Shown here: positions 1 through 61,497 of the stretch, in pieces | How positions within the stretch are numbered: the stretch's first letter is position 1 | Layout of the letters: every line of letters starts with the position of its first letter | From: a virus | Virus record (IMG/VR): IMGVR_UViG_3300030104_001836 | Span: 1 to 61,497 of that record | Strand: one strand, 5' to 3' | Length of the DNA stretch: 61,497 bases | Position numbers and translations under genes: made by a program | The notes under the pieces: generated by a model | Database searches by the model: none | What the model saw: the letters and a program-made list of their open reading frames with translations, nothing else | Told to the model about the DNA's origin: nothing

Positions 1-1
1 G

Positions 2-99
2 TTCTTATAATATGAATAAAGAAGTAGAAGCAATAATTAAAACTGTTTGTGAAGAAACAAACATAACCTTTGTTGAGTTGTGTAGTAAAAGGAGGTCTG
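2..99. repeat. Left copy of the 98-bp terminal direct repeat
   Basis: Bases 2-99 are identical to 61400-61497. Base 1 (g) differs from base 61399 (a), so the match is exactly 98 bp. The repeat covers the end of a small membrane-peptide gene and the first 88 bases of the DnaA-like gene. It shows that the contig ends join, giving a circular map of about 61.4 kb. Whether this is an assembly overlap of a permuted molecule or a physical end repeat cannot be decided here. It is much shorter than the terminal repeats usual in T7-like phages, which favours an assembly overlap. Confidence 0.9.
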
Positions 100-329
100 G
101 TAAGTTAACTAAGGCTAGAATTATATTTGTTATTTTATGTCAAAAAATATTAGGTAGTTCTTTGGCAGAAATAGGAGAGTACATATCTAAAAATCATGCT
201 ACAATATCAAGGTATGAAAAGAGGTATGACGAGGAAAATTGGGAGAATGCTTTTATAAGCAATAAAACAAATTACTTTGATACGCTCTATAAAAAAACAG
301 TAAAGGAAATTAGCAATGGAAGAGTCTAA
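12..329 (+). CDS. DnaA domain-IV-like DNA-binding protein
   Basis: A 105-residue protein. Residues 32-72 resemble the C-terminal DNA-binding domain of DnaA: a helix containing LTKAR, a second helix ending SSLAEIGEYI, then NHATISRYEKRY, which corresponds to the DnaA signature RDHTTV followed by a helix. There is no AAA+ ATPase domain, so it is a stand-alone domain that could bind DnaA-box-like sites as a replication accessory factor or regulator. Its Shine-Dalgarno AGGAGG (61393-61398) lies beyond the circular junction, 11 nt before the ATG in the repeated copy at 61410. It overlaps the next gene by 14 bp. The fold assignment rests on motif resemblance only. Confidence 0.7.
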   Translation: MNKEVEAIIKTVCEETNITFVELCSKRRSGKLTKARIIFVILCQKILGSSLAEIGEYISKNHATISRYEKRYDEENWENAFISNKTNYFDTLYKKTVKEISNGRV

Positions 330-744
330 AGGATTTTCTAAAGATGCAATAGTTAGAATTAATAATGAAAGGGATAATGTAGTGACTAAAAGAATATTAA
401 AAATAATTGAAGATAAAGAAGGAGAAATTAATCCTATTACAAATTTACATGAGTCTCCAGTTTATCATATTATGTTTGATGATGCCACAGAGAGAAAATT
501 ATTTCGTCATAAGATGATTGAATATTTGTCAATGGCTTATGGTAAATCTGTACAAAAATTTAAAAAAGTAATTGTTATAACAGATGTAAGCAGTACAGTT
601 GTCTGGGTAGTTGTTACCCAAGATTATCAATTAGATGTATTGCCACCACCTAAATTTTATAGAAAAATAGAAGATGGTCACAGTAATAGAGATTTAGAAA
701 TTAATAGAAAGTTTCAATGGAATTACGAAAAAGCAAACCAATGA
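316..744 (+). CDS. Conserved phage protein of unknown function
   Basis: A 142-residue soluble protein that I do not recognise. It is charged at the N-terminus, has a hydrophobic beta-like stretch around residues 82-102 (KKVIVITDVSSTVVWVVVT) and ends basic. The ATG at 316 has AAAGGA upstream and lies inside the end of the DnaA-like gene. Its TGA overlaps the ATG of the next gene (ATGA), so these genes are probably translationally coupled within the early operon. Confidence 0.75.
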   Translation: MEESKGFSKDAIVRINNERDNVVTKRILKIIEDKEGEINPITNLHESPVYHIMFDDATERKLFRHKMIEYLSMAYGKSVQKFKKVIVITDVSSTVVWVVVTQDYQLDVLPPPKFYRKIEDGHSNRDLEINRKFQWNYEKANQ

Positions 745-965
745 GAGTTAAAATATTTAGTGGTTTAGATTTAGTTTTTACTAAAGATTTTCCTCAAAAT
801 AAAACTTATGAAGGAGCTTCTATGTCACTTGAATTTGATAATAACATTAAAACAAAAAATCCAAAAATTACAAAATCTAAATTTGAAACAGAAGAAGTAG
901 AGTTTTGTGAATACGAAGGGTATGACAAAGAAAATAAAAAATACAAAGTAATAATGACAAAATGA
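741..965 (+). CDS. Small protein of unknown function
   Basis: A 74-residue protein beginning MRVKIFSG. I chose the ATG at 741 because it forms an ATGA overlap with the stop of the upstream gene; an in-frame ATG at 717 would add eight residues. It is rich in Lys, Asn and Glu, with no membrane segment and no recognisable domain. It ends in another ATGA overlap with the next gene. Confidence 0.6.
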   Translation: MRVKIFSGLDLVFTKDFPQNKTYEGASMSLEFDNNIKTKNPKITKSKFETEEVEFCEYEGYDKENKKYKVIMTK

Positions 966-1228
966 AAGTACATGAATACAATATTGGCACACCCATGTGG
1001 TCTAGCCAAAGCATAGGTTTATCTGAGAGTCGAATTAACAGACATCAGATTTTAGATGTTTCCATACTTCATAAGGATGCTTATGGAAATAGGACATTTC
1101 CAGACAAATATCGAGTAACAAAAAAATTTGCAGAGAAATATCCAAAACGAACATTTAAAAATATGAGAGAACAAATGTATGTTATCCCAATAGATGATCT
1201 ACCTGTCTCTCCAGAGGAGGACAAATGA
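962..1228 (+). CDS. Last gene of the early plus-strand operon, unknown function
   Basis: An 88-residue protein starting MKVHEYNIGTPMW and ending in the acidic tail SPEEDK. No domain is recognised. It is coupled to the upstream gene by ATGA and followed 20 bp later by a strong intrinsic terminator, so it is the last gene of the plus-strand transcription unit. Confidence 0.7.
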   Translation: MKVHEYNIGTPMWSSQSIGLSESRINRHQILDVSILHKDAYGNRTFPDKYRVTKKFAEKYPKRTFKNMREQMYVIPIDDLPVSPEEDK

Positions 1229-1247
1229 CATAGCTGAATTTTTTAGA

Positions 1248-1310
1248 CGGCAGGTCTTGGTACTCCCTTTCTTTTTATTTATACAAATCCAAGACTTGTC
1301 GTTTTTTTGT
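1248..1310 (+). terminator. Rho-independent terminator of the early operon
   Basis: The arms 1248-1260 and 1289-1301 pair over 13 bp (two are G-U pairs) around a 28-nt loop, followed by seven T at 1302-1308. It lies just after the last plus-strand gene and faces the minus-strand terminator at 1511-1544. Confidence 0.75.
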
Positions 1311-1510
1311 TTTCCCACCAACCTCCCCGTGCTCTCTTATCTATTTTATATGCTATTAGAGCTTTCTCCGGCCAAACTTTTTCAAAATGCTTTTAAACCC
1401 ATAAAAATTAACGCTGGTTAAGTTTTTATAGTTCTGTAGTGCAATCACACCAAAGACATTTAATTTAAGCATTTACGATACCTTTATGTTATGTTTTTTT
1501 AAGTTTTAGA
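1311..1510. other. Intergenic stretch between convergent terminators
   Basis: About 200 bp between the ends of the plus- and minus-strand transcription units. Frames here are short and lack ribosome-binding sites. I saw no tRNA-like fold, repeat or promoter. It looks like spacer DNA. Confidence 0.5.
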
Positions 1511-1544
1511 CAAAAAAAAATGTCGCCACACCGAAGCATGACGA
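1511..1544 (-). terminator. Rho-independent terminator of the late region, UUCG tetraloop
   Basis: On the minus strand the arms (1536-1543 and 1524-1531) enclose UUCG, giving an 8-bp stem closed by C-G. Three pairs are G-U on the minus strand and would be mismatches on the plus strand, which fixes the direction. A run of nine T follows (plus-strand A's at 1512-1520). It sits directly after the last minus-strand gene. Confidence 0.75.
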
Positions 1545-1823
1545 TTAAATTAATTCCTTATAAGAAACTGTTAAATATTCGATTGTAACACCCCAAGATT
1601 TTGGAATAGCTATTTCTCCACCACCATGATTGTCATCTTTATCTGTACACCATGATCGCATAATAACTATTCTTTCTTTATCATTAACAATCATCCATCC
1701 TACTTCTTGACAAATAGCTAATCGTGCCTTTTGAATTTCTTCAAAAGATTTCCAACCTGTTTCTGCATCACGAGCATCTTTCCAAGTTAAACGAACCATT
1801 GGATATTTATTAATGTCTACCAT
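1545..1823 (-). CDS. Small unknown protein, last gene of the late region
   Basis: A 92-residue soluble protein, MVDINKYPMVRLTW..., with a Trp-rich core (GWKSFEEI, VGWMIV, RSWCTDK) and a glycine cluster DDNHGGGEIAIP. I do not recognise a domain. Its ATG overlaps the stop of the upstream gene (TAATG), implying coupled translation. It is the last gene before the tetraloop terminator. Confidence 0.7.
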   Translation of the reverse strand: MVDINKYPMVRLTWKDARDAETGWKSFEEIQKARLAICQEVGWMIVNDKERIVIMRSWCTDKDDNHGGGEIAIPKSWGVTIEYLTVSYKELI

Positions 1824-1963
1824 TACAATCTTACTAAACCTACTTTGTTACCATAAATTAATGACGGGCCTTTCTTTTTTACTTTCTTTTTCTTTTTCTT
1901 TTTTTGTCTTTTTGTTGGTTTTCTTTTAGTTGTCATTGGTAATTTTGAACGAGATATAACCAT
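1823..1963 (-). CDS. Very basic 46-residue protein
   Basis: A 46-residue protein starting MVISRSKLPM with a central tract of about fifteen Lys/Arg residues and ending KVGLVRL. Its start forms TAATG with the stop of the 569-residue gene and its stop forms TAATG with the next start, so it fits exactly between two genes. The basic tract could contact nucleic acid; this is inference from composition only. Confidence 0.6.
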   Translation of the reverse strand: MVISRSKLPMTTKRKPTKRQKKKKKKKVKKKGPSLIYGNKVGLVRL

Positions 1964-3672
1964 TAAAAACCTTTCATTTTAAAACCAGATAATCCTTTAC
2001 CATCTACCATTCCGCCTTGAGAAAAATATTGTTGAGGATTACCTATGTAATTTGTTGAACCACCATATGGTGCACCACCAAATAAAAATTCTTGTGCTGT
2101 TGGATCATAAAAACCACCAGCTAATTGCATTTGTTCTGGCCCACCTGTGTAATTAGGTACAAAACCTTCGTCTTGTCTATATTGACGAACAAGACTATAA
2201 TCTGGAAGTGTTGTAGTAGTAGTGTCATCTTGTTCACCACCACCGCCACCTCCACCTCCACCAGTATTAATACCAGCATTATTTTGTTGTGATTCACCAG
2301 TCATTGGGTTTTTACCCATACGATCAAGTTCCATACGAGCATTAAATATTTGTTGTTTTAAAAAAGGATCACTTACAGATCCAGCATCTAAACCAGCTAA
2401 GTCTGCTAAACCACCAGAGGTTGCAGGGGGTGGATTTATTTTATAATAATCAGCTTGAGTACCATAATAATTTTTATCAAAGTTTTTATTACCAATGTTA
2501 GCACCAACTAAAACATCTTCAAATTCTTGGATTGAAGGATTTTTGTAATTACCTTTTCCTCCTTTTCCTTCTGTAAATAAATCAGTAAAACCTTCTGGAT
2601 TTTTTTCAATAATTCTATTTATATATTCTTGTTTTAATTTTGCTGTTTCTTCCGCAGTTTTACCTGTTATTGAATTAAGTTTATTTAATATGCTTGCCGC
2701 TCCTGCCGAACCAAGAAATTTATTTTCATAAGCTGGTGTTTTTAATGCACTTTTAAGTAAATTAAATGTAAAAAAATCAGATATTTTCATATCACTAAGT
2801 TGATTTAAGTTTTCAGCCGCAAACTTTTCTTCAGCCGCACCTAAACCTTTTATGGCACTAATAATATCTTTTTCTGGTACTCCTTGACCTATTAATCTTC
2901 TGTAAGCACCATACATTTTACCACTTACTTCACCTACACCTTGTATAAAATATTTTGTTTTACCATCTTTTGTTTCTTTTCTAGTTTCATCATCATCATC
3001 ATCATCATCATCAAATTTCATTTCAGTATCATCATCACTACCATCACCTTTACCTGTGCCATCACCTATGCTAAATTCACCTTCATTTACACCACCTGCA
3101 CCTGCTAGAGTTCCACCTACTGGTTTTCCACCTATATTTGAAATACCCGCATTTAGCATAGTTGCGGCCGCATATTGATTTGGATCCATTGGGGTAGATA
3201 CACCAGATAAATATGATGAGCCACCCGGAATAGGATCATTATTTGGTTTAACATAATTTAATCCTTGTTGTAATCCGGGGTCAACTGTATTTGGTTGAGT
3301 TGCATTATAAATTGATTGTCCAACACTGCTAGTTCCAGAACTAGAACCAGAACCTTGACCACTACCTATTGTAGAATAATCTGCTCCTCCACCATGAGGA
3401 CTACCACTACTAATAACATTAGAAGAAAAAGGTGTACTGCTAATTTTTTCTTCTCCAATTGCAGTGTCCTCTGCACCCATACCATCTAAACTAATAATAC
3501 CTTTTGGCCCCATGTTAGGTTTACCATTCATTGATCCATGTATGTTTGCTTGTACAAGCATATCAATTTCTGGTTGCGTTATATAAGCTAACTGTGTGTC
3601 TGGTGCATCTGGAGATGACTTCCATCTTACAGGTGCTTTAACCTCTTTTGTTTTTCCTAAATAATTTTTCAT
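1963..3672 (-). CDS. Gly-rich, low-complexity protein with conserved N-terminal motif; possible virion protein
   Basis: A 569-residue protein of unknown function. The N-terminus carries a compact motif around residues 33-65 (QPEIDMLVQANIHGSMNGKP, GPKGIISLDGMG). The middle has Gly/Ser-rich runs, an eight-residue poly-Asp tract, a helical region (about 245-400) and a nine-residue poly-Gly tract. It ends QGGMVDGKGLSGFKMKGF, a variant of the GGMV/FKG tail seen in other small proteins of this phage. Its ATG overlaps the previous stop (ATGA). Composition and location with late genes suggest a virion-associated role, but this is not shown. Confidence 0.7.
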   Translation of the reverse strand: MKNYLGKTKEVKAPVRWKSSPDAPDTQLAYITQPEIDMLVQANIHGSMNGKPNMGPKGIISLDGMGAEDTAIGEEKISSTPFSSNVISSGSPHGGGADYSTIGSGQGSGSSSGTSSVGQSIYNATQPNTVDPGLQQGLNYVKPNNDPIPGGSSYLSGVSTPMDPNQYAAATMLNAGISNIGGKPVGGTLAGAGGVNEGEFSIGDGTGKGDGSDDDTEMKFDDDDDDDDETRKETKDGKTKYFIQGVGEVSGKMYGAYRRLIGQGVPEKDIISAIKGLGAAEEKFAAENLNQLSDMKISDFFTFNLLKSALKTPAYENKFLGSAGAASILNKLNSITGKTAEETAKLKQEYINRIIEKNPEGFTDLFTEGKGGKGNYKNPSIQEFEDVLVGANIGNKNFDKNYYGTQADYYKINPPPATSGGLADLAGLDAGSVSDPFLKQQIFNARMELDRMGKNPMTGESQQNNAGINTGGGGGGGGGEQDDTTTTTLPDYSLVRQYRQDEGFVPNYTGGPEQMQLAGGFYDPTAQEFLFGGAPYGGSTNYIGNPQQYFSQGGMVDGKGLSGFKMKGF

Positions 3673-3836
3673 TTCTTCTCTTTCTTGTTTTTGGGTTTGG
3701 TATCACTCTTTCCTTTAGTCATTAAATCGTTGACAATTAAAGCCATTGTTTTTTTATCCAATGGCTTAAATTTGTCTGACTTTTTTTTAGTCTTGAGTCT
3801 TCTGCCAGAAGAAATACGAGATGGTTCTCTTTGCAT
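3669..3836 (-). CDS. Basic 55-residue protein
   Basis: MQREPSRISSGRRLKTKKK... ending in KNKKEKK. Strongly basic with one short hydrophobic helix (MALIVNDLM). The start overlaps the upstream stop as TAATG and the stop overlaps the next start as ATGA. These overlaps on both sides are the main evidence that it is real. Confidence 0.6.
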   Translation of the reverse strand: MQREPSRISSGRRLKTKKKSDKFKPLDKKTMALIVNDLMTKGKSDTKPKNKKEKK

Positions 3837-3973
3837 TATTTCTTCTTTGCTTTTTTCTTTGCTCTTTTTTTCATGGATTTCTTTTTACCTTTGACCATTC
3901 CGCCTCCACGCATCATAGTCATGTTTTTATCCATCATCATTTTTGCTCTTTTTTTTGGTGATTTTCCAACCAT
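3836..3973 (-). CDS. Met/Lys-rich 45-residue protein with GGMV motif
   Basis: A 45-residue protein starting MVGKSPKKRAKMMM, with RGGGMVKGKKK and a C-terminal poly-Lys/Ala tail. It has a good Shine-Dalgarno AGGAGAA about 9 nt before the ATG and overlaps the end of the upstream gene by 37 bp. The GGMVK motif recurs in other small basic proteins of this phage (45727-46439). Confidence 0.6.
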   Translation of the reverse strand: MVGKSPKKRAKMMMDKNMTMMRGGGMVKGKKKSMKKRAKKKAKKK

Positions 3974-4503
3974 ATTTTATTTCTCCTATAAGTTTGTCTT
4001 AATAATACAGTATCTTGATAGTATTCTTTATTCCACTTATCATAATACCCTTGTTTATGAAGATCGCTTGATGCTTTCTCCAGCTCTTTAAAAGGCTGAA
4101 TGAGAACCATATAAAATTCATTCTCTAATTCAAAATCACCTTCTAAAAATTCTACTTCTTCCTCGCCTTCATCATCTGGATGAAAAGGCATAAGGTATAC
4201 ATCATCCATTACAAATGTATGGTTTAATGCATTAATGTAACAACTTAGCTCATCTATTGTAATATTCATATCATCAGAAGCTACAATAATAAGTTTTTTA
4301 TTTTGTTCTTGTATTGTTCTTGCTTCCTTTACAACAGTAAACAAATAATCTTTTGCATTTTTTACCTCAACAATTTTTACTTGATCTTTTAATCGAGCTT
4401 GTTTTGCATAAGGACAAATAGGCCAATCATTAAGTTTGTTGCTTTTCTTTTCAACAAAATTAATTGACCAATTTAATATATCTTTTGTTATTTTTTTTCG
4501 CAC
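3937..4503 (-). CDS. Unknown 188-residue late protein, GTG start
   Basis: A soluble protein with a basic N-terminus (MRKKITKDILNW), a central hydrophobic beta-like segment (NKKLIIVASDDMNITIDEL), an acidic patch (DDEGEEEVEFLEGDFE) and a tyrosine-rich basic C-terminus. The start codon is GTG (plus-strand cac at 4501-4503), inside the end of the upstream Cys-rich gene. No family recognised. The layout suggests translation coupled to the upstream gene. Confidence 0.7.
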   Translation of the reverse strand: MRKKITKDILNWSINFVEKKSNKLNDWPICPYAKQARLKDQVKIVEVKNAKDYLFTVVKEARTIQEQNKKLIIVASDDMNITIDELSCYINALNHTFVMDDVYLMPFHPDDEGEEEVEFLEGDFELENEFYMVLIQPFKELEKASSDLHKQGYYDKWNKEYYQDTVLLRQTYRRNKIWLENHQKKEQK

Positions 4504-4652
4504 TCACAAACCGTTTTACCACAATTACATTTAGGTTTTTCTTTTGTATTATTAGTTGTTAACATATTAATTAATTGATTAACCTCTGCCCATGGTTTTT
4601 TACTTAAATAATTTAATAAAATATTTAATTCATTTTCATTAAGTGTTTTCAT
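4488..4652 (-). CDS. 54-residue protein with C-terminal cysteine cluster
   Basis: Begins MKTLNENELN, has one amphipathic helical region, and ends KCNCGKTVCECEKK. The four cysteines (CxC-x4-CxC) could hold a zinc ion or form a metal-binding knuckle. It overlaps the genes on either side by 14-16 bp. Function unknown. Confidence 0.6.
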   Translation of the reverse strand: MKTLNENELNILLNYLSKKPWAEVNQLINMLTTNNTKEKPKCNCGKTVCECEKK

Positions 4653-4851
4653 TTCTTTCCTTTATTACCCTTTCTAAATCATCTTCGTGACAAACAATCC
4701 AAAAACCTTTTCTATGTTTTTGACACAAAGTTAACACAGTTGTTTTGTTTTCTGCATCAGCTAATTTTTTTGTAGCATCCCATAAAGAAATAACAGAATG
4801 TTTTTTTCTTTCTTCTTTTTTAACTAATAAATTTAAGTTTATATTATGCAT
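4639..4851 (-). CDS. Small conserved phage protein, unknown function
   Basis: A 70-residue protein. Residues 21-62 (SLWDATKKLADAE, then a beta strand TVLTLCQKHRKGFWIVCHEDDLERV) have the look of a compact alpha/beta phage protein family, but I cannot assign a function. The ATG overlaps the upstream stop. Confidence 0.65.
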   Translation of the reverse strand: MHNINLNLLVKKEERKKHSVISLWDATKKLADAENKTTVLTLCQKHRKGFWIVCHEDDLERVIKERNENT

Positions 4852-5123
4852 TAATGTACAGTTGTGCTTGTTTCCATTTGACTTAATAATTTTGTTTTAT
4901 GCATTTCTTCAATAGGTGTTATATTGTGTGATAATATTTCTCCAAATATATTATCTCTTATAACATCTAAAAAAGTTTTACATTTATCGTATGGATATTT
5001 ATCTCTAACAACAAAAGACATAAGTTGTACGGGAAATTCACCATCTGTATCTTCTGGTCTTTCTACAGCAGAATAAATAATGTCTAAAGTTATATACTCG
5101 TTATCTTTTTTTTCAATTTTCAT
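4851..5123 (-). CDS. Unknown 90-residue protein
   Basis: A soluble acidic protein, MKIEKKDNEYITLDIIYSA..., with no recognised motif. The start lies within the end of the upstream gene. It is one of a run of tightly packed small genes after the lysis cassette. Confidence 0.65.
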   Translation of the reverse strand: MKIEKKDNEYITLDIIYSAVERPEDTDGEFPVQLMSFVVRDKYPYDKCKTFLDVIRDNIFGEILSHNITPIEEMHKTKLLSQMETSTTVH

Positions 5124-5367
5124 ATTTATCTTCTATAATTTTATAAATTTTTAAGTTACCTTCTGCATCTGGTTTTAGTTCTGCTTTAACTTGACCACAT
5201 TCATACCGAATAGTATTAACTCTATTATCTGAAAGGTTACGTTCAGCTTCACGTTTTGCTTTTAAACATTTTGATAAGCCATCTGTCATCATATGGCCGT
5301 CAAGCGACCCATTGACAAACATACACAAAGAAAACACTGTGGCGATTGTGCTAGTGATTGGTTCCAT
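5113..5367 (-). CDS. Small exported or membrane-anchored protein next to the lysis cassette
   Basis: An 84-residue protein whose first 20 residues are hydrophobic (MEPITSTIATVFSLCMFVNG), a likely signal or anchor sequence. The remainder is hydrophilic, with paired cysteines at CLKAKREAERNL and YECGQVKAEL. The size and position are compatible with a small periplasmic or spanin-like component, but no lipobox or clear spanin motif is visible. Confidence 0.55.
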   Translation of the reverse strand: MEPITSTIATVFSLCMFVNGSLDGHMMTDGLSKCLKAKREAERNLSDNRVNTIRYECGQVKAELKPDAEGNLKIYKIIEDKYEN

Positions 5368-5749
5368 TTTTATTTTCCCTTACTTTATCTTTTAATTTTT
5401 CTACATCTTTTTGTAGTTTTAACACTTGGTCTTTTAAAAAATTTATATTTACGGTGTTAGACATCATCGATTCCATTTCAGATTGTAACTTTTCTTGAGT
5501 AGCAGAAATAAATTCCACTAACATGAATAATTCATTAATTTGAGGTGAAACCATATCACCTTTAGGAACACCAATAATAAATTCATTAGCGGCTGTTAAA
5601 TCTTTTTCTGTTAAAACTAATGAAGTTTCTACTTGCGTTAGTCTAGCTATTACACCAAAATACGCCCACGTTCCTACAGCAACCAACGTGATTAGGCTAG
5701 CAACCGTTTTAAGTGGCATCTGCACATTAGTGCTCTCAGATACTTTCAC
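5351..5749 (-). CDS. Membrane-anchored coiled-coil protein, possible spanin-like or holin accessory
   Basis: A 132-residue protein with one N-terminal membrane segment (about residues 13-34, KTVASLITLVAVGTWAYFGV), then mainly helical sequence ending in a charged coiled coil (FLKDQVLKLQKDVEKLKDKV). Architecture and position after endolysin and holin resemble inner-membrane spanin subunits, but I see no partner lipoprotein, so the role is inference. Overlaps its neighbours by ATGA-type junctions. Confidence 0.6.
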   Translation of the reverse strand: MKVSESTNVQMPLKTVASLITLVAVGTWAYFGVIARLTQVETSLVLTEKDLTAANEFIIGVPKGDMVSPQINELFMLVEFISATQEKLQSEMESMMSNTVNINFLKDQVLKLQKDVEKLKDKVRENKNGTNH

Positions 5750-5970
5750 GACTCTTTATTTTCTGTTTTAGTTTGTCTAGTTCCTCCTACATACAAACCA
5801 AACCATGCCGCTCCAGCACCAACAACCACAGAAACAAAAGCTGATTGTGCATTCGTTGGGTCTGGTAACTGCATAAACCATTCAGTTGTTCTGTAAAAAG
5901 AAAAACCATACAATGTAATTAATAAACGTGGAAATATTCTCCATGCTGTTAATCTTTGCGGTGTAATCAT
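5746..5970 (-). CDS. Small membrane protein of the lysis region
   Basis: A 74-residue protein with two likely membrane segments (LLITLYGFSFY and AFVSVVVGAGAAWFGLYVGG) and a polar C-terminal tail. Together with the 3-TM holin immediately upstream it may help form or regulate the lysis hole; this is inferred from position and topology only. Confidence 0.6.
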   Translation of the reverse strand: MITPQRLTAWRIFPRLLITLYGFSFYRTTEWFMQLPDPTNAQSAFVSVVVGAGAAWFGLYVGGTRQTKTENKES

Positions 5971-6362
5971 TTCTTTTTAAATTGTGCCAGACCTGCTTTA
6001 CCAAATCTGTATCCAAATGAACTACCAATACAAACATATAAACAAGTAGCAAACCAAGATGGAGTGCTTTCTTCAAGAAAAATAAAACCTTCTTTTACAT
6101 ACATTTGAGTCCAAGGCAGAAAACAACAAATCAAAATTCCGCCAAAGATGACTGTCCAAAATTCATCTTTATACGACCCTTTCATTTGGTCTACGGCTGA
6201 TGCTTCCCAAGAAACCTCACCTGCTATTTGTTGCTGACGCAATTTAGTTTTAGCTTGTATTTCTGTAAGTTTAGCCTCTTGCTTAATTCGTTTTGTTTCT
6301 ACGAAGCCAGTTACTGCTTGCCCGGCAACACCGAGCAAGGGTTTTAATAATAAGTTTAACAT
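5967..6362 (-). CDS. Holin of the 3-TM superfamily
   Basis: A 131-residue protein. An N-terminal hydrophobic stretch (LLLKPLLGVAGQAV) is followed by a charged helix (KRIKQEAKLTEIQAKTKLR), then WEASAVDQMKGSYKDEFW, which is characteristic of the GTA-type 3-TM holin family, and two strong membrane helices (VIFGGILICCFLPW and ATCLYVCIGSSFGYRFG). Holins make the inner-membrane hole that times lysis and releases the endolysin. Its ATG overlaps the stop of the 35-residue membrane peptide (TAATG), and the endolysin gene is just upstream. Confidence 0.8.
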   Translation of the reverse strand: MLNLLLKPLLGVAGQAVTGFVETKRIKQEAKLTEIQAKTKLRQQQIAGEVSWEASAVDQMKGSYKDEFWTVIFGGILICCFLPWTQMYVKEGFIFLEESTPSWFATCLYVCIGSSFGYRFGKAGLAQFKKK

Positions 6363-6469
6363 TAGAATATTTGTCCCCAGATAATAACAACAACTATAGC
6401 TATAACTGCAACAGTTCCTATCTTACCTTTTTTGGATAAACCATTCCACATTGATTTAATTTTTTCCAT
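6362..6469 (-). CDS. 35-residue single-pass membrane peptide of the lysis cassette
   Basis: MEKIKSMWNGLSKKGKIG followed by a single hydrophobic helix (TVAVIAIVVVIIWGQIF). A good Shine-Dalgarno AAGGAG lies 6 nt before the ATG. It sits between endolysin and holin and overlaps the holin start by TAATG. It may tune holin action, but no family is recognised. Confidence 0.65.
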   Translation of the reverse strand: MEKIKSMWNGLSKKGKIGTVAVIAIVVVIIWGQIF

Positions 6470-6480
6470 ATTTTCTCCTT

Positions 6481-6891
6481 TTATTTTACATCATTAAAAA
6501 AAAGATGACCCCCATGATCATAAACAGGTTCTTTACCTTCTGCCCACTTAGGTGGACTTTTCATTGATTTAGCATAATAATGTGTTGATCCTTTTGTTGG
6601 ATCATCATACATTCCACTAATCACTTTAGCTGATAATTCTAAATAATCTTCTAAATCATTTAACTTTAAAGCTAAAATTTTATTTCTATTAGGATCGTTT
6701 TCATTCCAACATGAAAACTGCCATTTTTTTAAACAGACATCTTTAATAGTTTTACCCATCCAAGTTTGTTTGTCTCTTCTATTTTTTATAACATGACCTA
6801 CAGCAATCTTGCCTTGCTCATCTTCTCCACGAGCTTCTCCCCATATGGTTCTAGCCATGTATTCTATATTTTCACTAACTCCCTCAAGCAT
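6481..6891 (-). CDS. Endolysin, SleB-type cell wall hydrolase
   Basis: A 136-residue Hydrolase_2/SleB-like protein. It has the family motif ARTIWGEARGE (residues 13-23, with E19 as the expected catalytic acid), GHVIKNR, the QFSCWN segment and THYYA near the C-terminus. Such enzymes cleave the glycan strands of peptidoglycan. It lacks a signal peptide, so it should need the holin encoded just downstream to reach the wall. Confidence 0.85.
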   Translation of the reverse strand: MLEGVSENIEYMARTIWGEARGEDEQGKIAVGHVIKNRRDKQTWMGKTIKDVCLKKWQFSCWNENDPNRNKILALKLNDLEDYLELSAKVISGMYDDPTKGSTHYYAKSMKSPPKWAEGKEPVYDHGGHLFFNDVK

Positions 6892-7114
6892 TTTTTTTTA
6901 CCTTTTCAATTAATATTTTTAAATACCATTCTGCTTTTTCTAAAGATTGATACTTTGGTTCTTTTGATATGTGATCATAACGTAATAAATATTTAAGAAT
7001 ATTTCCTTTTAAATACCCTTGAAACTGTACGTCAGACAAAGTATTTTCTAAAACAGATATGACTTCTTGTTTACCATTTGTATAATGATCTGGATGATTA
7101 ACTGGATCAGACAT
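6884..7114 (-). CDS. DUF3310 (SaV-like) protein
   Basis: A 76-residue protein, MSDPVNHPDHYTNGKQEVI..., matching the DUF3310 pattern: NHPxHY near the start, then GYLKGNILKYLLRY and a final helix with KAEWYLKILI. The family is common in phages; its function is not established. I chose the ATG at 7114 because conservation starts there and it overlaps the phosphoesterase stop by 8 bp; upstream in-frame starts exist at 7126 and 7138. Confidence 0.8.
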   Translation of the reverse strand: MSDPVNHPDHYTNGKQEVISVLENTLSDVQFQGYLKGNILKYLLRYDHISKEPKYQSLEKAEWYLKILIEKVKKNA

Positions 7115-7814
7115 GAACTTTGCCATCCCAAGTACCACCTTTTTTTAGAACCATAGGTACAATATGTGGTATACCATCAGTAATAACAGCACAAGATAAC
7201 ACAGGTCTTTTAACGGCAACTCTGCTGTATTTAAAAGCTAAATTATCTTTATCTATTAAACATCCTACATTCATTGCCCACATTAATTTCTCTGGACTAG
7301 ATATGTAATTTATAACAGCTCTCGTATGATAATGAGCTTGTACCACATTCATTGATACTGCCGCACATACTTGTAAAACATTTGAAGATTGCTGATGAAC
7401 AAAATATATTTTTTCACCATTACTAGCTTCTAATGTTAAAGTGTGATGCCATGTCCATTTATTACTTACACCTAACATTTCATTGTATGGTTTAAGTAGT
7501 TCAACAGGTATCTTAGCTGTATTAGCTTTACGAAAAGCCATACTTCCATGATTAGATTCAAGAAGATATAACTTAGGAAATATTTTTTCTAATTCCTTAA
7601 TTATTTTTCTTCCTTTTTCTAACTCAATAGCAGGCGAGTCAAGTTCTGTAGATGACTCGTGATATGATGAAGCTGAGTAGTCTAGCTCATCGCCCATATT
7701 TACAACACAATCCGGCTTGTATTGTTTATTAATTTTCTTAATAAAATCTAACGCTTCGGGGTGACAGTACGGAGCGTGGAGGTCAGAGATTACAAAAATT
7801 CTTTTGTATCCCAT
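7107..7814 (-). CDS. Calcineurin-like metallophosphoesterase
   Basis: A 235-residue protein with the metal-binding motifs of the family: DLH at 11-13, GDELD at 41-45, ESNHG around 87-91 (GNH variant) and AHYHTRA around 161-167 (GHxH variant). It probably hydrolyses a phosphodiester or phosphomonoester; the substrate cannot be told from sequence. It lies between the giant protein and the lysis genes, so it is probably expressed late. Confidence 0.85.
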   Translation of the reverse strand: MGYKRIFVISDLHAPYCHPEALDFIKKINKQYKPDCVVNMGDELDYSASSYHESSTELDSPAIELEKGRKIIKELEKIFPKLYLLESNHGSMAFRKANTAKIPVELLKPYNEMLGVSNKWTWHHTLTLEASNGEKIYFVHQQSSNVLQVCAAVSMNVVQAHYHTRAVINYISSPEKLMWAMNVGCLIDKDNLAFKYSRVAVKRPVLSCAVITDGIPHIVPMVLKKGGTWDGKVHV

Positions 7815-7865
7815 ATTTTTCCTTTGTTAAAAAATTATAGGTGATTAAAATTGATTTGACAACAC

Positions 7866-8099
7866 CTATTTAAAAAAACTTTTAAATCCTAAAGCAACCA
7901 AAGACACTACACCAGATATAACTAATCCCCATATAATAAGCCGTATCCTAAAAGATACCTTTTCATGCAATACCCTTTGAGTACGAAGGTATATAAAATC
8001 CCTTTGTGCCTCTTGTATTTCTGCTGGATTTAAGCCAAATTTTTCTAATACTTCTTCTATAGTTTCCTCAACTACTTCTTTAACTTCATGTTTTTCCAT
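7866..8099 (-). CDS. Small single-pass membrane protein
   Basis: A 77-residue protein with an acidic helical N-terminus (KEVVEETIEEVLEKFGL), a charged middle and one C-terminal membrane helix (LIIWGLVISGVVSLVALGF) followed by FKSFFK. It resembles small tail-anchored phage proteins such as DUF6127, an assignment made from memory. It starts 7 bp after the stop of the giant gene. It may act in lysis or at the membrane during DNA entry. Confidence 0.6.
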   Translation of the reverse strand: MEKHEVKEVVEETIEEVLEKFGLNPAEIQEAQRDFIYLRTQRVLHEKVSFRIRLIIWGLVISGVVSLVALGFKSFFK

Positions 8100-8106
8100 A
8101 AATATC

Positions 8107-11100
8107 CTAGTCTACCAGTTGAGAAAAATCTAAACCATAGTATTTTTCTAATGCTTTAATTTGATCAATAATTTCTAGTCTTTGTGTTTTAGGTGCTAAT
8201 TTTAAATCTTTGTCTATTTGACTAAAAAATGAATCTTTAATCATTCTTTTAATACCAGTCCTACTAATTTCTATACCATTTTTAATAGCTTCTTCTATAA
8301 TAAATGTAAGTGCAACATTAAGATTTTCATAATCATCACCATATTTACGAACAGCAATGTTAATATTAGTTCTAACATCTTCTAAACTTTTAAGTTTTTT
8401 TTCTTTATTAGAACGAATATTTTGCGTTAAATCATTAAATTGTGCAACCTTTGTAGGTTCAAAACCAAATGTCATTCTAAATACATCACTTAATGTTAAT
8501 TCATATTTAATACTTTGATTTTTATAAGGGTTTGTATACACAGGTTTTTGATCACCTTGTAATGTTTCAGCCATTTTATTTGTAAATAATTCTGTATCTG
8601 TAGCTATTGTAATAAGAGGCATACCACCAGCCATAGCTTCTATAGATTTTAAAGGTTTAAATGCTGGAGATAAATTAACTAAATGATCTACAGCAGTAGC
8701 TCCTTCTTGTTTTAGTTTACTAGATGTAATTAATGTATTAACAAAAGGCCCATAAAAATCTGAAATTTCTGATGGTAAAAATTTATCACCAAATCCAACT
8801 CTATTTGTTAAGTTAATACCTACACCTGTGCCACCTTCAGATATAATTGCTGGAGCACCATGAGTAATAAATTGACCAACCATTCCATTTAAATTTCCTT
8901 TAGCACTTTCATTAATTGCCCATTCTTTTAAATCTTCATCTGGTTCGTATTCTCCACCAGTAAACAATGATATAAGTTGACTTAATAACATATATGCTGG
9001 ATGACCTAATGCACCAGCTAATACAAATGTAGATGCTAAAAATCTAGGAATTTCTGCACCTCGTAAACCAGATATAAATACTAACTCTTGTATAAACCAG
9101 TTTTTAAATTGTAATGGCACACGCAAAAATGTATTTCTAAGCACACCGGGTTTAGCCGCATTATCATAACTAAATTGTTGTTGTTGTATTGCAAACAATC
9201 CAGATTTAATTGCTTGTTCTCTATTTTTTCCTTGTTTTTCTGCTTTAATGTATCCAGCAAAAAATGATGTAGCTCGGTTTAAAGACTCTGCACTTTGAAA
9301 CCATAACATAGATAGTTGACCAAGTTTTGATTGCTCTGTAAATATGTCTGGTGCTCTGTCAGAATAAAAATATGAAGATTTAATTTCTGCTTTTTGTGCA
9401 AGTAATAAAGCATCCATTGCCGCATTAACTTTACTAGCACTATAATTTTTTCTATTTTCTATAATTTCTCTGTAATCATTTCTAGCTAATCTATACAAAG
9501 CAGGAGTAGCTCTTCTAAATCCAGCAGATGTAAGAACAGCACCCATTTTACTATAAGTGTTTAAACCTATTTGTGATAAGTTAACAAGAGCAGATGATAA
9601 ATTAAAGAAAGCTCCAAGTTTTAAATGAGCAGACAAAGATAACATATCGCCTGTAATGGCACGACTTTTTCTTTGTGTTTTACCCATTGATCTTGCCATC
9701 ATTATGGATGTTGCACCACCAATAACAAGAGGAGCAACTGGGCCACCTATAATAAATGGTGTTGCAATAGCACCTATACCTGCCGCATAAAATACTTTTT
9801 TAGGAACAGATTTTTCTAAAGTGTTTAATGCATTGTCTACACTTCTTTCTAAACTTTGAGGGTTATTATTTAAATCACTCCACCAACTTCTTAAATAACT
9901 AGCTATTGGTTCAGCATCACCAGATACTTCACTAACTTCACCCCAACCTTTACGTTCCATAAGGTTTACATAATCATACTTTAATTCATCCATGTAAACA
10001 TACTTAGAAACAGAACCAGCAAATGTTCTAAATACTTTGTCTAAGTTTTTATCATATCCAGCAACACCTCTTCTTTTTAAAGAAAACTCTGGTATTCTTC
10101 TTCTGTTTTTTCTTTTCATTACATCTTTGATATTACCTCGTAACTCTTCAGCAGTGTATTTTTCTGATAAATTTTCAGTTAAAGAGTTCATAATTGATCT
10201 GTATTCTTGATCATTTAATACAGTAGCATCGTTAGAATATATTTGTAAATCAGTAGGTTCAACACGAATTACATCTGTAGGATTATTTTTTATGTGTTCT
10301 TGTGCCGCTTTTATTGCATCTTCTTTACTACTAAAAAATAAAGTATTTTTACTAGATTCAACAGCACTTGCTATTGATTCTATTTCTGCATCAGTTCTGC
10401 CTTGGGCTTTCAATCCTTCTATAGCTTGTTGGCTTAATTGAGGAGTAATTAAATTTTCATATATTTCATTGTTATTTTCATCTACCTCTTTTAAAACTTT
10501 TAATTTAAAATTACCAAAAAATTTATGTGGTACATAACCAACTTTTCTTCTTACAGATGTGCTTTGTAATTTATTTTCTTCAATGTAATATTTTTGATAA
10601 GCATTAATAAAAGAATTAAATGTTGTAGGTGACGTATTAATTAATGGTATACTATAAATTCTTTCATCTATTTCTAATAATTCAGCTAATTGCGTTTGTG
10701 GATTACCAATACCATTTCTTATTTGTCGCATTTTATTAGATCGTTGTACCATTAATCTTTTAAAGTCAGATAAAGAATCTGGACTAATTAAACTATTTAA
10801 ACGAGTTCGTATTAATGCTTGTGCCGATCTTACTTTAGGCAACATACTTCTTCTGTGTTGATCTATATATTTACCAATTTTATCAAATAACAATCTAATT
10901 TCTTTGTACATTGCTATTTCATTGTTACTAAACTTAACAGATTTAATTTTATTTATTTCATTAGTGCTAAATCCTTGACTTCTTAAATCTGCTATTTCTT
11001 GTTTAGTTAAAGTAAAACCTTCTTGTAATTCTTTATCAGTAAATACTTTTTGTGATGCATCACCAACAAACAATATATCAACAACTTTAGAAAATTGTGA

Positions 11101-14100
11101 TCCTTTATATTTAGTTCTAATATTTTTGTATCTATCAATAAAAGTTTTAGATCGTACTCGTATTTTAGATTCATACTCTATTGCTTTTTGAATTAACTTG
11201 GCTATTGATTTATCTTTTAATTGATTAGCAGTAACATAAGTTGGTAAAATATATTTTAAAAGAATTGTAAAACTTGGAAGAATACCTTCTTTAGTTGTTT
11301 TAGATAAGGTTTCTTCTGGTATATGTATTCTATCTGTAGATGATCTATCTTTATCAATAAATGGATCAATTCTTTTTTTGTTTTTTATAATCTTAAACAA
11401 TGAAGTAAGGGTATTCCTTGACCTTTTTATAACATTATCTTTAGTATTATTTTCATTCATGTCTGGAGGAGTAGCCATTGCACCAACTGATCTTGGTGTA
11501 GGGTCTCCTTCATTCTGTAAAATAACTTTTTCTTTAGATTCTTTTGCTATTTCTCTTTCTTTAATAGTTTGAAAGTTAATTCCATTTTCTGCATAATAAG
11601 GTAAAACATAATTTTCTAATACATCTAATTTAGTTGTAGCAGACCATGTTCTACCATCAGATGACTTTTTAAAATCTAAGTCAACCATGCTTTCACTACT
11701 CTTATCTAATCCTCTTTCTATTAAATCTTTTCTTGTAGTAAATACAGTTGCACTATCTCCTCCTGTTTTTTGTATACGCACATCTCCACTATAGGTTTTT
11801 AATTCACCAAATTTACTATTGTAAAGATATGACGTTGCCGCTTGGTAATCAAGCAGAACAGGAATACTAGCTTCTTCTTTTTCATGTTTATAGTTTTTAG
11901 GCATAACAATAGTTTGTATTATTGTACCATCGTTTCTTTGTAGTTTAGCAACTTGACCACCTTTAACAATAGCTGATCCAGTTAACAAATTGCCTGTAAC
12001 AATATACCTTGTTTCTCTTACATTTTCTTGACCAGATACAAACAATTGATCAATTGATTTTCCTTCCGGTGTTGTTGATGCATTTTCAATTCTATTTTCA
12101 GATGATAAATTTCCTTGGTTATCAATAAATCTTGATAAACCTAATGTAATTTTTTGTGCATCACCTTGTGCTAAAGCTATTTTAATTTTAAAACTACCAG
12201 TATTTGTAGCTGTAGATGTTCCTTCATGTTTTCTATCAAGAATAATACCATGTTCAACTATAGCGTTATCTTTTCCTGTGTTTAAAGAAATCCTTACTTG
12301 TGTTCCTACAGGAAAACTTTTTATATTTCTTGTTATTTGATTTTTAACATCTTGTAATTTTTTAACTTGTGATTGTATTTGTGCTGGTTTTTTTGTTGTG
12401 TCTTGACGAATTTTTTCTATAGCAGTATCATATATTTCAACAGCTTGATTTAATTGTTTTTCATTATATTCATCAACTTTTTCTTGAACATTTTTTGTAT
12501 TTAATTCTACATTTTCTGTAGTTAAATCTAAAGTAGTTCTTAATTCTTTTTGTAATTGTAAAGGTGTTAAAGGTTTAGTTTTTTTATTAATAGATACTTG
12601 TTCCATGTAAACTGGTTGTTGAAATATAGTTCCAGTTGTTGAACCATCTTGTATCATATCTACTTCACCAATAGATATTGCATCTGCTTTAGTTAGATTA
12701 GCCATATCTAATGTGTTAGTTCCAAATGCTGTTTCTTCTTCTTTTAACTCTACATATCTTTTTGCAACAAAATCATAATATTCAGTAGCTAATGCTGGAT
12801 CAAATATTAATAAACTACTAGAAACTTTATTAGCAATACCATCTATTTTTCCTGTTAAATCTATATCTAATACATCTCTAATTTCTGCATGAGATTCTAA
12901 AAATTCTTTTGTAACATTATCTCCTAAAGTATTAAAGAAATCTAAAGAGTCCGATGTAGTGTAAACTGAGTCTTGACCACCAGTAACAGTAGCATTTAAT
13001 GATGCCATTTTTTTTGCTAACATAGAAGATAGTCTTTGTTCTGCTGGATGATCAGTTGTCATTATAGTATACTTAGGAAGACTTACTTGTCCTGTTCTAA
13101 ATATACGACCTAACATTTGTAGGTAAGTATTAATTTCTGGTTCAGCTTCTAAGACAATCATGTGTCTTTGTTTTTTATCTTTAGCTCTTTGATCAGAATG
13201 CATAGAGTAACCAGTAGATGCACTTTGATTTATAACTAATACATCTAAGTCACCATTTTGAAAACTATCTATTCTTCTTCTTTTTTTAATAGAGGAGTCA
13301 CCTCTTGGTGTTATAATACCCTTTGAATCTATAGCGTATTGTCTACCTGTAATTTCTCCTACTTTAATATTAGAATTTCGTAAATTGTTAATAATATTAT
13401 CTACTGGATTTAAAGTTAAATTACCAAAATCAGTATCTCTTATTCTACCTTTTAATTCTTCAATTTGTTCTACTAAATTACCTTCACCAAATTCATTAAC
13501 TTCTTCATTAGTTAATTTTTTTCTTGCAGTATAAATAGGAACATCTGCTTTTGGTACTTTAACAGACATAGAATATTCTAAAGCACGATCTAGATACTTT
13601 AATAATAAATCATTATAAGTAAGTGTAATTCTATCACCAGCTTTTAAACTTTTATCTGCCATTATTTGACGAAGTAAATTTTCACCTGTTCGTGAAACTG
13701 TAATAACAACTTTTCTTTGATTGTTTTTTACTTCATTGTTTGCATAATTAACAGCATCGTTTACTTTAAAACTTGTCATTAACATTGTAGAAATATTGTA
13801 CATTTGTGATTTAAAATCACTAGGAACAACTCTACCTTGTAAACCTGTTTTTGCTTGTGCAGATGCAAAATCTGGATCAGAAGATGCAATTTTTTTAGCT
13901 ATGTCAGATAATTGCATATCAATTAAATGTATGTCTAAAAATAAATCAGAAATTTGTTTTGCTAATTCTTTATCGTGTACAACACCTTTTCCATCATTGT
14001 AAACACTATACTCTACACCATCAAAACTTCTTTCAACACGTCTATATTGACCTGTTTGTGCTAACATATTAGTTACAATTTGTTGTAAAGGAATACCTCT

Positions 14101-17100
14101 TGTTTGCATAACATCAACAAATTGATCAGAATCTGGTATAGATTCTTGTATATCTGTATTCATATACAAATCCATAACAACAGGATTTTTAGCCCATGTT
14201 GCAGAAGAAAATACTGCACCTCTAGAATTATTTAAAGCGTGTCTAATAAAAGTAGCACGAGTATTTATTTTGTCAGCTTTTACTTTTCTATTAGAACTAC
14301 CACCAGCGTTGTGACTTTCATCTAAAATAAATATAGCATTTGGTGCAATTGATTCTATAAAATTATGTCTAGCTTTATTAATAGGAGTTTTAAAACCTTG
14401 TTCATCTGCTTTTGAATCTCTATTTAATTGATAATAAGTTGTAAAAATATAATCATAATTATTTTCTAACATACCTTGATCACTAGATAACTTATTTAAT
14501 AAAGCCTCATGTTTTTCTCTTGTTTCAGTTTTAAAACCTTCTTCATTAAGAGAACTTAAATCTACAGTATGATTATTGTCAGTAGGTAATATTTTCATAT
14601 TAGATACATCTTCGCCAATATCTTTCATATCACGAATCATATCAGTATATAAACCAGATTTATGTGTAACAAAAACAACGTGTTGAGCATTTTTCTTTGC
14701 ATATCGCATAAGTGCGGCTACAACTCTACCTTTACCTATTCCTGTTTGATCACCTAAAACAAATCCTTTGTTTGCTTTTAATTGATCAATAGCTAAACCT
14801 AATGCTTCTATTTGTTCTGAACCAAATTTATCATTTACTTCATCTAAACTCATATCTAAATTATCAGCAACATATTGTTTAATGTCACCAACACGAACAT
14901 CTAAGTTACGCAATCCTTTACCAGAAGATGCTAATAACTCTATTGGCATATGAGTGTCTAAAGAATTACCTTTTACTTTAGGATTATATTTAGTTTGAAA
15001 TAATGTATTTCTTTCACCTTGAACATTTTTATATTCAGATTGTATATCTGTAGCAAAACGAACAAATGCACCCATAGATGTTTTCCATTGTTCACTATTA
15101 CTTCTAGCTTCGTTTTTTTGTTCTGGTGTTAAAGAAGTATCAATAAATGATCTGTCAATATCATTAATTAATGATTTCATTGCACTTTGAAAAGGCAATC
15201 CAGCTTTACTATGTTGATCTAATCTTTTTAATAATTGAGGTTTTACTTTATCATATGATTCTTTTGTAGGTTTTATAGTAGGAACACCAAATATTTCTGC
15301 TCCATATTCTACTTGTCCTACACCAGAATCTGGAGTAGCAGAAGCTCCTGCATCCTCTGGAGGTGTTATTCTAGATTTTAAATCATTTAAACTACTAGCA
15401 AAATCATCAAAATCTTCTTCAAGTTTTTCTTGATGATATCTATTTATGTTAGGTGATAACTCTGGATATTTATTTTTTGTTGTGTCATATATTTGTTGTA
15501 ATAACTCTTGTTGATCTTCCATTGTATCAATAAGAGTTTCCTCAATATCATTTTGTAAATAGCTTGGTATTTTAGTTTTTTTAAATCCTTGTAAAGTAGT
15601 AGCATCATAATCTAAATATACTTCTTCAAAAATGTCATAATCATATGTAAAAACATCTTTAATAATTTGTTTATCGTTATTATTTAATCCTTCTATCTTT
15701 CCGATGTCACTGGCGAGGCTTCGTTCAGCCACGACATTATCGTGCTTTCGTTGAGCGTTGTCTCGTAATTCTTGTTGGGTTTCAGTTGTATCGGGAACTG
15801 AACTTGATTCAATTCCTGTGACAGTATCTCCCAACTGTCCAGACACATTTCCAGTAATGTTGTCCCCAACGATCCTTCCTTCAACTTCGTTTCTAGATTG
15901 AACATCCTGTCCCTCGATGGGATCAACAGATTCATCCTCTCTTCTAGGTCTTCCTCGTTCTCCGCTAGTATCTGGAGTCGGTTTGCTAACAGATGTAGGT
16001 ACTCCTCGTACCCCAGTTGTAACTCGTTCTGATGACCCACTAACGTCAGTATCGGGTTGCTCTCTACTGCCCAGAACGCTTTCGCCTCTTTCAACGTCAG
16101 TAATGTCGGTAATTGTTTCAGTGTCTCGCTCACTCACTTCCTCCTTTTGTTCTGCGAACTCCGGTAGGGGAGGAGTCTCTGGTGGTTTTTTATCATAGTT
16201 TTTATTTTTAATATACTTAATTGCATCTTTTATTGGTTTTACCTTAATTTCTTTGGTTTTTTTTCTAATTAATTTACCAGTTGCTTCTTCTTTAATGTCT
16301 AAAGTTGCTTTATTTATTTCATTTATTAAAATTTGAAAATCATTTGGATTACTAGGATTAGTTTGATTTACTAAATATAATCTATCTAATCTATTAGTAT
16401 TTGTAAGTTCATTAACTCTTTGTGCATATGCACTTTCTACATCTTGTAAATATTTTTTACCTGCTACGGATGGATCTATAATTTCTCTTCTATATGCATC
16501 TATAGCATTATAATATTGATTTAGTTTTGTTAATGGTGATCTAGGATCATATAATTTAAATATACCTTGACCATAAGTTATATCGTCTTCTTTTTTTTGT
16601 ACAGCTTGTTCTCTTTGAGTTACTTTATCTTCTACTACAGGTGTTTCTTTTGTAACTGCATCAGTATCTTCTAATGTAGATAGAAAACCAGCCATTTCAT
16701 CTTCTGTTAAAACATTTTTTTCTTCTTCTTTTTTAACAGGCTCAACAGGTGTAGTAGTAGGTTCAGCAAATATTTTTTCAGCCGTAGTTAAAGGTTTTTC
16801 CTCAACAACAGGTGCAACAGCTTCTGGTGTAGTCTCTTCTACTACAGGAGTTTCTTTTACTACAGGAGTAGGTTGTTCTACTGGTCTACCTTCTAATTCA
16901 GCTATTCTTTTATTAATAGCATCAAAGTTTTTTTGTACTGTTTTGTTTTCTAATTTGCCTTGTTCTATATATCTAGATGTAACTTTTAATGCAGATAAAT
17001 TATTTTCTTGAGATAATAAATTATCTAATGGTAATTGTGTTAGTTCATCTTTAAGAGTTTCATTGTCACTTGCAATGGCTTTACCCATTTGTCTATTCCA

Positions 17101-18969
17101 ACCATTGTCACCTGTAATAGAATCTACTTTAATTTTAGGTGTAGGTGTTGGCTTACCTTTTTCAAATTGTTCTCTTTTTTTTGTAAGTTCTTCTAATCCT
17201 TCTTCTAAACCAGTTTTAATTTCGCCTTGCTCATCTCTAATAAGATCATCTTTAGGTAATTGTTTTTGTAAAGATTCTATTTGTGTATCTAATTTTTCTA
17301 TTTTTGGTTTATTAATTTCTTTTTGTTCTTCTGAAAAAAAAGGATTGTCTAAACTTGTTTTTTGTAAAGTTAAATCTGTAATTTCTTTTTGTATGTCTAA
17401 TGCACTTTTATCTGTTTTATCTACAACTTCTTCTTCTACAACACTTTCTTCTATATCATCTCTTGATTGAAATTGTGGTTTACCTTCTTCAAGATTTTTT
17501 TGTTGCATTTCTTCATATGCATCAACTTTAGTTTTAGTTTCTGGTTTATCTAACCAATCTATTTTTAAATCTCTATCTAAAGGTTCTTCAACAATACCAC
17601 CATCATCTAGTTCAACTCTTATGTTTTTACTTGTAGACCCATCATCATTAAGAACAACAGGATATTCTACAACACGACCTTTTCCTATAGGTTCACCAGA
17701 TTTAGTTAATACAATGTTATTAGAACCAACAGGAGGATATCCATCTGGAGAACTATCTGGTGCTACTTCATCTGGTGTTCCAACTTCAGTTGCTTCTTGA
17801 GTTGCTTTTTCTGTATCACCCTCAATAGTTTCAGAACCATCATCTTCTAAAATAGTTTTTTCATCTACTTTATCTTCTAGTTTTTCTTTTCTTTGTACAC
17901 CACCACTTATGCCACCAAATACAAGACCAGCTACAAATCCCGGCCCAAATTGTTCACCTGCATAATCAAATGTTTCTCTTTCTTTATTGTATGTTTGTTC
18001 TATTAAATTTTGTAAAACATTTTGAAATTCTTCTGTTCCACCTTCCCATACACCTTGAGTAACTGATTGTTTAAGTATATTAGCAATTCTACTTTTTACT
18101 CCCGGAACAACTTTATTAAAACGATTTAATAATATTTGAACAGGTAAATAATCAGCAGAACCCGGAGCAACACCAAGTATAGTTGCCATAACAACATCAG
18201 TTTCATCAGTGTCACCATCAAAAGCATATACACGATCTACAGATTCGCCACCTTCCATTGCTATTGCAGTTCCAAGACCAGCTACAGTTCCAACACCAAA
18301 TGGAGCACCAACAACTGAAGCACCTATAATAGGAATAGTGCTACCAATACCTTCAAAACCTTTGTATATTGTATCTGCTAATTTATTATCTTTCCATCGT
18401 TGATCTTGCGGAAATGTTTCTTGTGCAAATTGTTGTAATTCTTCACCAGCTTTAAAAAACTCTGACTCTTTAGCAGAATATTGATTTCTATATGTGTCAA
18501 CTATTTGTTCTGCTCTATCAACAATTTCTGGACTATATTGATCTTTTTCATTTAATATACTAAGAGCGGCTCTATATTGTGCAGTTACTTCCTGTAAATC
18601 ACCAGAAAAATAATCTGGCATTTTTTCAAGACCAGCACCATATTTAAGACCAGAACCTACAGCTTGTATTGTACCAGCAGGTATTGCAGATGTAATTAAA
18701 TCTGCACCAAATTCTGGAAGAGTAGTTAAACCAAATGGTTTTTCTTCTTTAGGTTCTTCTTCTATTGTTTCGGGGGAGGGTTGTACAGACGTTCCTGTAA
18801 GTCTAGATGTGTCAAATGCATTTGTATCTGTGGTAAGAAATTCAGTAAATAATCTTTTATCTGGATATCTATCTTGATATTGACTGTATAACTCGTTTAT
18901 TAAATCTTCATCACTATATAGTAAAAAATTTCTATTATCTTCACGAGCAAGTTCTAAAGGTGTTGGCAT
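8107..18969 (-). CDS. Giant polyvalent protein with Strawberry-notch-type helicase core (DarB-like, possible injected protein)
   Basis: A 3,620-residue protein, about 18% of the genome. Residues about 200-245 and 340-360 are Gly/Ala-rich hydrophobic segments. About 370-1130 is acidic, Pro/Thr-rich linker. The helicase core follows: QTGIGKGR (Walker A, 1408-1415), DESH (1550-1553), the SSAT segment, and motif VI QMLGRIFRTGQV (1951-1962), the arrangement seen in Strawberry-notch/DarB-like phage proteins. The C-terminal third holds helical domains like large polyvalent protein domains, with hydrophobic stretches at about 3057-3092 and 3307-3337. Location beside internal virion proteins suggests packaging and injection, perhaps for antirestriction. 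AAAGGA precedes the ATG by 7 nt. Injection is inference; the helicase call is firm. Confidence 0.8.
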   Translation of the reverse strand: MPTPLELAREDNRNFLLYSDEDLINELYSQYQDRYPDKRLFTEFLTTDTNAFDTSRLTGTSVQPSPETIEEEPKEEKPFGLTTLPEFGADLITSAIPAGTIQAVGSGLKYGAGLEKMPDYFSGDLQEVTAQYRAALSILNEKDQYSPEIVDRAEQIVDTYRNQYSAKESEFFKAGEELQQFAQETFPQDQRWKDNKLADTIYKGFEGIGSTIPIIGASVVGAPFGVGTVAGLGTAIAMEGGESVDRVYAFDGDTDETDVVMATILGVAPGSADYLPVQILLNRFNKVVPGVKSRIANILKQSVTQGVWEGGTEEFQNVLQNLIEQTYNKERETFDYAGEQFGPGFVAGLVFGGISGGVQRKEKLEDKVDEKTILEDDGSETIEGDTEKATQEATEVGTPDEVAPDSSPDGYPPVGSNNIVLTKSGEPIGKGRVVEYPVVLNDDGSTSKNIRVELDDGGIVEEPLDRDLKIDWLDKPETKTKVDAYEEMQQKNLEEGKPQFQSRDDIEESVVEEEVVDKTDKSALDIQKEITDLTLQKTSLDNPFFSEEQKEINKPKIEKLDTQIESLQKQLPKDDLIRDEQGEIKTGLEEGLEELTKKREQFEKGKPTPTPKIKVDSITGDNGWNRQMGKAIASDNETLKDELTQLPLDNLLSQENNLSALKVTSRYIEQGKLENKTVQKNFDAINKRIAELEGRPVEQPTPVVKETPVVEETTPEAVAPVVEEKPLTTAEKIFAEPTTTPVEPVKKEEEKNVLTEDEMAGFLSTLEDTDAVTKETPVVEDKVTQREQAVQKKEDDITYGQGIFKLYDPRSPLTKLNQYYNAIDAYRREIIDPSVAGKKYLQDVESAYAQRVNELTNTNRLDRLYLVNQTNPSNPNDFQILINEINKATLDIKEEATGKLIRKKTKEIKVKPIKDAIKYIKNKNYDKKPPETPPLPEFAEQKEEVSERDTETITDITDVERGESVLGSREQPDTDVSGSSERVTTGVRGVPTSVSKPTPDTSGERGRPRREDESVDPIEGQDVQSRNEVEGRIVGDNITGNVSGQLGDTVTGIESSSVPDTTETQQELRDNAQRKHDNVVAERSLASDIGKIEGLNNNDKQIIKDVFTYDYDIFEEVYLDYDATTLQGFKKTKIPSYLQNDIEETLIDTMEDQQELLQQIYDTTKNKYPELSPNINRYHQEKLEEDFDDFASSLNDLKSRITPPEDAGASATPDSGVGQVEYGAEIFGVPTIKPTKESYDKVKPQLLKRLDQHSKAGLPFQSAMKSLINDIDRSFIDTSLTPEQKNEARSNSEQWKTSMGAFVRFATDIQSEYKNVQGERNTLFQTKYNPKVKGNSLDTHMPIELLASSGKGLRNLDVRVGDIKQYVADNLDMSLDEVNDKFGSEQIEALGLAIDQLKANKGFVLGDQTGIGKGRVVAALMRYAKKNAQHVVFVTHKSGLYTDMIRDMKDIGEDVSNMKILPTDNNHTVDLSSLNEEGFKTETREKHEALLNKLSSDQGMLENNYDYIFTTYYQLNRDSKADEQGFKTPINKARHNFIESIAPNAIFILDESHNAGGSSNRKVKADKINTRATFIRHALNNSRGAVFSSATWAKNPVVMDLYMNTDIQESIPDSDQFVDVMQTRGIPLQQIVTNMLAQTGQYRRVERSFDGVEYSVYNDGKGVVHDKELAKQISDLFLDIHLIDMQLSDIAKKIASSDPDFASAQAKTGLQGRVVPSDFKSQMYNISTMLMTSFKVNDAVNYANNEVKNNQRKVVITVSRTGENLLRQIMADKSLKAGDRITLTYNDLLLKYLDRALEYSMSVKVPKADVPIYTARKKLTNEEVNEFGEGNLVEQIEELKGRIRDTDFGNLTLNPVDNIINNLRNSNIKVGEITGRQYAIDSKGIITPRGDSSIKKRRRIDSFQNGDLDVLVINQSASTGYSMHSDQRAKDKKQRHMIVLEAEPEINTYLQMLGRIFRTGQVSLPKYTIMTTDHPAEQRLSSMLAKKMASLNATVTGGQDSVYTTSDSLDFFNTLGDNVTKEFLESHAEIRDVLDIDLTGKIDGIANKVSSSLLIFDPALATEYYDFVAKRYVELKEEETAFGTNTLDMANLTKADAISIGEVDMIQDGSTTGTIFQQPVYMEQVSINKKTKPLTPLQLQKELRTTLDLTTENVELNTKNVQEKVDEYNEKQLNQAVEIYDTAIEKIRQDTTKKPAQIQSQVKKLQDVKNQITRNIKSFPVGTQVRISLNTGKDNAIVEHGIILDRKHEGTSTATNTGSFKIKIALAQGDAQKITLGLSRFIDNQGNLSSENRIENASTTPEGKSIDQLFVSGQENVRETRYIVTGNLLTGSAIVKGGQVAKLQRNDGTIIQTIVMPKNYKHEKEEASIPVLLDYQAATSYLYNSKFGELKTYSGDVRIQKTGGDSATVFTTRKDLIERGLDKSSESMVDLDFKKSSDGRTWSATTKLDVLENYVLPYYAENGINFQTIKEREIAKESKEKVILQNEGDPTPRSVGAMATPPDMNENNTKDNVIKRSRNTLTSLFKIIKNKKRIDPFIDKDRSSTDRIHIPEETLSKTTKEGILPSFTILLKYILPTYVTANQLKDKSIAKLIQKAIEYESKIRVRSKTFIDRYKNIRTKYKGSQFSKVVDILFVGDASQKVFTDKELQEGFTLTKQEIADLRSQGFSTNEINKIKSVKFSNNEIAMYKEIRLLFDKIGKYIDQHRRSMLPKVRSAQALIRTRLNSLISPDSLSDFKRLMVQRSNKMRQIRNGIGNPQTQLAELLEIDERIYSIPLINTSPTTFNSFINAYQKYYIEENKLQSTSVRRKVGYVPHKFFGNFKLKVLKEVDENNNEIYENLITPQLSQQAIEGLKAQGRTDAEIESIASAVESSKNTLFFSSKEDAIKAAQEHIKNNPTDVIRVEPTDLQIYSNDATVLNDQEYRSIMNSLTENLSEKYTAEELRGNIKDVMKRKNRRRIPEFSLKRRGVAGYDKNLDKVFRTFAGSVSKYVYMDELKYDYVNLMERKGWGEVSEVSGDAEPIASYLRSWWSDLNNNPQSLERSVDNALNTLEKSVPKKVFYAAGIGAIATPFIIGGPVAPLVIGGATSIMMARSMGKTQRKSRAITGDMLSLSAHLKLGAFFNLSSALVNLSQIGLNTYSKMGAVLTSAGFRRATPALYRLARNDYREIIENRKNYSASKVNAAMDALLLAQKAEIKSSYFYSDRAPDIFTEQSKLGQLSMLWFQSAESLNRATSFFAGYIKAEKQGKNREQAIKSGLFAIQQQQFSYDNAAKPGVLRNTFLRVPLQFKNWFIQELVFISGLRGAEIPRFLASTFVLAGALGHPAYMLLSQLISLFTGGEYEPDEDLKEWAINESAKGNLNGMVGQFITHGAPAIISEGGTGVGINLTNRVGFGDKFLPSEISDFYGPFVNTLITSSKLKQEGATAVDHLVNLSPAFKPLKSIEAMAGGMPLITIATDTELFTNKMAETLQGDQKPVYTNPYKNQSIKYELTLSDVFRMTFGFEPTKVAQFNDLTQNIRSNKEKKLKSLEDVRTNINIAVRKYGDDYENLNVALTFIIEEAIKNGIEISRTGIKRMIKDSFFSQIDKDLKLAPKTQRLEIIDQIKALEKYYGLDFSQLVD
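15693..16133 (-). CDS. Candidate overlapping gene nested in the giant gene (146 codons, GTG start)
   Basis: A same-strand alternative frame inside the linker-coding part of the giant gene. It starts at GTG 16131-16133, preceded by a perfect AGGAGG (16140-16145) with a 6-nt spacer. The product would be leucine-rich and mostly helical (LKQLPTLLTLKEAKAFWAVE, EEYLHLLANRLQILAENEED) with no membrane segment, while the host frame is disordered here. Local GC is visibly higher than in the surroundings. No host codon of the form NTA before A or G occurs among about twenty opportunities, which keeps this frame open. Leucine richness can arise from a shadow frame, so confidence is moderate. Confidence 0.45.
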   Translation of the reverse strand: MSETLKQLPTLLTLKEAKAFWAVESNPILTLVGHQNELQLGYEEYLHLLANRLQILAENEEDLEERMNLLIPSRDRMFNLETKLKEGSLGTTLLEMCLDSWEILSQELNQVQFPIQLKPNKNYETTLNESTIMSWLNEASPVTSER

Positions 18970-18983
18970 TTTAATCCTTTATA

Positions 18984-20528
18984 TTATTGTAATAATGATT
19001 CTAATTCTTTAGTGCTACTTTTTTTAACTAAATCTATTAATTCTTTTGCTTGTTCTATTGATTGTTCAACTGTTAAAGGAGTTAATGAATTACTTTGAAT
19101 TTTAAGAGCTACGCTTTGTAAATTTTCTTCATAACTTTTATCACCAGATGTTAAATCAAATCTTATTAAATCTTCTACAGGTATATTTAATTGTTCAGCT
19201 TTAAACTTTAATGTTTTTATAGCGGAAGTATCTTCTGAACCTTTACCTTTTTCACCTGTATCTATTACTTCACCAGTTGATTTATTAACTCTAACTAATC
19301 TACCATCACCAAGTTCAACTATTTGGAAATCAGATGCTTTATCACCAAAGGCTTTTTCAAATTCCATAGCATTTTTTAATCCAGCTTTTATTCCTTTTGC
19401 TACATTATCTTCAGTTGCTATACCTATACCCATATGCATTAAAAGTTCCCAACCTTTACCTTTAGTAGCTTTTTTCAAATCTGCTAATCCACCTTTATCT
19501 ACTAATTCTGAACCTTCAGCTTCTTCAATTACTTTCTTTTTAATATCTTCTTTTAAAGGTACAGCAGGTAAAGCTCCTACTTGAATTGTTCCATCTTCTA
19601 ATTCATTTATATTTGTTGGATTTTGTAAAGTAGGAAATTTTTCAACTTTATCTTTTTTATCTAATGTATCAAGTTTTGTTTGTTGTGTTATTAAATATTC
19701 ATTTAAGGCTTTTTCACCTGCATTAGGATCACCCGGATTCATCATCTCTGCTTTTTTAACTATTTCTTCTCTTTTAAAAAGTTCATCTTGATTAGAACCT
19801 ATTACTTGTAATCCTTTATTTTTATCAAATCTATCATCTTGGTAATTAATTAAATCTATATCACCAGCAGTTTTCATTCCCATTGCTTTAACTCTATCAC
19901 TATAATCTTTCATTATTTGTGCATCATAAATGCCAGATTTAATTTGATCACCTGCTCGTAAATCACCTTTATTTGTTATCATTCCTTTTTTATATGCCTC
20001 AAAATCATCCATTTCACCTAATTTTGCATCACCTGTTTCGCTTTTACGCATATTAATTTCTGGATCAGAATAGTTATATTTTAATTTATTATCTAAACCT
20101 TCTAAACCTTTTTCAATTAAAGTTTTATTTTTTCTTGGGTCTATAGTATATGTTTCTCCAGTATTAACACCAAAAATTTCTATTGGTATTTCTTGTTCTG
20201 TATACATTTTAGATGGAACAACTTGTTCTGTAATTTTTGATCCAGATTTAGTTCCTTCTGGTACACTTATACCTTGTTCTTGAGCTATTCTTTCACCTAA
20301 TGAAGCATCTCCTGTTTGTGCTTCTTGAAGCATTTCTGTTTCGGGTAAATTACTATTAATTGTTTTAGTTTCTTTTTTTGCTTTTCTATAAGCCTCTTTA
20401 AAATTATCAATAGTTCCATATTTTTCTAGTAAATTAGGAATTTGTGCGTTTTGTATATCAAAACTTTGATCTGAAAGACTATCTAAAAATTCAAAATCTT
20501 CTAATGCTGTTGATGTTGATGTAATCAT
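18984..20528 (-). CDS. Probable internal virion protein, unknown fold
   Basis: A 514-residue, mostly helical, charged protein without membrane segments. It contains several charged turn motifs (ETGDAKLGEMDDFEAYKKG, NPGDPNAGEKALNEYL) and a C-terminal helical region. It lies between the giant gene and the 350-residue DNA-transfer-like protein with short spacers, the usual place for ejection proteins in podoviruses. The role is inferred from position; no family recognised. Confidence 0.65.
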   Translation of the reverse strand: MITSTSTALEDFEFLDSLSDQSFDIQNAQIPNLLEKYGTIDNFKEAYRKAKKETKTINSNLPETEMLQEAQTGDASLGERIAQEQGISVPEGTKSGSKITEQVVPSKMYTEQEIPIEIFGVNTGETYTIDPRKNKTLIEKGLEGLDNKLKYNYSDPEINMRKSETGDAKLGEMDDFEAYKKGMITNKGDLRAGDQIKSGIYDAQIMKDYSDRVKAMGMKTAGDIDLINYQDDRFDKNKGLQVIGSNQDELFKREEIVKKAEMMNPGDPNAGEKALNEYLITQQTKLDTLDKKDKVEKFPTLQNPTNINELEDGTIQVGALPAVPLKEDIKKKVIEEAEGSELVDKGGLADLKKATKGKGWELLMHMGIGIATEDNVAKGIKAGLKNAMEFEKAFGDKASDFQIVELGDGRLVRVNKSTGEVIDTGEKGKGSEDTSAIKTLKFKAEQLNIPVEDLIRFDLTSGDKSYEENLQSVALKIQSNSLTPLTVEQSIEQAKELIDLVKKSSTKELESLLQ

Positions 20529-20539
20529 ATATTTTCTCG

Positions 20540-21592
20540 TTAATTAAGTTTTTTAAAGTCTACATCTAGTTTAGAATAATCAACTAGAAGATATCCATTA
20601 TCATGTTTTATAGATGCCCAAGGAACTTCTTGTGCTATAACACCTTGATATTTATCTTTATTACCTTTGTAATTAAAAGAATAAATATTTATATTAGAAG
20701 GAGATGTACCTATTAATTTAAGATTTTCTTTTAATTGTGCATCACTAAAAAAACCTGCATTATATGCTCCAACACCAGCTAAACCTAATCCAGCAATTTG
20801 TTGTGCACCACTAGCTGTTGGTTGTTGTTGGTAAGTTGTCATAGGAGAAGGAACGCCACCAAGTATACCAGCACCAAAACGAATTTGTTCATATGGAAAC
20901 TGTTGTTGTCTTTGGAAATCACCATAAGTAATATCCATTCCTCTTTGTAATTGTTGTTGTCCTAATTGCCCAGCTTGTTGTAAACCTGCCATACCTGCTT
21001 GACCTAATTTCATTTCTTGTCCACCAATTGCACCAAATGTACCAGCACCTTGTAGTTGTCTAGCTCTTTCATTTTGTGCCATAGACATAGCATTACGATA
21101 TGCTTGTTCTTGTAATTGTGCCGCAGTTCGTGCTTGAACATCTTGTAAATTACGTTGTTGTTCTGCTTGTTGTACACCAAATCGTGAACCACCATATGCA
21201 CCAGACCTTACTGCCGCATCAGATAGTTTTTGACCTTGTATATCGCTTCTTCTTTGTAATTCATCAAGTGTTTTAGTCATAACTTGATCAATATAAGGGC
21301 TTCGGTATCTTTCTATATCTTGTCCAGAAATAGGTGCTGAACCAACACCGCCAAGACCTCTAGCCATTGCTAAATCTGGTCTATAAGCCTGTGATTGTTC
21401 TACAGCTTGTTGCCTTGCCATTTGTTGTTCTGTAGTTAAAGGTGCAAGTCTTTGCCCTCCATAAGGAACATAAGGAACTTGTGGCCCAGTTACAGCTTCT
21501 GTTTGTCCAACTAAATTTTTTGCCGCAGTTTCTAACCATTCTGGCAATTCTTGTTTAGTAGTTGTTTCTACTATATTACTTCCAAAACACAT
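20540..21592 (-). CDS. Internal virion/DNA-transfer-like protein with C-terminal S74-type domain
   Basis: A 350-residue protein. It begins MCFGSNIVETTTKQELPEWL. Residues about 40-235 are Gln/Ala/Gly-rich and helical (many QQ, AQNERARQLQ), typical of phage DNA-transfer or ejection proteins. A Gly/Ala segment (GAQQIAGLGLAGVGAYNAG) precedes FFSDAQLKENLKLIG and YQGVIAQEVP, the hallmarks of the peptidase S74 intramolecular chaperone domain. That domain usually ends tail fibres; here it ends a protein that does not look like a fibre. Its TAA shares no overlap with the next gene. Confidence 0.7.
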   Translation of the reverse strand: MCFGSNIVETTTKQELPEWLETAAKNLVGQTEAVTGPQVPYVPYGGQRLAPLTTEQQMARQQAVEQSQAYRPDLAMARGLGGVGSAPISGQDIERYRSPYIDQVMTKTLDELQRRSDIQGQKLSDAAVRSGAYGGSRFGVQQAEQQRNLQDVQARTAAQLQEQAYRNAMSMAQNERARQLQGAGTFGAIGGQEMKLGQAGMAGLQQAGQLGQQQLQRGMDITYGDFQRQQQFPYEQIRFGAGILGGVPSPMTTYQQQPTASGAQQIAGLGLAGVGAYNAGFFSDAQLKENLKLIGTSPSNINIYSFNYKGNKDKYQGVIAQEVPWASIKHDNGYLLVDYSKLDVDFKKLN

Positions 21593-22017
21593 TACTTATA
21601 CCTCCAAATACTTCCCATTTTTTTAAATTCAAATTTTCTATATAATTTATCATTGTTGTCTCCAGTGCTTGTTGGCAACTGAATTGTCATTCCATTAGCG
21701 TATTTCTTTAATTCTTTAATAAGAAATTTAGCTAATTTATAACTACGATGTTGCGGTAAAACATAAAACCATGTTTCTGCCACAAATTGTTCTTTTGAAA
21801 ACCACCATTCAGTTTTCAAAGCTCCTATGCTACCAATTAATTTTTTGTTAACATATGCATTACTAATAAAGCCATTATTAAAATGTTGCTCTATAACTTG
21901 ACCAACTTTAATTACATCAGCTTTAGGATATATATCTTTATATTCTTTCCCAAACTCTAACAATAAAAGTAATAAATCTTGTAAATTTTCTTTTTTAGGT
22001 TGTTTTATTTCTAACAC
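21592..22017 (-). CDS. GNAT-family acetyltransferase
   Basis: A 141-residue protein with the GNAT layout: an N-terminal helix pair, strand GSIGALKTEWWF, strand AETWFYVLPQHRSYKLAKFLI (motif A; the usual QxxGxG/A acetyl-CoA loop appears as QHRSYKLA), and a last part with DKLYRKFEFKKM, the usual LYxKxGF feature. Phages often carry such genes between virion genes; the substrate is unknown. The start overlaps the upstream stop by one base. Confidence 0.75.
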   Translation of the reverse strand: MLEIKQPKKENLQDLLLLLLEFGKEYKDIYPKADVIKVGQVIEQHFNNGFISNAYVNKKLIGSIGALKTEWWFSKEQFVAETWFYVLPQHRSYKLAKFLIKELKKYANGMTIQLPTSTGDNNDKLYRKFEFKKMGSIWRYK

Positions 22018-22361
22018 TAAGTTAATTTATTGCCTTTTTCTAAATTATTCATCATATCATACATAGGTTTAGCACCACCAGCATTTTTTACAGCTTTTGC
22101 TGTAAAGACAAACTCACCATTACTTAACATAGCAGGAATATCATCTGAAGTTCCTGTTCCCGGCCCATTAATCATACCAGTTTTTTTAGGAAAACCACCT
22201 GCGGCAAGTTGTAATATACTTACAATACCACCTTTTGATTTTCCAAATTTTTTTTGCAATATATTTAAAAGTTTATTTATATCAGTTTCTAATTTAATAC
22301 CCTTAATACCAGTAGGTTTTTTTTTCTTTTTTATTTGTTTATTAGTTTTAGGGAATTTCAT
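22017..22361 (-). CDS. Virion-associated protein with SDDIPAMLSNGEFV motif
   Basis: A 114-residue protein: very basic N-terminus, a KSKGGIVSIL stretch, then GPGTGTSDDIPAMLSNGEFV and FTAKAVKNAGG. This last motif recurs at the ends of tape-measure and other tail or internal virion proteins of many phages. Its exact role is unknown. It is packed between the acetyltransferase and a beta-rich virion protein, with one-base overlaps. Confidence 0.7.
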   Translation of the reverse strand: MKFPKTNKQIKKKKKPTGIKGIKLETDINKLLNILQKKFGKSKGGIVSILQLAAGGFPKKTGMINGPGTGTSDDIPAMLSNGEFVFTAKAVKNAGGAKPMYDMMNNLEKGNKLT

Positions 22362-22729
22362 TATGTCATCTCCAATATTGATGCTACAAGATGTATATCA
22401 CTACCTGTAGTTGTTGCTTTTAATATTTCCGATGATTTTAATATTATCGGATTTGTTGATGCAATTGATGAATCTGCTGAATCTGTTAACATATTACCAG
22501 TTGCTAATAATTCTTGTGAACTACCTTTTTGTATAGTTCTATTTATTTCTAAATAATAAACTACAGAAGAGCTATCTGTAACTGTAAGAGTTATATCTCT
22601 GTCGTTAGACTCTTCTATGTTTGAAACTCGTATAGATTTTACTATGGATGTTCCTGCTGATGGAGCAGTATAAATAGTAGTATTACCTCTTAATATAACT
22701 TTTGCATTTGTATATGTATTAATTGACAT
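22361..22729 (-). CDS. Beta-rich virion protein, paralogue of 34640-34987
   Basis: A 122-residue protein of Ser/Thr/Ile-rich strands (KVILRGNTTIYTAPSAGTS, DITLTVTDSSSVVYYLEI) ending DIHLVASILEMT. The size, strand pattern and ending match the protein at 34640-34987 (ending DIALSIMEIT), suggesting two copies of one small beta-sandwich virion protein. Start TAATG-coupled to the upstream 57-residue gene. Confidence 0.65.
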   Translation of the reverse strand: MSINTYTNAKVILRGNTTIYTAPSAGTSIVKSIRVSNIEESNDRDITLTVTDSSSVVYYLEINRTIQKGSSQELLATGNMLTDSADSSIASTNPIILKSSEILKATTTGSDIHLVASILEMT

Positions 22730-22902
22730 TAATCCCCCAAAAAGAAATTAAATCGTTCCATAACAACTTTATTTTCTTCAGCAGTATAACTTGTATTAAG
22801 AGTTAATACAATTGTTTCTATTGCACGAACTAATTCGTTTTGTTGTTGTACATTATATTCCTGCGATGGAGATGGTAATCTTACATTTGTTATTTTACTC
22901 AT
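22729..22902 (-). CDS. 57-residue small protein, unknown
   Basis: MSKITNVRLPSPSQEYN..., one Gln-rich helical segment (VQQQNELVRAIETIVLTL), ending ERFNFFLGD. The ATG overlaps the stop of the upstream basic gene (ATGA, 4 bp) and its TAA overlaps the next ATG (TAATG). Overlaps at both ends support it as a gene. No function recognised. Confidence 0.65.
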   Translation of the reverse strand: MSKITNVRLPSPSQEYNVQQQNELVRAIETIVLTLNTSYTAEENKVVMERFNFFLGD

Positions 22903-23171
22903 TTTTTCTTTTTATTTCTATTTGCAAAATTACGAGCCGCTTCTACTGAACCAAAACCCCATTTTTTAAGTGCTAAAGCCTTACGAGTTGGGCGACCTTT
23001 AGAATCTTTCATTGGGCCTTTCATTCCTGCAAACCTTGCGGCAAAAGAAACTCTTCTTGGATTTGTTCCTTTAGCAACAGGTTTTTTAAGATTAGCACCT
23101 TCTTTTTTTTTAAAGTATTTTCTACCAGCTTCTGTTAATCCGCCAGTTTTACTTTTGTGTTCTTTTCTCAC
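22899..23171 (-). CDS. Basic DUF6321-like protein, GTG start
   Basis: A 90-residue, very basic protein: KTGGLTEAGRKYFKKKEGAN, then RVSFAARFAGMKGPMKDSKG and a C-terminal KKWGFGSVEAARNFANRNKK. The TxxGR and FAARFxGM pattern recalls the DUF6321 family of marine phages; this comes from memory, not a search. GTG start overlaps the upstream stop (GTGA). The charge suggests nucleic acid contact. Confidence 0.7.
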   Translation of the reverse strand: MRKEHKSKTGGLTEAGRKYFKKKEGANLKKPVAKGTNPRRVSFAARFAGMKGPMKDSKGRPTRKALALKKWGFGSVEAARNFANRNKKKK

Positions 23172-23338
23172 TTTTTAGGAAAACCTTTTTTCATATTTGC
23201 ATATGCTTTAGGCGAAATAGTAGATTTCTTTTTTGATTTACTTTTGCCTTTTTTCTTTTGTTGATTTATGTTGTAATATAAACCTTTTTTAGCTACTTTA
23301 CCACTTTTAGTTTTATGAAAACCTTTTTTTACAGTCAT
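23168..23338 (-). CDS. 56-residue Lys-rich protein
   Basis: MTVKKGFHKTKSGKVAKKGL..., about 40% Lys, ending AYANMKKGFPKK. Its KKGFHKTKSGKVAKKGLYYN and KKGFPKK segments look like small basic phage proteins such as those expressed beside DUF6321-like genes. One base separates it from the upstream stop, and its stop overlaps the downstream GTG. Start chosen as the only in-frame ATG near the junction. Confidence 0.6.
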   Translation of the reverse strand: MTVKKGFHKTKSGKVAKKGLYYNINQQKKKGKSKSKKKSTISPKAYANMKKGFPKK

Positions 23339-23339
23339 T

Positions 23340-23447
23340 TTATTTTTTCCTTTTTTTAATTATTTTTTTAATAACCTTTGATTGTTTCTTATGCATTGAA
23401 GAAGCACCAGCTAATTCTTTAGCTATTTTTTTTAATTTTTTTTTCAT
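23340..23447 (-). CDS. 35-residue Lys-rich peptide
   Basis: A short frame beginning MKKKLKKIAKELAGA, almost entirely a basic amphipathic helix. It begins one base after the nozzle gene stop and ends one base before the 56-residue gene. With the two genes after it, it forms a run of three basic small proteins directly behind the tail nozzle. Support is the tight packing only. Confidence 0.5.
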   Translation of the reverse strand: MKKKLKKIAKELAGASSMHKKQSKVIKKIIKKRKK

Positions 23448-23448
23448 A

Positions 23449-25281
23449 TTATCTTTTTCCATCTGGTTGAACTTCAAATCTTAACGTACCCAAACGCCAA
23501 TCTTCATTTAAATCATCATTATTAACGCCATTGTATCCATCACTTTCTACACGAACAGAAACTTGTCTCCCTCTTGTTCTAGGATTTATTCTTTGCGTTG
23601 ATGTAGAATAATAAAATGGCCCTTTAGTTGTTTGTGTATCACTAGGATAATATCTTGATTTTAAACTAATATTTACATTACCAACTTGGTCTTTAAAATC
23701 TGGTATTAATTTTGTTACAAACATCATATCATCTCCATCTCCAATATCAAAATCACCACTTTCTACAAATGATGTCATAGTAGAACCATCATCATTTTTA
23801 CCACTTTCGTGAATATAAAGAAGTGAATTTTCACCATCATACTCGGTAGCATAAGGTAAAGGATAAGTACCAGAATCGATCCATGTACTTCTATCTAAAC
23901 TTCCAGTATACCACAAGTTTTCTTGATAGTTAAATATAACATATCTATCAACTTGGTTAGATGCAGTTGAACAATAAAACCACATTATTTCACCATAAGC
24001 TGAGTTTGAACCCGCCCACACTTGTTCATATTGTGTTGTATCAATATTATCAAATACAAAATCTTCAACAGTGCAAGGTAATTTTCTTACAGTACCATCA
24101 AATACAAAAAATGACTCACTGCTCATCCAATACGATACACCACCAACATCAATTGCACTATGTGGACTTATAGCTCCACAGTTAGAACCTAGCTGTTGAA
24201 ATCCAAAAACAAATGGTGCTCCAATAAAAGACATACCATGAGCAGATGTATCCGTTAAAATTAATAATTGTCCTCTTGTTCTTATTGCAGTTACTATTTC
24301 ACTACCACCAACTATACGTTGTGAACCAGATGTATTAGTTGCAGTAGGTGTCCAATCTGTTTCGTTATCTTGTGATGACCAACGAATAAACATTGGGTCT
24401 TGTGTTGTACTAGAACCTATGGTTGTTTCTGTTCCAAAACAAATAACGTGTCTATCTGGATTTGATACTAACATAAATTTAGATTTAGTTGGTGCATTGC
24501 TAACTTGTGTGGCAGTATTACTTTCAGTTAAAACACCATCAGATGTATTCCAAATAAATAATTTACCATCAACATCTAGAGCTAATATATCTTCACCCCA
24601 GTTGTCTATCGCCCAGTTTCTTAAAGCTATAATTACTGAGCTTGATGTGTTGGGAGAATCCCAAGTCTGTGCTGAGTTCCATGTTCCTGTTCCCCACCCG
24701 TATCCAGATAAAGCTCTGTCCCTACCTGCTTGAATTTCATATTGTACTGTGCAATTACCCGTAGTTGATACAGCAGAAGAGGCGTTAGTGCCAACATCAA
24801 TAGTATAAGTATTAAGGGTAGGTACTGATTGAATTTCATATTCTCCATTTACTGTAGATGCACCCACTCCTCCTATTGTTGCACTTGTTGCTGATATAGT
24901 TACATAGTCACCTTCATTTGCTCCATGACTACTATGTGTTACTGTAAATATAGAAGAACCATTAGAAGTCGTAAAACAAGATGTAATGTCTGCATCTAAT
25001 CTTGTAGGTGTAGCATCAAAGAAAACACCTTCGTTATAAATATATAATTTTTTATTTGTTCCTAAAGCATCGTAAGCTGTGCCATCTAAAGAGTTCCAAG
25101 CTAATTGTGCTCTAGCAACTCCTATAAATGTAGTTGTAGATATTTTTTCCCAACCACCTATTTTTTCTGGATAGCCATATCTAAATCTTATTTTATCTCC
25201 GTCAGTCCATTTACCTTTAGATGATATGTCAGTATTCTGTTTATCAATTCCCGGTTCAAATTGTATTTTTGTTATTGGCAT
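23449..25281 (-). CDS. Tail nozzle/stabilisation protein (beta-propeller-like)
   Basis: A 610-residue protein starting MPITKIQFEPGIDKQNT. The opening (GxxxxxtdisskGkWxDGDKIRFRYGYPEKIGGWEK) is typical of podovirus nozzle or packaged-DNA stabilisation proteins. Repeated blade-like segments follow (LFIWNTSDG, FMLVSNPDRHVICFG, FIRWSSQDNETDW, YVIFNYQENLWYTGSLDR). Such proteins form the distal tail tube and close the portal channel. It supports the short-tail assignment. Exact family not testable here. Confidence 0.75.
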   Translation of the reverse strand: MPITKIQFEPGIDKQNTDISSKGKWTDGDKIRFRYGYPEKIGGWEKISTTTFIGVARAQLAWNSLDGTAYDALGTNKKLYIYNEGVFFDATPTRLDADITSCFTTSNGSSIFTVTHSSHGANEGDYVTISATSATIGGVGASTVNGEYEIQSVPTLNTYTIDVGTNASSAVSTTGNCTVQYEIQAGRDRALSGYGWGTGTWNSAQTWDSPNTSSSVIIALRNWAIDNWGEDILALDVDGKLFIWNTSDGVLTESNTATQVSNAPTKSKFMLVSNPDRHVICFGTETTIGSSTTQDPMFIRWSSQDNETDWTPTATNTSGSQRIVGGSEIVTAIRTRGQLLILTDTSAHGMSFIGAPFVFGFQQLGSNCGAISPHSAIDVGGVSYWMSSESFFVFDGTVRKLPCTVEDFVFDNIDTTQYEQVWAGSNSAYGEIMWFYCSTASNQVDRYVIFNYQENLWYTGSLDRSTWIDSGTYPLPYATEYDGENSLLYIHESGKNDDGSTMTSFVESGDFDIGDGDDMMFVTKLIPDFKDQVGNVNISLKSRYYPSDTQTTKGPFYYSTSTQRINPRTRGRQVSVRVESDGYNGVNNDDLNEDWRLGTLRFEVQPDGKR

Positions 25282-26339
25282 TATTTACCTGTAGCAATAA
25301 AGAAGTTAACGACACTAAATGGTTGCATTAATGCATTACTAAAATCACTACCAGAACCTAAATTACTACCACTTTGTGTAGTTTCAAAACCACCTGTTGC
25401 ACCTAAACTTCTTGATGATAAACCAGAACCAGAACCAGAACCTATTGCAGTTCTGCCTTGTAAGTCTGGTAAATTAAATGTGCTTGAACCATCTCCAACT
25501 CCATAAGTTGTACTAATAGCTGAAAATAAATCGGAATATGTTGAACGACTTACAGCCTGTGCATTACACAATAAATATCTTTTTGTTGAATCATCTGATT
25601 TAGTTGGCTCAGTTGCAAATCCTGCCATAATAATTCCACCAGTTGGAACTGTATCTTTTATATCTTCCCCACTACCACTAAATAAATTACCTGTAATTGT
25701 TGAAGAAGCAGTTACAGCACCAGTAACATCTAATGCTACTGAAGGACTAGCGTTTAATATACCTACCTTATCTGCTGATCCATCAACAAATAATGCATGA
25801 GCATTACCATTTGATTCTACTCTAAAGTCTACACTAGCAGAGCTTTCATTTATTGTTACATTACCACCATCTAATTCTACAGCACCTGCAACACTTAATG
25901 TTCCTTTACAAACAAGATTATTTATACCAGTTGCAAATACATCTTTAACAAAAGTACCATTACTGTACATTAAAGCATGAGAACCTTGAGTAACTGCTGT
26001 TCCTGTTCCTGTATTTCCTGTAGTTGCTACAGTTAAAGAATAACTACCTGCTGTATTATTAAATACAATATAATTAGATTCAACAGTTGGAAGTAATACA
26101 TTTATATTTCCAGTTAATGTTCCAGTAAATTCTAATACTTTTTGTCTTGTTTCATCTGCTGTTGCATTACTATTAGTTAAAGTTACATTACTTGAACCAG
26201 CTACACTTTTAGAAGAATATCCATAAATAGCTTCATCTATTAAATCAAAATTAACATTTGTTTTATCACCCCAAGTGTTTGCATTTTCACCTGTAGCTTG
26301 TTTTTCTAATCGTAATCGTGTTGTAAATGTTGATGCCAT
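25281..26339 (-). CDS. Tail fibre with phage tail collar domain
   Basis: A 352-residue protein. The N-terminus (TRLRLEKQATGENANTWGD, NVNFDLIDEAIYGY) is related to that of the 568-residue fibre at 34999-36705 and may attach to the same tail site. The middle contains VDFRVESNGNAHALFVDG, shared with two other fibres. The C-terminal part (about 230-340) matches the tail collar domain: VPTGGIIMAGF, YLLCNAQAVSRSTYSDLF, GDGSSTFNLPDLQGRTAIG. Likely receptor-binding or distal fibre part. Confidence 0.8.
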   Translation of the reverse strand: MASTFTTRLRLEKQATGENANTWGDKTNVNFDLIDEAIYGYSSKSVAGSSNVTLTNSNATADETRQKVLEFTGTLTGNINVLLPTVESNYIVFNNTAGSYSLTVATTGNTGTGTAVTQGSHALMYSNGTFVKDVFATGINNLVCKGTLSVAGAVELDGGNVTINESSASVDFRVESNGNAHALFVDGSADKVGILNASPSVALDVTGAVTASSTITGNLFSGSGEDIKDTVPTGGIIMAGFATEPTKSDDSTKRYLLCNAQAVSRSTYSDLFSAISTTYGVGDGSSTFNLPDLQGRTAIGSGSGSGLSSRSLGATGGFETTQSGSNLGSGSDFSNALMQPFSVVNFFIATGK

Positions 26340-26579
26340 TTATACTCCTAAATCTATTTTATTCATTAATCCTTGTATAGGAAAACTTTCAAATTCTACA
26401 CAATATGCACTCATATTTGTTGCTAATTTATATTCTGTAGATTTGTTATTGTATGCTTCATGCATTTCATATTTTGCTATTTCACAATCTTCTTCATTTG
26501 CATATATAAATCCATTATATTTAACTGAAGGTGCATTTGGCATAGAAAATAATACTAACATAAACCAAACCTTTATCAT
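26340..26579 (-). CDS. Small exported protein
   Basis: A 79-residue protein with an N-terminal hydrophobic signal-like segment (MIKVWFMLVLFSMPNAPS) and a short mature part with two cysteines (DCEIAKYEM, SAYCVEFESFP). Probably secreted to the periplasm; no family recognised. It lies directly after a membrane-anchored coiled-coil gene, with adjoining stop and start. Confidence 0.6.
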   Translation of the reverse strand: MIKVWFMLVLFSMPNAPSVKYNGFIYANEEDCEIAKYEMHEAYNNKSTEYKLATNMSAYCVEFESFPIQGLMNKIDLGV

Positions 26580-27122
26580 TTATCCCCCTAAAGGATTACT
26601 ATTTAATGTTTTAACTTCTTCAATTAAAACATTTTGTAATTCATTTTCTTTTTTAACAATAGCTACATCCTTGCTAAGTTCTTCTATATCCTCTTCTAAT
26701 TCCCAAGCATATTCTTCTAATTCTTTTAAAGGTTTGCGTAATTTTTTATCTAGATCATCTATATCATCATTAGATGCTGTTTCTGCTAATACAGATTGAA
26801 TAACCTTTATATCTTTAATTATATCTTGAGAAAGAGCTTTAAAATCATTGCTATTACCTGCAATGTCATTTCTTAAATTATCTAATACATCATTATCCAT
26901 ATTAATAATTGTTGTTTCTAATTCTTTTAGTTTTACATTAATATCACTAATAGAATTGTTAACATTAGATAAATCAACAGTTTCATTAATAACAGCTTTA
27001 CGATTATCTAATTCGTCTATTTTTGCCATTACTTTACCGTATTGTACAAATCCTGCTCCAATAGCTCCTACTACCCCTAAAAGTGCCGCTACTGAACTTA
27101 ATTTAGTTACCATGTTACTCAT
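26580..27122 (-). CDS. Membrane-anchored long coiled-coil protein
   Basis: A 180-residue protein with an N-terminal membrane helix (LSSVAALLGVVGAIGAGFV) and about 150 residues of heptad-like acidic coiled coil (NSISDINVKLKELETTI, WELEEDIEELSKDVAIVK). The layout resembles inner-membrane spanin-type or envelope-spanning phage proteins. Overlaps the upstream gene by ATGA. Confidence 0.65.
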   Translation of the reverse strand: MSNMVTKLSSVAALLGVVGAIGAGFVQYGKVMAKIDELDNRKAVINETVDLSNVNNSISDINVKLKELETTIINMDNDVLDNLRNDIAGNSNDFKALSQDIIKDIKVIQSVLAETASNDDIDDLDKKLRKPLKELEEYAWELEEDIEELSKDVAIVKKENELQNVLIEEVKTLNSNPLGG

Positions 27123-28930
27123 TGTTTTAATGCCTCCAACTCAGCTAATAATTGTCTTTTCTTTGTGTTAATTTTTTGTAAATTTTGTTTATGTATTTCT
27201 ACAGGATCATTATTTACATAACTATTAAGACTTACAGTTGTGTAAATATCTTTTGAATAAACGCCTAAATCTATTTGATTAAAAAAATCTAGATTAGTAT
27301 TTGTATAAATATCTTTTGATTTATAAAAATCAGTTTTGAGATAGGCGTTTAAAGTATTGTTATTAAAAAATATATCCTCTTTCGATAAGTTTTTATTTGT
27401 TTCTTTTGTTATTTTAGCTATTTGTTTTGCTACTTTCTTTAAATTTTGTTTTAATTTTTTTTCTACATTTGCAACATCTGTAACAATCCTGTCTTCGGTG
27501 TCCAATTTTCTGTCTTCCGATTGTATATCTTCTTGCTCTCCACTTTCTTCTGTTGATACTTCAGATTCCTCAGTTCCTTTGCTATCGGATTCCTTTTCTT
27601 CAGATTCTTTTTGTGTTTTATTATTTGATTCATTACTTGCTACTTGTTTTTCTTCTTCTATAGATTCTGTTTTACTAGGCTCTTCCATTGCCTCTTCTTT
27701 ATCTTCAATAACCTCTGGTACGCTTTCTTCCTTCGTTGCGACTTCTTCCATTGGTTCTTCAAACTCATCAAAAGATTCCTCAGTAAGTTCGTCATTGAAC
27801 TCCTCCTCAGTTATCTCTTCAAAAAACTCTTCGGCTGTTATGCCTTCTTCTTCTAGAAACTGTTCAAATTCTTCTTCCATTCCAGTTTCTTCTATAAAAC
27901 TTGTAAACTCCTCCTCAAACTCCTCTGTAAATAATTCCTCCGTCATCATTGGAGGTTCTTCCATAAACTCTTCTTCAAAAAATACTTCTTCCATTGAAGG
28001 CATATCTTCTGTGTTAAAATCTTCAAACATTGGTGGTTCTTCAAACACATCCATGTCAAAATCTATTGTTTCTAATTCCTCCTCGAAATAAAAATCATCG
28101 TTAAAACCTTCATCTATAATGACATATTCATCTTCAAAAGAATACTCATCTTCCCAAGTGTACTCTTCTTCTTCCCAAGTATATTCATCTTCCCAAACAT
28201 ACTCATCATTATTCCAATCAAAATCTTCTGGTAAATCTTCTACTATATCAATAATATCTTGGTCAATATCATCTATAACATCTTGCGTTTCTTCATTAAT
28301 AGGTGGTATATATTGATAACCTATATTTAGTGAAACATTATCTACATCTGGCCCACGATGAGAGCCATCATAAGTTGTACCTGCCGTTTCATTATATACT
28401 TCTGCTCTAATTGTAAAATCTGTTTGTGTATTTGAGCCTTGAGTATAAACATTTGTATAATTTGTAAATGTACCCCCATTCATTGACCTATTAGGATGAT
28501 GGTCATTTATTTCTCTAACTTGTGTAGATACTGAGCCATCAGAAGAAGTAACAGTTTGTTTAAGGGTAAATGTGTTTTCAATACTGTTCCAAAACCATAC
28601 ATCTGCCGACATAGTTGAGGTAAAGCCTTGGTTTATTTCTGGTTGTGTTAAATGACCATCACCAACTAAATCTACATCTTGATATACATTATCCTCTTCG
28701 TGTCCTTCAAATGCTAATACACCACCAGTATCATCCATACCTGTTTGATATGGAAATCCATTCCAAGCACCATGAGTATGAATACCATCGTCACCACTTG
28801 TTGACCAACCAGTTGTAGTTGTAGTGTTGCCTGTTCCAAAAGTAGAATTTGTAAGTATGTTTCCTGTATTTATTGTTTCTGCATTAATACTAAAACTAAA
28901 CAATAGTAAAGCAATTAAATACCTTATCAT
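27119..28930 (-). CDS. Exported protein with very acidic repeat region
   Basis: A 603-residue protein. Signal peptide MIRYLIALLLFSFSINAE is followed by a beta-rich lectin-like domain to about residue 205 (GNILTNSTFGTGNTTTTTGW, FEGHEEDNVYQDVDLVGDG). Residues about 210-460 are extremely rich in Glu/Asp, including WEDEYTWEEEEYTWEDEY repeats. A basic helical segment (VEKKLKQNLKKVAKQIAKI) and a C-terminal coiled coil end it. It could be a secreted or envelope-associated protein, or a virion protein with an export signal. Function unknown. Confidence 0.7.
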   Translation of the reverse strand: MIRYLIALLLFSFSINAETINTGNILTNSTFGTGNTTTTTGWSTSGDDGIHTHGAWNGFPYQTGMDDTGGVLAFEGHEEDNVYQDVDLVGDGHLTQPEINQGFTSTMSADVWFWNSIENTFTLKQTVTSSDGSVSTQVREINDHHPNRSMNGGTFTNYTNVYTQGSNTQTDFTIRAEVYNETAGTTYDGSHRGPDVDNVSLNIGYQYIPPINEETQDVIDDIDQDIIDIVEDLPEDFDWNNDEYVWEDEYTWEEEEYTWEDEYSFEDEYVIIDEGFNDDFYFEEELETIDFDMDVFEEPPMFEDFNTEDMPSMEEVFFEEEFMEEPPMMTEELFTEEFEEEFTSFIEETGMEEEFEQFLEEEGITAEEFFEEITEEEFNDELTEESFDEFEEPMEEVATKEESVPEVIEDKEEAMEEPSKTESIEEEKQVASNESNNKTQKESEEKESDSKGTEESEVSTEESGEQEDIQSEDRKLDTEDRIVTDVANVEKKLKQNLKKVAKQIAKITKETNKNLSKEDIFFNNNTLNAYLKTDFYKSKDIYTNTNLDFFNQIDLGVYSKDIYTTVSLNSYVNNDPVEIHKQNLQKINTKKRQLLAELEALKQ

Positions 28931-29004
28931 TATATATCTAATGCTATAATAATTAATCCACCTGCAATACTAATTGCGTATGCCATTACTACTATTTCAA
29001 TCAT
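28930..29004 (-). CDS. 24-residue membrane micropeptide
   Basis: MIEIVVMAYAISIAGGLIII followed by ALDI: a single hydrophobic helix. The start lies within the last codons of the upstream exported-protein gene, and the TAA overlaps the next ATG (TAATG). It fills exactly the gap between two genes. There is no Shine-Dalgarno, so translation would depend on coupling. Confidence 0.45.
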   Translation of the reverse strand: MIEIVVMAYAISIAGGLIIIALDI

Positions 29005-29776
29005 GTACTTGTATAGAAGGTTTTATTACAATTTTTTTGTTTTCTTCTATCTTTTTAAGTCTTTCTTCTTCTTTTTTTGCTTCTTCTTCTAATCGTTGTT
29101 TTTCTGCTTTTTCTTTTTCTAATCTTTCTGCTTCTAATCTAGCTAATTCTTTAGCTTCTTCTTTTAATATTCTTTGATCTATTTTAGCTATAGCTTCTGA
29201 TTTTGCTAAAAACTCTTCATAGTCTGGTCTAAGTTCTGGGTATTTATCCCACATTTCTTGTGCGTTTTTTCCTATTTTACCGTTCCACGGACAAGGAGAA
29301 CCTGCTGATTCCATAGCAGAATGAACACGAGGATCTTGACACAAAATTGACACAGCCGCAACTTTCATACCGTAGTCATATAGTACCTTTGATAGCTTTA
29401 TGCGTTCACAATTTAAATCTCTGACATGTTTTCCCATTGAAGCACCTACACCTAGTGTACTAATACTTCCACTTACACCCATGCTACATACATCTTGACT
29501 CATACTTGAGAAAGATGGAGCATTAGCTGAGTTTACAGGTATGGAACTCCCATTTGAAGTGGTCGAGTTTGATGTCGTGTTTGTCGTGGTTGTGGTATTT
29601 GTTTGCCCATCGTTATTATTAGTCGTTGTTGCTGTATAGCCACCTGTAATTTGCGTATTACTGCCAGAAGTATTTGTTTGGTCATTGTCATCATTTGTTG
29701 AATCTCCATATACTGGTACACTTATACAAAGTATAAAAGTTAATAAAAATGCTAATAGTAAATTATCTTTCATCAT
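28997..29776 (-). CDS. Exported protein with C-terminal coiled coil
   Basis: A 259-residue protein with a clear signal peptide (MMKDNLLLAFLLTFILCISV, cut after about VYG). A Thr/Asn-rich linker follows, then a Cys-containing domain (SQDVCSMGVSGSISTLGVGA, LNCERIKLSKVLYDYGMKV, SILCQDPRVHSAM, GSPCPWNGKIGKNAQEMW), and a long charged coiled coil (LEAERLEKEKAEKQRLEEE). I place the start at 29776 rather than the upstream TTG (29809) because the signal peptide begins there. Four to five cysteines suggest periplasmic disulfides. Role unknown. Confidence 0.7.
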   Translation of the reverse strand: MMKDNLLLAFLLTFILCISVPVYGDSTNDDNDQTNTSGSNTQITGGYTATTTNNNDGQTNTTTTTNTTSNSTTSNGSSIPVNSANAPSFSSMSQDVCSMGVSGSISTLGVGASMGKHVRDLNCERIKLSKVLYDYGMKVAAVSILCQDPRVHSAMESAGSPCPWNGKIGKNAQEMWDKYPELRPDYEEFLAKSEAIAKIDQRILKEEAKELARLEAERLEKEKAEKQRLEEEAKKEEERLKKIEENKKIVIKPSIQVHD

Positions 29777-29798
29777 ATTGATCCGTGTCCTAGTGGCA

Positions 29799-31319
29799 TT
29801 ATCCCTCAAGCGTAGTTACTCTTGCTTCAAGAGATTCTATTTTTGCCATAGCTTCTTGTAATGCTTTAATTGCTTTCATGTAGAGTATAGAATACTTTAC
29901 TTCTTTTTTCTTTTGTCCTGCTGTAAAATTATCTTCACTATCAATACTTCCAAAATCTGAATGTAAAGCAACATCTTCTTTTTCTGGTTTATTTTCTTCA
30001 ACTAAACCATTCATATTAGATGCTTCTAGTTCTTGAGCTATAACTCCAAGATGATAAGGAGTGTTTTCTGCACCATCTCTATTTACATATTTTTTTAATT
30101 TATATTTTCTAATCTTTAATGCTTTAATATCATCCCATTGAGAACTAGCATCATCAATATCTTGTTTAACTCTGCTATCTGAAATTGAGCCATAGTTATT
30201 ATTTGTATTAGCAACATTACCAGAGTCTTTAACTTGGAATACCATTCCACCACCATTACGACCTTGTATTAAAGAAAAACTATTATTACTTGTATCTCTT
30301 GAACACATAAAATTCATAACTGTTGAATCATAGTTTGTGCTTAGTGAATTAAAATGTCCTACTATTGCATTTTGTCCATCTGCTCTACGAACTGCTAAAC
30401 TTGCTTCATTTGTAAAATTAGCAGATGCACCACCAGTACCAAGATTAATGTCTCCATCTGAAAAAAGTCTAAATCTGTCACCGCCAGCAGTGCTAAGTTT
30501 TAACATATTATCACTATGGTTATAATCAATTACACCTGCCGCATTATCTCCACTATCTCCAAATGCAATTCTTCCTATACCATTTGTAGCACTTAAAATA
30601 CTTAATCCTGCGTTTGCACTATTTTCTAAAACTAATTCATCTGCATCGCCACTTACTGATGCACCACTATCGGCAGTCCTAATATGAAGACCTGTTCCTA
30701 AATCTGGAGTTGTGACCATGCCTACTCTATTATTACCACCATCAATAAAAAACATATGTGTATTACCATTAGACTCTACTCTAAAGTCAACATCAGCACT
30801 ACTTTCATTAAATACTTGAGCACCATCTGGGTCTGTACCAAATCCGTTTGCAGTTCCACTATTCGTAATAGTTGCACCAGAATCTATTGTTAAAGTTGAA
30901 CCAGATAAAACATTCATTGCATTTGCTGAGAATTTAAAATCATCTGCACCTGCTATTTTAACATCTATCTGGTCATCTGTACTTGCGTGAAGGCTTGTGT
31001 CACCATCAGCATCTAAAATTAGTTCTGTACCATTTAAGTCTGAGTCTAATGGCCCACCTACTGCACCAGATATTTCTACAATAAATATAGAAGCACCACT
31101 TGCAGGGGCTGTACTAAAAGTTATTTGTGTACCACCCGTAGCTAAAGTATAATCCGTGCCGGGTTTTTGAATAACACCATCATGTGATACTAGAAGCTGT
31201 GCCGGTGAACCAACTTGTGTGCCTAAACTAAATGTGGTGTTAGACCCATTATAGGTGTTGCCACTCGTATCTAAGACACTAAATGTGCCACTCTCTATTG
31301 ATTTTCCTATGTATGCCAT
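29799..31319 (-). CDS. Tail fibre/spike with S74 intramolecular chaperone
   Basis: A 506-residue protein. The N-terminus (MAYIGKSIESGTF ... YNGSNTTFSLGTQVGSP) is a fibre attachment-type domain related to that of 33232-34638. The middle contains VDFRVESNGNTHMFFIDGG. The C-terminus, from about residue 378, has SDSRVKQDI, LKIRKYKLKKY and YHLGVIAQELEA, typical of the peptidase S74 chaperone that trimerises the fibre and then cleaves itself off, followed by a terminal coiled coil (AMAKIESLEARVTTLEG). Likely host recognition. Confidence 0.85.
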   Translation of the reverse strand: MAYIGKSIESGTFSVLDTSGNTYNGSNTTFSLGTQVGSPAQLLVSHDGVIQKPGTDYTLATGGTQITFSTAPASGASIFIVEISGAVGGPLDSDLNGTELILDADGDTSLHASTDDQIDVKIAGADDFKFSANAMNVLSGSTLTIDSGATITNSGTANGFGTDPDGAQVFNESSADVDFRVESNGNTHMFFIDGGNNRVGMVTTPDLGTGLHIRTADSGASVSGDADELVLENSANAGLSILSATNGIGRIAFGDSGDNAAGVIDYNHSDNMLKLSTAGGDRFRLFSDGDINLGTGGASANFTNEASLAVRRADGQNAIVGHFNSLSTNYDSTVMNFMCSRDTSNNSFSLIQGRNGGGMVFQVKDSGNVANTNNNYGSISDSRVKQDIDDASSQWDDIKALKIRKYKLKKYVNRDGAENTPYHLGVIAQELEASNMNGLVEENKPEKEDVALHSDFGSIDSEDNFTAGQKKKEVKYSILYMKAIKALQEAMAKIESLEARVTTLEG

Positions 31320-31322
31320 GTT

Positions 31323-31652
31323 TTATTCCTTTGGATTGTCACTACGAACTTTATCGCAATGGTCTTTATAAATTGTTGTGCCATTCTTTTGGTCTTTATA
31401 AATCATTTCCAGTTGATCCTCGAAGGGTAAGTATTCTGTTTGTCTTTTCGCATCTATGGTTGCGGTATTTTCTAAAGTTGTTGCTTGAGAAGATAATGCG
31501 TTTAGTTGTGCATCTGTAGGTTTAGGTTTATCAGAAGTATACCACTCATTAATAGTTTCAACTCCTTTCTCATCCTTTTCAATTTCAACGTCATCTTGTA
31601 AACTTACTTTTCTTCCAAGGTATGCTTCAATTTTATATCTTAAATGTGCCAT
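31323..31652 (-). CDS. Tail-fibre assembly protein, copy 2 (Phage_tail_APC-like)
   Basis: A 109-residue protein. Features: KPKPTDAQLNALSS in the middle, then an R..YLPFEDQLEMIYKD segment and a final helix ending DNPKE, the pattern of the small phage tail assembly chaperone family. It is a paralogue of 32287-32607 (KPTDSQLNVF, GEQLDEIYKDI, DNPKE) and lies directly after a C1q-like protein, just as that copy does. Confidence 0.7.
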   Translation of the reverse strand: MAHLRYKIEAYLGRKVSLQDDVEIEKDEKGVETINEWYTSDKPKPTDAQLNALSSQATTLENTATIDAKRQTEYLPFEDQLEMIYKDQKNGTTIYKDHCDKVRSDNPKE

Positions 31653-31653
31653 T

Positions 31654-32283
31654 TTATAATCCTGCTATTCTAAATCCTATAAAGTTACTACCTTCAATAT
31701 TCTCTCGTCTTACTTGACCTGCACCAGTTGATGTTTCTGCGTGAGCAAATGCTTCTACATAATCATCAGCATCCAAATCTAAAATACATGAAATTTGTTG
31801 GGTCATTGTCCTACCATTATTATTATCTAAATTTGTTCTTTGTTTAGAGGCTGTTGTGCCATTTTTTTTAATTTTTAATCCCGCAATAGTAAGTGTACCT
31901 GCACCCGCATTTGTATCAACATAAGCACTAGCAAAAATAAAATATTTTCCCGCTACACCCGGTGTAAAACGATAATTTGTATCTTTGTCATAACAACCAT
32001 CTGAATCAAAAATTTCTGTTTCATATTGTACTTTAACATCCCCACCACCAGATAAACTTTGGTCTGCACTATCTTTGTAAGCAGAAAATGCAGGAGTATT
32101 TTGTATGTGTTTTATGTCTATTCTCTTTAATGTGCCTGCATCTGATATTATTATTTCATCATCACTTGCGGGCTGTGCTGCTAAAGCTGTCGTGCCTGTA
32201 ATACTACCCACTGCAAAGCCTCCATTAGATGTGCCTACAGTTCCTGTTATCATATTTGCTACGTCTACTTTACTTAGTGCCAT
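31654..32283 (-). CDS. C1q/TNF-like fibre-tip protein, copy 2
   Basis: A 209-residue protein. It contains TTALAAQPASDDEIIISDAG and LKRIDIKHI, then a C1q-like jelly-roll pattern: YRFTPGVAGKYFIFASAYVD, a hydrophobic strand, and ADDYVEAFAHAETSTGAGQV near the end with FIGFRIAGL. It is a close paralogue of 32608-33228. These are probably alternative or layered receptor-binding tips, inferred from the fibre cluster context. Confidence 0.7.
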   Translation of the reverse strand: MALSKVDVANMITGTVGTSNGGFAVGSITGTTALAAQPASDDEIIISDAGTLKRIDIKHIQNTPAFSAYKDSADQSLSGGGDVKVQYETEIFDSDGCYDKDTNYRFTPGVAGKYFIFASAYVDTNAGAGTLTIAGLKIKKNGTTASKQRTNLDNNNGRTMTQQISCILDLDADDYVEAFAHAETSTGAGQVRRENIEGSNFIGFRIAGL

Positions 32284-32286
32284 GTT

Positions 32287-32607
32287 TTACTCCTTTGGAT
32301 TGTCATCTTTAATTTTTTTGATGCGAGCTTTCCAAGCGTCAATATCCTTATATATCTCATCGAGCTGTTCACCAATATCGCCATAAGCGACTTTACGAGT
32401 ATTTCGTACTACTTGATTTTTTTCTTCTTTATCTGAATCAAAAACATTTAATTGACTGTCGGTTGGTTTTGTTACACCAGAAACATTCCATGTTTTTATG
32501 TAATCACCAGAACCATCATTTTGTAATAAAAATGATTTGTTGTTTATCTCATCTCTCCAAACTTTACCTTTTGATTCTAAATATAATTTTATTTTAGTTG
32601 ATAACAT
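32287..32607 (-). CDS. Tail-fibre assembly protein, copy 1 (Phage_tail_APC-like)
   Basis: A 106-residue protein with TKPTDSQLNVFDSD, YGDIGEQLDEIYKDIDAWK and the final IKKIKDDNPKE. It follows a C1q-like gene with 0-3 bp spacing. Paralogue of 31323-31652. In other phages this family helps fibre assembly; here that is by family resemblance. Confidence 0.7.
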   Translation of the reverse strand: MLSTKIKLYLESKGKVWRDEINNKSFLLQNDGSGDYIKTWNVSGVTKPTDSQLNVFDSDKEEKNQVVRNTRKVAYGDIGEQLDEIYKDIDAWKARIKKIKDDNPKE

Positions 32608-33228
32608 TTACGACTCCAAACCTGTTAACCTAAGAGCAGAAAACATAGTATTTGTTGCACCCTCTGCTTTTGCTGTCCCAGAACCATCTACATCACAAAT
32701 TCCATACGCTTCAATATAATCATCGCTATCTAAAGTTACTATTGCTTGTAGAGAGGGAGACGCATATCTTCCTGTTGAGTCATGGTCACTGTGATAAGCA
32801 TAATGTATACCAGAACCATTTTTATATAATATACAACCCGCATTAACTAAAGAGCCTGCATTATTAGAATCTAAAAAAACTGTCAAACACACTAAATAAC
32901 GACCCGCTATTGTAGGAGTAAATCTATAATTTGTAGAGTGGTCATACTTTGAATCACTATCAAGAACTTCTGTTGCAAATGCTAATTTAGTTTCAGTGTT
33001 ATCACTTAATGTTTGGTCGCTAGATAAAGTAGCCATAAAAGCAGGTGTATTTGATATATGTTTTATATCTAATCTTTTTAAAGTTCCTGCATCAGATATT
33101 AACACTTCATCATCAGAAGCAGGTTGTGCCGCTAATGCTGTTGTAGCCGTTATAGCAGTAGCGTCTAGATGTTCTTCTGATACTGCATCATCAGCTATTC
33201 CTCCTGCGGGTATTGTTGTTTTACTCAT
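32608..33228 (-). CDS. C1q/TNF-like fibre-tip protein, copy 1
   Basis: A 206-residue protein with TTALAAQPASDDEVLISDAG, LKRLDIKHISNTPAF, YRFTPTIAGRYLVCLTVFLD and DDYIEAYGICDVDGSG, a jelly-roll strand order like C1q. It shares nearly the same conserved blocks as 31654-32283. Located between the first S74 fibre and its assembly-protein partner. Confidence 0.7.
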   Translation of the reverse strand: MSKTTIPAGGIADDAVSEEHLDATAITATTALAAQPASDDEVLISDAGTLKRLDIKHISNTPAFMATLSSDQTLSDNTETKLAFATEVLDSDSKYDHSTNYRFTPTIAGRYLVCLTVFLDSNNAGSLVNAGCILYKNGSGIHYAYHSDHDSTGRYASPSLQAIVTLDSDDYIEAYGICDVDGSGTAKAEGATNTMFSALRLTGLES

Positions 33229-33231
33229 GTG

Positions 33232-34638
33232 TTACTCCTCTAATGTTGTTATTCTAGCTTCAAGTTCTAAAATAGTTTTAACTAATAATGGAACTAATTT
33301 ACTTTGGTCAATTCCTTGTGCATTTATTTTAGTTGCTTCTTTAACATCTCCAATATTTTTACCTTCCGGTAATTCATCATTAGCAGTGTATAAAACTTCT
33401 GGAACCATAGCATCTTTTTCTCCATAAATAGCTTCTGGCACTACACTAGATACCTCATGAGCAAGAAAACCATCTACTTTATCGCCACTAGGATTTGATT
33501 TCCAATTAAATCTAGCAGGCTTGAGTTGTTTTAATCTTGTTGTTGCATCCCAACTATAATCAACATTTTCTTTTAATCTATAGTCTGAAGAGGTGTTGTA
33601 AGCCGTTGTATGATTTGTAGTATGAACAGTTACTGACCCACATAGTGTTGCATCGCCATCTTTAAAATGAAGAACTGCTTCTTCTCCACTTGTAGCACCA
33701 TGTTGTAGAATACAAGTAGGAGCACCATTACCACCTTTAATTTTTAAAGCTGTAGTGCTTCCTATGCCAATAGCTCCATCGTTAATAGAAACTTCTCCAT
33801 CACTAGCAATACGCATCCTTTCAGATTTAGTACCAATCTTATCATCATTAGTCGCACTACACATAAAAAGAATACGAGTATATGCTTGTAGTCCAAGAAC
33901 ATTTGCACCATGATTATATAAAGCCACATTGTCATTTCCACCAATACTTATAGCACCAATACCACCTGTACTTGCGGCACTTCTAACATTAAGAGGTGCT
34001 GTGTTGGCAACATTACTATCGCCAGAAACAAAATCTGTAGTATCATAAACTTGTAATGTATGTGCTCCACCAGTTGTTCCTATAGCAACACCATCATTAC
34101 CTCCATCAACATGAAGCATATTAGCGTTACCATTAGATTCTACTCTAAAATCTACATCATCAGAATCTTCATTAATAACAACTGCTGTGTCTGTAATAGT
34201 AAGTTGGTCATCATTAGATGATGTTTGGTCATCTATTCCTGCAAACGAAGCCGCAGGTATTAATGCTTTCTTTAATTCACCATCAGTAGCATCTTCTATT
34301 AATACATGGTCATTAGAATTATCTAATGTAACTAATGTTCTAGCAGAAATAGTATCATCTGGTATACCTATTGTGCCCACACTCTTTGCTTGATGAACAA
34401 CATAAATATTGTTTGTGCCGCTAGGAGGAGCACCAGTAAACGTCAGTGTTGTTCCAGATAAAGTGTATGCTGAGTTAGGATCTTGTCTTACGTTACCAAC
34501 AAATACTTCAATGTCTAAAGTTGATGAAGGTGCTACATCTAAAGTAAATGCAGTTGTACTTCCATCACCATTAAACCTCTTACCTTGAAGAGATTGAAAA
34601 GTATTTCTGGTATCAATCGGTGTACCTATAAAAGCCAT
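33232..34638 (-). CDS. Tail fibre/spike with S74 intramolecular chaperone
   Basis: A 468-residue protein. The N-terminal domain (MAFIGTPIDTRNTFQSL, FNGDGSTTAFTLDVAPS, VFVGNVRQDP) probably attaches to the tail. The middle contains VDFRVESNGNANMLHVDGG. From about residue 355, SDYRLKENVDY, LKQLKPARFNWK and VDGFLAHEVSSVVPEAI mark the S74 chaperone, followed by a C-terminal coiled coil (TILELEARITTLEE). This protein and 29799-31319 bracket the duplicated C1q pairs. Confidence 0.85.
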   Translation of the reverse strand: MAFIGTPIDTRNTFQSLQGKRFNGDGSTTAFTLDVAPSSTLDIEVFVGNVRQDPNSAYTLSGTTLTFTGAPPSGTNNIYVVHQAKSVGTIGIPDDTISARTLVTLDNSNDHVLIEDATDGELKKALIPAASFAGIDDQTSSNDDQLTITDTAVVINEDSDDVDFRVESNGNANMLHVDGGNDGVAIGTTGGAHTLQVYDTTDFVSGDSNVANTAPLNVRSAASTGGIGAISIGGNDNVALYNHGANVLGLQAYTRILFMCSATNDDKIGTKSERMRIASDGEVSINDGAIGIGSTTALKIKGGNGAPTCILQHGATSGEEAVLHFKDGDATLCGSVTVHTTNHTTAYNTSSDYRLKENVDYSWDATTRLKQLKPARFNWKSNPSGDKVDGFLAHEVSSVVPEAIYGEKDAMVPEVLYTANDELPEGKNIGDVKEATKINAQGIDQSKLVPLLVKTILELEARITTLEE

Positions 34639-34639
34639 T

Positions 34640-34987
34640 TTACGTTATCTCCATTATTGACAAAGCAATGTCAGCCGCACCAGATGCTGTCAGTGACAGT
34701 GTATCTGTTGTTTCCATTACTACTTTATTTCCGCTTAGTAGTTCAAGTGTTCCGCCAACAGGAACCGGTGCATTAGTAACGAGTTCAACTGTTTGGTTTG
34801 CTTCGTTGTTTGCTCCTGCTCTGTTAGAGGTATCTGAACCTAAACTAACTGTAGCAGTGATTTGACCAGTTGTTGTATTACCTACCATAACACCAAGAAC
34901 TACAGTTGTTGTAGAACCTGCTACTGTATAGATAACATCAGCACTGGTTACACCTGCCTTAGTTACTACTTTAAAAGTATTAGCCAT
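34640..34987 (-). CDS. Small beta-rich virion protein, paralogue of 22361-22729
   Basis: A 115-residue Thr/Val-rich protein (DVIYTVAGSTTTVVLGVMVG, GQITATVSLGSDTSNRAG) ending DIALSIMEIT. It shares length, strand pattern and C-terminal sequence style with the product of 22361-22729. Probably a small tail or fibre-base protein. Confidence 0.65.
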   Translation of the reverse strand: MANTFKVVTKAGVTSADVIYTVAGSTTTVVLGVMVGNTTTGQITATVSLGSDTSNRAGANNEANQTVELVTNAPVPVGGTLELLSGNKVVMETTDTLSLTASGAADIALSIMEIT

Positions 34988-34998
34988 TTATCCTCCTA

Positions 34999-36705
34999 TT
35001 ATCCTAATGCAATTGCAAGAGCAGTTGGGTCTTCACTTGAAAATCCTGCACTTGTTAAGTATGTTTTTACATCAGACAGTGCTACCTGCACCATCGTTCC
35101 ATTATCATTTGTTACTAATCTATCTGCATCTGCTAAAGTAGTAGATGTTGCAGATGTATTACCATCCATAATATTTAATTCTGCGGCAGTTGCCGCTACA
35201 TTTGTACCACCTATGTCTAAGGTAGTTACAGATATTTCTCCTGCAACAGTTGCAACACCATCTGCTAAAGTAATTAAATCTGTGTCATCAGTATGACCAA
35301 TTGTTGTTCCGTTAACAATTACATTATCAACAGTAAGTGTAGTTAGTGTTCCTAAAGAAGTGATATTGGATTGAGCCGCAGTAGTTACTGTAGCCGCAGT
35401 TCCAGATACATTACCAGTTACATTACCAGTTAAAGGCCCTGCAAAAGCATCTGCTGTTACAGTACCATCAAAATATCCATCTTTAAATTCAACACCACTA
35501 CTACCAAGGTCTAAAATATTATCAGCACCCGGTGTTAAAGCACCATCTGTAAGTATTAATTGTTTTTCATTTCCTGCATAAAAGTTAATTGTATTAGCAG
35601 TTTCAAAATCTATTTTTGTTTCATCATCTTCACCAATTTTAATGTCAGTTGCAAGTAAAGATGTAATTGTTGTTTGTGCCGCACCAAGAGCAAAGTCTAA
35701 AGTATTATCGCCATCTTGGTATGTTACAGTAATTCCTGTTTCTGTATTGGAACTTACCATAGCTCCAACAGTATCAGAAATAGTTTCTGCTAATGAAACT
35801 CCTGCTATAGTTATAGCATCAGCTTCTAGTGTACCATCTATGTATGCATCTTTAAATTGTGCAGATGAACTTCCTAAATCTATATTATCGTCTGTAGAAG
35901 GAAGAATAGCACCATCAGTAAATGTAACTTGGTTTTCATTGTTGGCTTTTACTGTAATTACATTTGAACCAGAAAAAGTTATTGATGTATCAGTATCTCC
36001 ATCTCCTGCAATTGAGTCTAATTGTAAAGAACCAACATTAGTAAAGTTTGAATCACTTAGGTCTAAAGTTCCAGTAACATCTAAGTTACCATCTACTGTT
36101 AAATTTCCTGCGGCTGTTACGTTTGCTCCACTAAAAGTTAAAGCAGTAGTTGTTCCAGATTTAATTATTAAATTTCCAGAGGTATTTGTTGCACTACCAA
36201 AAGTAGTACCTGCGTCTTTAAAAAATATATCTCCACCATCAGCATCTAGAATAATGTCTGTTGTTGCATCTACAGTAAAATTACCAGAAGATGTTAAGTG
36301 CGGAGTTCCAAACATACTGTAAACTTCATCACTGCCATCTATGTAGATAACATCTTTCATTCCAGTTGGAATAGTAACAGTAGCTGTGCCATCACCAGAA
36401 GTACAAATTACTGAACTATCTGATCCATTAACAATAAAATAATTTATTTGTTTATCTGGAAAGGTAACTGTTCTTGTTGTGCCGGGAGAACCAGTAAATT
36501 TAATTACTGCGTGTCTTCCATTATTATCTGCTGTTCCATCAGCAAAAGCTAAAGTTACGTTACCAGAGGCAACACTAACTTCTACATATCCACCAATTGC
36601 ATCATCTAACAGATCAATAAGGTTTTCGTTAAGTACGTCACCCCATGTTCCTGTATTTTCTCCATCGGTTTGTTTTACAAAACCTAATTGTGTATAATTA
36701 CTCAT
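34999..36705 (-). CDS. Long tail fibre with repeated beta-structural motifs
   Basis: A 568-residue protein. N-terminal block FVKQTDGENTGTWGDVLNEN and DLLDDAIGGYVEVSVASGN is related to the tail-collar fibre at 25281-26339. Internal repeats follow: GNLTVDGNLDVTGTLDLSD, DNIDLGSSSAQFKDAYIDGT and again DNILDLGSSGVEFKDGYFDG about 110 residues later. Such repeats are usual in fibre shafts of marine phages. No chaperone domain at its end. Confidence 0.75.
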   Translation of the reverse strand: MSNYTQLGFVKQTDGENTGTWGDVLNENLIDLLDDAIGGYVEVSVASGNVTLAFADGTADNNGRHAVIKFTGSPGTTRTVTFPDKQINYFIVNGSDSSVICTSGDGTATVTIPTGMKDVIYIDGSDEVYSMFGTPHLTSSGNFTVDATTDIILDADGGDIFFKDAGTTFGSATNTSGNLIIKSGTTTALTFSGANVTAAGNLTVDGNLDVTGTLDLSDSNFTNVGSLQLDSIAGDGDTDTSITFSGSNVITVKANNENQVTFTDGAILPSTDDNIDLGSSSAQFKDAYIDGTLEADAITIAGVSLAETISDTVGAMVSSNTETGITVTYQDGDNTLDFALGAAQTTITSLLATDIKIGEDDETKIDFETANTINFYAGNEKQLILTDGALTPGADNILDLGSSGVEFKDGYFDGTVTADAFAGPLTGNVTGNVSGTAATVTTAAQSNITSLGTLTTLTVDNVIVNGTTIGHTDDTDLITLADGVATVAGEISVTTLDIGGTNVAATAAELNIMDGNTSATSTTLADADRLVTNDNGTMVQVALSDVKTYLTSAGFSSEDPTALAIALG

Positions 36706-37032
36706 TTAATTTGCTATTCCTGTTGTCCATGTTTCTGTTCCTCCAGACGTAGTATTTACTAAAGACCATAATTTTGCTGTTCCTATTGTACTTGTACTAG
36801 AAATACCCGTTATTGTATTTACAGATGCTGTTCCTGTTACATTTTCTGATAAATCAGAAACACTTAATCTTAAATTATCATAACCTACTTGGTTAATAGT
36901 TGCACTACCAGAAGCCTCTTCAGTACCAAGTGCAAGAGTTGCCGCTATACCTGTTTCTGCAAATACAGCACCATCATCCCAACCATTGTCTCCATACGCA
37001 CCTGCGTTATATCCGGCAGTACCCGAAGCCAT
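36706..37032 (-). CDS. Small Thr/Gly-rich virion protein
   Basis: A 108-residue protein beginning MASGTAGYNAGAYGDNGWDD, rich in Thr, Ser, Gly and Ala, without membrane segments. It is adjacent (one-base junction) to 37032-37463 and probably belongs with the tail or fibre base. No family recognised. Confidence 0.65.
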   Translation of the reverse strand: MASGTAGYNAGAYGDNGWDDGAVFAETGIAATLALGTEEASGSATINQVGYDNLRLSVSDLSENVTGTASVNTITGISSTSTIGTAKLWSLVNTTSGGTETWTTGIAN

Positions 37033-37463
37033 TAACTAATCCTAATTAACGCTGTATTATGTGCCGCACTTGGAAACTGTACTTGAAAAGTTCCATTTGA
37101 AGATGAAAAATCAGAACCAAAATCTAATACTGCAATAGATGCATTTGATTTACTATTATTATAAATTAAAGCTCCTCTAGCTGTAATAGTTGCAGATGTA
37201 AAACTTGGGTCAGCCGCATCAAAAAACGCAACATTATTTGAAGAGTCATAGGAAACAGCTTGACTTGAAAGTGTTGCACCTCCTGCCGTGTATCCCGTTC
37301 CACTTACTTCATTAGAAGTTGTGTATGCTGATGTCGTTGCACCTAAAGATGCACTTGATGTGTATAATGCTATCTTTAAAGTGTCACCACTTGTTCCTAA
37401 GTTATGTGCTCCATCTAAACAATCTTGTTTAAATGTATCTGTTAATACTTGTGTTATTGCCAT
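37032..37463 (-). CDS. Virion protein of the tail region
   Basis: A 143-residue protein: MAITQVLTDTFKQDCLDGAHN, then LKIALYTSSASLGATTSAYT, typical of small conserved virion proteins next to fibre genes in marine phages. Mostly beta predicted by eye. Function unknown; location suggests tail or neck. Confidence 0.65.
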   Translation of the reverse strand: MAITQVLTDTFKQDCLDGAHNLGTSGDTLKIALYTSSASLGATTSAYTTSNEVSGTGYTAGGATLSSQAVSYDSSNNVAFFDAADPSFTSATITARGALIYNNSKSNASIAVLDFGSDFSSSNGTFQVQFPSAAHNTALIRIS

Positions 37464-37481
37464 TCTATTTTCTCCTTATAT

Positions 37482-38144
37482 TTATGTTGTCATTTCTTTT
37501 AATTGATTTTCACCTGCAATATTAGAAGGAAATTCATAATCATTCCTTCTTCTTCGTCTTGTTTGATTATTTAGTGATTCAACAGCAGATTGATAGCGTT
37601 GCGTATAAATTGCTAAATCTTCTCTGTTTTTACTAAATGTACAAGCCTCCATCAAACAAGCGTAAAGGAGAAGGTCTTGTGCGTTTTGTGTTAACCAGTT
37701 GGTTGTATTTGAACTTGAAAGTTCTGCTAGTCTCCTAGCGTAAGTCATTTCTATTGTGTAAGATGAATCTGGCGTTGGTGCTACTAATATAGCAGTATCA
37801 CTATAATTTGCCCAATATTTAGGAGAACCTGTTGTGCTAGAAGTAGGCCAATAATCATAAATAAATTCATCAGTTCGTTGTTCTAAAAAAATTCTTTTAC
37901 CACTTGAAGTTAACCAAATAAAATGAAAAATAACTTTAGCATCAATTGGTTTGCTTACAAATCTATCACTTGTATTAAATGATGATGTTGCTGATTCGTG
38001 AAAAGCATAAGGTTCAATATCTCTTGATATACGTTGTTCTGCTAAAGAAATAAAATTATCTGTTTCATTAGAAAATTCTGTTCCATCATTTTCCATCCAA
38101 TCTTTAATATCTTGCGTTAAACTTGCATATGTCATTGTTGCCAT
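37482..38144 (-). CDS. Head-tail adaptor protein (SU10/gp11-like)
   Basis: A 220-residue protein with the adaptor layout: an N-terminal helix (YASLTQDIKDWMENDGTEF, FISLAEQRISRDI), a small beta insertion (YDYWPTSSTTGSPKYWANYS, APTPDSSYTIEMTYARRL), then long helices (AQDLLLYACLMEACTFSKN, YQSAVESLNNQTRRRRRN). This resembles podovirus adaptor proteins that ring the portal. A second candidate adaptor is at 39906-40589. Confidence 0.7.
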   Translation of the reverse strand: MATMTYASLTQDIKDWMENDGTEFSNETDNFISLAEQRISRDIEPYAFHESATSSFNTSDRFVSKPIDAKVIFHFIWLTSSGKRIFLEQRTDEFIYDYWPTSSTTGSPKYWANYSDTAILVAPTPDSSYTIEMTYARRLAELSSSNTTNWLTQNAQDLLLYACLMEACTFSKNREDLAIYTQRYQSAVESLNNQTRRRRRNDYEFPSNIAGENQLKEMTT

Positions 38145-38147
38145 ATA

Positions 38148-38597
38148 TTATCCTACATCATCTAGTAATGCCGCTACTACACACGTCACAGTAGATGATG
38201 ACGATATTGCGTGTATATCAGCAACAGTTGTATTTGGTAAATTTGCAAACCAAGAATGACCTGCCTTTATTTTAATTCCATCAGTTACAGAAGTAGAAGC
38301 TGTTCCTGCATCTAAAACAATATAAACATCATTAGAAGAATCAGTATTTTTAATAAATAAAAAATTAACTTTATCTCCTGTAGCAACAGCAGTTGGTGCT
38401 GTATCATCATCTACAGCAGTATAGTCTGTAAAATATCCTGCAATTAAATCTGTACTTGCATTAGAAACACTTGTAAGTTTATAATACCACTTGTCATTAG
38501 CATCAGCAGGACTGATTGTCATACTACCAGAAATAGTTTTAGCTATTTCATCTGGTAATATAGTTGCTGTTAGTGTTACTGTTGCATCATCTGCCAT
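38148..38597 (-). CDS. Virion protein, unknown
   Basis: A 149-residue protein of beta character (MADDATVTLTATILPDEIAK, NFLFIKNTDSSNDVYIVLD). It shares its small-acidic, Thr/Ser-rich composition with 40598-41017. Its ATG overlaps the upstream stop (TAATG). Probably a neck or decoration component; not assigned. Confidence 0.6.
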   Translation of the reverse strand: MADDATVTLTATILPDEIAKTISGSMTISPADANDKWYYKLTSVSNASTDLIAGYFTDYTAVDDDTAPTAVATGDKVNFLFIKNTDSSNDVYIVLDAGTASTSVTDGIKIKAGHSWFANLPNTTVADIHAISSSSTVTCVVAALLDDVG

Positions 38598-38737
38598 TAT
38601 TTCTTACCTTCTTTTTTAAGACGTTCTTCTCTTTCTTCGTACTTTTTAACTTCTTCTGCTGACATATTTCTAATATATCCTTTTACAGGATTTTTAATAA
38701 TTGGCATTTTAACTGGTTTAGCTATTGCATCTGCCAT
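38597..38737 (-). CDS. 46-residue small protein
   Basis: MADAIAKPVKMPIIKNPVKG, then YIRNMSAEEVKKYEEREERL and a Lys tail. One charged helix after a Pro/Lys-rich opening. It abuts the 71-residue frame upstream and overlaps the next gene by TAATG. No function recognised. Confidence 0.6.
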   Translation of the reverse strand: MADAIAKPVKMPIIKNPVKGYIRNMSAEEVKKYEEREERLKKEGKK

Positions 38738-38953
38738 TTAATTTTTTCCTATTTTAAATGATAATCCTTTTACAGGAACTACAACGTCTTTATTCTTCTC
38801 TTTTAAAGTTAAAGTGTTTCCAGAGTTTTCCAGAGTATTTGTATGAACCGTAATGGATGAGGTTTGAACCAACGTCTGCCCAGATTTTACCTCCAATTTT
38901 TTGCCATCTTCTTGAGAAAGCATAATCTTCTGATAAGTATCTTCCATTTTCAT
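38738..38953 (-). CDS. 71-residue protein overlapping the glycosyltransferase end
   Basis: This frame overlaps the last 164 bp of the glycosyltransferase gene and extends 52 bp beyond it. The product is Thr/Ser-rich with alternating strand-like sequence (SGQTLVQTSSITVHTNTLEN) and a C-terminal segment KDVVVPVKGLSFKIGKN. In the overlap the transferase uses many C-ending codons, unlike its earlier part, and these supply the Thr codons here. There is no good Shine-Dalgarno; alternative start at 38923 (MLSQEDG). Could still be a shadow, but the non-overlapping end abuts the next gene neatly. Confidence 0.4.
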   Translation of the reverse strand: MKMEDTYQKIMLSQEDGKKLEVKSGQTLVQTSSITVHTNTLENSGNTLTLKEKNKDVVVPVKGLSFKIGKN

Positions 38954-39545
38954 CTTTCATTGTATCAAAAAACAAATATGTATTTTTTGAATCGTATTCT
39001 TTTCCATTAATTATTTGATCTGTTACATAGTATAAATCTGGATATTTTTTTACCATTTTTTCTATGCATGATCTTTTAATCAACATAAATCCTGTTGCCG
39101 CATCTAATACTTCAGCAAAACCTTTTTCTACATTTATGTTATCTTTATCAGCAAAATTTAATACATAAGGATGACATAAATTTTTGTAATCTTTATTTTC
39201 TTTAACAAGTTGTGGTATAAGTTCCCAACTTATCATTTTCATAGGATATGGTGCACAAATTACTTCTTGATCAAAATCTAAATATCTTTTTATAGAACTA
39301 GCTTCAAAACCTATATCTGCATCTATAAACAATAAATGTGTAGCATCTTTGTTATCTAAAAAATTAGCAACAATAGTATTTCTTGCTCTTGTTATTAAAG
39401 ACTCTTGTCCTAAAGTTTGTATTCGTAAAGCTATTTCTTCTTGACGACAAAAATTTTGTAAATCAAGAATACTATGAAAGTAATCTTCACTTAACCAACC
39501 ACCATAACATGGTGTTCCTAAAAATATATTTGCTTTAGCTGACAC
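38790..39545 (-). CDS. GT-A-type glycosyltransferase
   Basis: A 251-residue protein with NIFLGTPCYGG at the start (nucleotide-sugar binding edge), LGQESLITRARNTIVANFL, and LLFIDADIGF, whose DAD is the DxD metal/sugar-nucleotide motif. It lacks membrane segments. Phages use such enzymes to glycosylate DNA, virion proteins or host surface; here it lies among adaptor and tail genes, so virion or surface modification is more likely. Its C-terminal part overlaps another frame. Confidence 0.75.
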   Translation of the reverse strand: MSAKANIFLGTPCYGGWLSEDYFHSILDLQNFCRQEEIALRIQTLGQESLITRARNTIVANFLDNKDATHLLFIDADIGFEASSIKRYLDFDQEVICAPYPMKMISWELIPQLVKENKDYKNLCHPYVLNFADKDNINVEKGFAEVLDAATGFMLIKRSCIEKMVKKYPDLYYVTDQIINGKEYDSKNTYLFFDTMKDENGRYLSEDYAFSRRWQKIGGKIWADVGSNLIHYGSYKYSGKLWKHFNFKREE

Positions 39546-39903
39546 TTATAGATTCATTACCTAAACTTACAGTTAATGTCAATGATGTAACTAAAGGACT
39601 TGCTGAATCACTTGTAAAAGTTGAAGCAAATGTTTTAGCTGTATGACCTAAAGTTTTTTGTAAAGAATTTAAACTTCCATTTTCTATTTGATCAGAAGGT
39701 TCTAATTTTACTGGTACACGAGCATTTTTTAATGCTTGTGCATCTGCTCCTTTATTTTTTGGGTCTAATTGAGGATGTTTAGTCTCAAATTCAGAAGTGT
39801 GAACAAAAGAACCATTCCATTCCTTACGCATTTCATTATAGGGAAATGCTAAACCACTTCTATCAGATATCGCTTTAGCATATTTACCTTTTGCATAAGA
39901 CAT
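39535..39903 (-). CDS. Virion-associated protein, unknown
   Basis: A 122-residue protein starting MSYAKGKYAKAISDRSG, with the segment FPYNEMRKEWNGSFVHTSEF and TKHPQLDPKN. The opening YAKGKYAxAISDRSGxxFPYxEM is common to a family of small phage neck-region proteins, recalled rather than searched. C-terminal part is beta-like (PLVTSLTLTVSLG). Confidence 0.65.
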   Translation of the reverse strand: MSYAKGKYAKAISDRSGLAFPYNEMRKEWNGSFVHTSEFETKHPQLDPKNKGADAQALKNARVPVKLEPSDQIENGSLNSLQKTLGHTAKTFASTFTSDSASPLVTSLTLTVSLGNESISVS

Positions 39904-39905
39904 AA

Positions 39906-40589
39906 TTAAACATAAGATAGTTGTGGCATAATTTTTAAATCGACTTTTTCTCGTTCTTCCGTTATTGCCCTATCAAATTCCTCTTCATATAATAATTTTA
40001 ATTCTTGTCTTCTTTGAGGGTCTATTTGTGGTCTTTTTAAACTCATATAATATGATAACCCACTAATTAAACAAGGATAGAATCTATCTGGTACATCAAC
40101 ATCTTGATATGATGCATCAATATCTTCTAATTTTTTACTTCTTCTATATTTAAAAATATACGCATCATCTGGTGTTGGATATAAATATACAACAGGTGCA
40201 GATCGCAATCTGTCAATAAAATATTGAGATGGTTTACCTTTTGAATTTTTATTAGGTATTTCTAAATAATCTTCTCTACTAATTCTAGTAATATTCATAT
40301 CTATTTCTTCACTAGATGTAGCAGTTTGTAAAACAGCTTCTAAAATATCAACTGTAGCAGAATCTAAAGTGTAACTTGTTGTTCCATTTGCTAAAGTTTG
40401 TTTTACTTCATCTGTTGCCCATAACAAAGTACCTCTATTAATCCAATCTCTAAAAATAAGATTCATTGATCTTCTAGCACTTTGCACTTCTTTACCTATC
40501 TGTGGTTCACCACCAATACGCAATAATGCTTCTTCAATAATTTCATCAACTTGCAATGCAAAAGAAGTTGTTCCAGATGTTGTTGGCAT
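39906..40589 (-). CDS. Head-tail connector/adaptor protein (P22 gp4-like position)
   Basis: A 227-residue protein. Helices (LQVDEIIEEALLRIGGEPQI, SARRSMNLIFRDWINRGTLL) are followed by beta segments (LANGTTSYTLDSATVDILEA, PVVYLYPTPDDAYIFKYRR) and a C-terminal helical part (ISGLSYYMSLKRPQIDPQRR). This helix-beta-helix plan is that of podovirus adaptor or stabilisation proteins binding the portal. Its position between virion genes agrees. Confidence 0.7.
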   Translation of the reverse strand: MPTTSGTTSFALQVDEIIEEALLRIGGEPQIGKEVQSARRSMNLIFRDWINRGTLLWATDEVKQTLANGTTSYTLDSATVDILEAVLQTATSSEEIDMNITRISREDYLEIPNKNSKGKPSQYFIDRLRSAPVVYLYPTPDDAYIFKYRRSKKLEDIDASYQDVDVPDRFYPCLISGLSYYMSLKRPQIDPQRRQELKLLYEEEFDRAITEEREKVDLKIMPQLSYV

Positions 40590-40597
40590 ATTTTATC

Positions 40598-41017
40598 CTA
40601 ATATGTTTTACTTAATTTTAAAATAATTGTGTAGTGGTCTCCATCAGTGTGTCCTGTAGTTGTTAATAATAAATCACCATTAATACCAGAACCAGCATTG
40701 TTTAAAATTCCACCAAACTCTTTTACATCTATATGGCCTTGAGAAGACAATGCTCCATTAGCACCTAGTACCTTACAAACAACATTAGTTGATGCATTCC
40801 ATAATAAATCAACTCTCATTCCAAAAATATCGTAATAAATTTCTTGAATTGCAACTCTAGAACAAGCTGTTCCATCATGACTTGCCTCTAAAGCAGAAAC
40901 GTCTACTTTTGCCACTGCACTCTCTCCACTACCATCAGATATATTAGTAAGTTTTACTAAAATATTTTTAGCACCTACATTATCATTGATGATTTGTGAC
41001 GTTACTGCATCTGCCAT
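40598..41017 (-). CDS. Virion protein, unknown
   Basis: A 139-residue acidic protein (MADAVTSQIINDNVGAKNIL) with beta-like strands and no cysteine cluster. TAGGAGGT lies before its ATG. Similar small proteins sit next to adaptor genes in related-looking phages. Function unknown. Confidence 0.65.
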   Translation of the reverse strand: MADAVTSQIINDNVGAKNILVKLTNISDGSGESAVAKVDVSALEASHDGTACSRVAIQEIYYDIFGMRVDLLWNASTNVVCKVLGANGALSSQGHIDVKEFGGILNNAGSGINGDLLLTTTGHTDGDHYTIILKLSKTY

Positions 41018-41097
41018 TTTTTACCTCCTAAAAAAATTTTGTCTATTTCATTTCTTACTATTAAAAGTAAAAAAGCTAATCTTTCACAAATAAGCAT
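41002..41097 (-). CDS. Possible 31-residue peptide
   Basis: A short frame starting MLICERLAFLLLIVRNEIDK, with AAAGGA about 8 nt upstream and an end overlapping the start of the next gene. The first half is hydrophobic. Evidence is only the ribosome-binding site and the overlap; it may instead be a leader for the next gene. Confidence 0.3.
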   Translation of the reverse strand: MLICERLAFLLLIVRNEIDKIFLGGKKWQMQ

Positions 41098-41110
41098 AAT
41101 ATTATCCTTT

Positions 41111-41142
41111 AAAAAAAAGGCTAGGGGTTTTATACCCTAGCC
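41111..41142 (-). terminator. Rho-independent terminator after the lectin-like virion gene
   Basis: Perfect 8-bp stem GGCTAGGG/CCCTAGCC (41119-41126, 41135-41142) with an 8-nt loop, followed on the minus strand by eight T (41111-41118). It is positioned 8 bp after the stop of 41150-42028. Confidence 0.85.
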
Positions 41143-41149
41143 ATTATGA

Positions 41150-42028
41150 TTATTCGTATACGTTTCTACTACAGCAAACATAGTGACAGTTAACTGCTTC
41201 AGCCGCCGCCGCACCTGCTTCAATACCAACGTATGGAATTAAATCAATATCGTTAGTTAAAGCCGCAGATTTAGTAGTACCAGTTGTTACTGCTGTACCA
41301 CCAGTTGAACCAGAAGTAGATGTTACATTATACTGTATACCATTTACAAAAATTGATGCTTTTCTATCTGAATCAATTGTAATTTTTAAATGATAAGGCG
41401 TGTTTGCCGCAACAGTAATAGGTAATTGACTTATGTAGTCAGTACCACCAATACTGTGAACAAAATGCCATTTAGTAAAATCAGTAAATGCTTCTGAGTT
41501 AGTAGCATCAGTTTGAAATTTAAAAAATACTTGGTTAGCATCAGTTGCAACTAATTGATCATTAGTTAGTTTTAATCCTGCCCAAACTTTTTGGTTATCA
41601 ATTGCTGGTAGCATAATTGATGTTTCAAAATGAGTTTCATTTTCTGTTCCCCATTTAGTTCCTGCCCATGCTGTTGCCGCAGTATCTAAGTGAGGTGTTA
41701 AAATTGCTTGGTCTTGATCTGCACCTGCTGTTGTTGCTAAAACTCCACCAGAAGTTGAAGCAAATGTACATAACGCAGTAGTCATGTTAGTTCCAAGTGC
41801 TTCCCAGTTTCTATTTAAAGCACGTTGTACTTCTACTGTTGATACTTGGTCAATGTTTGCATTAAGACCCGGTCTTTGTAAAAACCATTCGTTAAAATAA
41901 ACTCTTCTAGCATCCTGTATAGGAGTACCAAGAGTTCTGTCTGATACTAGACCAGATGTAGTGTTTTTGCTAACTAGCTTCATCCCATTTTCAGATCGAA
42001 TAGGGCCGCTAAAAGTTGTATTAGCCAT
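41150..42028 (-). CDS. Virion protein with concanavalin-like fold, probable decoration protein
   Basis: A 292-residue protein. The middle and C-terminal parts (HFETSIMLPAIDNQKVWAGL, QVFFKFQTDAT, WHFVHSIGGTDYISQLPI, YHLKITIDSDRKASIFVNGI) have the look of a concanavalin-like jelly roll. Ends CHYVCCSRNVYE. It lies between the major capsid gene and adaptor genes, with terminators on both sides, as expected for an abundant virion protein. CGGAGA precedes the ATG. Function inferred. Confidence 0.65.
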   Translation of the reverse strand: MANTTFSGPIRSENGMKLVSKNTTSGLVSDRTLGTPIQDARRVYFNEWFLQRPGLNANIDQVSTVEVQRALNRNWEALGTNMTTALCTFASTSGGVLATTAGADQDQAILTPHLDTAATAWAGTKWGTENETHFETSIMLPAIDNQKVWAGLKLTNDQLVATDANQVFFKFQTDATNSEAFTDFTKWHFVHSIGGTDYISQLPITVAANTPYHLKITIDSDRKASIFVNGIQYNVTSTSGSTGGTAVTTGTTKSAALTNDIDLIPYVGIEAGAAAAEAVNCHYVCCSRNVYE

Positions 42029-42118
42029 AATAATTCTCCGTAGTTAAACTTATACCATCTCTTCTACGATTGTCTGCTAGGGCAGTTGGTATAATTAATT
42101 AATCCTAGAAATAAGATA

Positions 42119-42139
42119 AGAGGGGGATAAACCCCCTCT
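42119..42139 (-). terminator. Hairpin terminator after the major capsid gene
   Basis: Perfect 8-bp stem AGAGGGGG/CCCCCTCT around a 5-nt loop, followed on the minus strand by the T-rich TATCTTATTTCT. It lies 14 bp after the capsid stop. The weak T-run suggests partial termination or mRNA end protection for the capsid message. Confidence 0.7.
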
Positions 42140-42152
42140 CATTTGTACTTTA

Positions 42153-43067
42153 TTACGCTCCCGGTGAACCGAAGATACATCTCCAGTCTGAGAATCCAAA
42201 AGAATATCTTTCAGATGCTTTGAAACGCATATTTCCTGTTTCGAAGTCTGGCTCCATAGAAGTTTTTAAAGGTCTTCTTTGGAACATTTTTAGACCAGAT
42301 TCTCTCAAGTCTGTTAAGATAAAGAATGCATCAGTATCAGTTAGATAGTGGTTAACCACATATCCTTCTGGTAGCATATTCATGCTTTTTAATGCATTAG
42401 TATCATTGTCAGCCGAACCAACTCTTAGGTCACTTTTCAAAATTCTTTGAGCAGTAAACGCTAAGTCTTTTGGTATTACTAACTTACGAGCTTGTACAGC
42501 AACTGGTATGTTTCTATCATCAACGAAACCACCAATAGAAATCATTGCGTTTTCTAGTGAAGTTTCAGATAGATCAGTTGCAGTTGTTGGCTCGTTAGCC
42601 AAGTCTCCAGCTTCAAGTGAAGGGTGATCCGTTGTAATCAACGCTTTTGCATCCCCACCCGGAAAACTTGAACTAAACGCATTATTTAATACGTTAGCTC
42701 CTTTAACTTGTTTAGTATATGCCATAGAACGTGCAAGAGCCGCAGTATATCTCTTTGAAAGTGTATCGTAAAGGTTATCCTCAACTGCTTCTTCAGTAAT
42801 TGCGAATGCCAATGCGATAGTTTCGTGAGTATACCTAGCAGTCCAAAGTTCAGAAGAAGAGTCGTAACCGACTGATGATCCCTCTGCTTTAACTGACGCA
42901 CCTTTAAAACCTGTTAATAAAACTTCTTCTTCAAAAGCTCTGTTAGAAGTTTCAGATGCGAATATCTCTTCGTGTTCTTTTTCCCAACGTGAGTACTCCA
43001 ATCCAAATAAGGCGTGAAGTCCCGGTTCTAGCTCTTTTGCTAGTTGTGATCGTGATATAACAGCCAT
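42153..43067 (-). CDS. Major capsid protein (HK97 fold)
   Basis: A 304-residue protein. The N-terminal part (RSQLAKELEPGLHALFGLEY, followed by YSRWEKEHEEIFASETSNRA) and later blocks (RYTHETIALAFAITEEAVED, ALITTDHPSLEAG, ARKLVIPKDLAFTAQRIL, FFILTDLRESGLKMFQRRPL) match the Mu gpT-like group of HK97-fold capsid proteins. Position after scaffold and decoration genes, and a strong terminator behind it, agree. No maturation protease gene is apparent. Confidence 0.85.
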   Translation of the reverse strand: MAVISRSQLAKELEPGLHALFGLEYSRWEKEHEEIFASETSNRAFEEEVLLTGFKGASVKAEGSSVGYDSSSELWTARYTHETIALAFAITEEAVEDNLYDTLSKRYTAALARSMAYTKQVKGANVLNNAFSSSFPGGDAKALITTDHPSLEAGDLANEPTTATDLSETSLENAMISIGGFVDDRNIPVAVQARKLVIPKDLAFTAQRILKSDLRVGSADNDTNALKSMNMLPEGYVVNHYLTDTDAFFILTDLRESGLKMFQRRPLKTSMEPDFETGNMRFKASERYSFGFSDWRCIFGSPGA

Positions 43068-43069
43068 AA

Positions 43070-43657
43070 TTATACTCCCGGTGCGGTTGAAGCACTTCCG
43101 CCAGAGACGTGCTCGTTAAGTTGATGCTCATAGATCACTACTTCAAATTCACCATTTGTTCCTGCTGAATTATCTGGATCGTCAATGAGTCTTAGGATAC
43201 GAAAAGTTGCCGTACCTGTACCTGTTGTTCCACTAATCTCGTGTGCAGATTGTCCAGTTGTTGTACTTCCTGTTCCTGCAACATGATCAGCTAAATTACC
43301 AATGTCGGCAAAATCTGCTGAACCTGCTGATTGGATTCTAAAAGTAATCATTGGGTCGTCATACACATAAGCTGTTACATCAGCACTTGCTAGTGTTGTT
43401 GTACCAGTTGGAAAATATTTTTTGTAAACCACTTCTCCATCTGAAGCTGTATATTTTACACCTGCAAATACACCAAGAACTGGTGTGTCAGTTGCATCCG
43501 CTACATCAATATATCCTGTTCCTAGTAACTTTACTATGTCACCAGTAAATATATTAGATGAAGTACCGCTTGCAATTTTGTATTCGCTAGCTCTAATAAG
43601 ACCGCCACTTAAATGTCGATATGGTCTTGCACCTGCTGGTGCATCTAAATTAGCCAT
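43070..43657 (-). CDS. Head decoration/stabilisation-like protein
   Basis: A 195-residue beta-rich protein (MANLDAPAGARPYRHLSGGL, then SEYKIASGTSSNIFTGDIVK and DTPVLGVFAGVKYTASDG). A small beta-barrel protein immediately upstream of the capsid gene is the classic decoration-protein position. Start separated from the capsid gene by 2 bp. Confidence 0.7.
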   Translation of the reverse strand: MANLDAPAGARPYRHLSGGLIRASEYKIASGTSSNIFTGDIVKLLGTGYIDVADATDTPVLGVFAGVKYTASDGEVVYKKYFPTGTTTLASADVTAYVYDDPMITFRIQSAGSADFADIGNLADHVAGTGSTTTGQSAHEISGTTGTGTATFRILRLIDDPDNSAGTNGEFEVVIYEHQLNEHVSGGSASTAPGV

Positions 43658-43688
43658 TTGTTATTTCTCCATTGCTATCTGTACACTA

Positions 43689-44156
43689 TTAATTATCAAA
43701 TTTGGGCTTATTCCCAGTTGATACAGAAGTATCTTTGTTTTGTGATATGGGCATGGAAGGATGTTGTTCTCTCATCATATTCTCATCAACAGCACGTTGC
43801 TGTCTTTTTGTTCTATCAGTAGTCCAAGTATTTCTTGCATCTACGAAGTCCTTTGGAATTTTTGCTAAAACCAAATCTCCACTTCCTATCACTCCGGCAA
43901 ACTTACCTCCTTCGTGTACAGGTAATTCTGAATCTGGATGCTCTTCTTTACGCACAAATTCATATCCTTCTCTTCTTCGTCTAGATATGTTTCGTGTATC
44001 ATCCTCTCCAACAGTTTGTACCCTTATCCATCTGTATTTCATATCATCAGAGTGAGGTTTGGGTGCATCCAGATCGTTAGGAGGCGTATAAGTTACTTTG
44101 CGTTCAGTATGTTTACGAGAAACATTAGAACGAGTCGTTTGTGTAGATTTTGTCAT
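43689..44156 (-). CDS. Conserved head-region protein
   Basis: A 155-residue hydrophilic protein: basic N-terminus, MKYRWIRVQTVGEDDTRNIS, RRREGYEFVRKEEHPDSELP, GVIGSGDLVLAKIPKDF, and a charged helix with TDRTKRQQRAVDENMM. The RWxR...GYEFV...GVI..GDLVLAK pattern is a recognisable marine-phage family found between scaffold and capsid genes. Function not established. Confidence 0.75.
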   Translation of the reverse strand: MTKSTQTTRSNVSRKHTERKVTYTPPNDLDAPKPHSDDMKYRWIRVQTVGEDDTRNISRRRREGYEFVRKEEHPDSELPVHEGGKFAGVIGSGDLVLAKIPKDFVDARNTWTTDRTKRQQRAVDENMMREQHPSMPISQNKDTSVSTGNKPKFDN

Positions 44157-44157
44157 A

Positions 44158-45138
44158 TTAATTACTCCCTACAAACTTCGCATATTCTTCAGGTGGCACT
44201 CCTAATCTCTGAGCCATTGCGAGTTGGCTTTCAGATAAACGAACTTTATTAGTCGTGTTTTTAGTACCTCGTCTTACACCAGCTACTACTTGTCTAGGTT
44301 TTTCTTCTTCAAATTTATGAGGAAAGGATTCCTTTACCCTGCGATCAACTTCAGCATAATATTCTTCTGAAGATGGGTCGTAACCTTCGTTTTTTAATTG
44401 AGCATCAATGCTGTATGCCGCTCCGGTCATAGCAACATCTTTACCAAACCAAGGGTTCGATTGTGCCCATCTTAGAGCTTTGGGATCAACTTGACTAGAA
44501 CTTGTGTTCGTTGCACTTGTAGTTAATTTTTCCACATCGCTATCAGATGTCGTAACTTTTTTAATAGCCTCACTATTAAGTGATTTCATATCATACTTAA
44601 TATCAGCAATTTTTTCTGTTAAATCTAATAATTTATCAGAGTCACCAGATTCATAAGCCGCTTTATGAGACTCACGAGCTAATTTTAAACCTTCTTCTAA
44701 ATTTTTCTTTTTAGAATCTATAAGGTCTTGTTGAGTCTTTTGATAATCTGGTTTCATTGTTTGAATTTTTGAAACCAATTCTTGATTATAAGAATGTAAT
44801 TTATTACGATCTCTTTCAGCCTCGTTAGCTCTTTTAACAAGTTCGTTTATACGATCTTGATAATTCTTTTTTTTCTTTTTTGGTTTTTTGTCCGAAATAT
44901 CTTCTTCCTCAGTATCTTCTTGTAATTCAACTTCAGATTCTACTTCTTCAGATTCAATTTCTTCTTCCTGTGCGACCTCTTCTTCTTGGTCGGAAGGCTG
45001 TTGATTAGTCTCACTAGGACTTTTTACTTCATTTTCTAACCTAAACGGCTCTAGTTTTTCCTGTTGACCATCATCAACAACCTTCAAAGGTTTAGATTTT
45101 TTATTATCCAAACCAACTTGTTCATGCACTACTTGCAT
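44158..45138 (-). CDS. Scaffolding-like protein
   Basis: A 326-residue protein. The first 110 residues are acidic and then basic (PSDQEEEVAQEEEIESEEVE, DKKPKKKKKNYQDRINELVK), followed by coiled coil (LVKRANEAERDRNKLHSYNQ, LEEGLKLARESHKAAYE). The C-terminus (KVRLSESQLAMAQRLGVPPE, EYAKFVGSN) has the small helical end typical of capsid scaffolds that bind the coat protein. It lies between portal and capsid. Confidence 0.75.
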   Translation of the reverse strand: MQVVHEQVGLDNKKSKPLKVVDDGQQEKLEPFRLENEVKSPSETNQQPSDQEEEVAQEEEIESEEVESEVELQEDTEEEDISDKKPKKKKKNYQDRINELVKRANEAERDRNKLHSYNQELVSKIQTMKPDYQKTQQDLIDSKKKNLEEGLKLARESHKAAYESGDSDKLLDLTEKIADIKYDMKSLNSEAIKKVTTSDSDVEKLTTSATNTSSSQVDPKALRWAQSNPWFGKDVAMTGAAYSIDAQLKNEGYDPSSEEYYAEVDRRVKESFPHKFEEEKPRQVVAGVRRGTKNTTNKVRLSESQLAMAQRLGVPPEEYAKFVGSN

Positions 45139-45180
45139 AGCGATTTTCTCCTTATTTGCGTTGTTAAAACGAGAAAGTTA

Positions 45181-45540
45181 TTAGGTAACTTTCTTAATAT
45201 TTGGAACTATTCCCAAAATCTCATCATCATTCATTATTCGTAATTCTGCATCACCATATTTAAAACGATGTCCTGCATATTTTCCAAACATGACGTAATC
45301 ATTTATTTTTGCCCAAGGTTTAGACATATCATCTCTGTGATAAGCGTCTTCACCCATTTGAACAATCTTACCTATTGAAGCTACAGAGCGATGATCATCT
45401 ACAGCTTTTCCCGGCAAGTATATTCCTTTACTTGTTTTTTCTGCCACATCCATTACTTTAACTAATATTCTGTGACCTACAGCAACAGGGTGTTCATTAT
45501 CTTTTAATTTTTTTTCTTCAAGAGAAAATTCAGTTATCAT
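45181..45540 (-). CDS. groES: GroES-like co-chaperonin (Cpn10)
   Basis: A 119-residue protein. HPVAVGHRILVKVMD matches the first GroES strand, EKTSKGIYLPGKAV matches the mobile loop with the IYL hydrophobic triplet (IVL in E. coli), followed by GKIVQMGEDAY, INDYVMFGKYAGHRFKYGDAEL and the terminal DDEILGIV. It should cap host GroEL during capsid folding, as T4 gp31 does. It is placed between portal-region genes and the scaffold gene, consistent with capsid assembly. It is longer than the usual 95-100 residues because of an N-terminal extension of about 17 residues. Confidence 0.85.
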   Translation of the reverse strand: MITEFSLEEKKLKDNEHPVAVGHRILVKVMDVAEKTSKGIYLPGKAVDDHRSVASIGKIVQMGEDAYHRDDMSKPWAKINDYVMFGKYAGHRFKYGDAELRIMNDDEILGIVPNIKKVT

Positions 45541-45727
45541 TTATATCCTCCATATTTTTTGACATTTCCGTGAGGATATCTAACACTGTAGTAAAACCGT
45601 TTGCTTTGCCTATGCTTTTATCGTAATCTTCTTTTGATACTCTTCCATCAACAAGAGCAGTAGCAATTAAATCTTTTTCTTTTTCTATTTTTTTACGAAG
45701 GTGATAAATAAATTTTGGTGTATCCAC
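45530..45727 (-). CDS. 65-residue helical protein, unknown
   Basis: MDTPKFIYHLRKKIEKEKDL..., all-helical (LIATALVDGRVSKEDYDKSI) and charged. It overlaps the co-chaperonin start by 11 bp and abuts the upstream gene. Such small helical proteins occur beside portal genes in many phages. No function assigned. Confidence 0.65.
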   Translation of the reverse strand: MDTPKFIYHLRKKIEKEKDLIATALVDGRVSKEDYDKSIGKANGFTTVLDILTEMSKNMEDINDN

Positions 45728-45978
45728 TAAAATATACCTTTAAACTTTGTTCCTCTAACTTTAATACCAGTTCTAGTTTTTTTCTTTGTAGTATTAGATT
45801 TTTTTTTTCTAATCATACCACCTTTTGATTTTCCATAAATTTCTACAAGTTTTTTTTTTAAATCTACTATTCTATCTGCATAATAAGATTTTTTAAATGA
45901 GTTATCTGTGCCACCCATTAAATCTTCAATCATTTCTATTTGATCTAATATTTTTAAATCTTTATCTCCTTTAATCAC
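45727..45978 (-). CDS. 83-residue basic protein with GGM-FKG tail
   Basis: An acidic/helical first half (DKDLKILDQIEMIEDLMGGT) is followed by a basic tail: KSKGGMIRKKKSNTTKKK and RGTKFKGIF. The GGM(I/V) motif, poly-basic linker and FKG(I/V)F/Y ending recur in the next upstream protein (45978-46439). Likely virion- or DNA-associated, on the basis of charge and position. Confidence 0.65.
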   Translation of the reverse strand: MIKGDKDLKILDQIEMIEDLMGGTDNSFKKSYYADRIVDLKKKLVEIYGKSKGGMIRKKKSNTTKKKTRTGIKVRGTKFKGIF

Positions 45979-46439
45979 TAATATACGCCTTTAAATTTTA
46001 CCTTTTGTTTTTGTATATCGTATTGACCTCTATAATTATTTTTTGATTTATTTTTTTTAACCATACCACCAGCGTTATATTTTGTAGCTAGTGATGGATC
46101 AATTTTTTCTTGTACTGGTTCTGGTAGTTTAGAAAAACCTTTATATTTTGATGGAACTGGCCCACCATTAGACATTTTAACTATACCACCCATTGCATAA
46201 TTACCTTTACCACCTTTTCCGGGTATAATTGTTTTTCTAGGTTTTTTAGGTTTTTCTTTAAGTTCAATAGGATTTTCTTGATCAAATTCTATTGCGTAAG
46301 TTCTACTTACACTATCTGCTATTTCTTGATTAGTTGTTGCTTTAAGAGCTTTTTTAATTTGTTCATTACGTTCTTTACTTATAGCATCTATGTCTACTGT
46401 TCCAGTTTCTTTGTTAATAAATTTACTATTATTTCCCAT
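45978..46439 (-). CDS. 153-residue protein with two GG(M/I)V motifs and FKGVY tail
   Basis: N-terminal part acidic and helical (KERNEQIKKALKATTNQEIA). Then basic Gly-rich sequence GKGGKGNYAMGGIVKMSNGG, and KYNAGGMVKKNKSKNNYRGQ ending KVKFKGVY. Directly follows the portal with a one-base junction. May bind packaged DNA or the portal; unproven. Confidence 0.65.
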   Translation of the reverse strand: MGNNSKFINKETGTVDIDAISKERNEQIKKALKATTNQEIADSVSRTYAIEFDQENPIELKEKPKKPRKTIIPGKGGKGNYAMGGIVKMSNGGPVPSKYKGFSKLPEPVQEKIDPSLATKYNAGGMVKKNKSKNNYRGQYDIQKQKVKFKGVY

Positions 46440-48901
46440 TATTTTTTTTCTCCTTTAGATGATACTATTCTTTCATTAGAGCGAATACGACCTGCTTCTC
46501 TTTTTTCTTGAGATTTTCTTTCTTGAGCTTTTTGATTCATTTCTGTTGCCATTTTCATATCATTCATTTCTTTTTGTAAACGAAGTTTTTCTACTTCTAA
46601 TTCTAATTTTTGCATTTCTAATTGGTTTTTCATTTCCAATTCTTTGTTTTTTAAATCATTACGCATCATATCATCTTGTGCTTCTTGTTGTGCTTCTTGT
46701 TGACGTAATTGTAAATCTTGTTGCATTAATTGTACTCTAGGGTCTTGCATTGCTTGTTGATTTTGTTGTGCTTGAATTAATGCTTGATTTCTTTGTGCAA
46801 TAGTATTTGCAACATTAGCCTGTGCAATAGATACTTGATTTTCTGTATCTGGATCAAGTGATTCATATTTATCATCTTTAGCTGGATTTTCTTTATTGTA
46901 ATCGGGAGGAGTAGGTAATTCTTGTTGACTTTCCATTTCTATCATTTGTCTATACAGATGTGCTTTATGTTCTGCAATATGTGAAGTTACAAGTTGCATT
47001 AATTGATTTGCCATCTGTTGACCTAATGCAGGATTAGATGATTGTGGCAAATTAGAAGGATCACTAACAAATGCTGTGTGTACAGCAATGTGTGCTTCGT
47101 GCTCTTGCCAACCATATGCTTTAACAGGTCTTCCTTGTAACATAGAATAATTTTCCGTAGCTGGGTCTAATGGTTTCTCACCCATCTCTGGCATAATTAA
47201 ATCATCTATGTTTTCTATATTGAGAGCTTCATACATTCTTTTGTATGCTTCACGCAAATCATGTATTTGCGGTGCAGATTGTGCCATTTGTAATTGAGTT
47301 TGTGCAAGTATAACTCTTTGTGCTGTGGAGAAAATATTAGGATCAGAGACAGGGAAAACATCTACCCTGCCATCAAAATCCTTTTTAAATACAAATCGGC
47401 TTATACCCTCAACATCGTAAGGGTAATAATCCGGCAAGTAGTCTGCATTGATTCTCGATAAAACTTTTAATTCTTCTTTTTGTGTATTGTGTAATCTTTT
47501 ATGAATAGACGACATTACCTTTGTACCTTGCTCCAACAACGCTATCGTTGTCCCTACTGGAGCTTGGGTGTTGCCATCACCAACTTGCATATCAGTAATA
47601 GCGGCTAGTCGTCTACCCTCATCCGTCATTGCACCAAGTAATTGTGTTAACACTTGAGACGGTTCTTTAAATGGTAATGGTATAACCGATTTTTTTATAT
47701 CATCACCATAACCTTCAACATCTCTAAATTCACCAAAGCCTATAGGTGTATCACCACCTTCTACTCTCATTCCTCTTGCTTTAAATCCAGCAGGAAGATT
47801 AGAGAATTGACCAGCATCAATTAAAGATCGTAATATTGTCGTTGCCGATTTTTGTAAATTACCTAATAAGTGTACATATCCAAGTCCATAAAAACCAAAT
47901 CCGGGAATAAACTTGTAATGTACAAAATGTTGTATTCTTTTTTTCTCTTCATCATCTTCATAGTAGTTAGCACGAATGCTTAAAACTTCAGATGTATCTT
48001 TACAAATAGTTACAATATAAGGAAGTGCTACATTGTTTTCATCTTCAAAACCTTCAAGGTCAAGATCAACGTGCATTTCTAGTAATGTATAAATTTTATC
48101 TTTAGAAGAAGCGTCTCTTGTTACGCCTTGTACTTCTTGTATCTTATCTTCGATATCCCCTGTTTCTGGAGATGCATCACCCATCATATCCATCTCTTTA
48201 TAAAAACCAGATACAATTCTTTTTCGTAATTCGTTTTCTGTTAAACGAATAACATGAGTGTATCTTCCAGAAGAACGAAGATCGGGTGTATCATACGAAA
48301 TGATAAAATCTTCGACAGGGATAAATCGTGCTATAGGTCTCTTTAAGGATTCATCGTAATAAATCTTCTTAAAGCATGAACCTACAATCGGGAGGTAGAA
48401 AAGCATTTGATCTAAATCGTCAAAAAATTCTTCCATGACTTCAGTAATCTGATAGTTCATAAAGTTTTTAACACGATGTGCTTGTTTAGATTTCTCTGGT
48501 GTTACAGAGCCTACAACTTTTGTACGAACTGGCCCATTAGCTGGGTATAATTCTTTAATTGCTTGGGATTGAAATTGTACTGCCGCTTCAACCATTAAAG
48601 GATGATGTGCAGAACACGCACCTTGGAATGGTCTGTGTGTATCTTCTAATTTTAATCCCAAAAGATCAATACCTTTTTTCATAGTCGCTTCATATTCACT
48701 ACGACTACGTTTATCAGATTCATATTGATCAATTAATTCACTAGATAAAGACTCTAATTGGTCTTCATCCATTTTATCAGCAAGGTTATCATCAATACCA
48801 ACAGTAATAGTAGTTTCTTCTATTACTTCATCTGGTGTAATTACTTGCACTTGATCCATTTCAACTGTTTGGTCAAATTCTGATGTTTTTTGTCTTGCCA
48901 T
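46439..48901 (-). CDS. Portal protein
   Basis: An 820-residue protein. Blocks typical of large podovirus portals are visible: FMNYQITEVMEEFFDDLDQM, LFYLPIVGSCFKKIYYD, RPIARFIPVEDFIISYDTPD, YIVTICKDTSEVLSIRANYY, HFVHYKFIPGFGFYGLGYVH and DAGQFSNLPAGFKARGMRVE. The C-terminal 200 residues are Gln-rich coiled coil (QALIQAQQNQQAMQDPRVQL, ELEMKNQLEMQKLELEVEKL), possibly a barrel or internal tail. It forms the twelve-fold DNA channel. Located between terminase and head genes. Confidence 0.85.
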   Translation of the reverse strand: MARQKTSEFDQTVEMDQVQVITPDEVIEETTITVGIDDNLADKMDEDQLESLSSELIDQYESDKRSRSEYEATMKKGIDLLGLKLEDTHRPFQGACSAHHPLMVEAAVQFQSQAIKELYPANGPVRTKVVGSVTPEKSKQAHRVKNFMNYQITEVMEEFFDDLDQMLFYLPIVGSCFKKIYYDESLKRPIARFIPVEDFIISYDTPDLRSSGRYTHVIRLTENELRKRIVSGFYKEMDMMGDASPETGDIEDKIQEVQGVTRDASSKDKIYTLLEMHVDLDLEGFEDENNVALPYIVTICKDTSEVLSIRANYYEDDEEKKRIQHFVHYKFIPGFGFYGLGYVHLLGNLQKSATTILRSLIDAGQFSNLPAGFKARGMRVEGGDTPIGFGEFRDVEGYGDDIKKSVIPLPFKEPSQVLTQLLGAMTDEGRRLAAITDMQVGDGNTQAPVGTTIALLEQGTKVMSSIHKRLHNTQKEELKVLSRINADYLPDYYPYDVEGISRFVFKKDFDGRVDVFPVSDPNIFSTAQRVILAQTQLQMAQSAPQIHDLREAYKRMYEALNIENIDDLIMPEMGEKPLDPATENYSMLQGRPVKAYGWQEHEAHIAVHTAFVSDPSNLPQSSNPALGQQMANQLMQLVTSHIAEHKAHLYRQMIEMESQQELPTPPDYNKENPAKDDKYESLDPDTENQVSIAQANVANTIAQRNQALIQAQQNQQAMQDPRVQLMQQDLQLRQQEAQQEAQDDMMRNDLKNKELEMKNQLEMQKLELEVEKLRLQKEMNDMKMATEMNQKAQERKSQEKREAGRIRSNERIVSSKGEKK

Positions 48902-48921
48902 ATTTTAAAAAATTTTTTTTA

Positions 48922-50391
48922 TTACCAATAACTACCTGTAGGTGCAGAAGGTTCTAGTGGAATGTCCTGCGGATGTTCTACAAATAGTCCTTGTCTTAAT
49001 CGCATTAACGCTTGTGTCGTAGAATCTACCAAATCATCGTAATTTGATGATGGAAATTGTGCACATTGGTTAATAACATCCTCTGCCCAATATTTTGATG
49101 AAGGATACCATACCCTTCCAGACTCAAATAGTGGCGTTACAGAGTGTGCTCTTGTCTTTTTATCTGCTTTTTTAGGATTAAAAGGCGTAATAGGTATACC
49201 TGCTCTTTGTAATTCCTGTATGAGCGACCAACCAGATGCTTTTGCTTCAATTAACACCACGTCTGGCCTAAATTCATTGTATAATTTAATAGCTTCTGAC
49301 TTGAGTTCGGGAAATTCCCACCTCTCACGTCTAGCTGATAGTAAAATAGCATTCTGTATGCCATTATGTTCAAATATACCCCATGTAGTTACTGCACTGT
49401 AGTCACTTGTGCTCTTAACAGTATACGCAGTATCCCATGATTGCAAGATATAATTGCATTCGGGGGGGTTATCTTCTGTCCATTCTTTCCACCAGTACCT
49501 TTTTAGGATGTTTCCTTCTTCAGCACTTGGTCTTTGCATATAGAGAGAGTTCCACTCTCTCGATCCTGCTGTTTTTTTTATCTCTTCTAATCGTTTTTTA
49601 TCGTAGGCTTCAGGCCAAAGGGCTTGACCCTTTGGTCGTTTCAAAATTTTTGAGGCTTTCTCGTCTAGTACCGCAGGTAGTTCTACAACTTCCCATGGTT
49701 CGTGACTTGTTTCTCGTAATATCCATCCTGCTAAATCGTCTTCATGCCATCTGGTTTGTATTAGGATAATACTACCACCGGGCATTAATCGTGAATATGC
49801 AGTTGATCTATACCAATCGATTAAGTTAGAACGCATTGCGTCACTATCTGCATCTTCCCTACCTTTAATTGGGTCGTCTATTAGGAGTAAGTGTGCACCC
49901 CTACCGGTAATTGCCCCGCCAGCACCTACTGCATAATACACACCACTACCGGTGGTATGGAATCTTCTAACAGAACTACTATCCTTTGACAAGGTACAAT
50001 CGTTAAATATACGATTATAGTCTTCATCCTGTATTTGATTGCGTACTGACCTACCAAAATCATCCGCTAAGTCTTGTGCGTAGGTTGTTGCAATAACAAA
50101 TTTACTAGGGTTGCGACCTAAATACCATGCAGGAAAAAATTGTGACGTTAGCTGACTCTTGCCATGTCTAGGTGGCATGAATATTGCTAATCGTTTAATG
50201 TTACCTCGCTCTACTTCTTCAAGTTTATGAGCTAGTAATTTAATGTGGGCAGGTGTTTGGTATTCGGGCATTTGGAATTTTGCGTATTCCAAAAGTGAAC
50301 CTTGTACTTTATCGTGTTTTTCTAAAACGGATAGCCTATTTATGGCTTTTTGTAGTGCAGAAATTTTATCTATTTGTTCTGCTGTTTGCAT
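48922..50391 (-). CDS. terL: Terminase large subunit
   Basis: A 489-residue protein. Walker A is PPRHGKS (73-79), Walker B LLLIDD (168-173), with the coupling segment IILIQTRWHEDDLAGW (208-223). The C-terminal RNase H-like nuclease shows SWDTAY with D320, VVLIEAKASGW with E382, and DDLVDST (452-458). It powers DNA packaging and cuts concatemers. The start at 50391 has no clear Shine-Dalgarno; it follows a 33-residue membrane peptide by 9 bp. Confidence 0.9.
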   Translation of the reverse strand: MQTAEQIDKISALQKAINRLSVLEKHDKVQGSLLEYAKFQMPEYQTPAHIKLLAHKLEEVERGNIKRLAIFMPPRHGKSQLTSQFFPAWYLGRNPSKFVIATTYAQDLADDFGRSVRNQIQDEDYNRIFNDCTLSKDSSSVRRFHTTGSGVYYAVGAGGAITGRGAHLLLIDDPIKGREDADSDAMRSNLIDWYRSTAYSRLMPGGSIILIQTRWHEDDLAGWILRETSHEPWEVVELPAVLDEKASKILKRPKGQALWPEAYDKKRLEEIKKTAGSREWNSLYMQRPSAEEGNILKRYWWKEWTEDNPPECNYILQSWDTAYTVKSTSDYSAVTTWGIFEHNGIQNAILLSARRERWEFPELKSEAIKLYNEFRPDVVLIEAKASGWSLIQELQRAGIPITPFNPKKADKKTRAHSVTPLFESGRVWYPSSKYWAEDVINQCAQFPSSNYDDLVDSTTQALMRLRQGLFVEHPQDIPLEPSAPTGSYW

Positions 50392-50400
50392 ATGTAGGTA

Positions 50401-50502
50401 TTACTTTGTTTTTTTGAATTTTCTACCTACAAAAAATACTACAAGGTTTTGTGCTGTATTAACTGTGACCATTAATAACAACCACATTTCCCATAATTCC
50501 AT
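50401..50502 (-). CDS. 33-residue membrane peptide between terminase genes
   Basis: MELWEMWLLLMVTVNTAQNL then VVFFVGRKFKKTK: one hydrophobic segment with a basic C-terminus. It lies 9 bp upstream of terL and could be translationally linked to it. No Shine-Dalgarno seen. Support is composition and spacing. Confidence 0.45.
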   Translation of the reverse strand: MELWEMWLLLMVTVNTAQNLVVFFVGRKFKKTK

Positions 50503-50724
50503 TAATTTTTTTTGACGTATTAATTCAGTATAGAATTATAACATATTTTAAAAAAAAACACAAGCAATCCTTTATTTTAATAGGGGGGTATCTGCTATAT
50601 AGTGTTAAAATATAATTTACTGGCTATATGGATGTTATATCGATTATGTCAGATGGGGGGGTGGGGGTACTTATTGTTGCCTTGCCCTGTCTTTTCCTAT
50701 CCAGCTTGGGCTTTGGTCTCTGGT
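50503..50724. other. Non-coding region between terS and terL, candidate packaging site
   Basis: 222 bp without a supported gene. The part near terL is AT-rich. At 50582-50588 and 50655-50668 there are G runs (six or seven G, then seven G plus five G around one T), rare in this genome. The 12-mer TTGCCTTGCCCT occurs at 50677-50688 and again at 50738-50749, the second inside the end of terS. Unusual composition and repeats next to terS resemble a packaging recognition site. No cohesive-end evidence is available. Confidence 0.35.
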
Positions 50725-51255
50725 TTAGTGTGGCTTCTTGCCTTGCCCTATGTTCTCTGGCTTTTCTTCTAGCCCTAGATCATACATTAACTTAGAAATA
50801 TAATCCTTTAGCTCGTTTTGTGTTAAGCTCTCTATGTTATTAAGTTCCGTTCTTTCTGATACACCACCAGTTAAGACTTGAACCTGTTTACTGACAGATA
50901 AAGCTAGATCACCTAACGCTTTTATATGTTCTGGTTTATCTATGTTAGTTATGTTCAATGTTTGATTTATTTTAATTAATAGTTTCTTGTTAATCTCTTG
51001 TAGTTCGCTGATCTCATTAAATGTTTTTTCACTTAATTCTATACTATGCTTTTCTTTCATGGTCTGACGTGCTTTAAAATCGGTTTCTTTGGCTAATTCA
51101 ACCCAATTATATTTGCTACACCACCTTTTCAATGTGTCATAAGCTGGGGAATTAATACCTAATATTTTATTTAATTTATTAAGTGAGCGACCTTGACCAA
51201 GTTCTAAATATTTATTCAATGCTTCTTCTGGTTTTATGGTTATTTTTCTACTCAT
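50725..51255 (-). CDS. terS: Terminase small subunit
   Basis: A 176-residue protein. The N-terminus (EALNKYLELGQGRSLNKLNK, ILGINSPAYDTLKRWCSKYN) forms a helix-turn-helix like other small terminases, followed by a helical oligomerisation region (ISELQEINKKLLIKINQTLN, ALGDLALSVSKQVQVLTGG) and a polar C-terminus ending GQGKKPH. It recognises phage DNA and regulates TerL. It is the first gene of the minus-strand late region. Confidence 0.75.
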   Translation of the reverse strand: MSRKITIKPEEALNKYLELGQGRSLNKLNKILGINSPAYDTLKRWCSKYNWVELAKETDFKARQTMKEKHSIELSEKTFNEISELQEINKKLLIKINQTLNITNIDKPEHIKALGDLALSVSKQVQVLTGGVSERTELNNIESLTQNELKDYISKLMYDLGLEEKPENIGQGKKPH

Positions 51256-51493
51256 AATTTGTTTTATCTCTCTATATGTAATATGTTTAATTAGTGGCTA
51301 AAAACAGGGAAAAACTAATATTTTTTTTAAAGCTTTGTTTTGGCTGTTTTTGGCTGTTTTCTGGGGAATTCATGTTTTACTTTTTTACTCCCTTTTTACT
51401 GTTTATTTACTATAATTATTTTAATTAAATCTATTGTAATAATTTCAAATCTATATTAAATCACTAACTATGAATAATAAGAAAGGTTATAAA
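51256..51493. promoter_or_regulatory. Divergent promoter region between late and early transcription
   Basis: This 238-bp AT-rich region separates terS (minus) from the first early gene (plus). It has an exact tandem 10-bp repeat TGGCTGTTTT at 51341-51360, flanked by weaker copies, and a perfect TATAAT at 51411-51416, about 80 bp before the plus-strand start; a good -35 is not obvious. The repeats are candidate operator sites for one of the phage regulators. Confidence 0.45.
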
Positions 51494-51739
51494 ATGAATA
51501 CACCAAAACAATTAGATTTATTTAATGACTTACCTAATAAAAGAGTTGATACTGTGAGAGTAGGCACAACCTTAAAAGGTTTTTTCCATATTGCTTGTTT
51601 GGTTTTAATTAATCCAGCTAACAAGAGAAATGGCGTAAACGATAAAACTTTTAAAATGATTATGAACCTATGCGAACAAATCGAAAAACAAGGGGTTTTA
51701 GATATGGATCAACTAGGATTATTAAAAGAAAACAATTAA
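51494..51739 (+). CDS. First early gene, small unknown protein
   Basis: An 81-residue protein starting MNTPKQLDLFNDLP. I chose the ATG at 51494, which has GAAAGG 7 nt upstream; an ATG at 51470 would add eight residues but lacks a ribosome-binding site. Sequence includes LKGFFHIACLVLINPANKRN and a final helix. No domain recognised. It is followed by a bidirectional terminator, so it is expressed alone. Confidence 0.65.
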   Translation: MNTPKQLDLFNDLPNKRVDTVRVGTTLKGFFHIACLVLINPANKRNGVNDKTFKMIMNLCEQIEKQGVLDMDQLGLLKENN

Positions 51740-51786
51740 TTTATTATCGAATTATAGCATAATATAAGGAAAAAATAAAGGAAATA

Positions 51787-51809
51787 GGGGGCAAATGCCC
51801 CCTTTTTTT
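51787..51809. terminator. Bidirectional terminator
   Basis: GGGGGC/GCCCCC stem with AAAT loop (51787-51802) and seven T at 51803-51809 on the plus strand; a T-rich tract (TATTTCCTTTATTTTT) follows on the minus strand. It separates a plus-strand gene ending at 51739 from a minus-strand gene ending at 51815. Confidence 0.8.
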
Positions 51810-51814
51810 GTTTA

Positions 51815-52213
51815 TTACATACTGAATTGATCAACACTTTTAAACTGATATTCCATATCGTCTGTGTCTGGCTCTTGTAATAGTTCTTTTTCTAAATAAC
51901 TTGGTAAATGATGATGAGGAATATCACGAACTTTTTTATTTTCAAAATGTCTATCCCTTTCAATACCTAAACCAAAACGACCTTTTACGCTTTCTAATTC
52001 TGTAAGGGAAAATGTGCCGTATTCATTTTCAAATCCAGAAACATAACCGTAGAAAATTTTGTTTTCTGGGTCATATTCTGTAGCGTACCAAGTCCAAGAG
52101 CCAGTAGGATCAAAGAACTTGACAATTATTTCAGCATTTAAACCCTTTTCTTCTTGCGAATAAAAAGGAAATTTAAGGGCTTTTTTCTCTATTTCTTTTG
52201 TCATTAGTTGCAT
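51815..52213 (-). CDS. DUF2958 protein
   Basis: A 132-residue protein matching the DUF2958 pattern: LKFPFYSQEEKG, EIIVKFFDPTGSWTWYATEY, FYGYVSGFENEYGTFSLTEL, GRFGLGIERDRHFENKK. The family is common on plasmids and phages; function unknown. It has AAAGG about 9 nt upstream of its ATG and is the only minus-strand gene in this part of the early region. Confidence 0.85.
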   Translation of the reverse strand: MQLMTKEIEKKALKFPFYSQEEKGLNAEIIVKFFDPTGSWTWYATEYDPENKIFYGYVSGFENEYGTFSLTELESVKGRFGLGIERDRHFENKKVRDIPHHHLPSYLEKELLQEPDTDDMEYQFKSVDQFSM

Positions 52214-52317
52214 TTTTTCAACCTTTCTTTTTATTAATAATTATTTATAAATTATATTTGAAATAATTACAAACATATTATAAAAGAATATTAATAATAA
52301 TTAGAAAGGGTTTAATT

Positions 52318-52500
52318 ATGAAAAACGAAATAAATAAATTATTGATAGATAGTATCAATATAAATAATATTAATAAAATGAAATTATCTAAATTAAATTT
52401 TATTAATGATCTTCTTGATGGTAAATTATCAGAAGAAGAAAAAACAAAAAGAATTAATAAGATATTTTTAGAAGAAGAAAAAAGAAAGGGTAAAAAATGA
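52318..52500 (+). CDS. 60-residue charged helical protein
   Basis: MKNEINKLLIDSININNINK..., Asn/Lys/Glu-rich, a helical protein ending in EEEKRKGKK. GAAAGGG precedes the ATG by 7 nt. Its stop overlaps the next ATG (ATGA). Unknown function. Confidence 0.65.
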   Translation: MKNEINKLLIDSININNINKMKLSKLNFINDLLDGKLSEEEKTKRINKIFLEEEKRKGKK

Positions 52501-52592
52501 ATTTTAAACAAATGATGACAGTATTTTTTACAGGTTATTTTACTTGTATTATTTCTTTTGCTTTCTTTCACATTTTTACGATGGTCGTATAA
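52497..52592 (+). CDS. 31-residue membrane peptide
   Basis: MNFKQMMTVFFTGYFTCIIS followed by FAFFHIFTMVV: one hydrophobic helix. GAAAGGG lies 6 nt before the ATG, which overlaps the upstream stop as ATGA. The next gene starts one base after the stop. Good local evidence for a small expressed membrane peptide. Confidence 0.6.
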   Translation: MNFKQMMTVFFTGYFTCIISFAFFHIFTMVV

Positions 52593-52593
52593 A

Positions 52594-53016
52594 ATGGGTG
52601 ATAGAGTTAGTATACAATTTATAGACAATGACGGGGACAAGTCCCCCGTTTTGTTTCATCATTGGGGCGGAACTTATTTTCCTAAATTTGCTTTAACTTG
52701 GTTTAGAGAGTTAAAAAGCAAACTTAAAAAAAATGATTACGATCCAATAACACGCCTTGAGTCAAGAAATATGCTAGTTCAATTTATTTCTCATTTAAAA
52801 AGTAGAGAAGAATTGAGAGAGTGTACAGGTTTTGAAAAAGATGAAAAAGGAAAGGATATTTTTGATAAACCTATTTATTCTGATGAATTATTATCTCATA
52901 GTATTTATTTGGGAACAAATGAAAATGATGGAGATAATTCAGACAATGGACATTATGTTATTTACACGCAAAAAAATGAAATGTTCAACGATAAAGGGGA
53001 AAAAATTGAATTATAA
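52594..53016 (+). CDS. Conserved phage protein, unknown function
   Basis: A 140-residue protein. MGDRVSIQFIDNDGDKSPVL, FHHWGGTYFPKFALTWFREL at the N-terminus form a motif seen in phage and archaeal hypothetical proteins. The start at 52594 was chosen because conservation begins at MGDRVSI and it lies one base after the membrane peptide stop; an in-frame ATG upstream at 52558 lies inside that peptide gene. It is followed by a terminator. Confidence 0.7.
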   Translation: MGDRVSIQFIDNDGDKSPVLFHHWGGTYFPKFALTWFRELKSKLKKNDYDPITRLESRNMLVQFISHLKSREELRECTGFEKDEKGKDIFDKPIYSDELLSHSIYLGTNENDGDNSDNGHYVIYTQKNEMFNDKGEKIEL

Positions 53017-53027
53017 AACAATCATAA

Positions 53028-53052
53028 GGGGCGTAATAACTACGCCCTTTTT
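53028..53052 (+). terminator. Rho-independent terminator
   Basis: Stem GGGCGTA/TACGCCC (53029-53035, 53041-53047) with a 5-nt loop and five T (53048-53052). It ends the three-gene unit 52318-53016. Confidence 0.75.
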
Positions 53053-53076
53053 AACTTTAAACAATAGGATATAAAT

Positions 53077-53427
53077 ATGTTTATAAAAAATATAAAATTA
53101 GATGTGATAGCGTCTTTTGATAATGATTTTGAACAAGAGTGGTTTAATTGTGTTGTCACAGAAAAAAGTTTAAAGAGTGAAAAAACTTTAATAAATTACA
53201 TAAAAAAACAATTAGAAAACCCAATGGAAAGTTTATACAAAATATCTTTGTGTTGGTATTGTAATGAAGATATGGTTAATAAATACAAAACCATAAAAGA
53301 AAGCGTTAATAAAAATGCAAAATACTTTTTTACGAAAGGAAAATTAGATGAGAGTTGGAAAGATTATGACAATCGAGTAAAAATGTCTGGAGATAATCCA
53401 ACAGGAGAACTTGATGATGTTCGATAG
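53077..53427 (+). CDS. Unknown 116-residue early protein
   Basis: MFIKNIKLDVIASFDNDFEQ..., with SLCWYCNEDMVNKYKTIKES near the middle and an acidic C-terminus. No recognised domain. The end overlaps the following zinc-ribbon gene. Confidence 0.65.
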   Translation: MFIKNIKLDVIASFDNDFEQEWFNCVVTEKSLKSEKTLINYIKKQLENPMESLYKISLCWYCNEDMVNKYKTIKESVNKNAKYFFTKGKLDESWKDYDNRVKMSGDNPTGELDDVR

Positions 53428-53635
53428 AATACTTGATAAATGCCCTAATTGTAGAAAAGATAATATACCTTTTATCCTATACGATAATATGGGGATTTCT
53501 TGTGGTTATGTTTGTGATGAGTGTGTTGAGGAAAGAAAGAAAGAATATGACCCAATTATATTTAAAAAAAATACAAAAGAATATAGGCAAAAAGTTGCTG
53601 AATATGGAGAGGAGTTTGAACCAGATGGCTACTAG
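53414..53635 (+). CDS. Small protein with two CxxC pairs (zinc ribbon-like)
   Basis: A 73-residue protein. CPNCRKDN near the start and CGYVCDECVEERKKE form a probable zinc ribbon; the rest is charged helix. I chose ATG 53414 because AGGAG lies 6 nt upstream. It may bind nucleic acid or protein; no further assignment. The stop overlaps the next start. Confidence 0.65.
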   Translation: MMFDRILDKCPNCRKDNIPFILYDNMGISCGYVCDECVEERKKEYDPIIFKKNTKEYRQKVAEYGEEFEPDGY

Positions 53636-53810
53636 AAACGAAATAATATATTGGAAAAGAGTCAGTAATTTAGTCGATATGATTGATAAAATAGACGAAA
53701 AAGACGAGGTTTATAGGGAAATGTGGAAAGATAAATTAAGAGATTTAATGCTCACAAAATTACCTAAAATACCTACTGATGAAAACCCAATCAAACCACT
53801 AAAACATTGA
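53625..53810 (+). CDS. 61-residue helical protein
   Basis: MATRNEIIYWKRVSNLVDMI..., an almost fully helical charged protein ending in a Pro-rich tail (LPKIPTDENPIKPLKH). Overlaps the zinc-ribbon gene end by 11 bp, with AGGAG about 11 nt upstream. A longer in-frame version (from 53433) would overlap that gene almost completely and is less likely. Confidence 0.6.
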   Translation: MATRNEIIYWKRVSNLVDMIDKIDEKDEVYREMWKDKLRDLMLTKLPKIPTDENPIKPLKH

Positions 53811-53889
53811 TTATTTGATGAAAATCTATATAAATAAGCTAATTTATTATAGTCATTATTAATAAATTTCCTTGTTGTTTGGGATAAAA

Positions 53890-53910
53890 GGGGGGAAACC
53901 CCCTTTTTTT
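53890..53910. terminator. Bidirectional terminator
   Basis: GGGGG/CCCCC stem around a GAAA-type loop, followed by eight T on the plus strand and TTTTATCC on the minus strand. It lies between the plus-strand gene ending at 53810 and the minus-strand pair ending at 53910. Confidence 0.75.
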
Positions 53911-54056
53911 TATTTTATTCTTTGCAAAATAACATCATCATAACCTTGACTTATCCAGTAGTCATAATCTCTTTTTGCATCTTTGTAATGTAAATAATAA
54001 TCATCACAACCACCTACCCAAACTATCCATGAATAAGTCATTTTATGATGTTTCAT
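53910..54056 (-). CDS. 48-residue aromatic-rich protein
   Basis: MKHHKMTYSWIVWVGGCDDYY..., with YKDAKRDYDYWISQGYDDVI. The WVGGxDDYxxxYxxAxxxYxxWxxxGYDDV pattern recalls small proteins of marine phages whose function is unknown (from memory). Its start lies inside the upstream gene (14-bp overlap) and its stop touches the terminator. Translation may also begin at the internal MTYSW. Confidence 0.6.
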   Translation of the reverse strand: MKHHKMTYSWIVWVGGCDDYYLHYKDAKRDYDYWISQGYDDVILQRIK

Positions 54057-54192
54057 GTTCTAATTCTTCTTGTGAAATAGCTATTTTATCGCTTTCACTA
54101 TCCCAATAATCTTGCATTGGATCACGATCTGGATCATATCCAAGCTGTTCAATTAATTCAGCTTTTTCTTTTTTTCTATTATTTTCTGGCAT
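54043..54192 (-). CDS. 49-residue acidic protein
   Basis: MPENNRKKEKAELIEQLGYD..., then PDRDPMQDYWDSESDKIAIS. GAAAGGTGG lies about 6-8 nt before the ATG. First gene of a two-gene minus-strand island in the early region. No domain recognised. Confidence 0.6.
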   Translation of the reverse strand: MPENNRKKEKAELIEQLGYDPDRDPMQDYWDSESDKIAISQEELEHETS

Positions 54193-54249
54193 AAAACCAC
54201 CTTTCTTTAATATTTATATAAAAAAATGTAAAAAAAAGCAATTTAATTG

Positions 54250-54264
54250 TTGAAATTTTTTCAA
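54250..54264. promoter_or_regulatory. Operator-like inverted repeat in a divergent promoter region
   Basis: TTGAAA-TTT-TTTCAA is a perfect 6-bp inverted repeat with a 3-bp spacer, between the minus-strand pair (start 54192) and the plus-strand gene at 54285. TTGAAA could also serve as a -35, with AT-rich TATATA about 18 bp downstream; transcription would then begin at about the start codon of 54285, which lacks a Shine-Dalgarno. Short inverted repeats are common in AT-rich DNA. Confidence 0.3.
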
Positions 54265-54284
54265 ATATTCTCATATATACATAT

Positions 54285-54617
54285 ATGAATAAAAAAAATA
54301 ATAATACAAGTGAAATAGAGTTGTTGGTTGACGATTTAAAAAAGAGAAATCTTTTACCTACTGACAAAGATATAATAAAATTTCTTGAAACAGCATTAGA
54401 TTATTATTGTATCACAGCAGAGAGAGATATCTTTATTGTACCACCAGCTAAAAAAGAAGATCACATAATTTATTTAATGGAAGAAATTATGAAAACTGTT
54501 CGCATGATTTGTAAACAAATTATTGAGAACAAAAGATCACCTTTAGTTGATGGCATGAGATTTGATAAATTTTTTCAAAAAGAATTTGATAAAGTGAAAA
54601 AAAGTTATGCCAATTAG
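54285..54617 (+). CDS. Unknown 110-residue early protein
   Basis: MNKKNNNTSEIELLVDDLKK..., with LPTDKDIIKFLETALDYYCI and helical DHIIYLMEEIMKTVRMICKQ. Helical, charged, no recognised domain. It has no Shine-Dalgarno, so it may be leaderless. Overlaps the next gene by 11 bp. Confidence 0.65.
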   Translation: MNKKNNNTSEIELLVDDLKKRNLLPTDKDIIKFLETALDYYCITAERDIFIVPPAKKEDHIIYLMEEIMKTVRMICKQIIENKRSPLVDGMRFDKFFQKEFDKVKKSYAN

Positions 54618-54951
54618 TAAAGAAGAATTAAAAGAAATCAAAAAGTTAGCTCTAGATTATAGGGCTAACTGTGTTTTTACCTCTTGGGATTGTTATGATA
54701 AAGACCCAAACAGATGGGCAGATAATTTAAGAATGATTTTTTTACCAATAGGTTTAGGTGCTAACATAAAAAAAGAACATACTTTTTTTTATTGTTATAG
54801 AAACCCAAGACATGAACTACCAAAAGGTTTTAATGGTTTTCCTATGTTTGACAGAGTAAATTGTTTTACAAAGGAAAAAGAAGAAAAGTTATTAGAAATA
54901 TTAAAAACTTTAGAAACAAAAGAACAAAAAGAGTTAGATAAGATAAATTAA
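54607..54951 (+). CDS. Unknown 114-residue early protein
   Basis: MPISKEELKEIKKLALDYRA, then NCVFTSWDCYDKDPNRWADN and FFYCYRNPRHELPKGFNGFP. Several Cys and aromatic residues; no recognised domain. Start overlaps the upstream gene. Confidence 0.65.
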   Translation: MPISKEELKEIKKLALDYRANCVFTSWDCYDKDPNRWADNLRMIFLPIGLGANIKKEHTFFYCYRNPRHELPKGFNGFPMFDRVNCFTKEKEEKLLEILKTLETKEQKELDKIN

Positions 54952-55016
54952 GTTTTATATACTTGCAATCATTTCAAATTAGTTTAAAGATATATTTAAA
55001 CAAACAAGGAGTTTTT

Positions 55017-55553
55017 ATGGAAAACTTTAGACTATCTACTAAAAGTAATCTTAGAGATTTACCAATTAAGCAACGAATAAAAGCTATTCAAGAACAATCT
55101 AAATTATATGATGTTAAACCTCTTACTTGGGAACAAGCTAAAAAAACATTAGCTTATGTGACTGCTGGAAAAACATATATTAATGACACTTACCAAGTCC
55201 AGCATTGTGTTGGAAACGAGGTGCATGATTTGTTTGATCCAAAATTAAAAGGGGATTTAGATTATCTATCAATTAAAAGACATGATAAAAAACCTTGTCG
55301 TAATTGGACAGATTTTCAACAAATTAAAAATATGATTTGTAAAAACGGTGAGAATAGATTTGCAGTTGAAATTTATCCACCAGAAAAGTTTTTAGTTAAT
55401 TCAGCAAATCAATATCATCTTTGGGTATTTGATGAAAAAGTTGATCTTGGTTTTGGTTTTAGATACAGAAATGTAAATTTAAAACATGGGTATCAAACTG
55501 TTAAAGTAAATGGAGTTGAGTTTACTACTGGACAAGGAGATATTGATGAGTAA
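55017..55553 (+). CDS. DUF7694-like conserved phage protein
   Basis: A 178-residue protein. The C-terminal half has CRNWTDFQQIKNMICKNGEN, RFAVEIYPPEKFLVNSANQY and HLWVFDEKVDLGFGF, the recognisable WxDxQxIKN...AVExYP...NxYHLWV pattern I associate with DUF7694. Start chosen at 55017, where AAGGAG lies 5 nt upstream; an upstream ATG at 54963 has none. Function unknown. Confidence 0.7.
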   Translation: MENFRLSTKSNLRDLPIKQRIKAIQEQSKLYDVKPLTWEQAKKTLAYVTAGKTYINDTYQVQHCVGNEVHDLFDPKLKGDLDYLSIKRHDKKPCRNWTDFQQIKNMICKNGENRFAVEIYPPEKFLVNSANQYHLWVFDEKVDLGFGFRYRNVNLKHGYQTVKVNGVEFTTGQGDIDE

Positions 55554-55725
55554 AAAATTTGATCTTAAAGACAAAGTAAAAACTAAAGAAGATAAGGAAT
55601 TTTATGACAAATATATGAAAATGATAAATGATGTAAAAGGTAATAAAAACTTATCAAAAGAAAAAAAGTTAGAGAGTTTTTTTGAACAATTAAACAAATG
55701 GGAAGATGAAGAAGAAAACTCATAA
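55546..55725 (+). CDS. 59-residue charged protein
   Basis: MSKKFDLKDKVKTKEDKEFY..., Lys/Glu-rich and helical, ending KWEDEEENS. The ATG overlaps the end of the upstream gene and has AAGGAG 6-7 nt upstream. Unknown function. Confidence 0.65.
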   Translation: MSKKFDLKDKVKTKEDKEFYDKYMKMINDVKGNKNLSKEKKLESFFEQLNKWEDEEENS

Positions 55726-56119
55726 GAAAGAGAGCTGTGGGTACTGTGGATTACAGTACCTTACAGACAATATGATTGGTCATTATCCTACACAAGACAA
55801 GACAAATTATACTTACTACTGTATAAGATGCTACAATTTTGGAAAACATTTAAAGGAGAAAATAAATAATGAAGAAGATAGAATTAGAACAATTCGTAGC
55901 ACGGAAAAAAAGAATGACCTCAAAAGAGTTCACAAAAATAACCGACAACATATTCGGACAGAACGACATAATGAAGATAGCAACATATCTTGGTCTAACT
56001 TGGAGACAAATATACAATTACAAAAAAGGGGTGACAGATATACCAAATCCTGTGGCATTGTGTTTGTTTCAAAAAAAGATCATAGACCGAATACCACAAA
56101 ATTGGATAGGAAAAATTGA
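55706..56119 (+). CDS. Zinc-ribbon protein with basic tail overlapping the HTH gene
   Basis: A 137-residue frame. Residues 1-55 hold CGYCGLQYLTDNMIGHY and YYCIRCYNFGKHLKEK, a CxxC...CxxC zinc-ribbon. Residues 56-137 are basic and polar, encoded in the +1 frame across almost all of the HTH gene (251 bp shared). Its TGA overlaps the next ATG (TGATG), a coupling signature. In the shared region all five pyrimidine-ending HTH codons that precede AA, AG or GA end in C, where T would stop this frame, while eleven T-ending codons occur at harmless sites. The tail may be real, or a lost stop codon. Confidence 0.55.
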   Translation: MKKKTHKKESCGYCGLQYLTDNMIGHYPTQDKTNYTYYCIRCYNFGKHLKEKINNEEDRIRTIRSTEKKNDLKRVHKNNRQHIRTERHNEDSNISWSNLETNIQLQKRGDRYTKSCGIVFVSKKDHRPNTTKLDRKN

Positions 56120-56126
56120 TGGCTAA
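55869..56126 (+). CDS. Helix-turn-helix DNA-binding protein
   Basis: An 85-residue protein: FTKITDNIFGQNDIMKIATY, then LGLTWRQIYNYKKGVTDIPN and PVALCLFQKK. The segment around residues 32-57 is an XRE/Cro-like helix-turn-helix. It may regulate early genes. It overlaps the upstream frame by 251 bp and the next gene by 8 bp. Codon use (TTC, ACC, GAC, AAC) differs from its T-ending neighbours. Confidence 0.7.
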   Translation: MKKIELEQFVARKKRMTSKEFTKITDNIFGQNDIMKIATYLGLTWRQIYNYKKGVTDIPNPVALCLFQKKIIDRIPQNWIGKIDG

Positions 56127-56676
56127 CTGGTATAGATCACCACCAGATAAAACGAGTAATTTTACAACTTTTTTTTTAGAAAATGAAGAAAAGTATTATT
56201 GGCAAAAGTGTCAATTTGATGGTTTAATTTATAATGTTTCAGAACGAGAACCATTATTTGAATATATTTTTAGGTATATGAACGTAGATATAGTTTGTCA
56301 ATTAAACGAAATGCAAGATTGGTCAGATTTGTATAAAGAACCTAGATACAATTACGATTTTCAATTTCAAAATAAAAAATTATTAGACTTAGATAAAAAA
56401 GTTTATGATAAATACGGATATGATTATGTTTGTTTAACAAATAAAATAACACAAAATATATCAAGTGCTGAAAGACAAAGAACATGGTCAGTAAAAATGG
56501 AATATAGATTACCATTTTCGTCATCTGGATTTAAGAGTGTTGCTGGACTTTTTTTAAATAAATTAATTACAAAAAAAGAAACAATGATAGATACAATGAT
56601 AAAAATTGTAAAAGGTCAAACGATTGATAAAGATTTTATACAATGGAACAATAGGAGATTGCGTAATGATATATAA
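56119..56676 (+). CDS. Unknown 185-residue early protein
   Basis: MANWYRSPPDKTSNFTTFFL..., with YWQKCQFDGLIYNVSEREPL, FEYIFRYMNVDIVCQLNEMQ and YRLPFSSSGFKSVAGLFLNK. Aromatic-rich alpha/beta protein with no recognised family. The ATG at 56119 overlaps the stop of the 55706-56119 frame as TGATG. Confidence 0.65.
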   Translation: MANWYRSPPDKTSNFTTFFLENEEKYYWQKCQFDGLIYNVSEREPLFEYIFRYMNVDIVCQLNEMQDWSDLYKEPRYNYDFQFQNKKLLDLDKKVYDKYGYDYVCLTNKITQNISSAERQRTWSVKMEYRLPFSSSGFKSVAGLFLNKLITKKETMIDTMIKIVKGQTIDKDFIQWNNRRLRNDI

Positions 56677-56818
56677 AGGACAAGAATTATCAGATAACTT
56701 AACAAAATCGCAGATAGATTTATATAAAGGATTAATTGACAGGGGATTTACTGTTCAAGAAATAATAGCTATGTATATAGAGCCAGACAATATTATAAAT
56801 GAGTTAGAAAATGACTAA
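56666..56818 (+). CDS. 50-residue helical protein
   Basis: MIYKGQELSDNLTKSQIDLY..., then KGLIDRGFTVQEIIAMYIEP. AGGAG lies about 9 nt before the ATG; an in-frame upstream start would lie deep inside the previous gene. The second part resembles a short helix-turn-helix-like helical pair, but this is weak. Overlaps both neighbours by 8-11 bp. Confidence 0.6.
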   Translation: MIYKGQELSDNLTKSQIDLYKGLIDRGFTVQEIIAMYIEPDNIINELEND

Positions 56819-57032
56819 ATCACAGGCAAAATTGTATATATTTATAAAAAAATTTATAAAAAAAAATGGTTATTCTCCAACCTATGAACAAATGGCTAAA
56901 GGGATAAACCTAAAGTCAAAAAGTGGTATACATATAAAACTAACATCATTAAAAAAAGCAAATAAAATTGATTGGACAAAAGCTATTGCTCGTTCAGTTG
57001 AGATAGTGGAAATAATTGATATTGAACATTAA
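56811..57032 (+). CDS. LexA-type winged-helix DNA-binding domain, stand-alone
   Basis: A 73-residue protein matching the LexA N-terminal domain: QAKLYIFIKKFIKKNGYSPT, YEQMAKGINLKSKSGIHIKL, and a terminal strand ARSVEIVEI. There is no self-cleavage peptidase domain, so it would not respond to RecA cleavage as LexA does. It probably acts as a repressor or anti-repressor on phage or host SOS-type operators. Its stop overlaps the convergent gene end by 4 bp. Confidence 0.8.
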   Translation: MTKSQAKLYIFIKKFIKKNGYSPTYEQMAKGINLKSKSGIHIKLTSLKKANKIDWTKAIARSVEIVEIIDIEH

Positions 57033-57532
57033 TTTTTCTTTTCTCTAACCATATGTTTAGTTAATTTTTTAAGAAATTTTTTTAAGTTTTTATACATTGG
57101 TATTTCTTTTGCATCCTTTTGCAATAAATAATATGGTGCAATATCAAAAATACAAATATGTCTAAAAGTGCCATGTGTTTCTGGACTTGCGTTTTCAACA
57201 ATAAAATCTTCTATTCTGTCTAAGTGTTGCCTAATAAATAAATCAAACTTACTTTCTTTATCAGCAACTTTAGATTTAACACTTCCTATTGCTCCTAGAC
57301 TACTTGTAACAAAAGGTTTTCCATACATTGATCTATGATAAAATTGATAATTTTGACAAACTGTGTGTTCTTCTAAAGTTATTAATTTTCTAGCCAAATG
57401 CATATCTAATACAGATGTAGATAATTGAGGATCATTACCTTCCCCTACATTTTCCTGCCTTTTAGCCTGTAGTTCTGGTGTGCCAATATCCCTTATAAAT
57501 GGTTCTTTTTTTGGTCTGCCTCGTTTAGCCAT
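57029..57532 (-). CDS. AT-hook-like DNA-binding protein of the replication region
   Basis: A 167-residue protein starting MAKRGRPKKEPFIRDIG; KRGRPKK is an AT-hook-like motif. A central helical domain follows (LARKLITLEEHTVCQNYQFY, DLFIRQHLDRIEDFIVENA, FRHICIFDIAPYYLLQKDA) and a basic C-terminus. It lies 12 bp after the replication initiator gene. It may assist initiation by binding AT-rich DNA. Confidence 0.6.
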   Translation of the reverse strand: MAKRGRPKKEPFIRDIGTPELQAKRQENVGEGNDPQLSTSVLDMHLARKLITLEEHTVCQNYQFYHRSMYGKPFVTSSLGAIGSVKSKVADKESKFDLFIRQHLDRIEDFIVENASPETHGTFRHICIFDIAPYYLLQKDAKEIPMYKNLKKFLKKLTKHMVREKKN

Positions 57533-57544
57533 TATTTACACCTA

Positions 57545-58363
57545 TTACCATCTTTTAAATTCTTCTTCAGTAATTAAACCTTTTACCAACATTTGCTTTA
57601 CCATAGTATCATCTATAAAAGTAGTATGTACTCCTTTTTTAACAAAATTAACATAATTTTCTAGTGGTTTTTTACGAGGAAGAATATCAAATTCATCTTT
57701 TGTACCTTTATCCATAGGTTTATCTAAATAACCTTTAGCATTTAACCATGTACTAGGATGTTGTGCAAATTTCATATCAGTTTGAATTTCACAATGTTTA
57801 TTATACAGGTCAGCTAACTGTTTAGGAGACATATTTTCTTCTACAAAGTTTTTAATTAATTTAATAAATGTTGTTTCTGCTTGTCCTTTTTTAACCTTAT
57901 TTTTAACATTTTTCCAAAATTCATTAAATAAATTTATATACTTTTTATTGTTAATATTACTATTACTGTTACTCTTACTGTTACTGTAACTGGTACTGCG
58001 TTTGGATTGCGTTTGCATTGCGTCTGCATCCCATCTATCATTTGCAGATTTAGTGTTTGCAATAGAGATTTTCTGTACTCTTTCCCACTCCTCAGTTTGT
58101 GCTGTATTGTAGTAATATTGTTTTTCTTGATTGTATTCGAAATATCTATTTAATAAATACTGTGTCATTTCTGTGTCACTATTCTTACTTATATTGTCAA
58201 TTCTTTCTATGTAATTAAATCTTGAAGCATCTAATCTTGCCTTATTTTTCCAAGCATAACATAACATTCTTACATATTTTCCAAACTCTTTGTCTGATAA
58301 ATCAACTGTGTCTGCTATTAATTGATCAACTGCCATTCCCATCTTCCAAACTTTTGTTGTCAT
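57545..58363 (-). CDS. Replication initiator, phage O/DnaD-like
   Basis: A 272-residue protein. Residues 1-110 resemble the YdaU/DUF1376 domain: MAVDQLIADTVDLSDKEFGK, YVRMLCYAWKNKARLD and the aromatic YYYNTAQTEEWERVQKI. A Ser/Asn linker follows (about 114-140), then a C-terminal domain (YINLFNEFWKNVKNKVKKGQ, AETTFIKLI, FAQHPSTWLNAKGYLD), the HPxTWLN feature common in phage initiators. AAGGAG is 5 nt before the ATG. The linker-coding DNA carries the tandem repeats annotated separately. Confidence 0.75.
   Translation of the reverse strand: MTTKVWKMGMAVDQLIADTVDLSDKEFGKYVRMLCYAWKNKARLDASRFNYIERIDNISKNSDTEMTQYLLNRYFEYNQEKQYYYNTAQTEEWERVQKISIANTKSANDRWDADAMQTQSKRSTSYSNSKSNSNSNINNKKYINLFNEFWKNVKNKVKKGQAETTFIKLIKNFVEENMSPKQLADLYNKHCEIQTDMKFAQHPSTWLNAKGYLDKPMDKGTKDEFDILPRKKPLENYVNFVKKGVHTTFIDDTMVKQMLVKGLITEEEFKRW
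57950..58029. repeat. Tandem iterons inside the initiator gene, candidate replication origin
   Basis: Three back-to-back 11-bp repeats (TGCGTTTGGAT, TGCGTTTGCAT, TGCGTCTGCAT) fill 57997-58029. Immediately before them, 57957-57996 holds about seven copies of a 6-bp TTACTN-type repeat, and an AT-rich stretch (about 57920-57956) flanks these. The whole sits in the linker-coding part of the O-like initiator gene, the position of the lambda origin within gene O. An 11-bp period places the sites on one face of the helix. Confidence 0.55.
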
Positions 58364-58499
58364 TAAATCTCCTTGTTTAAGATTAATTAATATTATTTTG
58401 TTAATTGGTCAATAATATATTTGACAACTTTTAAAATTTAATGTTATGTGACTTATGTTAGTTATTCTATAAGAGGATATTCTAACATTGTGGTAATTT
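58364..58499. promoter_or_regulatory. Divergent upstream region of initiator and recombination genes
   Basis: AT-rich spacer. TTGACA at 58421-58426 is a perfect -35 hexamer for the plus strand; the best -10 18 bp downstream (TATGTG, 58445-58450) is weak. The promoter would drive the 58518-61128 operon. The rest contains no gene that I can support. Confidence 0.35.
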
Positions 58500-58585
58500 A
58501 GAGAGGTATTGTGAAGCATGGATAAAACCGCCAGCGTCTTAAGTGGTCGACATCACACTATAACTAAGGAGGTCAGTATCTCTCT
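58500..58585 (+). ncRNA. Candidate structured leader RNA with 12-bp closing stem
   Basis: AGAGAGGTATTG at 58500-58511 pairs with CAGTATCTCTCT at 58574-58585 over 12 bp (two G-U). Inside are a small hairpin GTGGT-CGAC-ATCAC (58543-58556) and a perfect AAGGAGGT (58566-58573) that has no start codon at a usable distance. The GC content is higher than in flanking DNA. It may be a regulatory leader controlling the recombination operon. It matches no riboswitch class I could recall. Confidence 0.35.
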
Positions 58586-58613
58586 AATAAAAACAATAAG
58601 GAACAAACAATGA
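58518..58613 (+). CDS. Possible 31-residue leader peptide
   Basis: MDKTASVLSGRHHTITKEVS then ISLIKTIRNKQ; its TGA overlaps the next ATG (ATGA), a strong coupling pattern in this genome. No good Shine-Dalgarno precedes its ATG. It runs through the candidate RNA stem, so the sequence may code, fold, or both. Confidence 0.35.
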   Translation: MDKTASVLSGRHHTITKEVSISLIKTIRNKQ

Positions 58614-58831
58614 ACGCACCAAGTATAAATAAAAGACAACTTACCACTAAAGAGGTTGTTGAAGCTATTAGGTCAAGGGCAGAACAAATAGAAGCTCACA
58701 TGGATGAAGGTGGAGAAATAAGTAGAGAAAATATGTATGATATGTGTAAGCACATAAAAATATTATATCAACTAAATCAAGTTAATGAAAAAGCATTTGA
58801 AGATGTGATTAAAAGGGTAAACAAACTATGA
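58610..58831 (+). CDS. 73-residue helical protein of the recombination operon
   Basis: MNAPSINKRQLTTKEVVEAI..., all helical (RSRAEQIEAHMDEGGEISRE, NMYDMCKHIKILYQLNQVN). AAGGA is about 7 nt before the ATG. Next gene begins in an ATGA overlap. Unknown role; first full gene of the nuclease-ERF-SSB operon. Confidence 0.7.
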   Translation: MNAPSINKRQLTTKEVVEAIRSRAEQIEAHMDEGGEISRENMYDMCKHIKILYQLNQVNEKAFEDVIKRVNKL

Positions 58832-59694
58832 CAAATTTTAATGATCCATTAGTTTTTAAAAGATTTAACATTAACCATTTGTCACCTTCACACATAGGAG
58901 AATTTGTTACTATGAAATCTATGTGGGTTATGAAAAGAGGTTTTAATTATAGTGATGGAATAGCACCACACATGATAAGAGGTGAGGCAATAGGAAAAGG
59001 TTTAGCTTATTTTTTAAACTCTAAGCCTAACAATATTGATGATGTTGTTGAATTTGTTGAGCAATATTATGATGCTAGATATTTAGACACTAGAGAGTCA
59101 GTAGAAAGATCGGATGAAATACAAAATGTAAGACTTACACTTAGACCAATAACAAAATGTGGTGTGGATGCACTAAATGGTATTGGTAATTTTGTTAAAT
59201 CAGAAAGAAAATTAGAATTAGAAGTTTCAAAACTTTTTAATGATGAGAGATTTCCAAATTTAATTGCTTATACTGATTTTACTTTTGCTGAAGATAAAGG
59301 TAATGAATTTACTGTTGAATTAAAGTGTCCTACAAAAAAAACTGATTTAAAATATAGACATTTGTTCCAAGGTTTTACAGCTTATCATTATGGACAAGTT
59401 AATCTTAATCCAATTAATGATAGTAGAATATTATTTTTATTACCTAGAAAATCTACTGATAGAAAAACAAAAAAAGTAACACATAGTGCAGAACCAGATG
59501 TGCATTATTTAAAAGATTATGTTGATCAATTTCATTATCAAAATGAATTAAAAGGAGTTTACAATTCTATGATGAACATATTAACGCAATGCCAAACGTG
59601 GCATGACGTTGCCAAACTTTGCCCTCCAAATCCAGACGATTGGTATTGGAATAAAGAGAGCATAAAAATGAGGAGAGAAATATGGGGGATATAA
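58828..59694 (+). CDS. RecB/Cas4-like PD-(D/E)XK exonuclease
   Basis: A 288-residue protein. HLSPSHIGEF near the start and RGEAIGKGLA (51-60) match RecB-family motifs. IAYTDFTF gives D150, VELKCPTK gives E164-x-K166, the D...ExK active site. LFQGFTAYHYGQ (179-190) is the QxxxY-like motif. C-terminal PPNPDDWYW. Likely a dsDNA or ssDNA exonuclease that works with the ERF protein encoded next, as lambda Exo works with Beta. Overlaps the next gene by 13 bp. Confidence 0.8.
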   Translation: MTNFNDPLVFKRFNINHLSPSHIGEFVTMKSMWVMKRGFNYSDGIAPHMIRGEAIGKGLAYFLNSKPNNIDDVVEFVEQYYDARYLDTRESVERSDEIQNVRLTLRPITKCGVDALNGIGNFVKSERKLELEVSKLFNDERFPNLIAYTDFTFAEDKGNEFTVELKCPTKKTDLKYRHLFQGFTAYHYGQVNLNPINDSRILFLLPRKSTDRKTKKVTHSAEPDVHYLKDYVDQFHYQNELKGVYNSMMNILTQCQTWHDVAKLCPPNPDDWYWNKESIKMRREIWGI

Positions 59695-60413
59695 TTGAAA
59701 CTAAGGTAATACCTGTCCCAGAGGAAAATATGTTACCATCTCTTGCACCTATTCCTAAAGAAATTGCAAGAGCGTTAAATTATGTGTGTAAAAATTCTGT
59801 TAAATTAAGCAATGCACATAAGAACGAATACCATAATTATAATTTTGCTAGTATTGATGATTTCTTAGAGGTTTATGGAAGTATTATTGCTGAAGCTGGA
59901 TTAACAATTATTATGGATGAGGTAGAAGAAAAACAAAACGATAAAGTTTTAAAAATAGTTTATCATTTTATTTTAATCCATGAAAGTGGTTCTATGTGGC
60001 AACATCCTATTAAAAGAAGTATTCGTGTTAATTCTTCTGCTGGATCACAAGCATACGGACAAGCACAAAGTTATTGTCTAAAACAATTTTTACGAGGTGT
60101 GTTTATGATACCAACAGGTGAGAGTAAACATATGAAAGCTGAAGTAGAAACTGATTTAGACTACAGCAAACAAGAAAAACTTAATATGAATAAAGCTAAG
60201 TTTGACAATGCTAATGGTAGTAGCAATGTTATTAAACCTAAATTTCATGTTGATGTTGTTAATGATATTGAAGATGAACTATCTAAATGTAAATCTGATG
60301 GTGATATTGATAATGTTTTTAATAAAAATAAAGAAACGATAAATGGTTTGTCGGATAGAAACAAAAAAACTTTAGAGGCATCCTTTAAAGCAATGAGGGC
60401 TACAGTATTATGA
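59682..60413 (+). CDS. ERF-family single-strand annealing protein
   Basis: A 243-residue protein. The core (IARALNYVCKNSVKLSNAHK, YHNYNFASIDDFLEVYGSI, AEAGLTIIMDEVEE, LIHESGSMWQHPI, SAGSQAYGQAQSYCLKQFLR) follows the ERF family order, including the GS/AQ...Y segment. These proteins anneal single strands during recombination and genome circularisation. The C-terminal third is a separate charged domain. It overlaps the SSB-like gene by 4 bp (ATGA). Confidence 0.8.
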   Translation: MGDIIETKVIPVPEENMLPSLAPIPKEIARALNYVCKNSVKLSNAHKNEYHNYNFASIDDFLEVYGSIIAEAGLTIIMDEVEEKQNDKVLKIVYHFILIHESGSMWQHPIKRSIRVNSSAGSQAYGQAQSYCLKQFLRGVFMIPTGESKHMKAEVETDLDYSKQEKLNMNKAKFDNANGSSNVIKPKFHVDVVNDIEDELSKCKSDGDIDNVFNKNKETINGLSDRNKKTLEASFKAMRATVL

Positions 60414-60655
60414 GTAAAGCAGAATTTTATATAAATAAAAATCAATATAAAACAGAGGATAAACATCCTTCGTATGTTAATAAAAAGGTTGTTATTTCAG
60501 AACCATTACCAGCAGGAACATATTCAGTTGCCGCATGGGGTGGTAAAAATCAATATGGCCCATACATAAAATTAACTTTGGAAGCCAAAGAAGATATACC
60601 ACAACCAGCACCTATACAAAATAATGATAATCTTGAAGAAGACATTCCATTTTGA
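60410..60655 (+). CDS. Small SSB-like protein with DIPF acidic tail
   Basis: An 81-residue protein with a short OB-fold-like beta region (KKVVISEPLPAGTYSVAAWG, YGPYIKLTLEAKED) and a flexible end LEEDIPF, the acidic tip by which bacterial SSB proteins recruit partners. At about half the usual SSB length it would be a minimal single-strand binding protein. It lies directly after ERF, a common pairing. Confidence 0.65.
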   Translation: MSKAEFYINKNQYKTEDKHPSYVNKKVVISEPLPAGTYSVAAWGGKNQYGPYIKLTLEAKEDIPQPAPIQNNDNLEEDIPF

Positions 60656-61128
60656 GAAGTGATGAACCTAGGTATAGATCAGAAAAACATTTACGAAAGA
60701 TTGCAAGTGAACCCTGTTTGGTTTGTGGAAGAAAAGATGTACAAGCACATCATCTTACTCTTTCACAGCCACAGGCAATGTCTCTTAAAGTTGGAGACCA
60801 GTTTACTATTCCTTTATGTGTTTTTCATCATTCAGAATTACATAGAATTACTGAAAAAAAATTTTGGGAAACACATAAGGAGATAGACCCATATGCCAGA
60901 GCAAAAAGATATTGGAATGCCCATGAAGGAGGATTGGGAGATATTACAATTCGATCCCAACAAAATAGTTCAAAGACAAAGAGAGTTAGGAAAAGATTGG
61001 GTAGAAAAACAAGCGTATTACGAGGAGCTAATAGACTTAAAGAAACCAACGAGAGACGACAACGCCTCAACATATCTCAATGGGGGAAAAGGAATTGGGG
61101 AAAGCGAGATGAGGGGAAACGCAAGTAA
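60652..61128 (+). CDS. HNH-like (DUF968-type) protein with overlapping basic tail
   Basis: A 158-residue protein. Residues 1-80 contain EPCLVCGRKDVQAHHLTLSQ, then GDQFTIPLCVFHHSELHRIT and KKFWETH, the CxxC...HH...CxxHH zinc/HNH pattern of DUF968-like nucleases. Starts at TTG, overlapping the SSB stop. From residue 81 the sequence is Arg/Lys-rich (SKTKRVRKRLGRKTSVLRGA) and encoded across the next gene in another frame (236 bp shared). All eight pyrimidine-ending codons of that gene before AA or GA end in C inside the overlap, which keeps this frame open. Confidence 0.7.
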   Translation: MRSDEPRYRSEKHLRKIASEPCLVCGRKDVQAHHLTLSQPQAMSLKVGDQFTIPLCVFHHSELHRITEKKFWETHKEIDPYARAKRYWNAHEGGLGDITIRSQQNSSKTKRVRKRLGRKTSVLRGANRLKETNERRQRLNISQWGKRNWGKRDEGKRK

Positions 61129-61282
61129 TAAGTATAGAGATTTTCTTGCTAAGTTAAGTAAAGCAAGAAAAGAAGCTATGTTAGCTAAAGTTGATTATGA
61201 TTCATTTTGTAATTGGGTACAGCTTTTACGATCTAAAGGTGCAAATTTAAGAACAGAAATGCAATTAGCAAATATAACATGA
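60893..61282 (+). CDS. Conserved phage protein, helical
   Basis: A 129-residue protein. N-terminal half charged (KEDWEILQFDPNKIVQRQRE), C-terminal half a conserved helical block (NKYRDFLAKLSKARKEAMLA, KVDYDSFCNWVQLLRSKGAN, LRTEMQLANIT). Similar blocks occur in marine phage proteins of unknown function. The first 236 bp overlap the HNH-like gene in the same strand; codon usage returns to T-ending immediately after that overlap ends. Confidence 0.7.
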   Translation: MPEQKDIGMPMKEDWEILQFDPNKIVQRQRELGKDWVEKQAYYEELIDLKKPTRDDNASTYLNGGKGIGESEMRGNASNKYRDFLAKLSKARKEAMLAKVDYDSFCNWVQLLRSKGANLRTEMQLANIT

Positions 61283-61300
61283 TAAAGAAGGGTAAAGAAA

Positions 61301-61408
61301 ATGGATTGGGAAAAAGTATTGGAGACAGTATCACTGGTTGTAGTGGTTGCATTTATATTTGTGATGTTTTTAGGAATGTCTTTAGCAATATTAGGAGGAT
61401 TCTTATAA
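61301..61408 (+). CDS. 35-residue membrane peptide at the circular junction
   Basis: MDWEKVLETVSLVVVVAFIF then VMFLGMSLAILGGFL: one long hydrophobic helix. GAAGGG lies about 7 nt before the ATG. Its end contains AGGAGG, the ribosome-binding site of the DnaA-like gene that starts two bases later (61410 = 12). The last nine bases belong to the terminal repeat. Confidence 0.6.
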   Translation: MDWEKVLETVSLVVVVAFIFVMFLGMSLAILGGFL

Positions 61409-61497
61409 TATGAATAAAGAAGTAGAAGCAATAATTAAAACTGTTTGTGAAGAAACAAACATAACCTTTGTTGAGTTGTGTAGTAAAAGGAGGTCTG
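61400..61497. repeat. Right copy of the 98-bp terminal direct repeat
   Basis: Identical to bases 2-99. It contains the last nine bases of the membrane-peptide gene and the first 88 bases of the DnaA-like gene, so that gene appears twice (complete at 12-329, truncated at 61410-61497). Coding resumes across the join without a frame break, which supports a circular map. Confidence 0.9.

Follow-up and report, generated by a model that had tools for sequence, protein, structure and literature searches.

The window analysed here is the whole of a 61.5-kb virus record (61,497 nucleotides; IMG/VR record IMGVR_UViG_3300030104_001836), in which terminase, portal, major head and DNA ejection genes are present. 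Its giant gene adjoins the ejection cassette and, like other genes for polyvalent proteins, is giant, multidomain and encoded together with virion genes, with a single module named by Pfam in the window copy, a Strawberry-notch-type helicase. On the same strand, and within this gene, lies a second open reading frame. The features that are discussed below are as follows:

8107..18969, minus strand: host giant gene, 3620 aa, a polyvalent protein with a Strawberry-notch-type SF2/SNF2 helicase
12943..14772, minus strand: helicase core of the host protein, aa 1400-2009 (AAA_34, ResIII, Helicase_C_4)
15693..16133, minus strand: nested gene of 146 aa, opened by GTG, in the +1 frame of the giant gene
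15696..16132, minus strand: host-frame linker under the nested gene, rich in Ser/Thr/Gly/Glu/Asp/Arg and disordered-looking
16140..16145, minus strand: Shine-Dalgarno AGGAGG of the nested gene, 6 nt before the GTG, overlapping the host codons AAG GAG (K-E)
20540..21592, minus strand: second gene upstream of the giant gene, for a DNA ejection protein (PHROG 4287), which gives context to a giant protein ejected from the virion

A sequence-only reading of this window had proposed a hidden gene here, with a GTG start, an AGGAGG 6 nt upstream and the longest same-strand alternative frame of the giant gene. We find exactly this arrangement: the GTG lies at 16133-16131 and is followed by 146 open codons, with the stop ending at 15693, and no other +1 ORF in the giant gene is as long. 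The same reading had remarked on a shift in base composition, and the GC content does rise, from about 0.28 to 0.41-0.47 over the ORF. The Shine-Dalgarno spans a host AAG-GAG pair, codons that account for just 6% of Lys and 10% of Glu in the gene as a whole.

Local composition, which had been named as a possible source of such a frame, is insufficient to explain it. When the codons of the whole gene were resampled synonymously 1000 times, the longest +1 ORF had a mean length of 55.5 aa, a 99th percentile of 86 and a maximum of just 109, and 146 codons were never reached (0/1000). With the host residues of the overlap fixed and codons drawn from gene-wide usage, the nested frame was open in none of 20,000 draws; when the local synonymous codons alone were permuted it was open in 0.12%.

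The homologue search that the sequence-only reading had suggested proved productive. A helicase profile built from the window and the phages BS-TP4 and MD-2021a was used to scan viral contigs and returned 80 loci, of which 77 are matched by profiles of the nested protein; the other three are one truncated contig and two loci without a nested-profile match. Most viral loci carry a +1 ORF of 96-154 aa, preceded by an AAGGAG/AGGAG-like site and opened by ATG or GTG, at an offset from the helicase match of about -440 nt in the main group and of about -1145 to -1247 nt in the clade of the window. Stops in related genes, or loss of the initiation signals, had been named as grounds for dropping the gene; the relatives are free of stops in the nested frame and keep the Shine-Dalgarno and the start. 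The frame is conserved in host genes that range in GC content from 0.30 to 0.7. A stop codon of the nested frame stands immediately before the start in 49 of 84 homologues.

The window ORF belongs to this family by several comparisons. A profile from which the window and its near-copy L006 were left out matches the ORF with an E-value of 3.4e-12 and finds nothing else when all six frames of the window are searched. Built independently, a profile from cyanobacterial nested proteins matches it with an E-value of 1.1e-3 and the related locus L007 with one of 2e-6, and the cyanobacterial and viral families align in hhalign with an E-value of 2e-14 over 127 columns. Matches from tblastn of the nested proteins of the window and of a second homologue (L044) against phage records were at chance level or absent. 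Some Klebsiella matches of a short homologue (E 0.2-0.8) were set aside, as they fall over ordinary adjacent genes in an unrelated context.

Beyond viral contigs, the helicase profile found 326 relatives in a scan of genomes, and among the best 80 of these the nested family is profile-matched in 41, mainly in cyanobacteria, with Pseudomonadota among the carriers too. Cultured strains with a copy include Paracoccus onchidii Z330, Falsiroseomonas tokyonensis K-20, Nodosilinea nodulosa PCC 7104 and Leptolyngbya PCC 7375. A mobilizable cyanobacterial plasmid, plasmid3 of Synechococcus sp. NIES-970, also has the nested gene, unannotated, inside its 'putative helicase'. In a context-free scan with a profile of a 15-sequence core of nested proteins, all 36 confirmed loci were nested in the +1 frame. 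Whole-genome searches of eight bacterial genomes gave 14 nested copies, 13 of them short open frames and one fused; neither these searches nor the context-free scan yielded a standalone copy. The fused copy, the second in Leptolyngbya (L148, 7831), differs from its relative L131 by a 1-nt insertion that joins the nested and helicase frames, and is read as a damaged copy or an assembly error, not a fusion gene.

On the helicase tree the carriers occupy a single large, supported clade in which gaps are few; a clade of Bacteroidota is without the nested gene. The Acinetobacter phage MD-2021a has a methylase-helicase and no nested ORF. These Bacteroidota helicases and that of MD-2021a indicate that helicases of this kind do not generally depend on the nested gene. 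Separately, the cultured Bacteroides phage BS-TP4 (PQ571277) has a 119-aa +1 ORF at an offset of -404 from its helicase match, without a Shine-Dalgarno; its similarity to the nested family is weak, and the score of 8.3 bits no more than suggests homology.

In related genes the nested ORF occupies the linker between a methylase and the helicase. The order of modules in these host genes is SLT, N6-methylase (NPPF), linker, helicase and LPD38, in varying combinations. The host-frame linker is rich in Gly/Pro/Arg/Ser, and hydrophobic residues make up 13% of it, compared with 33% of the nested product. In the pairs L013/L027, L018/L067 and others, the region upstream of the nested gene and the helicase have diverged to strongly unequal extents (2% vs 14%; 30% vs 3%), as if modules had recombined around the nested region.

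An overlap-aware selection analysis was among the checks that had been proposed. We took 15 disjoint close pairs and counted substitutions by host codon position, in the overlap and in the rest of the giant genes. Host positions 1, 2 and 3 received 476/267/224 substitutions in the overlap and 8040/5737/17529 elsewhere (chi-square p 7e-93). Host codon position 1 coincides with position 3 of the nested codon, and host position 1 exceeded position 3 in all 15 pairs in the overlap and in none of the 15 elsewhere. Relative to the expectation from random change, the nested frame has an N/S of 0.36 across the family (15 pairs), compared with 1.37 in the host linker. These ratios, taken with the shift in position, show that constraint acts on the nested protein. 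In the host frame, which remains open, the linker sequence is nearly free. In a sliding scan of the whole giant gene the nested region is depleted in position-3 changes in 12 of 14 pairs, the exceptions being L124/L139 and the pair of the window and L006, which has too few differences. As this latter pair differs at just five sites in the overlap, selection is established for the family, not for the window copy alone.

The nested product is confidently predicted to be a small acidic globular protein. AlphaFold models of the window protein (pLDDT 85.3, pTM 0.82) and of the homologue L044 (pLDDT 91.6, pTM 0.85) share a similar order of elements, namely short strands, a long helix and several more helices. 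The window protein has a pI of 4.6 and a net charge of -11, and the family medians are 4.4 and -10. With Foldseek at E <= 0.001 there was no match in the PDB for either model or in BFVD for the window model, and searches of Pfam, NCBIfam, PADLOC and PHROG gave no credible family match. Two low-scoring candidates, EFG_C in Pfam (E 0.095) and a beta-galactosidase in the PDB (E 0.5), were taken as chance.

How does this arrangement compare with known systems? The nearest likeness of the host gene is to DarB of phage P1 and the DarB-like proteins of Bcep22-like phages, which are also giant and multidomain and encoded beside virion and ejection genes. Among polyvalent proteins, methylase-helicase dyads have been described as forming the antirestriction machinery of the DarB-like kind (Iyer et al. 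2017, PMC5512222), and virions of phage JC1 were found to contain a DarB-like giant protein (PMC9144972). The relatives of the window's host gene carry the SLT, N6-methylase, Strawberry-notch helicase and LPD38 domains of this kind, but the clade of the window differs in that no methylase motif is detectable. The motif NPP[FYW] before the helicase is present in nearly all sampled relatives and was found in none of the window, L006 and L007, and the window's own gene does not show the methylase-helicase dyad. The description of the host as antirestriction-like in the sequence-only reading holds for the kind of gene, even if the methylase motif escapes detection in the window copy. Searching the text of Iyer et al. 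turned up no reference to an overlap.

Nested genes themselves are familiar in phages. The spanin gene Rz1 is embedded in Rz in the +1 frame and encodes a lipoprotein that partners Rz in lysis. It resembles the present case as a same-strand nested phage gene with its own start, whereas the product here is predicted to be globular, is encoded within a helicase gene and is unrelated in sequence to Rz1; an embedded Rz1 is mentioned in the JC1 paper (PMC9144972). Two papers describe overprinted genes of viruses in which one product is ordered and the other disordered (PMC8227390, PMC9119678), and these are alike in having a folded product in one frame and a disordered, fast-evolving one in the other; the homologues here differ in that they are carried by dsDNA phages, by prophages and by a plasmid, across several bacterial phyla. 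The genes olg1 and olg2 of Pseudomonas phage Fc02, small overlapping genes of the lysogeny locus with exclusion activity (PMC9936078), are alternate-frame phage genes too, of another place and size. Overprinting is thus already known, and it is the nested gene family that is new. Our literature searches covered open-access papers, incompletely, and returned no description of it.

Taken together, conservation, the substitution pattern, the predicted fold and codon resampling back the proposal of a hidden gene on a disordered host linker, and we regard it as practically certain that the window ORF is a genuine gene that codes for a protein and is overprinted in the +1 frame. The odd composition of the linker is what one would expect if a GC-rich stretch had merely thrown up an open frame by chance. 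The resampling results, the conservation across host genes of GC 0.30 to 0.7, the confident fold and the purifying selection on the +1 frame in 15/15 pairs stand against this, and the selection refutes it for the family; for the window ORF we give it almost no weight. Programmed frameshifting from the giant frame into the ORF, giving the giant protein an alternative C-terminus and no separate product, is very improbable. It would suit an ORF on the same strand, in the +1 frame and in a linker between domains, but the stop directly before the start in 49/84 homologues makes such entry unlikely, and the Shine-Dalgarno and start are conserved.

The ORF is, in our reading, an old gene overprinted on a disordered stretch of the giant polyvalent protein, the linker ahead of its Strawberry-notch-type helicase. 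In the mechanism that we propose, ribosomes would initiate independently on the giant mRNA, at the Shine-Dalgarno and start codon of the nested gene, and the nested protein, being made off the same message, may serve as a dedicated partner of the giant protein. It might act as a folding or assembly factor, or as a keeper under which the helicase stays inactive, and fit for packaging, until it is ejected. The nested gene accompanies the helicase module in phage, chromosomal and plasmid forms. As the window, L006 and L007 keep it without the NPPF motif, its role appears to be independent of that methylase, and its presence with the helicase module alone favours a partner or keeper. Since escape from a host gene is difficult for a gene nested in it, this strict linkage is weak evidence for a physical partnership. 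We consider the chances about even that the product serves the giant helicase protein, which is probably ejected from the virion, as a dedicated partner or an assembly factor.

Two other roles for a real gene share much of the remaining weight. The product may have a function unrelated to the helicase, such as that of a virion component or a regulator, and simply be trapped in the linker. Nesting would then account for the linkage without any partnership, and neither folds nor families hint at a function, but the gene stays with the helicase module both in giant virion-type genes and in cyanobacterial and plasmid genes for proteins of about 2000 aa that are otherwise very different; we think this role unlikely, though it deserves serious consideration. 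Slightly less likely still is the proposal of the sequence-only reading that the product is a free-standing counter-defence factor, for antirestriction or anti-immunity. In its favour, DarB-like methylase-helicase genes, the host gene's kind, have a link to antirestriction (PMC5512222), the family sits on phages and a mobilizable plasmid, and the protein is acidic. Against it, there is no match in PADLOC or to any other known family, and no standalone copies were found, which is unusual for a mobile counter-defence gene. The yardstick of charge for a DNA mimic is provided by Ocr and ArdA, and a net charge of about -10 over 132-146 aa is modest for such a mimic. The confinement of the nested gene to one helicase gene, even where the methylase is missing, fits a partner at least as well as it fits counter-defence.

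We also put forward a broader and more tentative view, to which we give somewhat less credence than to the partner role itself. The nested gene may represent a family with a new fold that lives solely overprinted in the methylase-helicase genes of mobile elements, that arose about once, and that phages, prophages and plasmids from several bacterial phyla have kept to regulate, from within the same gene, an injected helicase. Giant polyvalent genes may then be a general nursery of hidden genes, and we suggest that they are worth searching for more. Standard annotation misses the nested gene, which is absent from the annotations of every annotated record examined; BS-TP4, NIES-970 plasmid3, JC1 and BcepIL02 each hold an unannotated nested ORF. 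The family is a clear example of long-standing overprinting in dsDNA phages, in which the nested product is folded and the host linker loose. With it, de novo gene birth, the appearance of new folds and the control of virion-ejected enzymes become questions open to direct testing.

Further nested ORFs were seen in giant genes. The DarB-like genes of two cultured Burkholderia phages, JC1 (OM283127) and BcepIL02 (FJ937737), contain a second kind of +1 nested ORF, at codons 1393 and 1562, of 112 and 107 aa respectively, with GAAGGAG and an ATG start. It is matched by none of the profiles of the window's nested family, to which it is apparently unrelated. The sequences of the two phages are 78% identical over the nested frame and 74% over that of the host, and substitutions at the three codon positions number 25/13/18 in the nested ORF compared with 552/399/1119 over the gene. 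Short +1 nested ORFs of 74 and 73 aa lie at -2912 and -2885 from the helicase match in the loci L064 and L077; these have GAAGGAG and an ATG, lie on a Gln/Gly-rich linker and are depleted in position-3 changes.

Follow-up and report, generated by a model that had tools for sequence, protein, structure and literature searches.

Same-strand gene overlaps are reported to be short as a rule in virus genomes, where those of the +1 phase have a median length of 14 nt with an interquartile range of 8-26 (PMC8903798), and a prokaryotic survey left out overlaps of more than 59 bp as likely misannotations. Elongation of the upstream gene at its 3' end is given as the commoner origin of overlaps by the simulation in that survey (PMC3887535), and overprinting and disorder have been reviewed together (PMC8227390). 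As far as the proteins are concerned, the DUF968 domain has been linked to Erf, Rad52 and RusA (PMC4118853), and an HNH sequence has been described out of frame inside a phage methylase (PMC11855218).

The overlap analyzed here is of an already known kind and is unusually long. It is found in a virus record of 61,497 bases, the whole of which is referred to as the window (W), where an HNH-like gene and the gene downstream of it share 236 nt. The frame of the downstream gene is +1 relative to the HNH frame; the phase is named after PMC8903798, because the phases as worded in PMC3887535 conflict with the ATGA example given there. A literature search, covering titles and the beginnings of abstracts, returned no paper on this gene pair, a scope by which absence is not proven. 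Same-strand overlaps of this length are often thrown out as annotation errors, and the overlap rules of gene callers could shorten or drop either gene. The reading favoured here, as a full account and with a probability of about 80%, is that the dual-coding terminal overlap is genuine, the nuclease-like protein carrying an overprinted C-terminal tail which selection keeps open.

Gene order and family placement

Near the right end of the window, a set of plus-strand genes begins with one for an ERF-type single-strand annealing protein (59682-60413; PF04404, E=8.8e-13; phrog_155, E=3.7e-20) and continues with a small 81-aa gene (60410-60655), related to DUF736 and ending in EEDIPF. The HNH/DUF968-like gene (60652-61128, 158 aa) follows, from a TTG at 60652 to a TAA at 61126-61128; its start and the stop of the EEDIPF gene share the bases TTGA, a junction identical in all six phages, that is, the window and five close relatives, labelled L001-L005. 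The last gene of the set (60893-61282, 129 aa) runs from an ATG at 60893 to a TGA at 61280-61282, has no Pfam or PHROG match, and is predicted with low confidence to encode a mostly helical protein. The HNH gene is composed of a core read in a single frame (60652-60892, 80 codons plus one base), which holds the notable family matches and the predicted ordered elements, these extending to residue 90, and of the dual-coding overlap (60893-61128), which encodes both the HNH tail, approximately residues 81-158, and the first 78 residues of its downstream neighbour. The extent of the overlap and the two frames had been correctly assigned in the initial annotation.

The DUF736 match of the small protein is found only in the copies from L002 (E=4e-4) and L003 (E=1.3e-4), where it is weak; the window copy produced no such match at E<=0.1. 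A DIPF C-terminus resembles the tails of bacterial SSB proteins, and the product of 60410-60655 may be a mini SSB-like protein. On the other side of the overlap pair, the DNA 3' of it (61283-61497 in the window) differs among W/L001, L003/L004 and L005, and the pair may for this reason sit at a module border. A long minus-strand ORF of the window (8107-18969, 3620 aa) has a single PHROG match, which is weak (phrog_37402, E=6.8e-5).

The HNH protein matches PF06147 at residues 5-74, with E=1.1e-12 and 48.8 bits against a curated cut-off of 27.8 (57.7 bits in L005 and 42.2 in L003), and phrog_96, HNH endonuclease, with E=2.1e-13. Only positions 84-151 of the 171 in the PF06147 profile are covered, corresponding to its C-terminal HNH part; since position 84 aligns already at residue 5 of the protein, the Orf-like N-terminal DNA-binding domain is absent, and by its sequence the gene is an HNH-only form, filed as DUF968-like, and not a full DUF968/Orf protein. 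Residues C22, C25, H33, H34, C56, H59 and H60 are invariant in the six phages, and presumably have the roles of the Cys and His residues of the HNH motif. The protein is most likely nuclease-like and part of an ERF-type recombination module. Searches against solved structures returned nothing useful, and Foldseek, used with a low-confidence model of the HNH protein, gave no match at E<=0.001; several of its low-scoring matches are HNH nucleases. A plasmid search matched the HNH part only.

Stop avoidance in the overlap

Pyrimidine-ending codons of the downstream frame are at risk when followed by AA, AG or GA, as a final T would then produce a stop in the HNH frame. Within the overlap all eight such codons end in C, and at harmless positions C is found in 5 and T in 10 of 15 pyrimidine-ending codons, a recount in agreement with the eight C-ending and ten T-ending codons originally counted. 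T-ending at-risk codons had also been said to reappear after the HNH stop, and indeed none of the eight found 3' of the overlap ends in C, but AGT-AA, one of the examples given, is the HNH stop itself (61126-61128). Over 20 window genes, T occupies 1604 of 1828 at-risk pyrimidine codons; in the overlaps of the six phages every one of them, at 13 distinct codon positions, has C. In the window, the downstream frame has a third-position GC of 0.43 within the overlap and of 0.10 beyond it, compared to 0.14 for window genes.

The role of chance was evaluated by resampling synonymous codons for the downstream protein, 50,000 times per phage. The codon usage of each phage was used, because L003 has a higher third-position GC, for which the window usage is unsuitable. 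The HNH-frame stops expected under this procedure are 10.0 for W, 10.5 for L001, 9.2 for L002, 8.5 for L003, 9.7 for L004 and 9.1 for L005, and none of the 50,000 resamplings was open in any of the six phages. When the codons of the window downstream gene were shuffled among themselves, a fraction of 5e-5 remained open. Read in the corresponding phase, the 20 other window genes have stop-free runs of at most 57 codons, versus 78 in the overlap. Past the overlap, over 52-55 codons, the HNH frame contains 10 stops in W, L001 and L005, 6 in L002 and L004, and 5 in L003, counts which include the HNH stop itself and which, for L002, end with the contig. A chance open frame is rejected, being contradicted by resampling, shuffling and codon counts alike. 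The avoidance of stops is well established in every lineage, and the results support the conclusion that the downstream protein alone does not account for the open HNH frame.

Possible constraint on the tail among close relatives

HNH relatives were found in 51 viral loci, five of which (L001-L005) are 68-95% identical over the query. W groups with L001, and L002 with L004, for a total of four lineages. The tail is present in all five, within proteins of 155-158 aa, and the frame is open across the whole overlap; stops soon after residue 80, for which the initial annotation had proposed to inspect related phages, are found in none of them. The downstream gene is complete in four of the five (the L002 contig ends inside it), with overlaps of 227-242 nt, the larger figure counting an extra upstream ATG in L005.

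Synonymous change of the downstream gene was counted among codons for the same residue, in the overlap versus after it: 5/50 vs 13/27 for W-L005, 9/50 vs 14/32 for W-L004, 15/42 vs 18/30 for W-L003, 16/44 vs 15/30 for L003-L004, 17/41 vs 16/25 for L003-L005 and 13/48 vs 16/28 for L004-L005. The comparison of overlap sites with no stop risk to all those after gave 4/39 vs 8/21 for W-L005 (p=0.014) and 4/36 vs 10/28 for W-L004 (p=0.020), with p=0.026 for W-L003, 0.083 for L004-L005, 0.21 for L003-L005 and 0.30 for L003-L004. The pairs are not independent, two disjoint ones being W-L005 and L003-L004; the lowered synonymous change is clear for W-L005 and W-L004, and not significant for L003-L004.

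Tail differences were also compared with a simulation in which the downstream residues were fixed, synonymous change occurred at the post-overlap rate and stops were barred. Fewer differences than expected were observed in three of six pairs: 19 vs 33-35 for W-L005, 23 vs 33-35 for W-L004 and 27 vs 37-39 for L004-L005. For the pairs with L003, observed values (36 vs 36-38 with L004, 38 vs 38-41 with W, 42 vs 42-43 with L005) gave no sign that the tail residues are constrained further than by the need to stay open. An overlap-aware ratio was obtained by a simple OLGenie-like count, using as controls five regions of the same phages with a mock second frame. The NN/NS of the tail frame, 1.10-2.54, lies within the control range of 0.78-3.42; the NN/SN of the downstream frame is 0.55 for L003-L004 (95% interval 0.34-0.85) and 1.33 for W-L005 (0.66-3.66).

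All together, the alignments support a constraint on tail amino acids among W, L004 and L005, not against L003, and local recombination could partly add to the similarity of the former three. The proposal that selection keeps the tail is in part supported, by a frame open beyond chance and in 5 of 5 relatives, and has a mixed signal at the level of residues. The overlap-aware ratio suggested with it, NN/NS, remains within controls, and the W, L004 and L005 tails differ less than simulated; variation due to the downstream frame alone, the outcome named as contrary, fits the L003 pairs but not stop avoidance or the W, L004 and L005 pairs.

The HNH frame might be open for reasons of translation, such as the passage of ribosomes over the downstream start or protection of the message, with a tail devoid of function. 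The downstream ATG is kept in all six phages, and the Shine-Dalgarno-like AAGGAGAT which precedes it (60877-60884, plus strand, within the HNH core) has good counterparts in L001, L002 and L004; L005 has a weaker one and L003 none, which makes two of six phages and speaks for this explanation, as does the L003 tail, whose sequence drifts while the frame stays open. Against it stand the constraint on residues seen among W, L004 and L005 and the near-identical end point of the tail throughout the phages; to our knowledge it has no precedent, and we consider it unlikely, although it fares better than the others.

A conserved DNA or RNA element, for example a recombination site or a regulatory structure, could limit change in place of a second protein, and 38 alignment columns (60926-60963, alignment A5) are in fact identical in W, L001, L002, L004 and L005, L003 being the one that differs. 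Such an element would not leave 78 codons without stops, the divergent L003 included, and an RNA element is rejected on a weak RNAalifold consensus, whose covariation term is unfavourable (-14.33 + 0.5 kcal/mol), and on the lack of any Rfam match, which makes this alternative very improbable. That the downstream gene alone codes in the overlap, the open HNH frame being a chance result of its residues and biased codon usage, agrees with NN/NS values not below those of the control regions and with L003 differences as expected once stops are barred, but is hardly credible in view of the resamplings and of C at every at-risk codon, where T dominates elsewhere.

The basic composition of the tail does not contribute to the argument. 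Its net charge is +15 to +19 in W and L002-L005, and the mean over stop-free synonymous versions is +24 to +26 under window usage, +18 to +20 when GC-ending codons are given extra weight and +10 to +13 under even usage. As the simulated stop-free versions exceed the real tails in mean basicity when phage codon usage is applied, the composition is largely a consequence of the reading phase, and the argument that Arg/Lys richness denotes a selected nucleic-acid-binding tail was dropped. AlphaFold2, run on six HNH sequences, produced a poor model (mean pLDDT 56.5), with a core ordered to about residue 90 and a tail helix at 126-138; the model of the downstream protein is also poor (mean pLDDT 58.4).

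Origin of the tail and comparison with known systems

Among the 46 more distant HNH loci, 25 were read and none has this tail, their HNH ORFs measuring 93-136 aa from the start of the match. Homologues of the downstream protein were identified in the same five contigs and in four distant ones (L061, L080-L082); in the three of these whose context was read, L061, L080 and L082, no DUF968-type gene lies over the start of the homologue. By hhalign, the downstream-protein alignment A2 matches the L061 protein (96.3%, E=1.5e-9) at window residues 15-120, spanning most of the overlap-coded part, and by this homology the N-terminus of the downstream protein is real. It might instead be supposed that the HNH frame alone codes up to 61128, the downstream gene starting later, for example at ATG 61109, with 72 spurious N-terminal residues, as the C-ending codons of its frame, atypical for the phage, could suggest; this is rejected as extremely unlikely, given the alignment to L061, which has no such overlap, the context and conservation of ATG 60893, and the downstream NN/SN of L003-L004, though not that of W-L005.

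Planktothrix phage Pra-JY27 has a DUF968-like ORF of 97 residues behind an ORF with a DIPF end; the ORF downstream of it is a different one, and the overlap between the two is only 34 nt long. Since downstream homologues occur without the overlap, and the other DUF968-like proteins read are without the tail, the simplest and most likely history is that the downstream gene is the older one, and that the HNH gene lost its stop and ran into it. Different small ORFs, HNH-looking by eye, are found at L061:1908-2186, L080:2378-2656 and L082:2175-2444, each some hundreds of bases 5' of the homologue of the downstream gene, which may be a sign that HNH genes are swapped at such loci. A search with the tail alone retrieved only the five relatives and L079, where the match, within a long ORF containing repeated motifs, was judged by eye to be due to chance. 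The 50,697 phage records searched contained no tail homologue, and genome contigs queried with A1 and A2 yielded no relative.

According to the favoured account, the stop that originally ended the HNH protein near residue 90 would have been lost, and the HNH gene would then have been extended, in the other frame, through the first 78 codons of its older neighbour. Selection against stops has since then kept the tail open in four lineages, as the codon statistics show. The HNH protein would be read from its TTG, past the start of the neighbour, to 61128, and other ribosomes would start at ATG 60893 for the downstream protein; in L003 and L005, translational coupling to HNH translation perhaps aids this start. 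The tail is probably basic and for the most part disordered, with a single helix and a sequence under loose constraint. A possible contribution of the tail to the nuclease, by contact with DNA or a partner in the recombination to which the gene neighbourhood points, is the weakest step. A further idea, speculative and rather doubtful, is that the de novo tail is now required by the nuclease-like protein, perhaps through contacts with DNA or with the helical protein that these bases also encode, in such a way that two interacting partners would evolve under one shared sequence.

A clear statistical signature, relatives that have the overlap as well as others that lack it, and a direction of birth that can be inferred combine to make the locus a tractable case of a tail born by overprinting. 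Compared to same-strand overlaps by 3' elongation, as presented in PMC3887535, PMC8903798 and PMC8227390, it shares the 3' end of an upstream gene within the 5' end of a downstream one, the +1 shift, a new tail on the upstream gene and stop avoidance, and differs by its length, 236 nt against the median in PMC8903798. With the DUF968/Orf-family proteins of PMC4118853 it has in common the HNH part of DUF968 and the neighbourhood of an annealing protein, but it is without the Orf-like N-terminal part and has the extra overprinted tail. As in the phage methylase of PMC11855218, an HNH gene and another phage gene use common bases in different frames; there a whole mobile HNH was inserted, whereas in the window the overlap is limited to the tail and no sign of mobility was seen.
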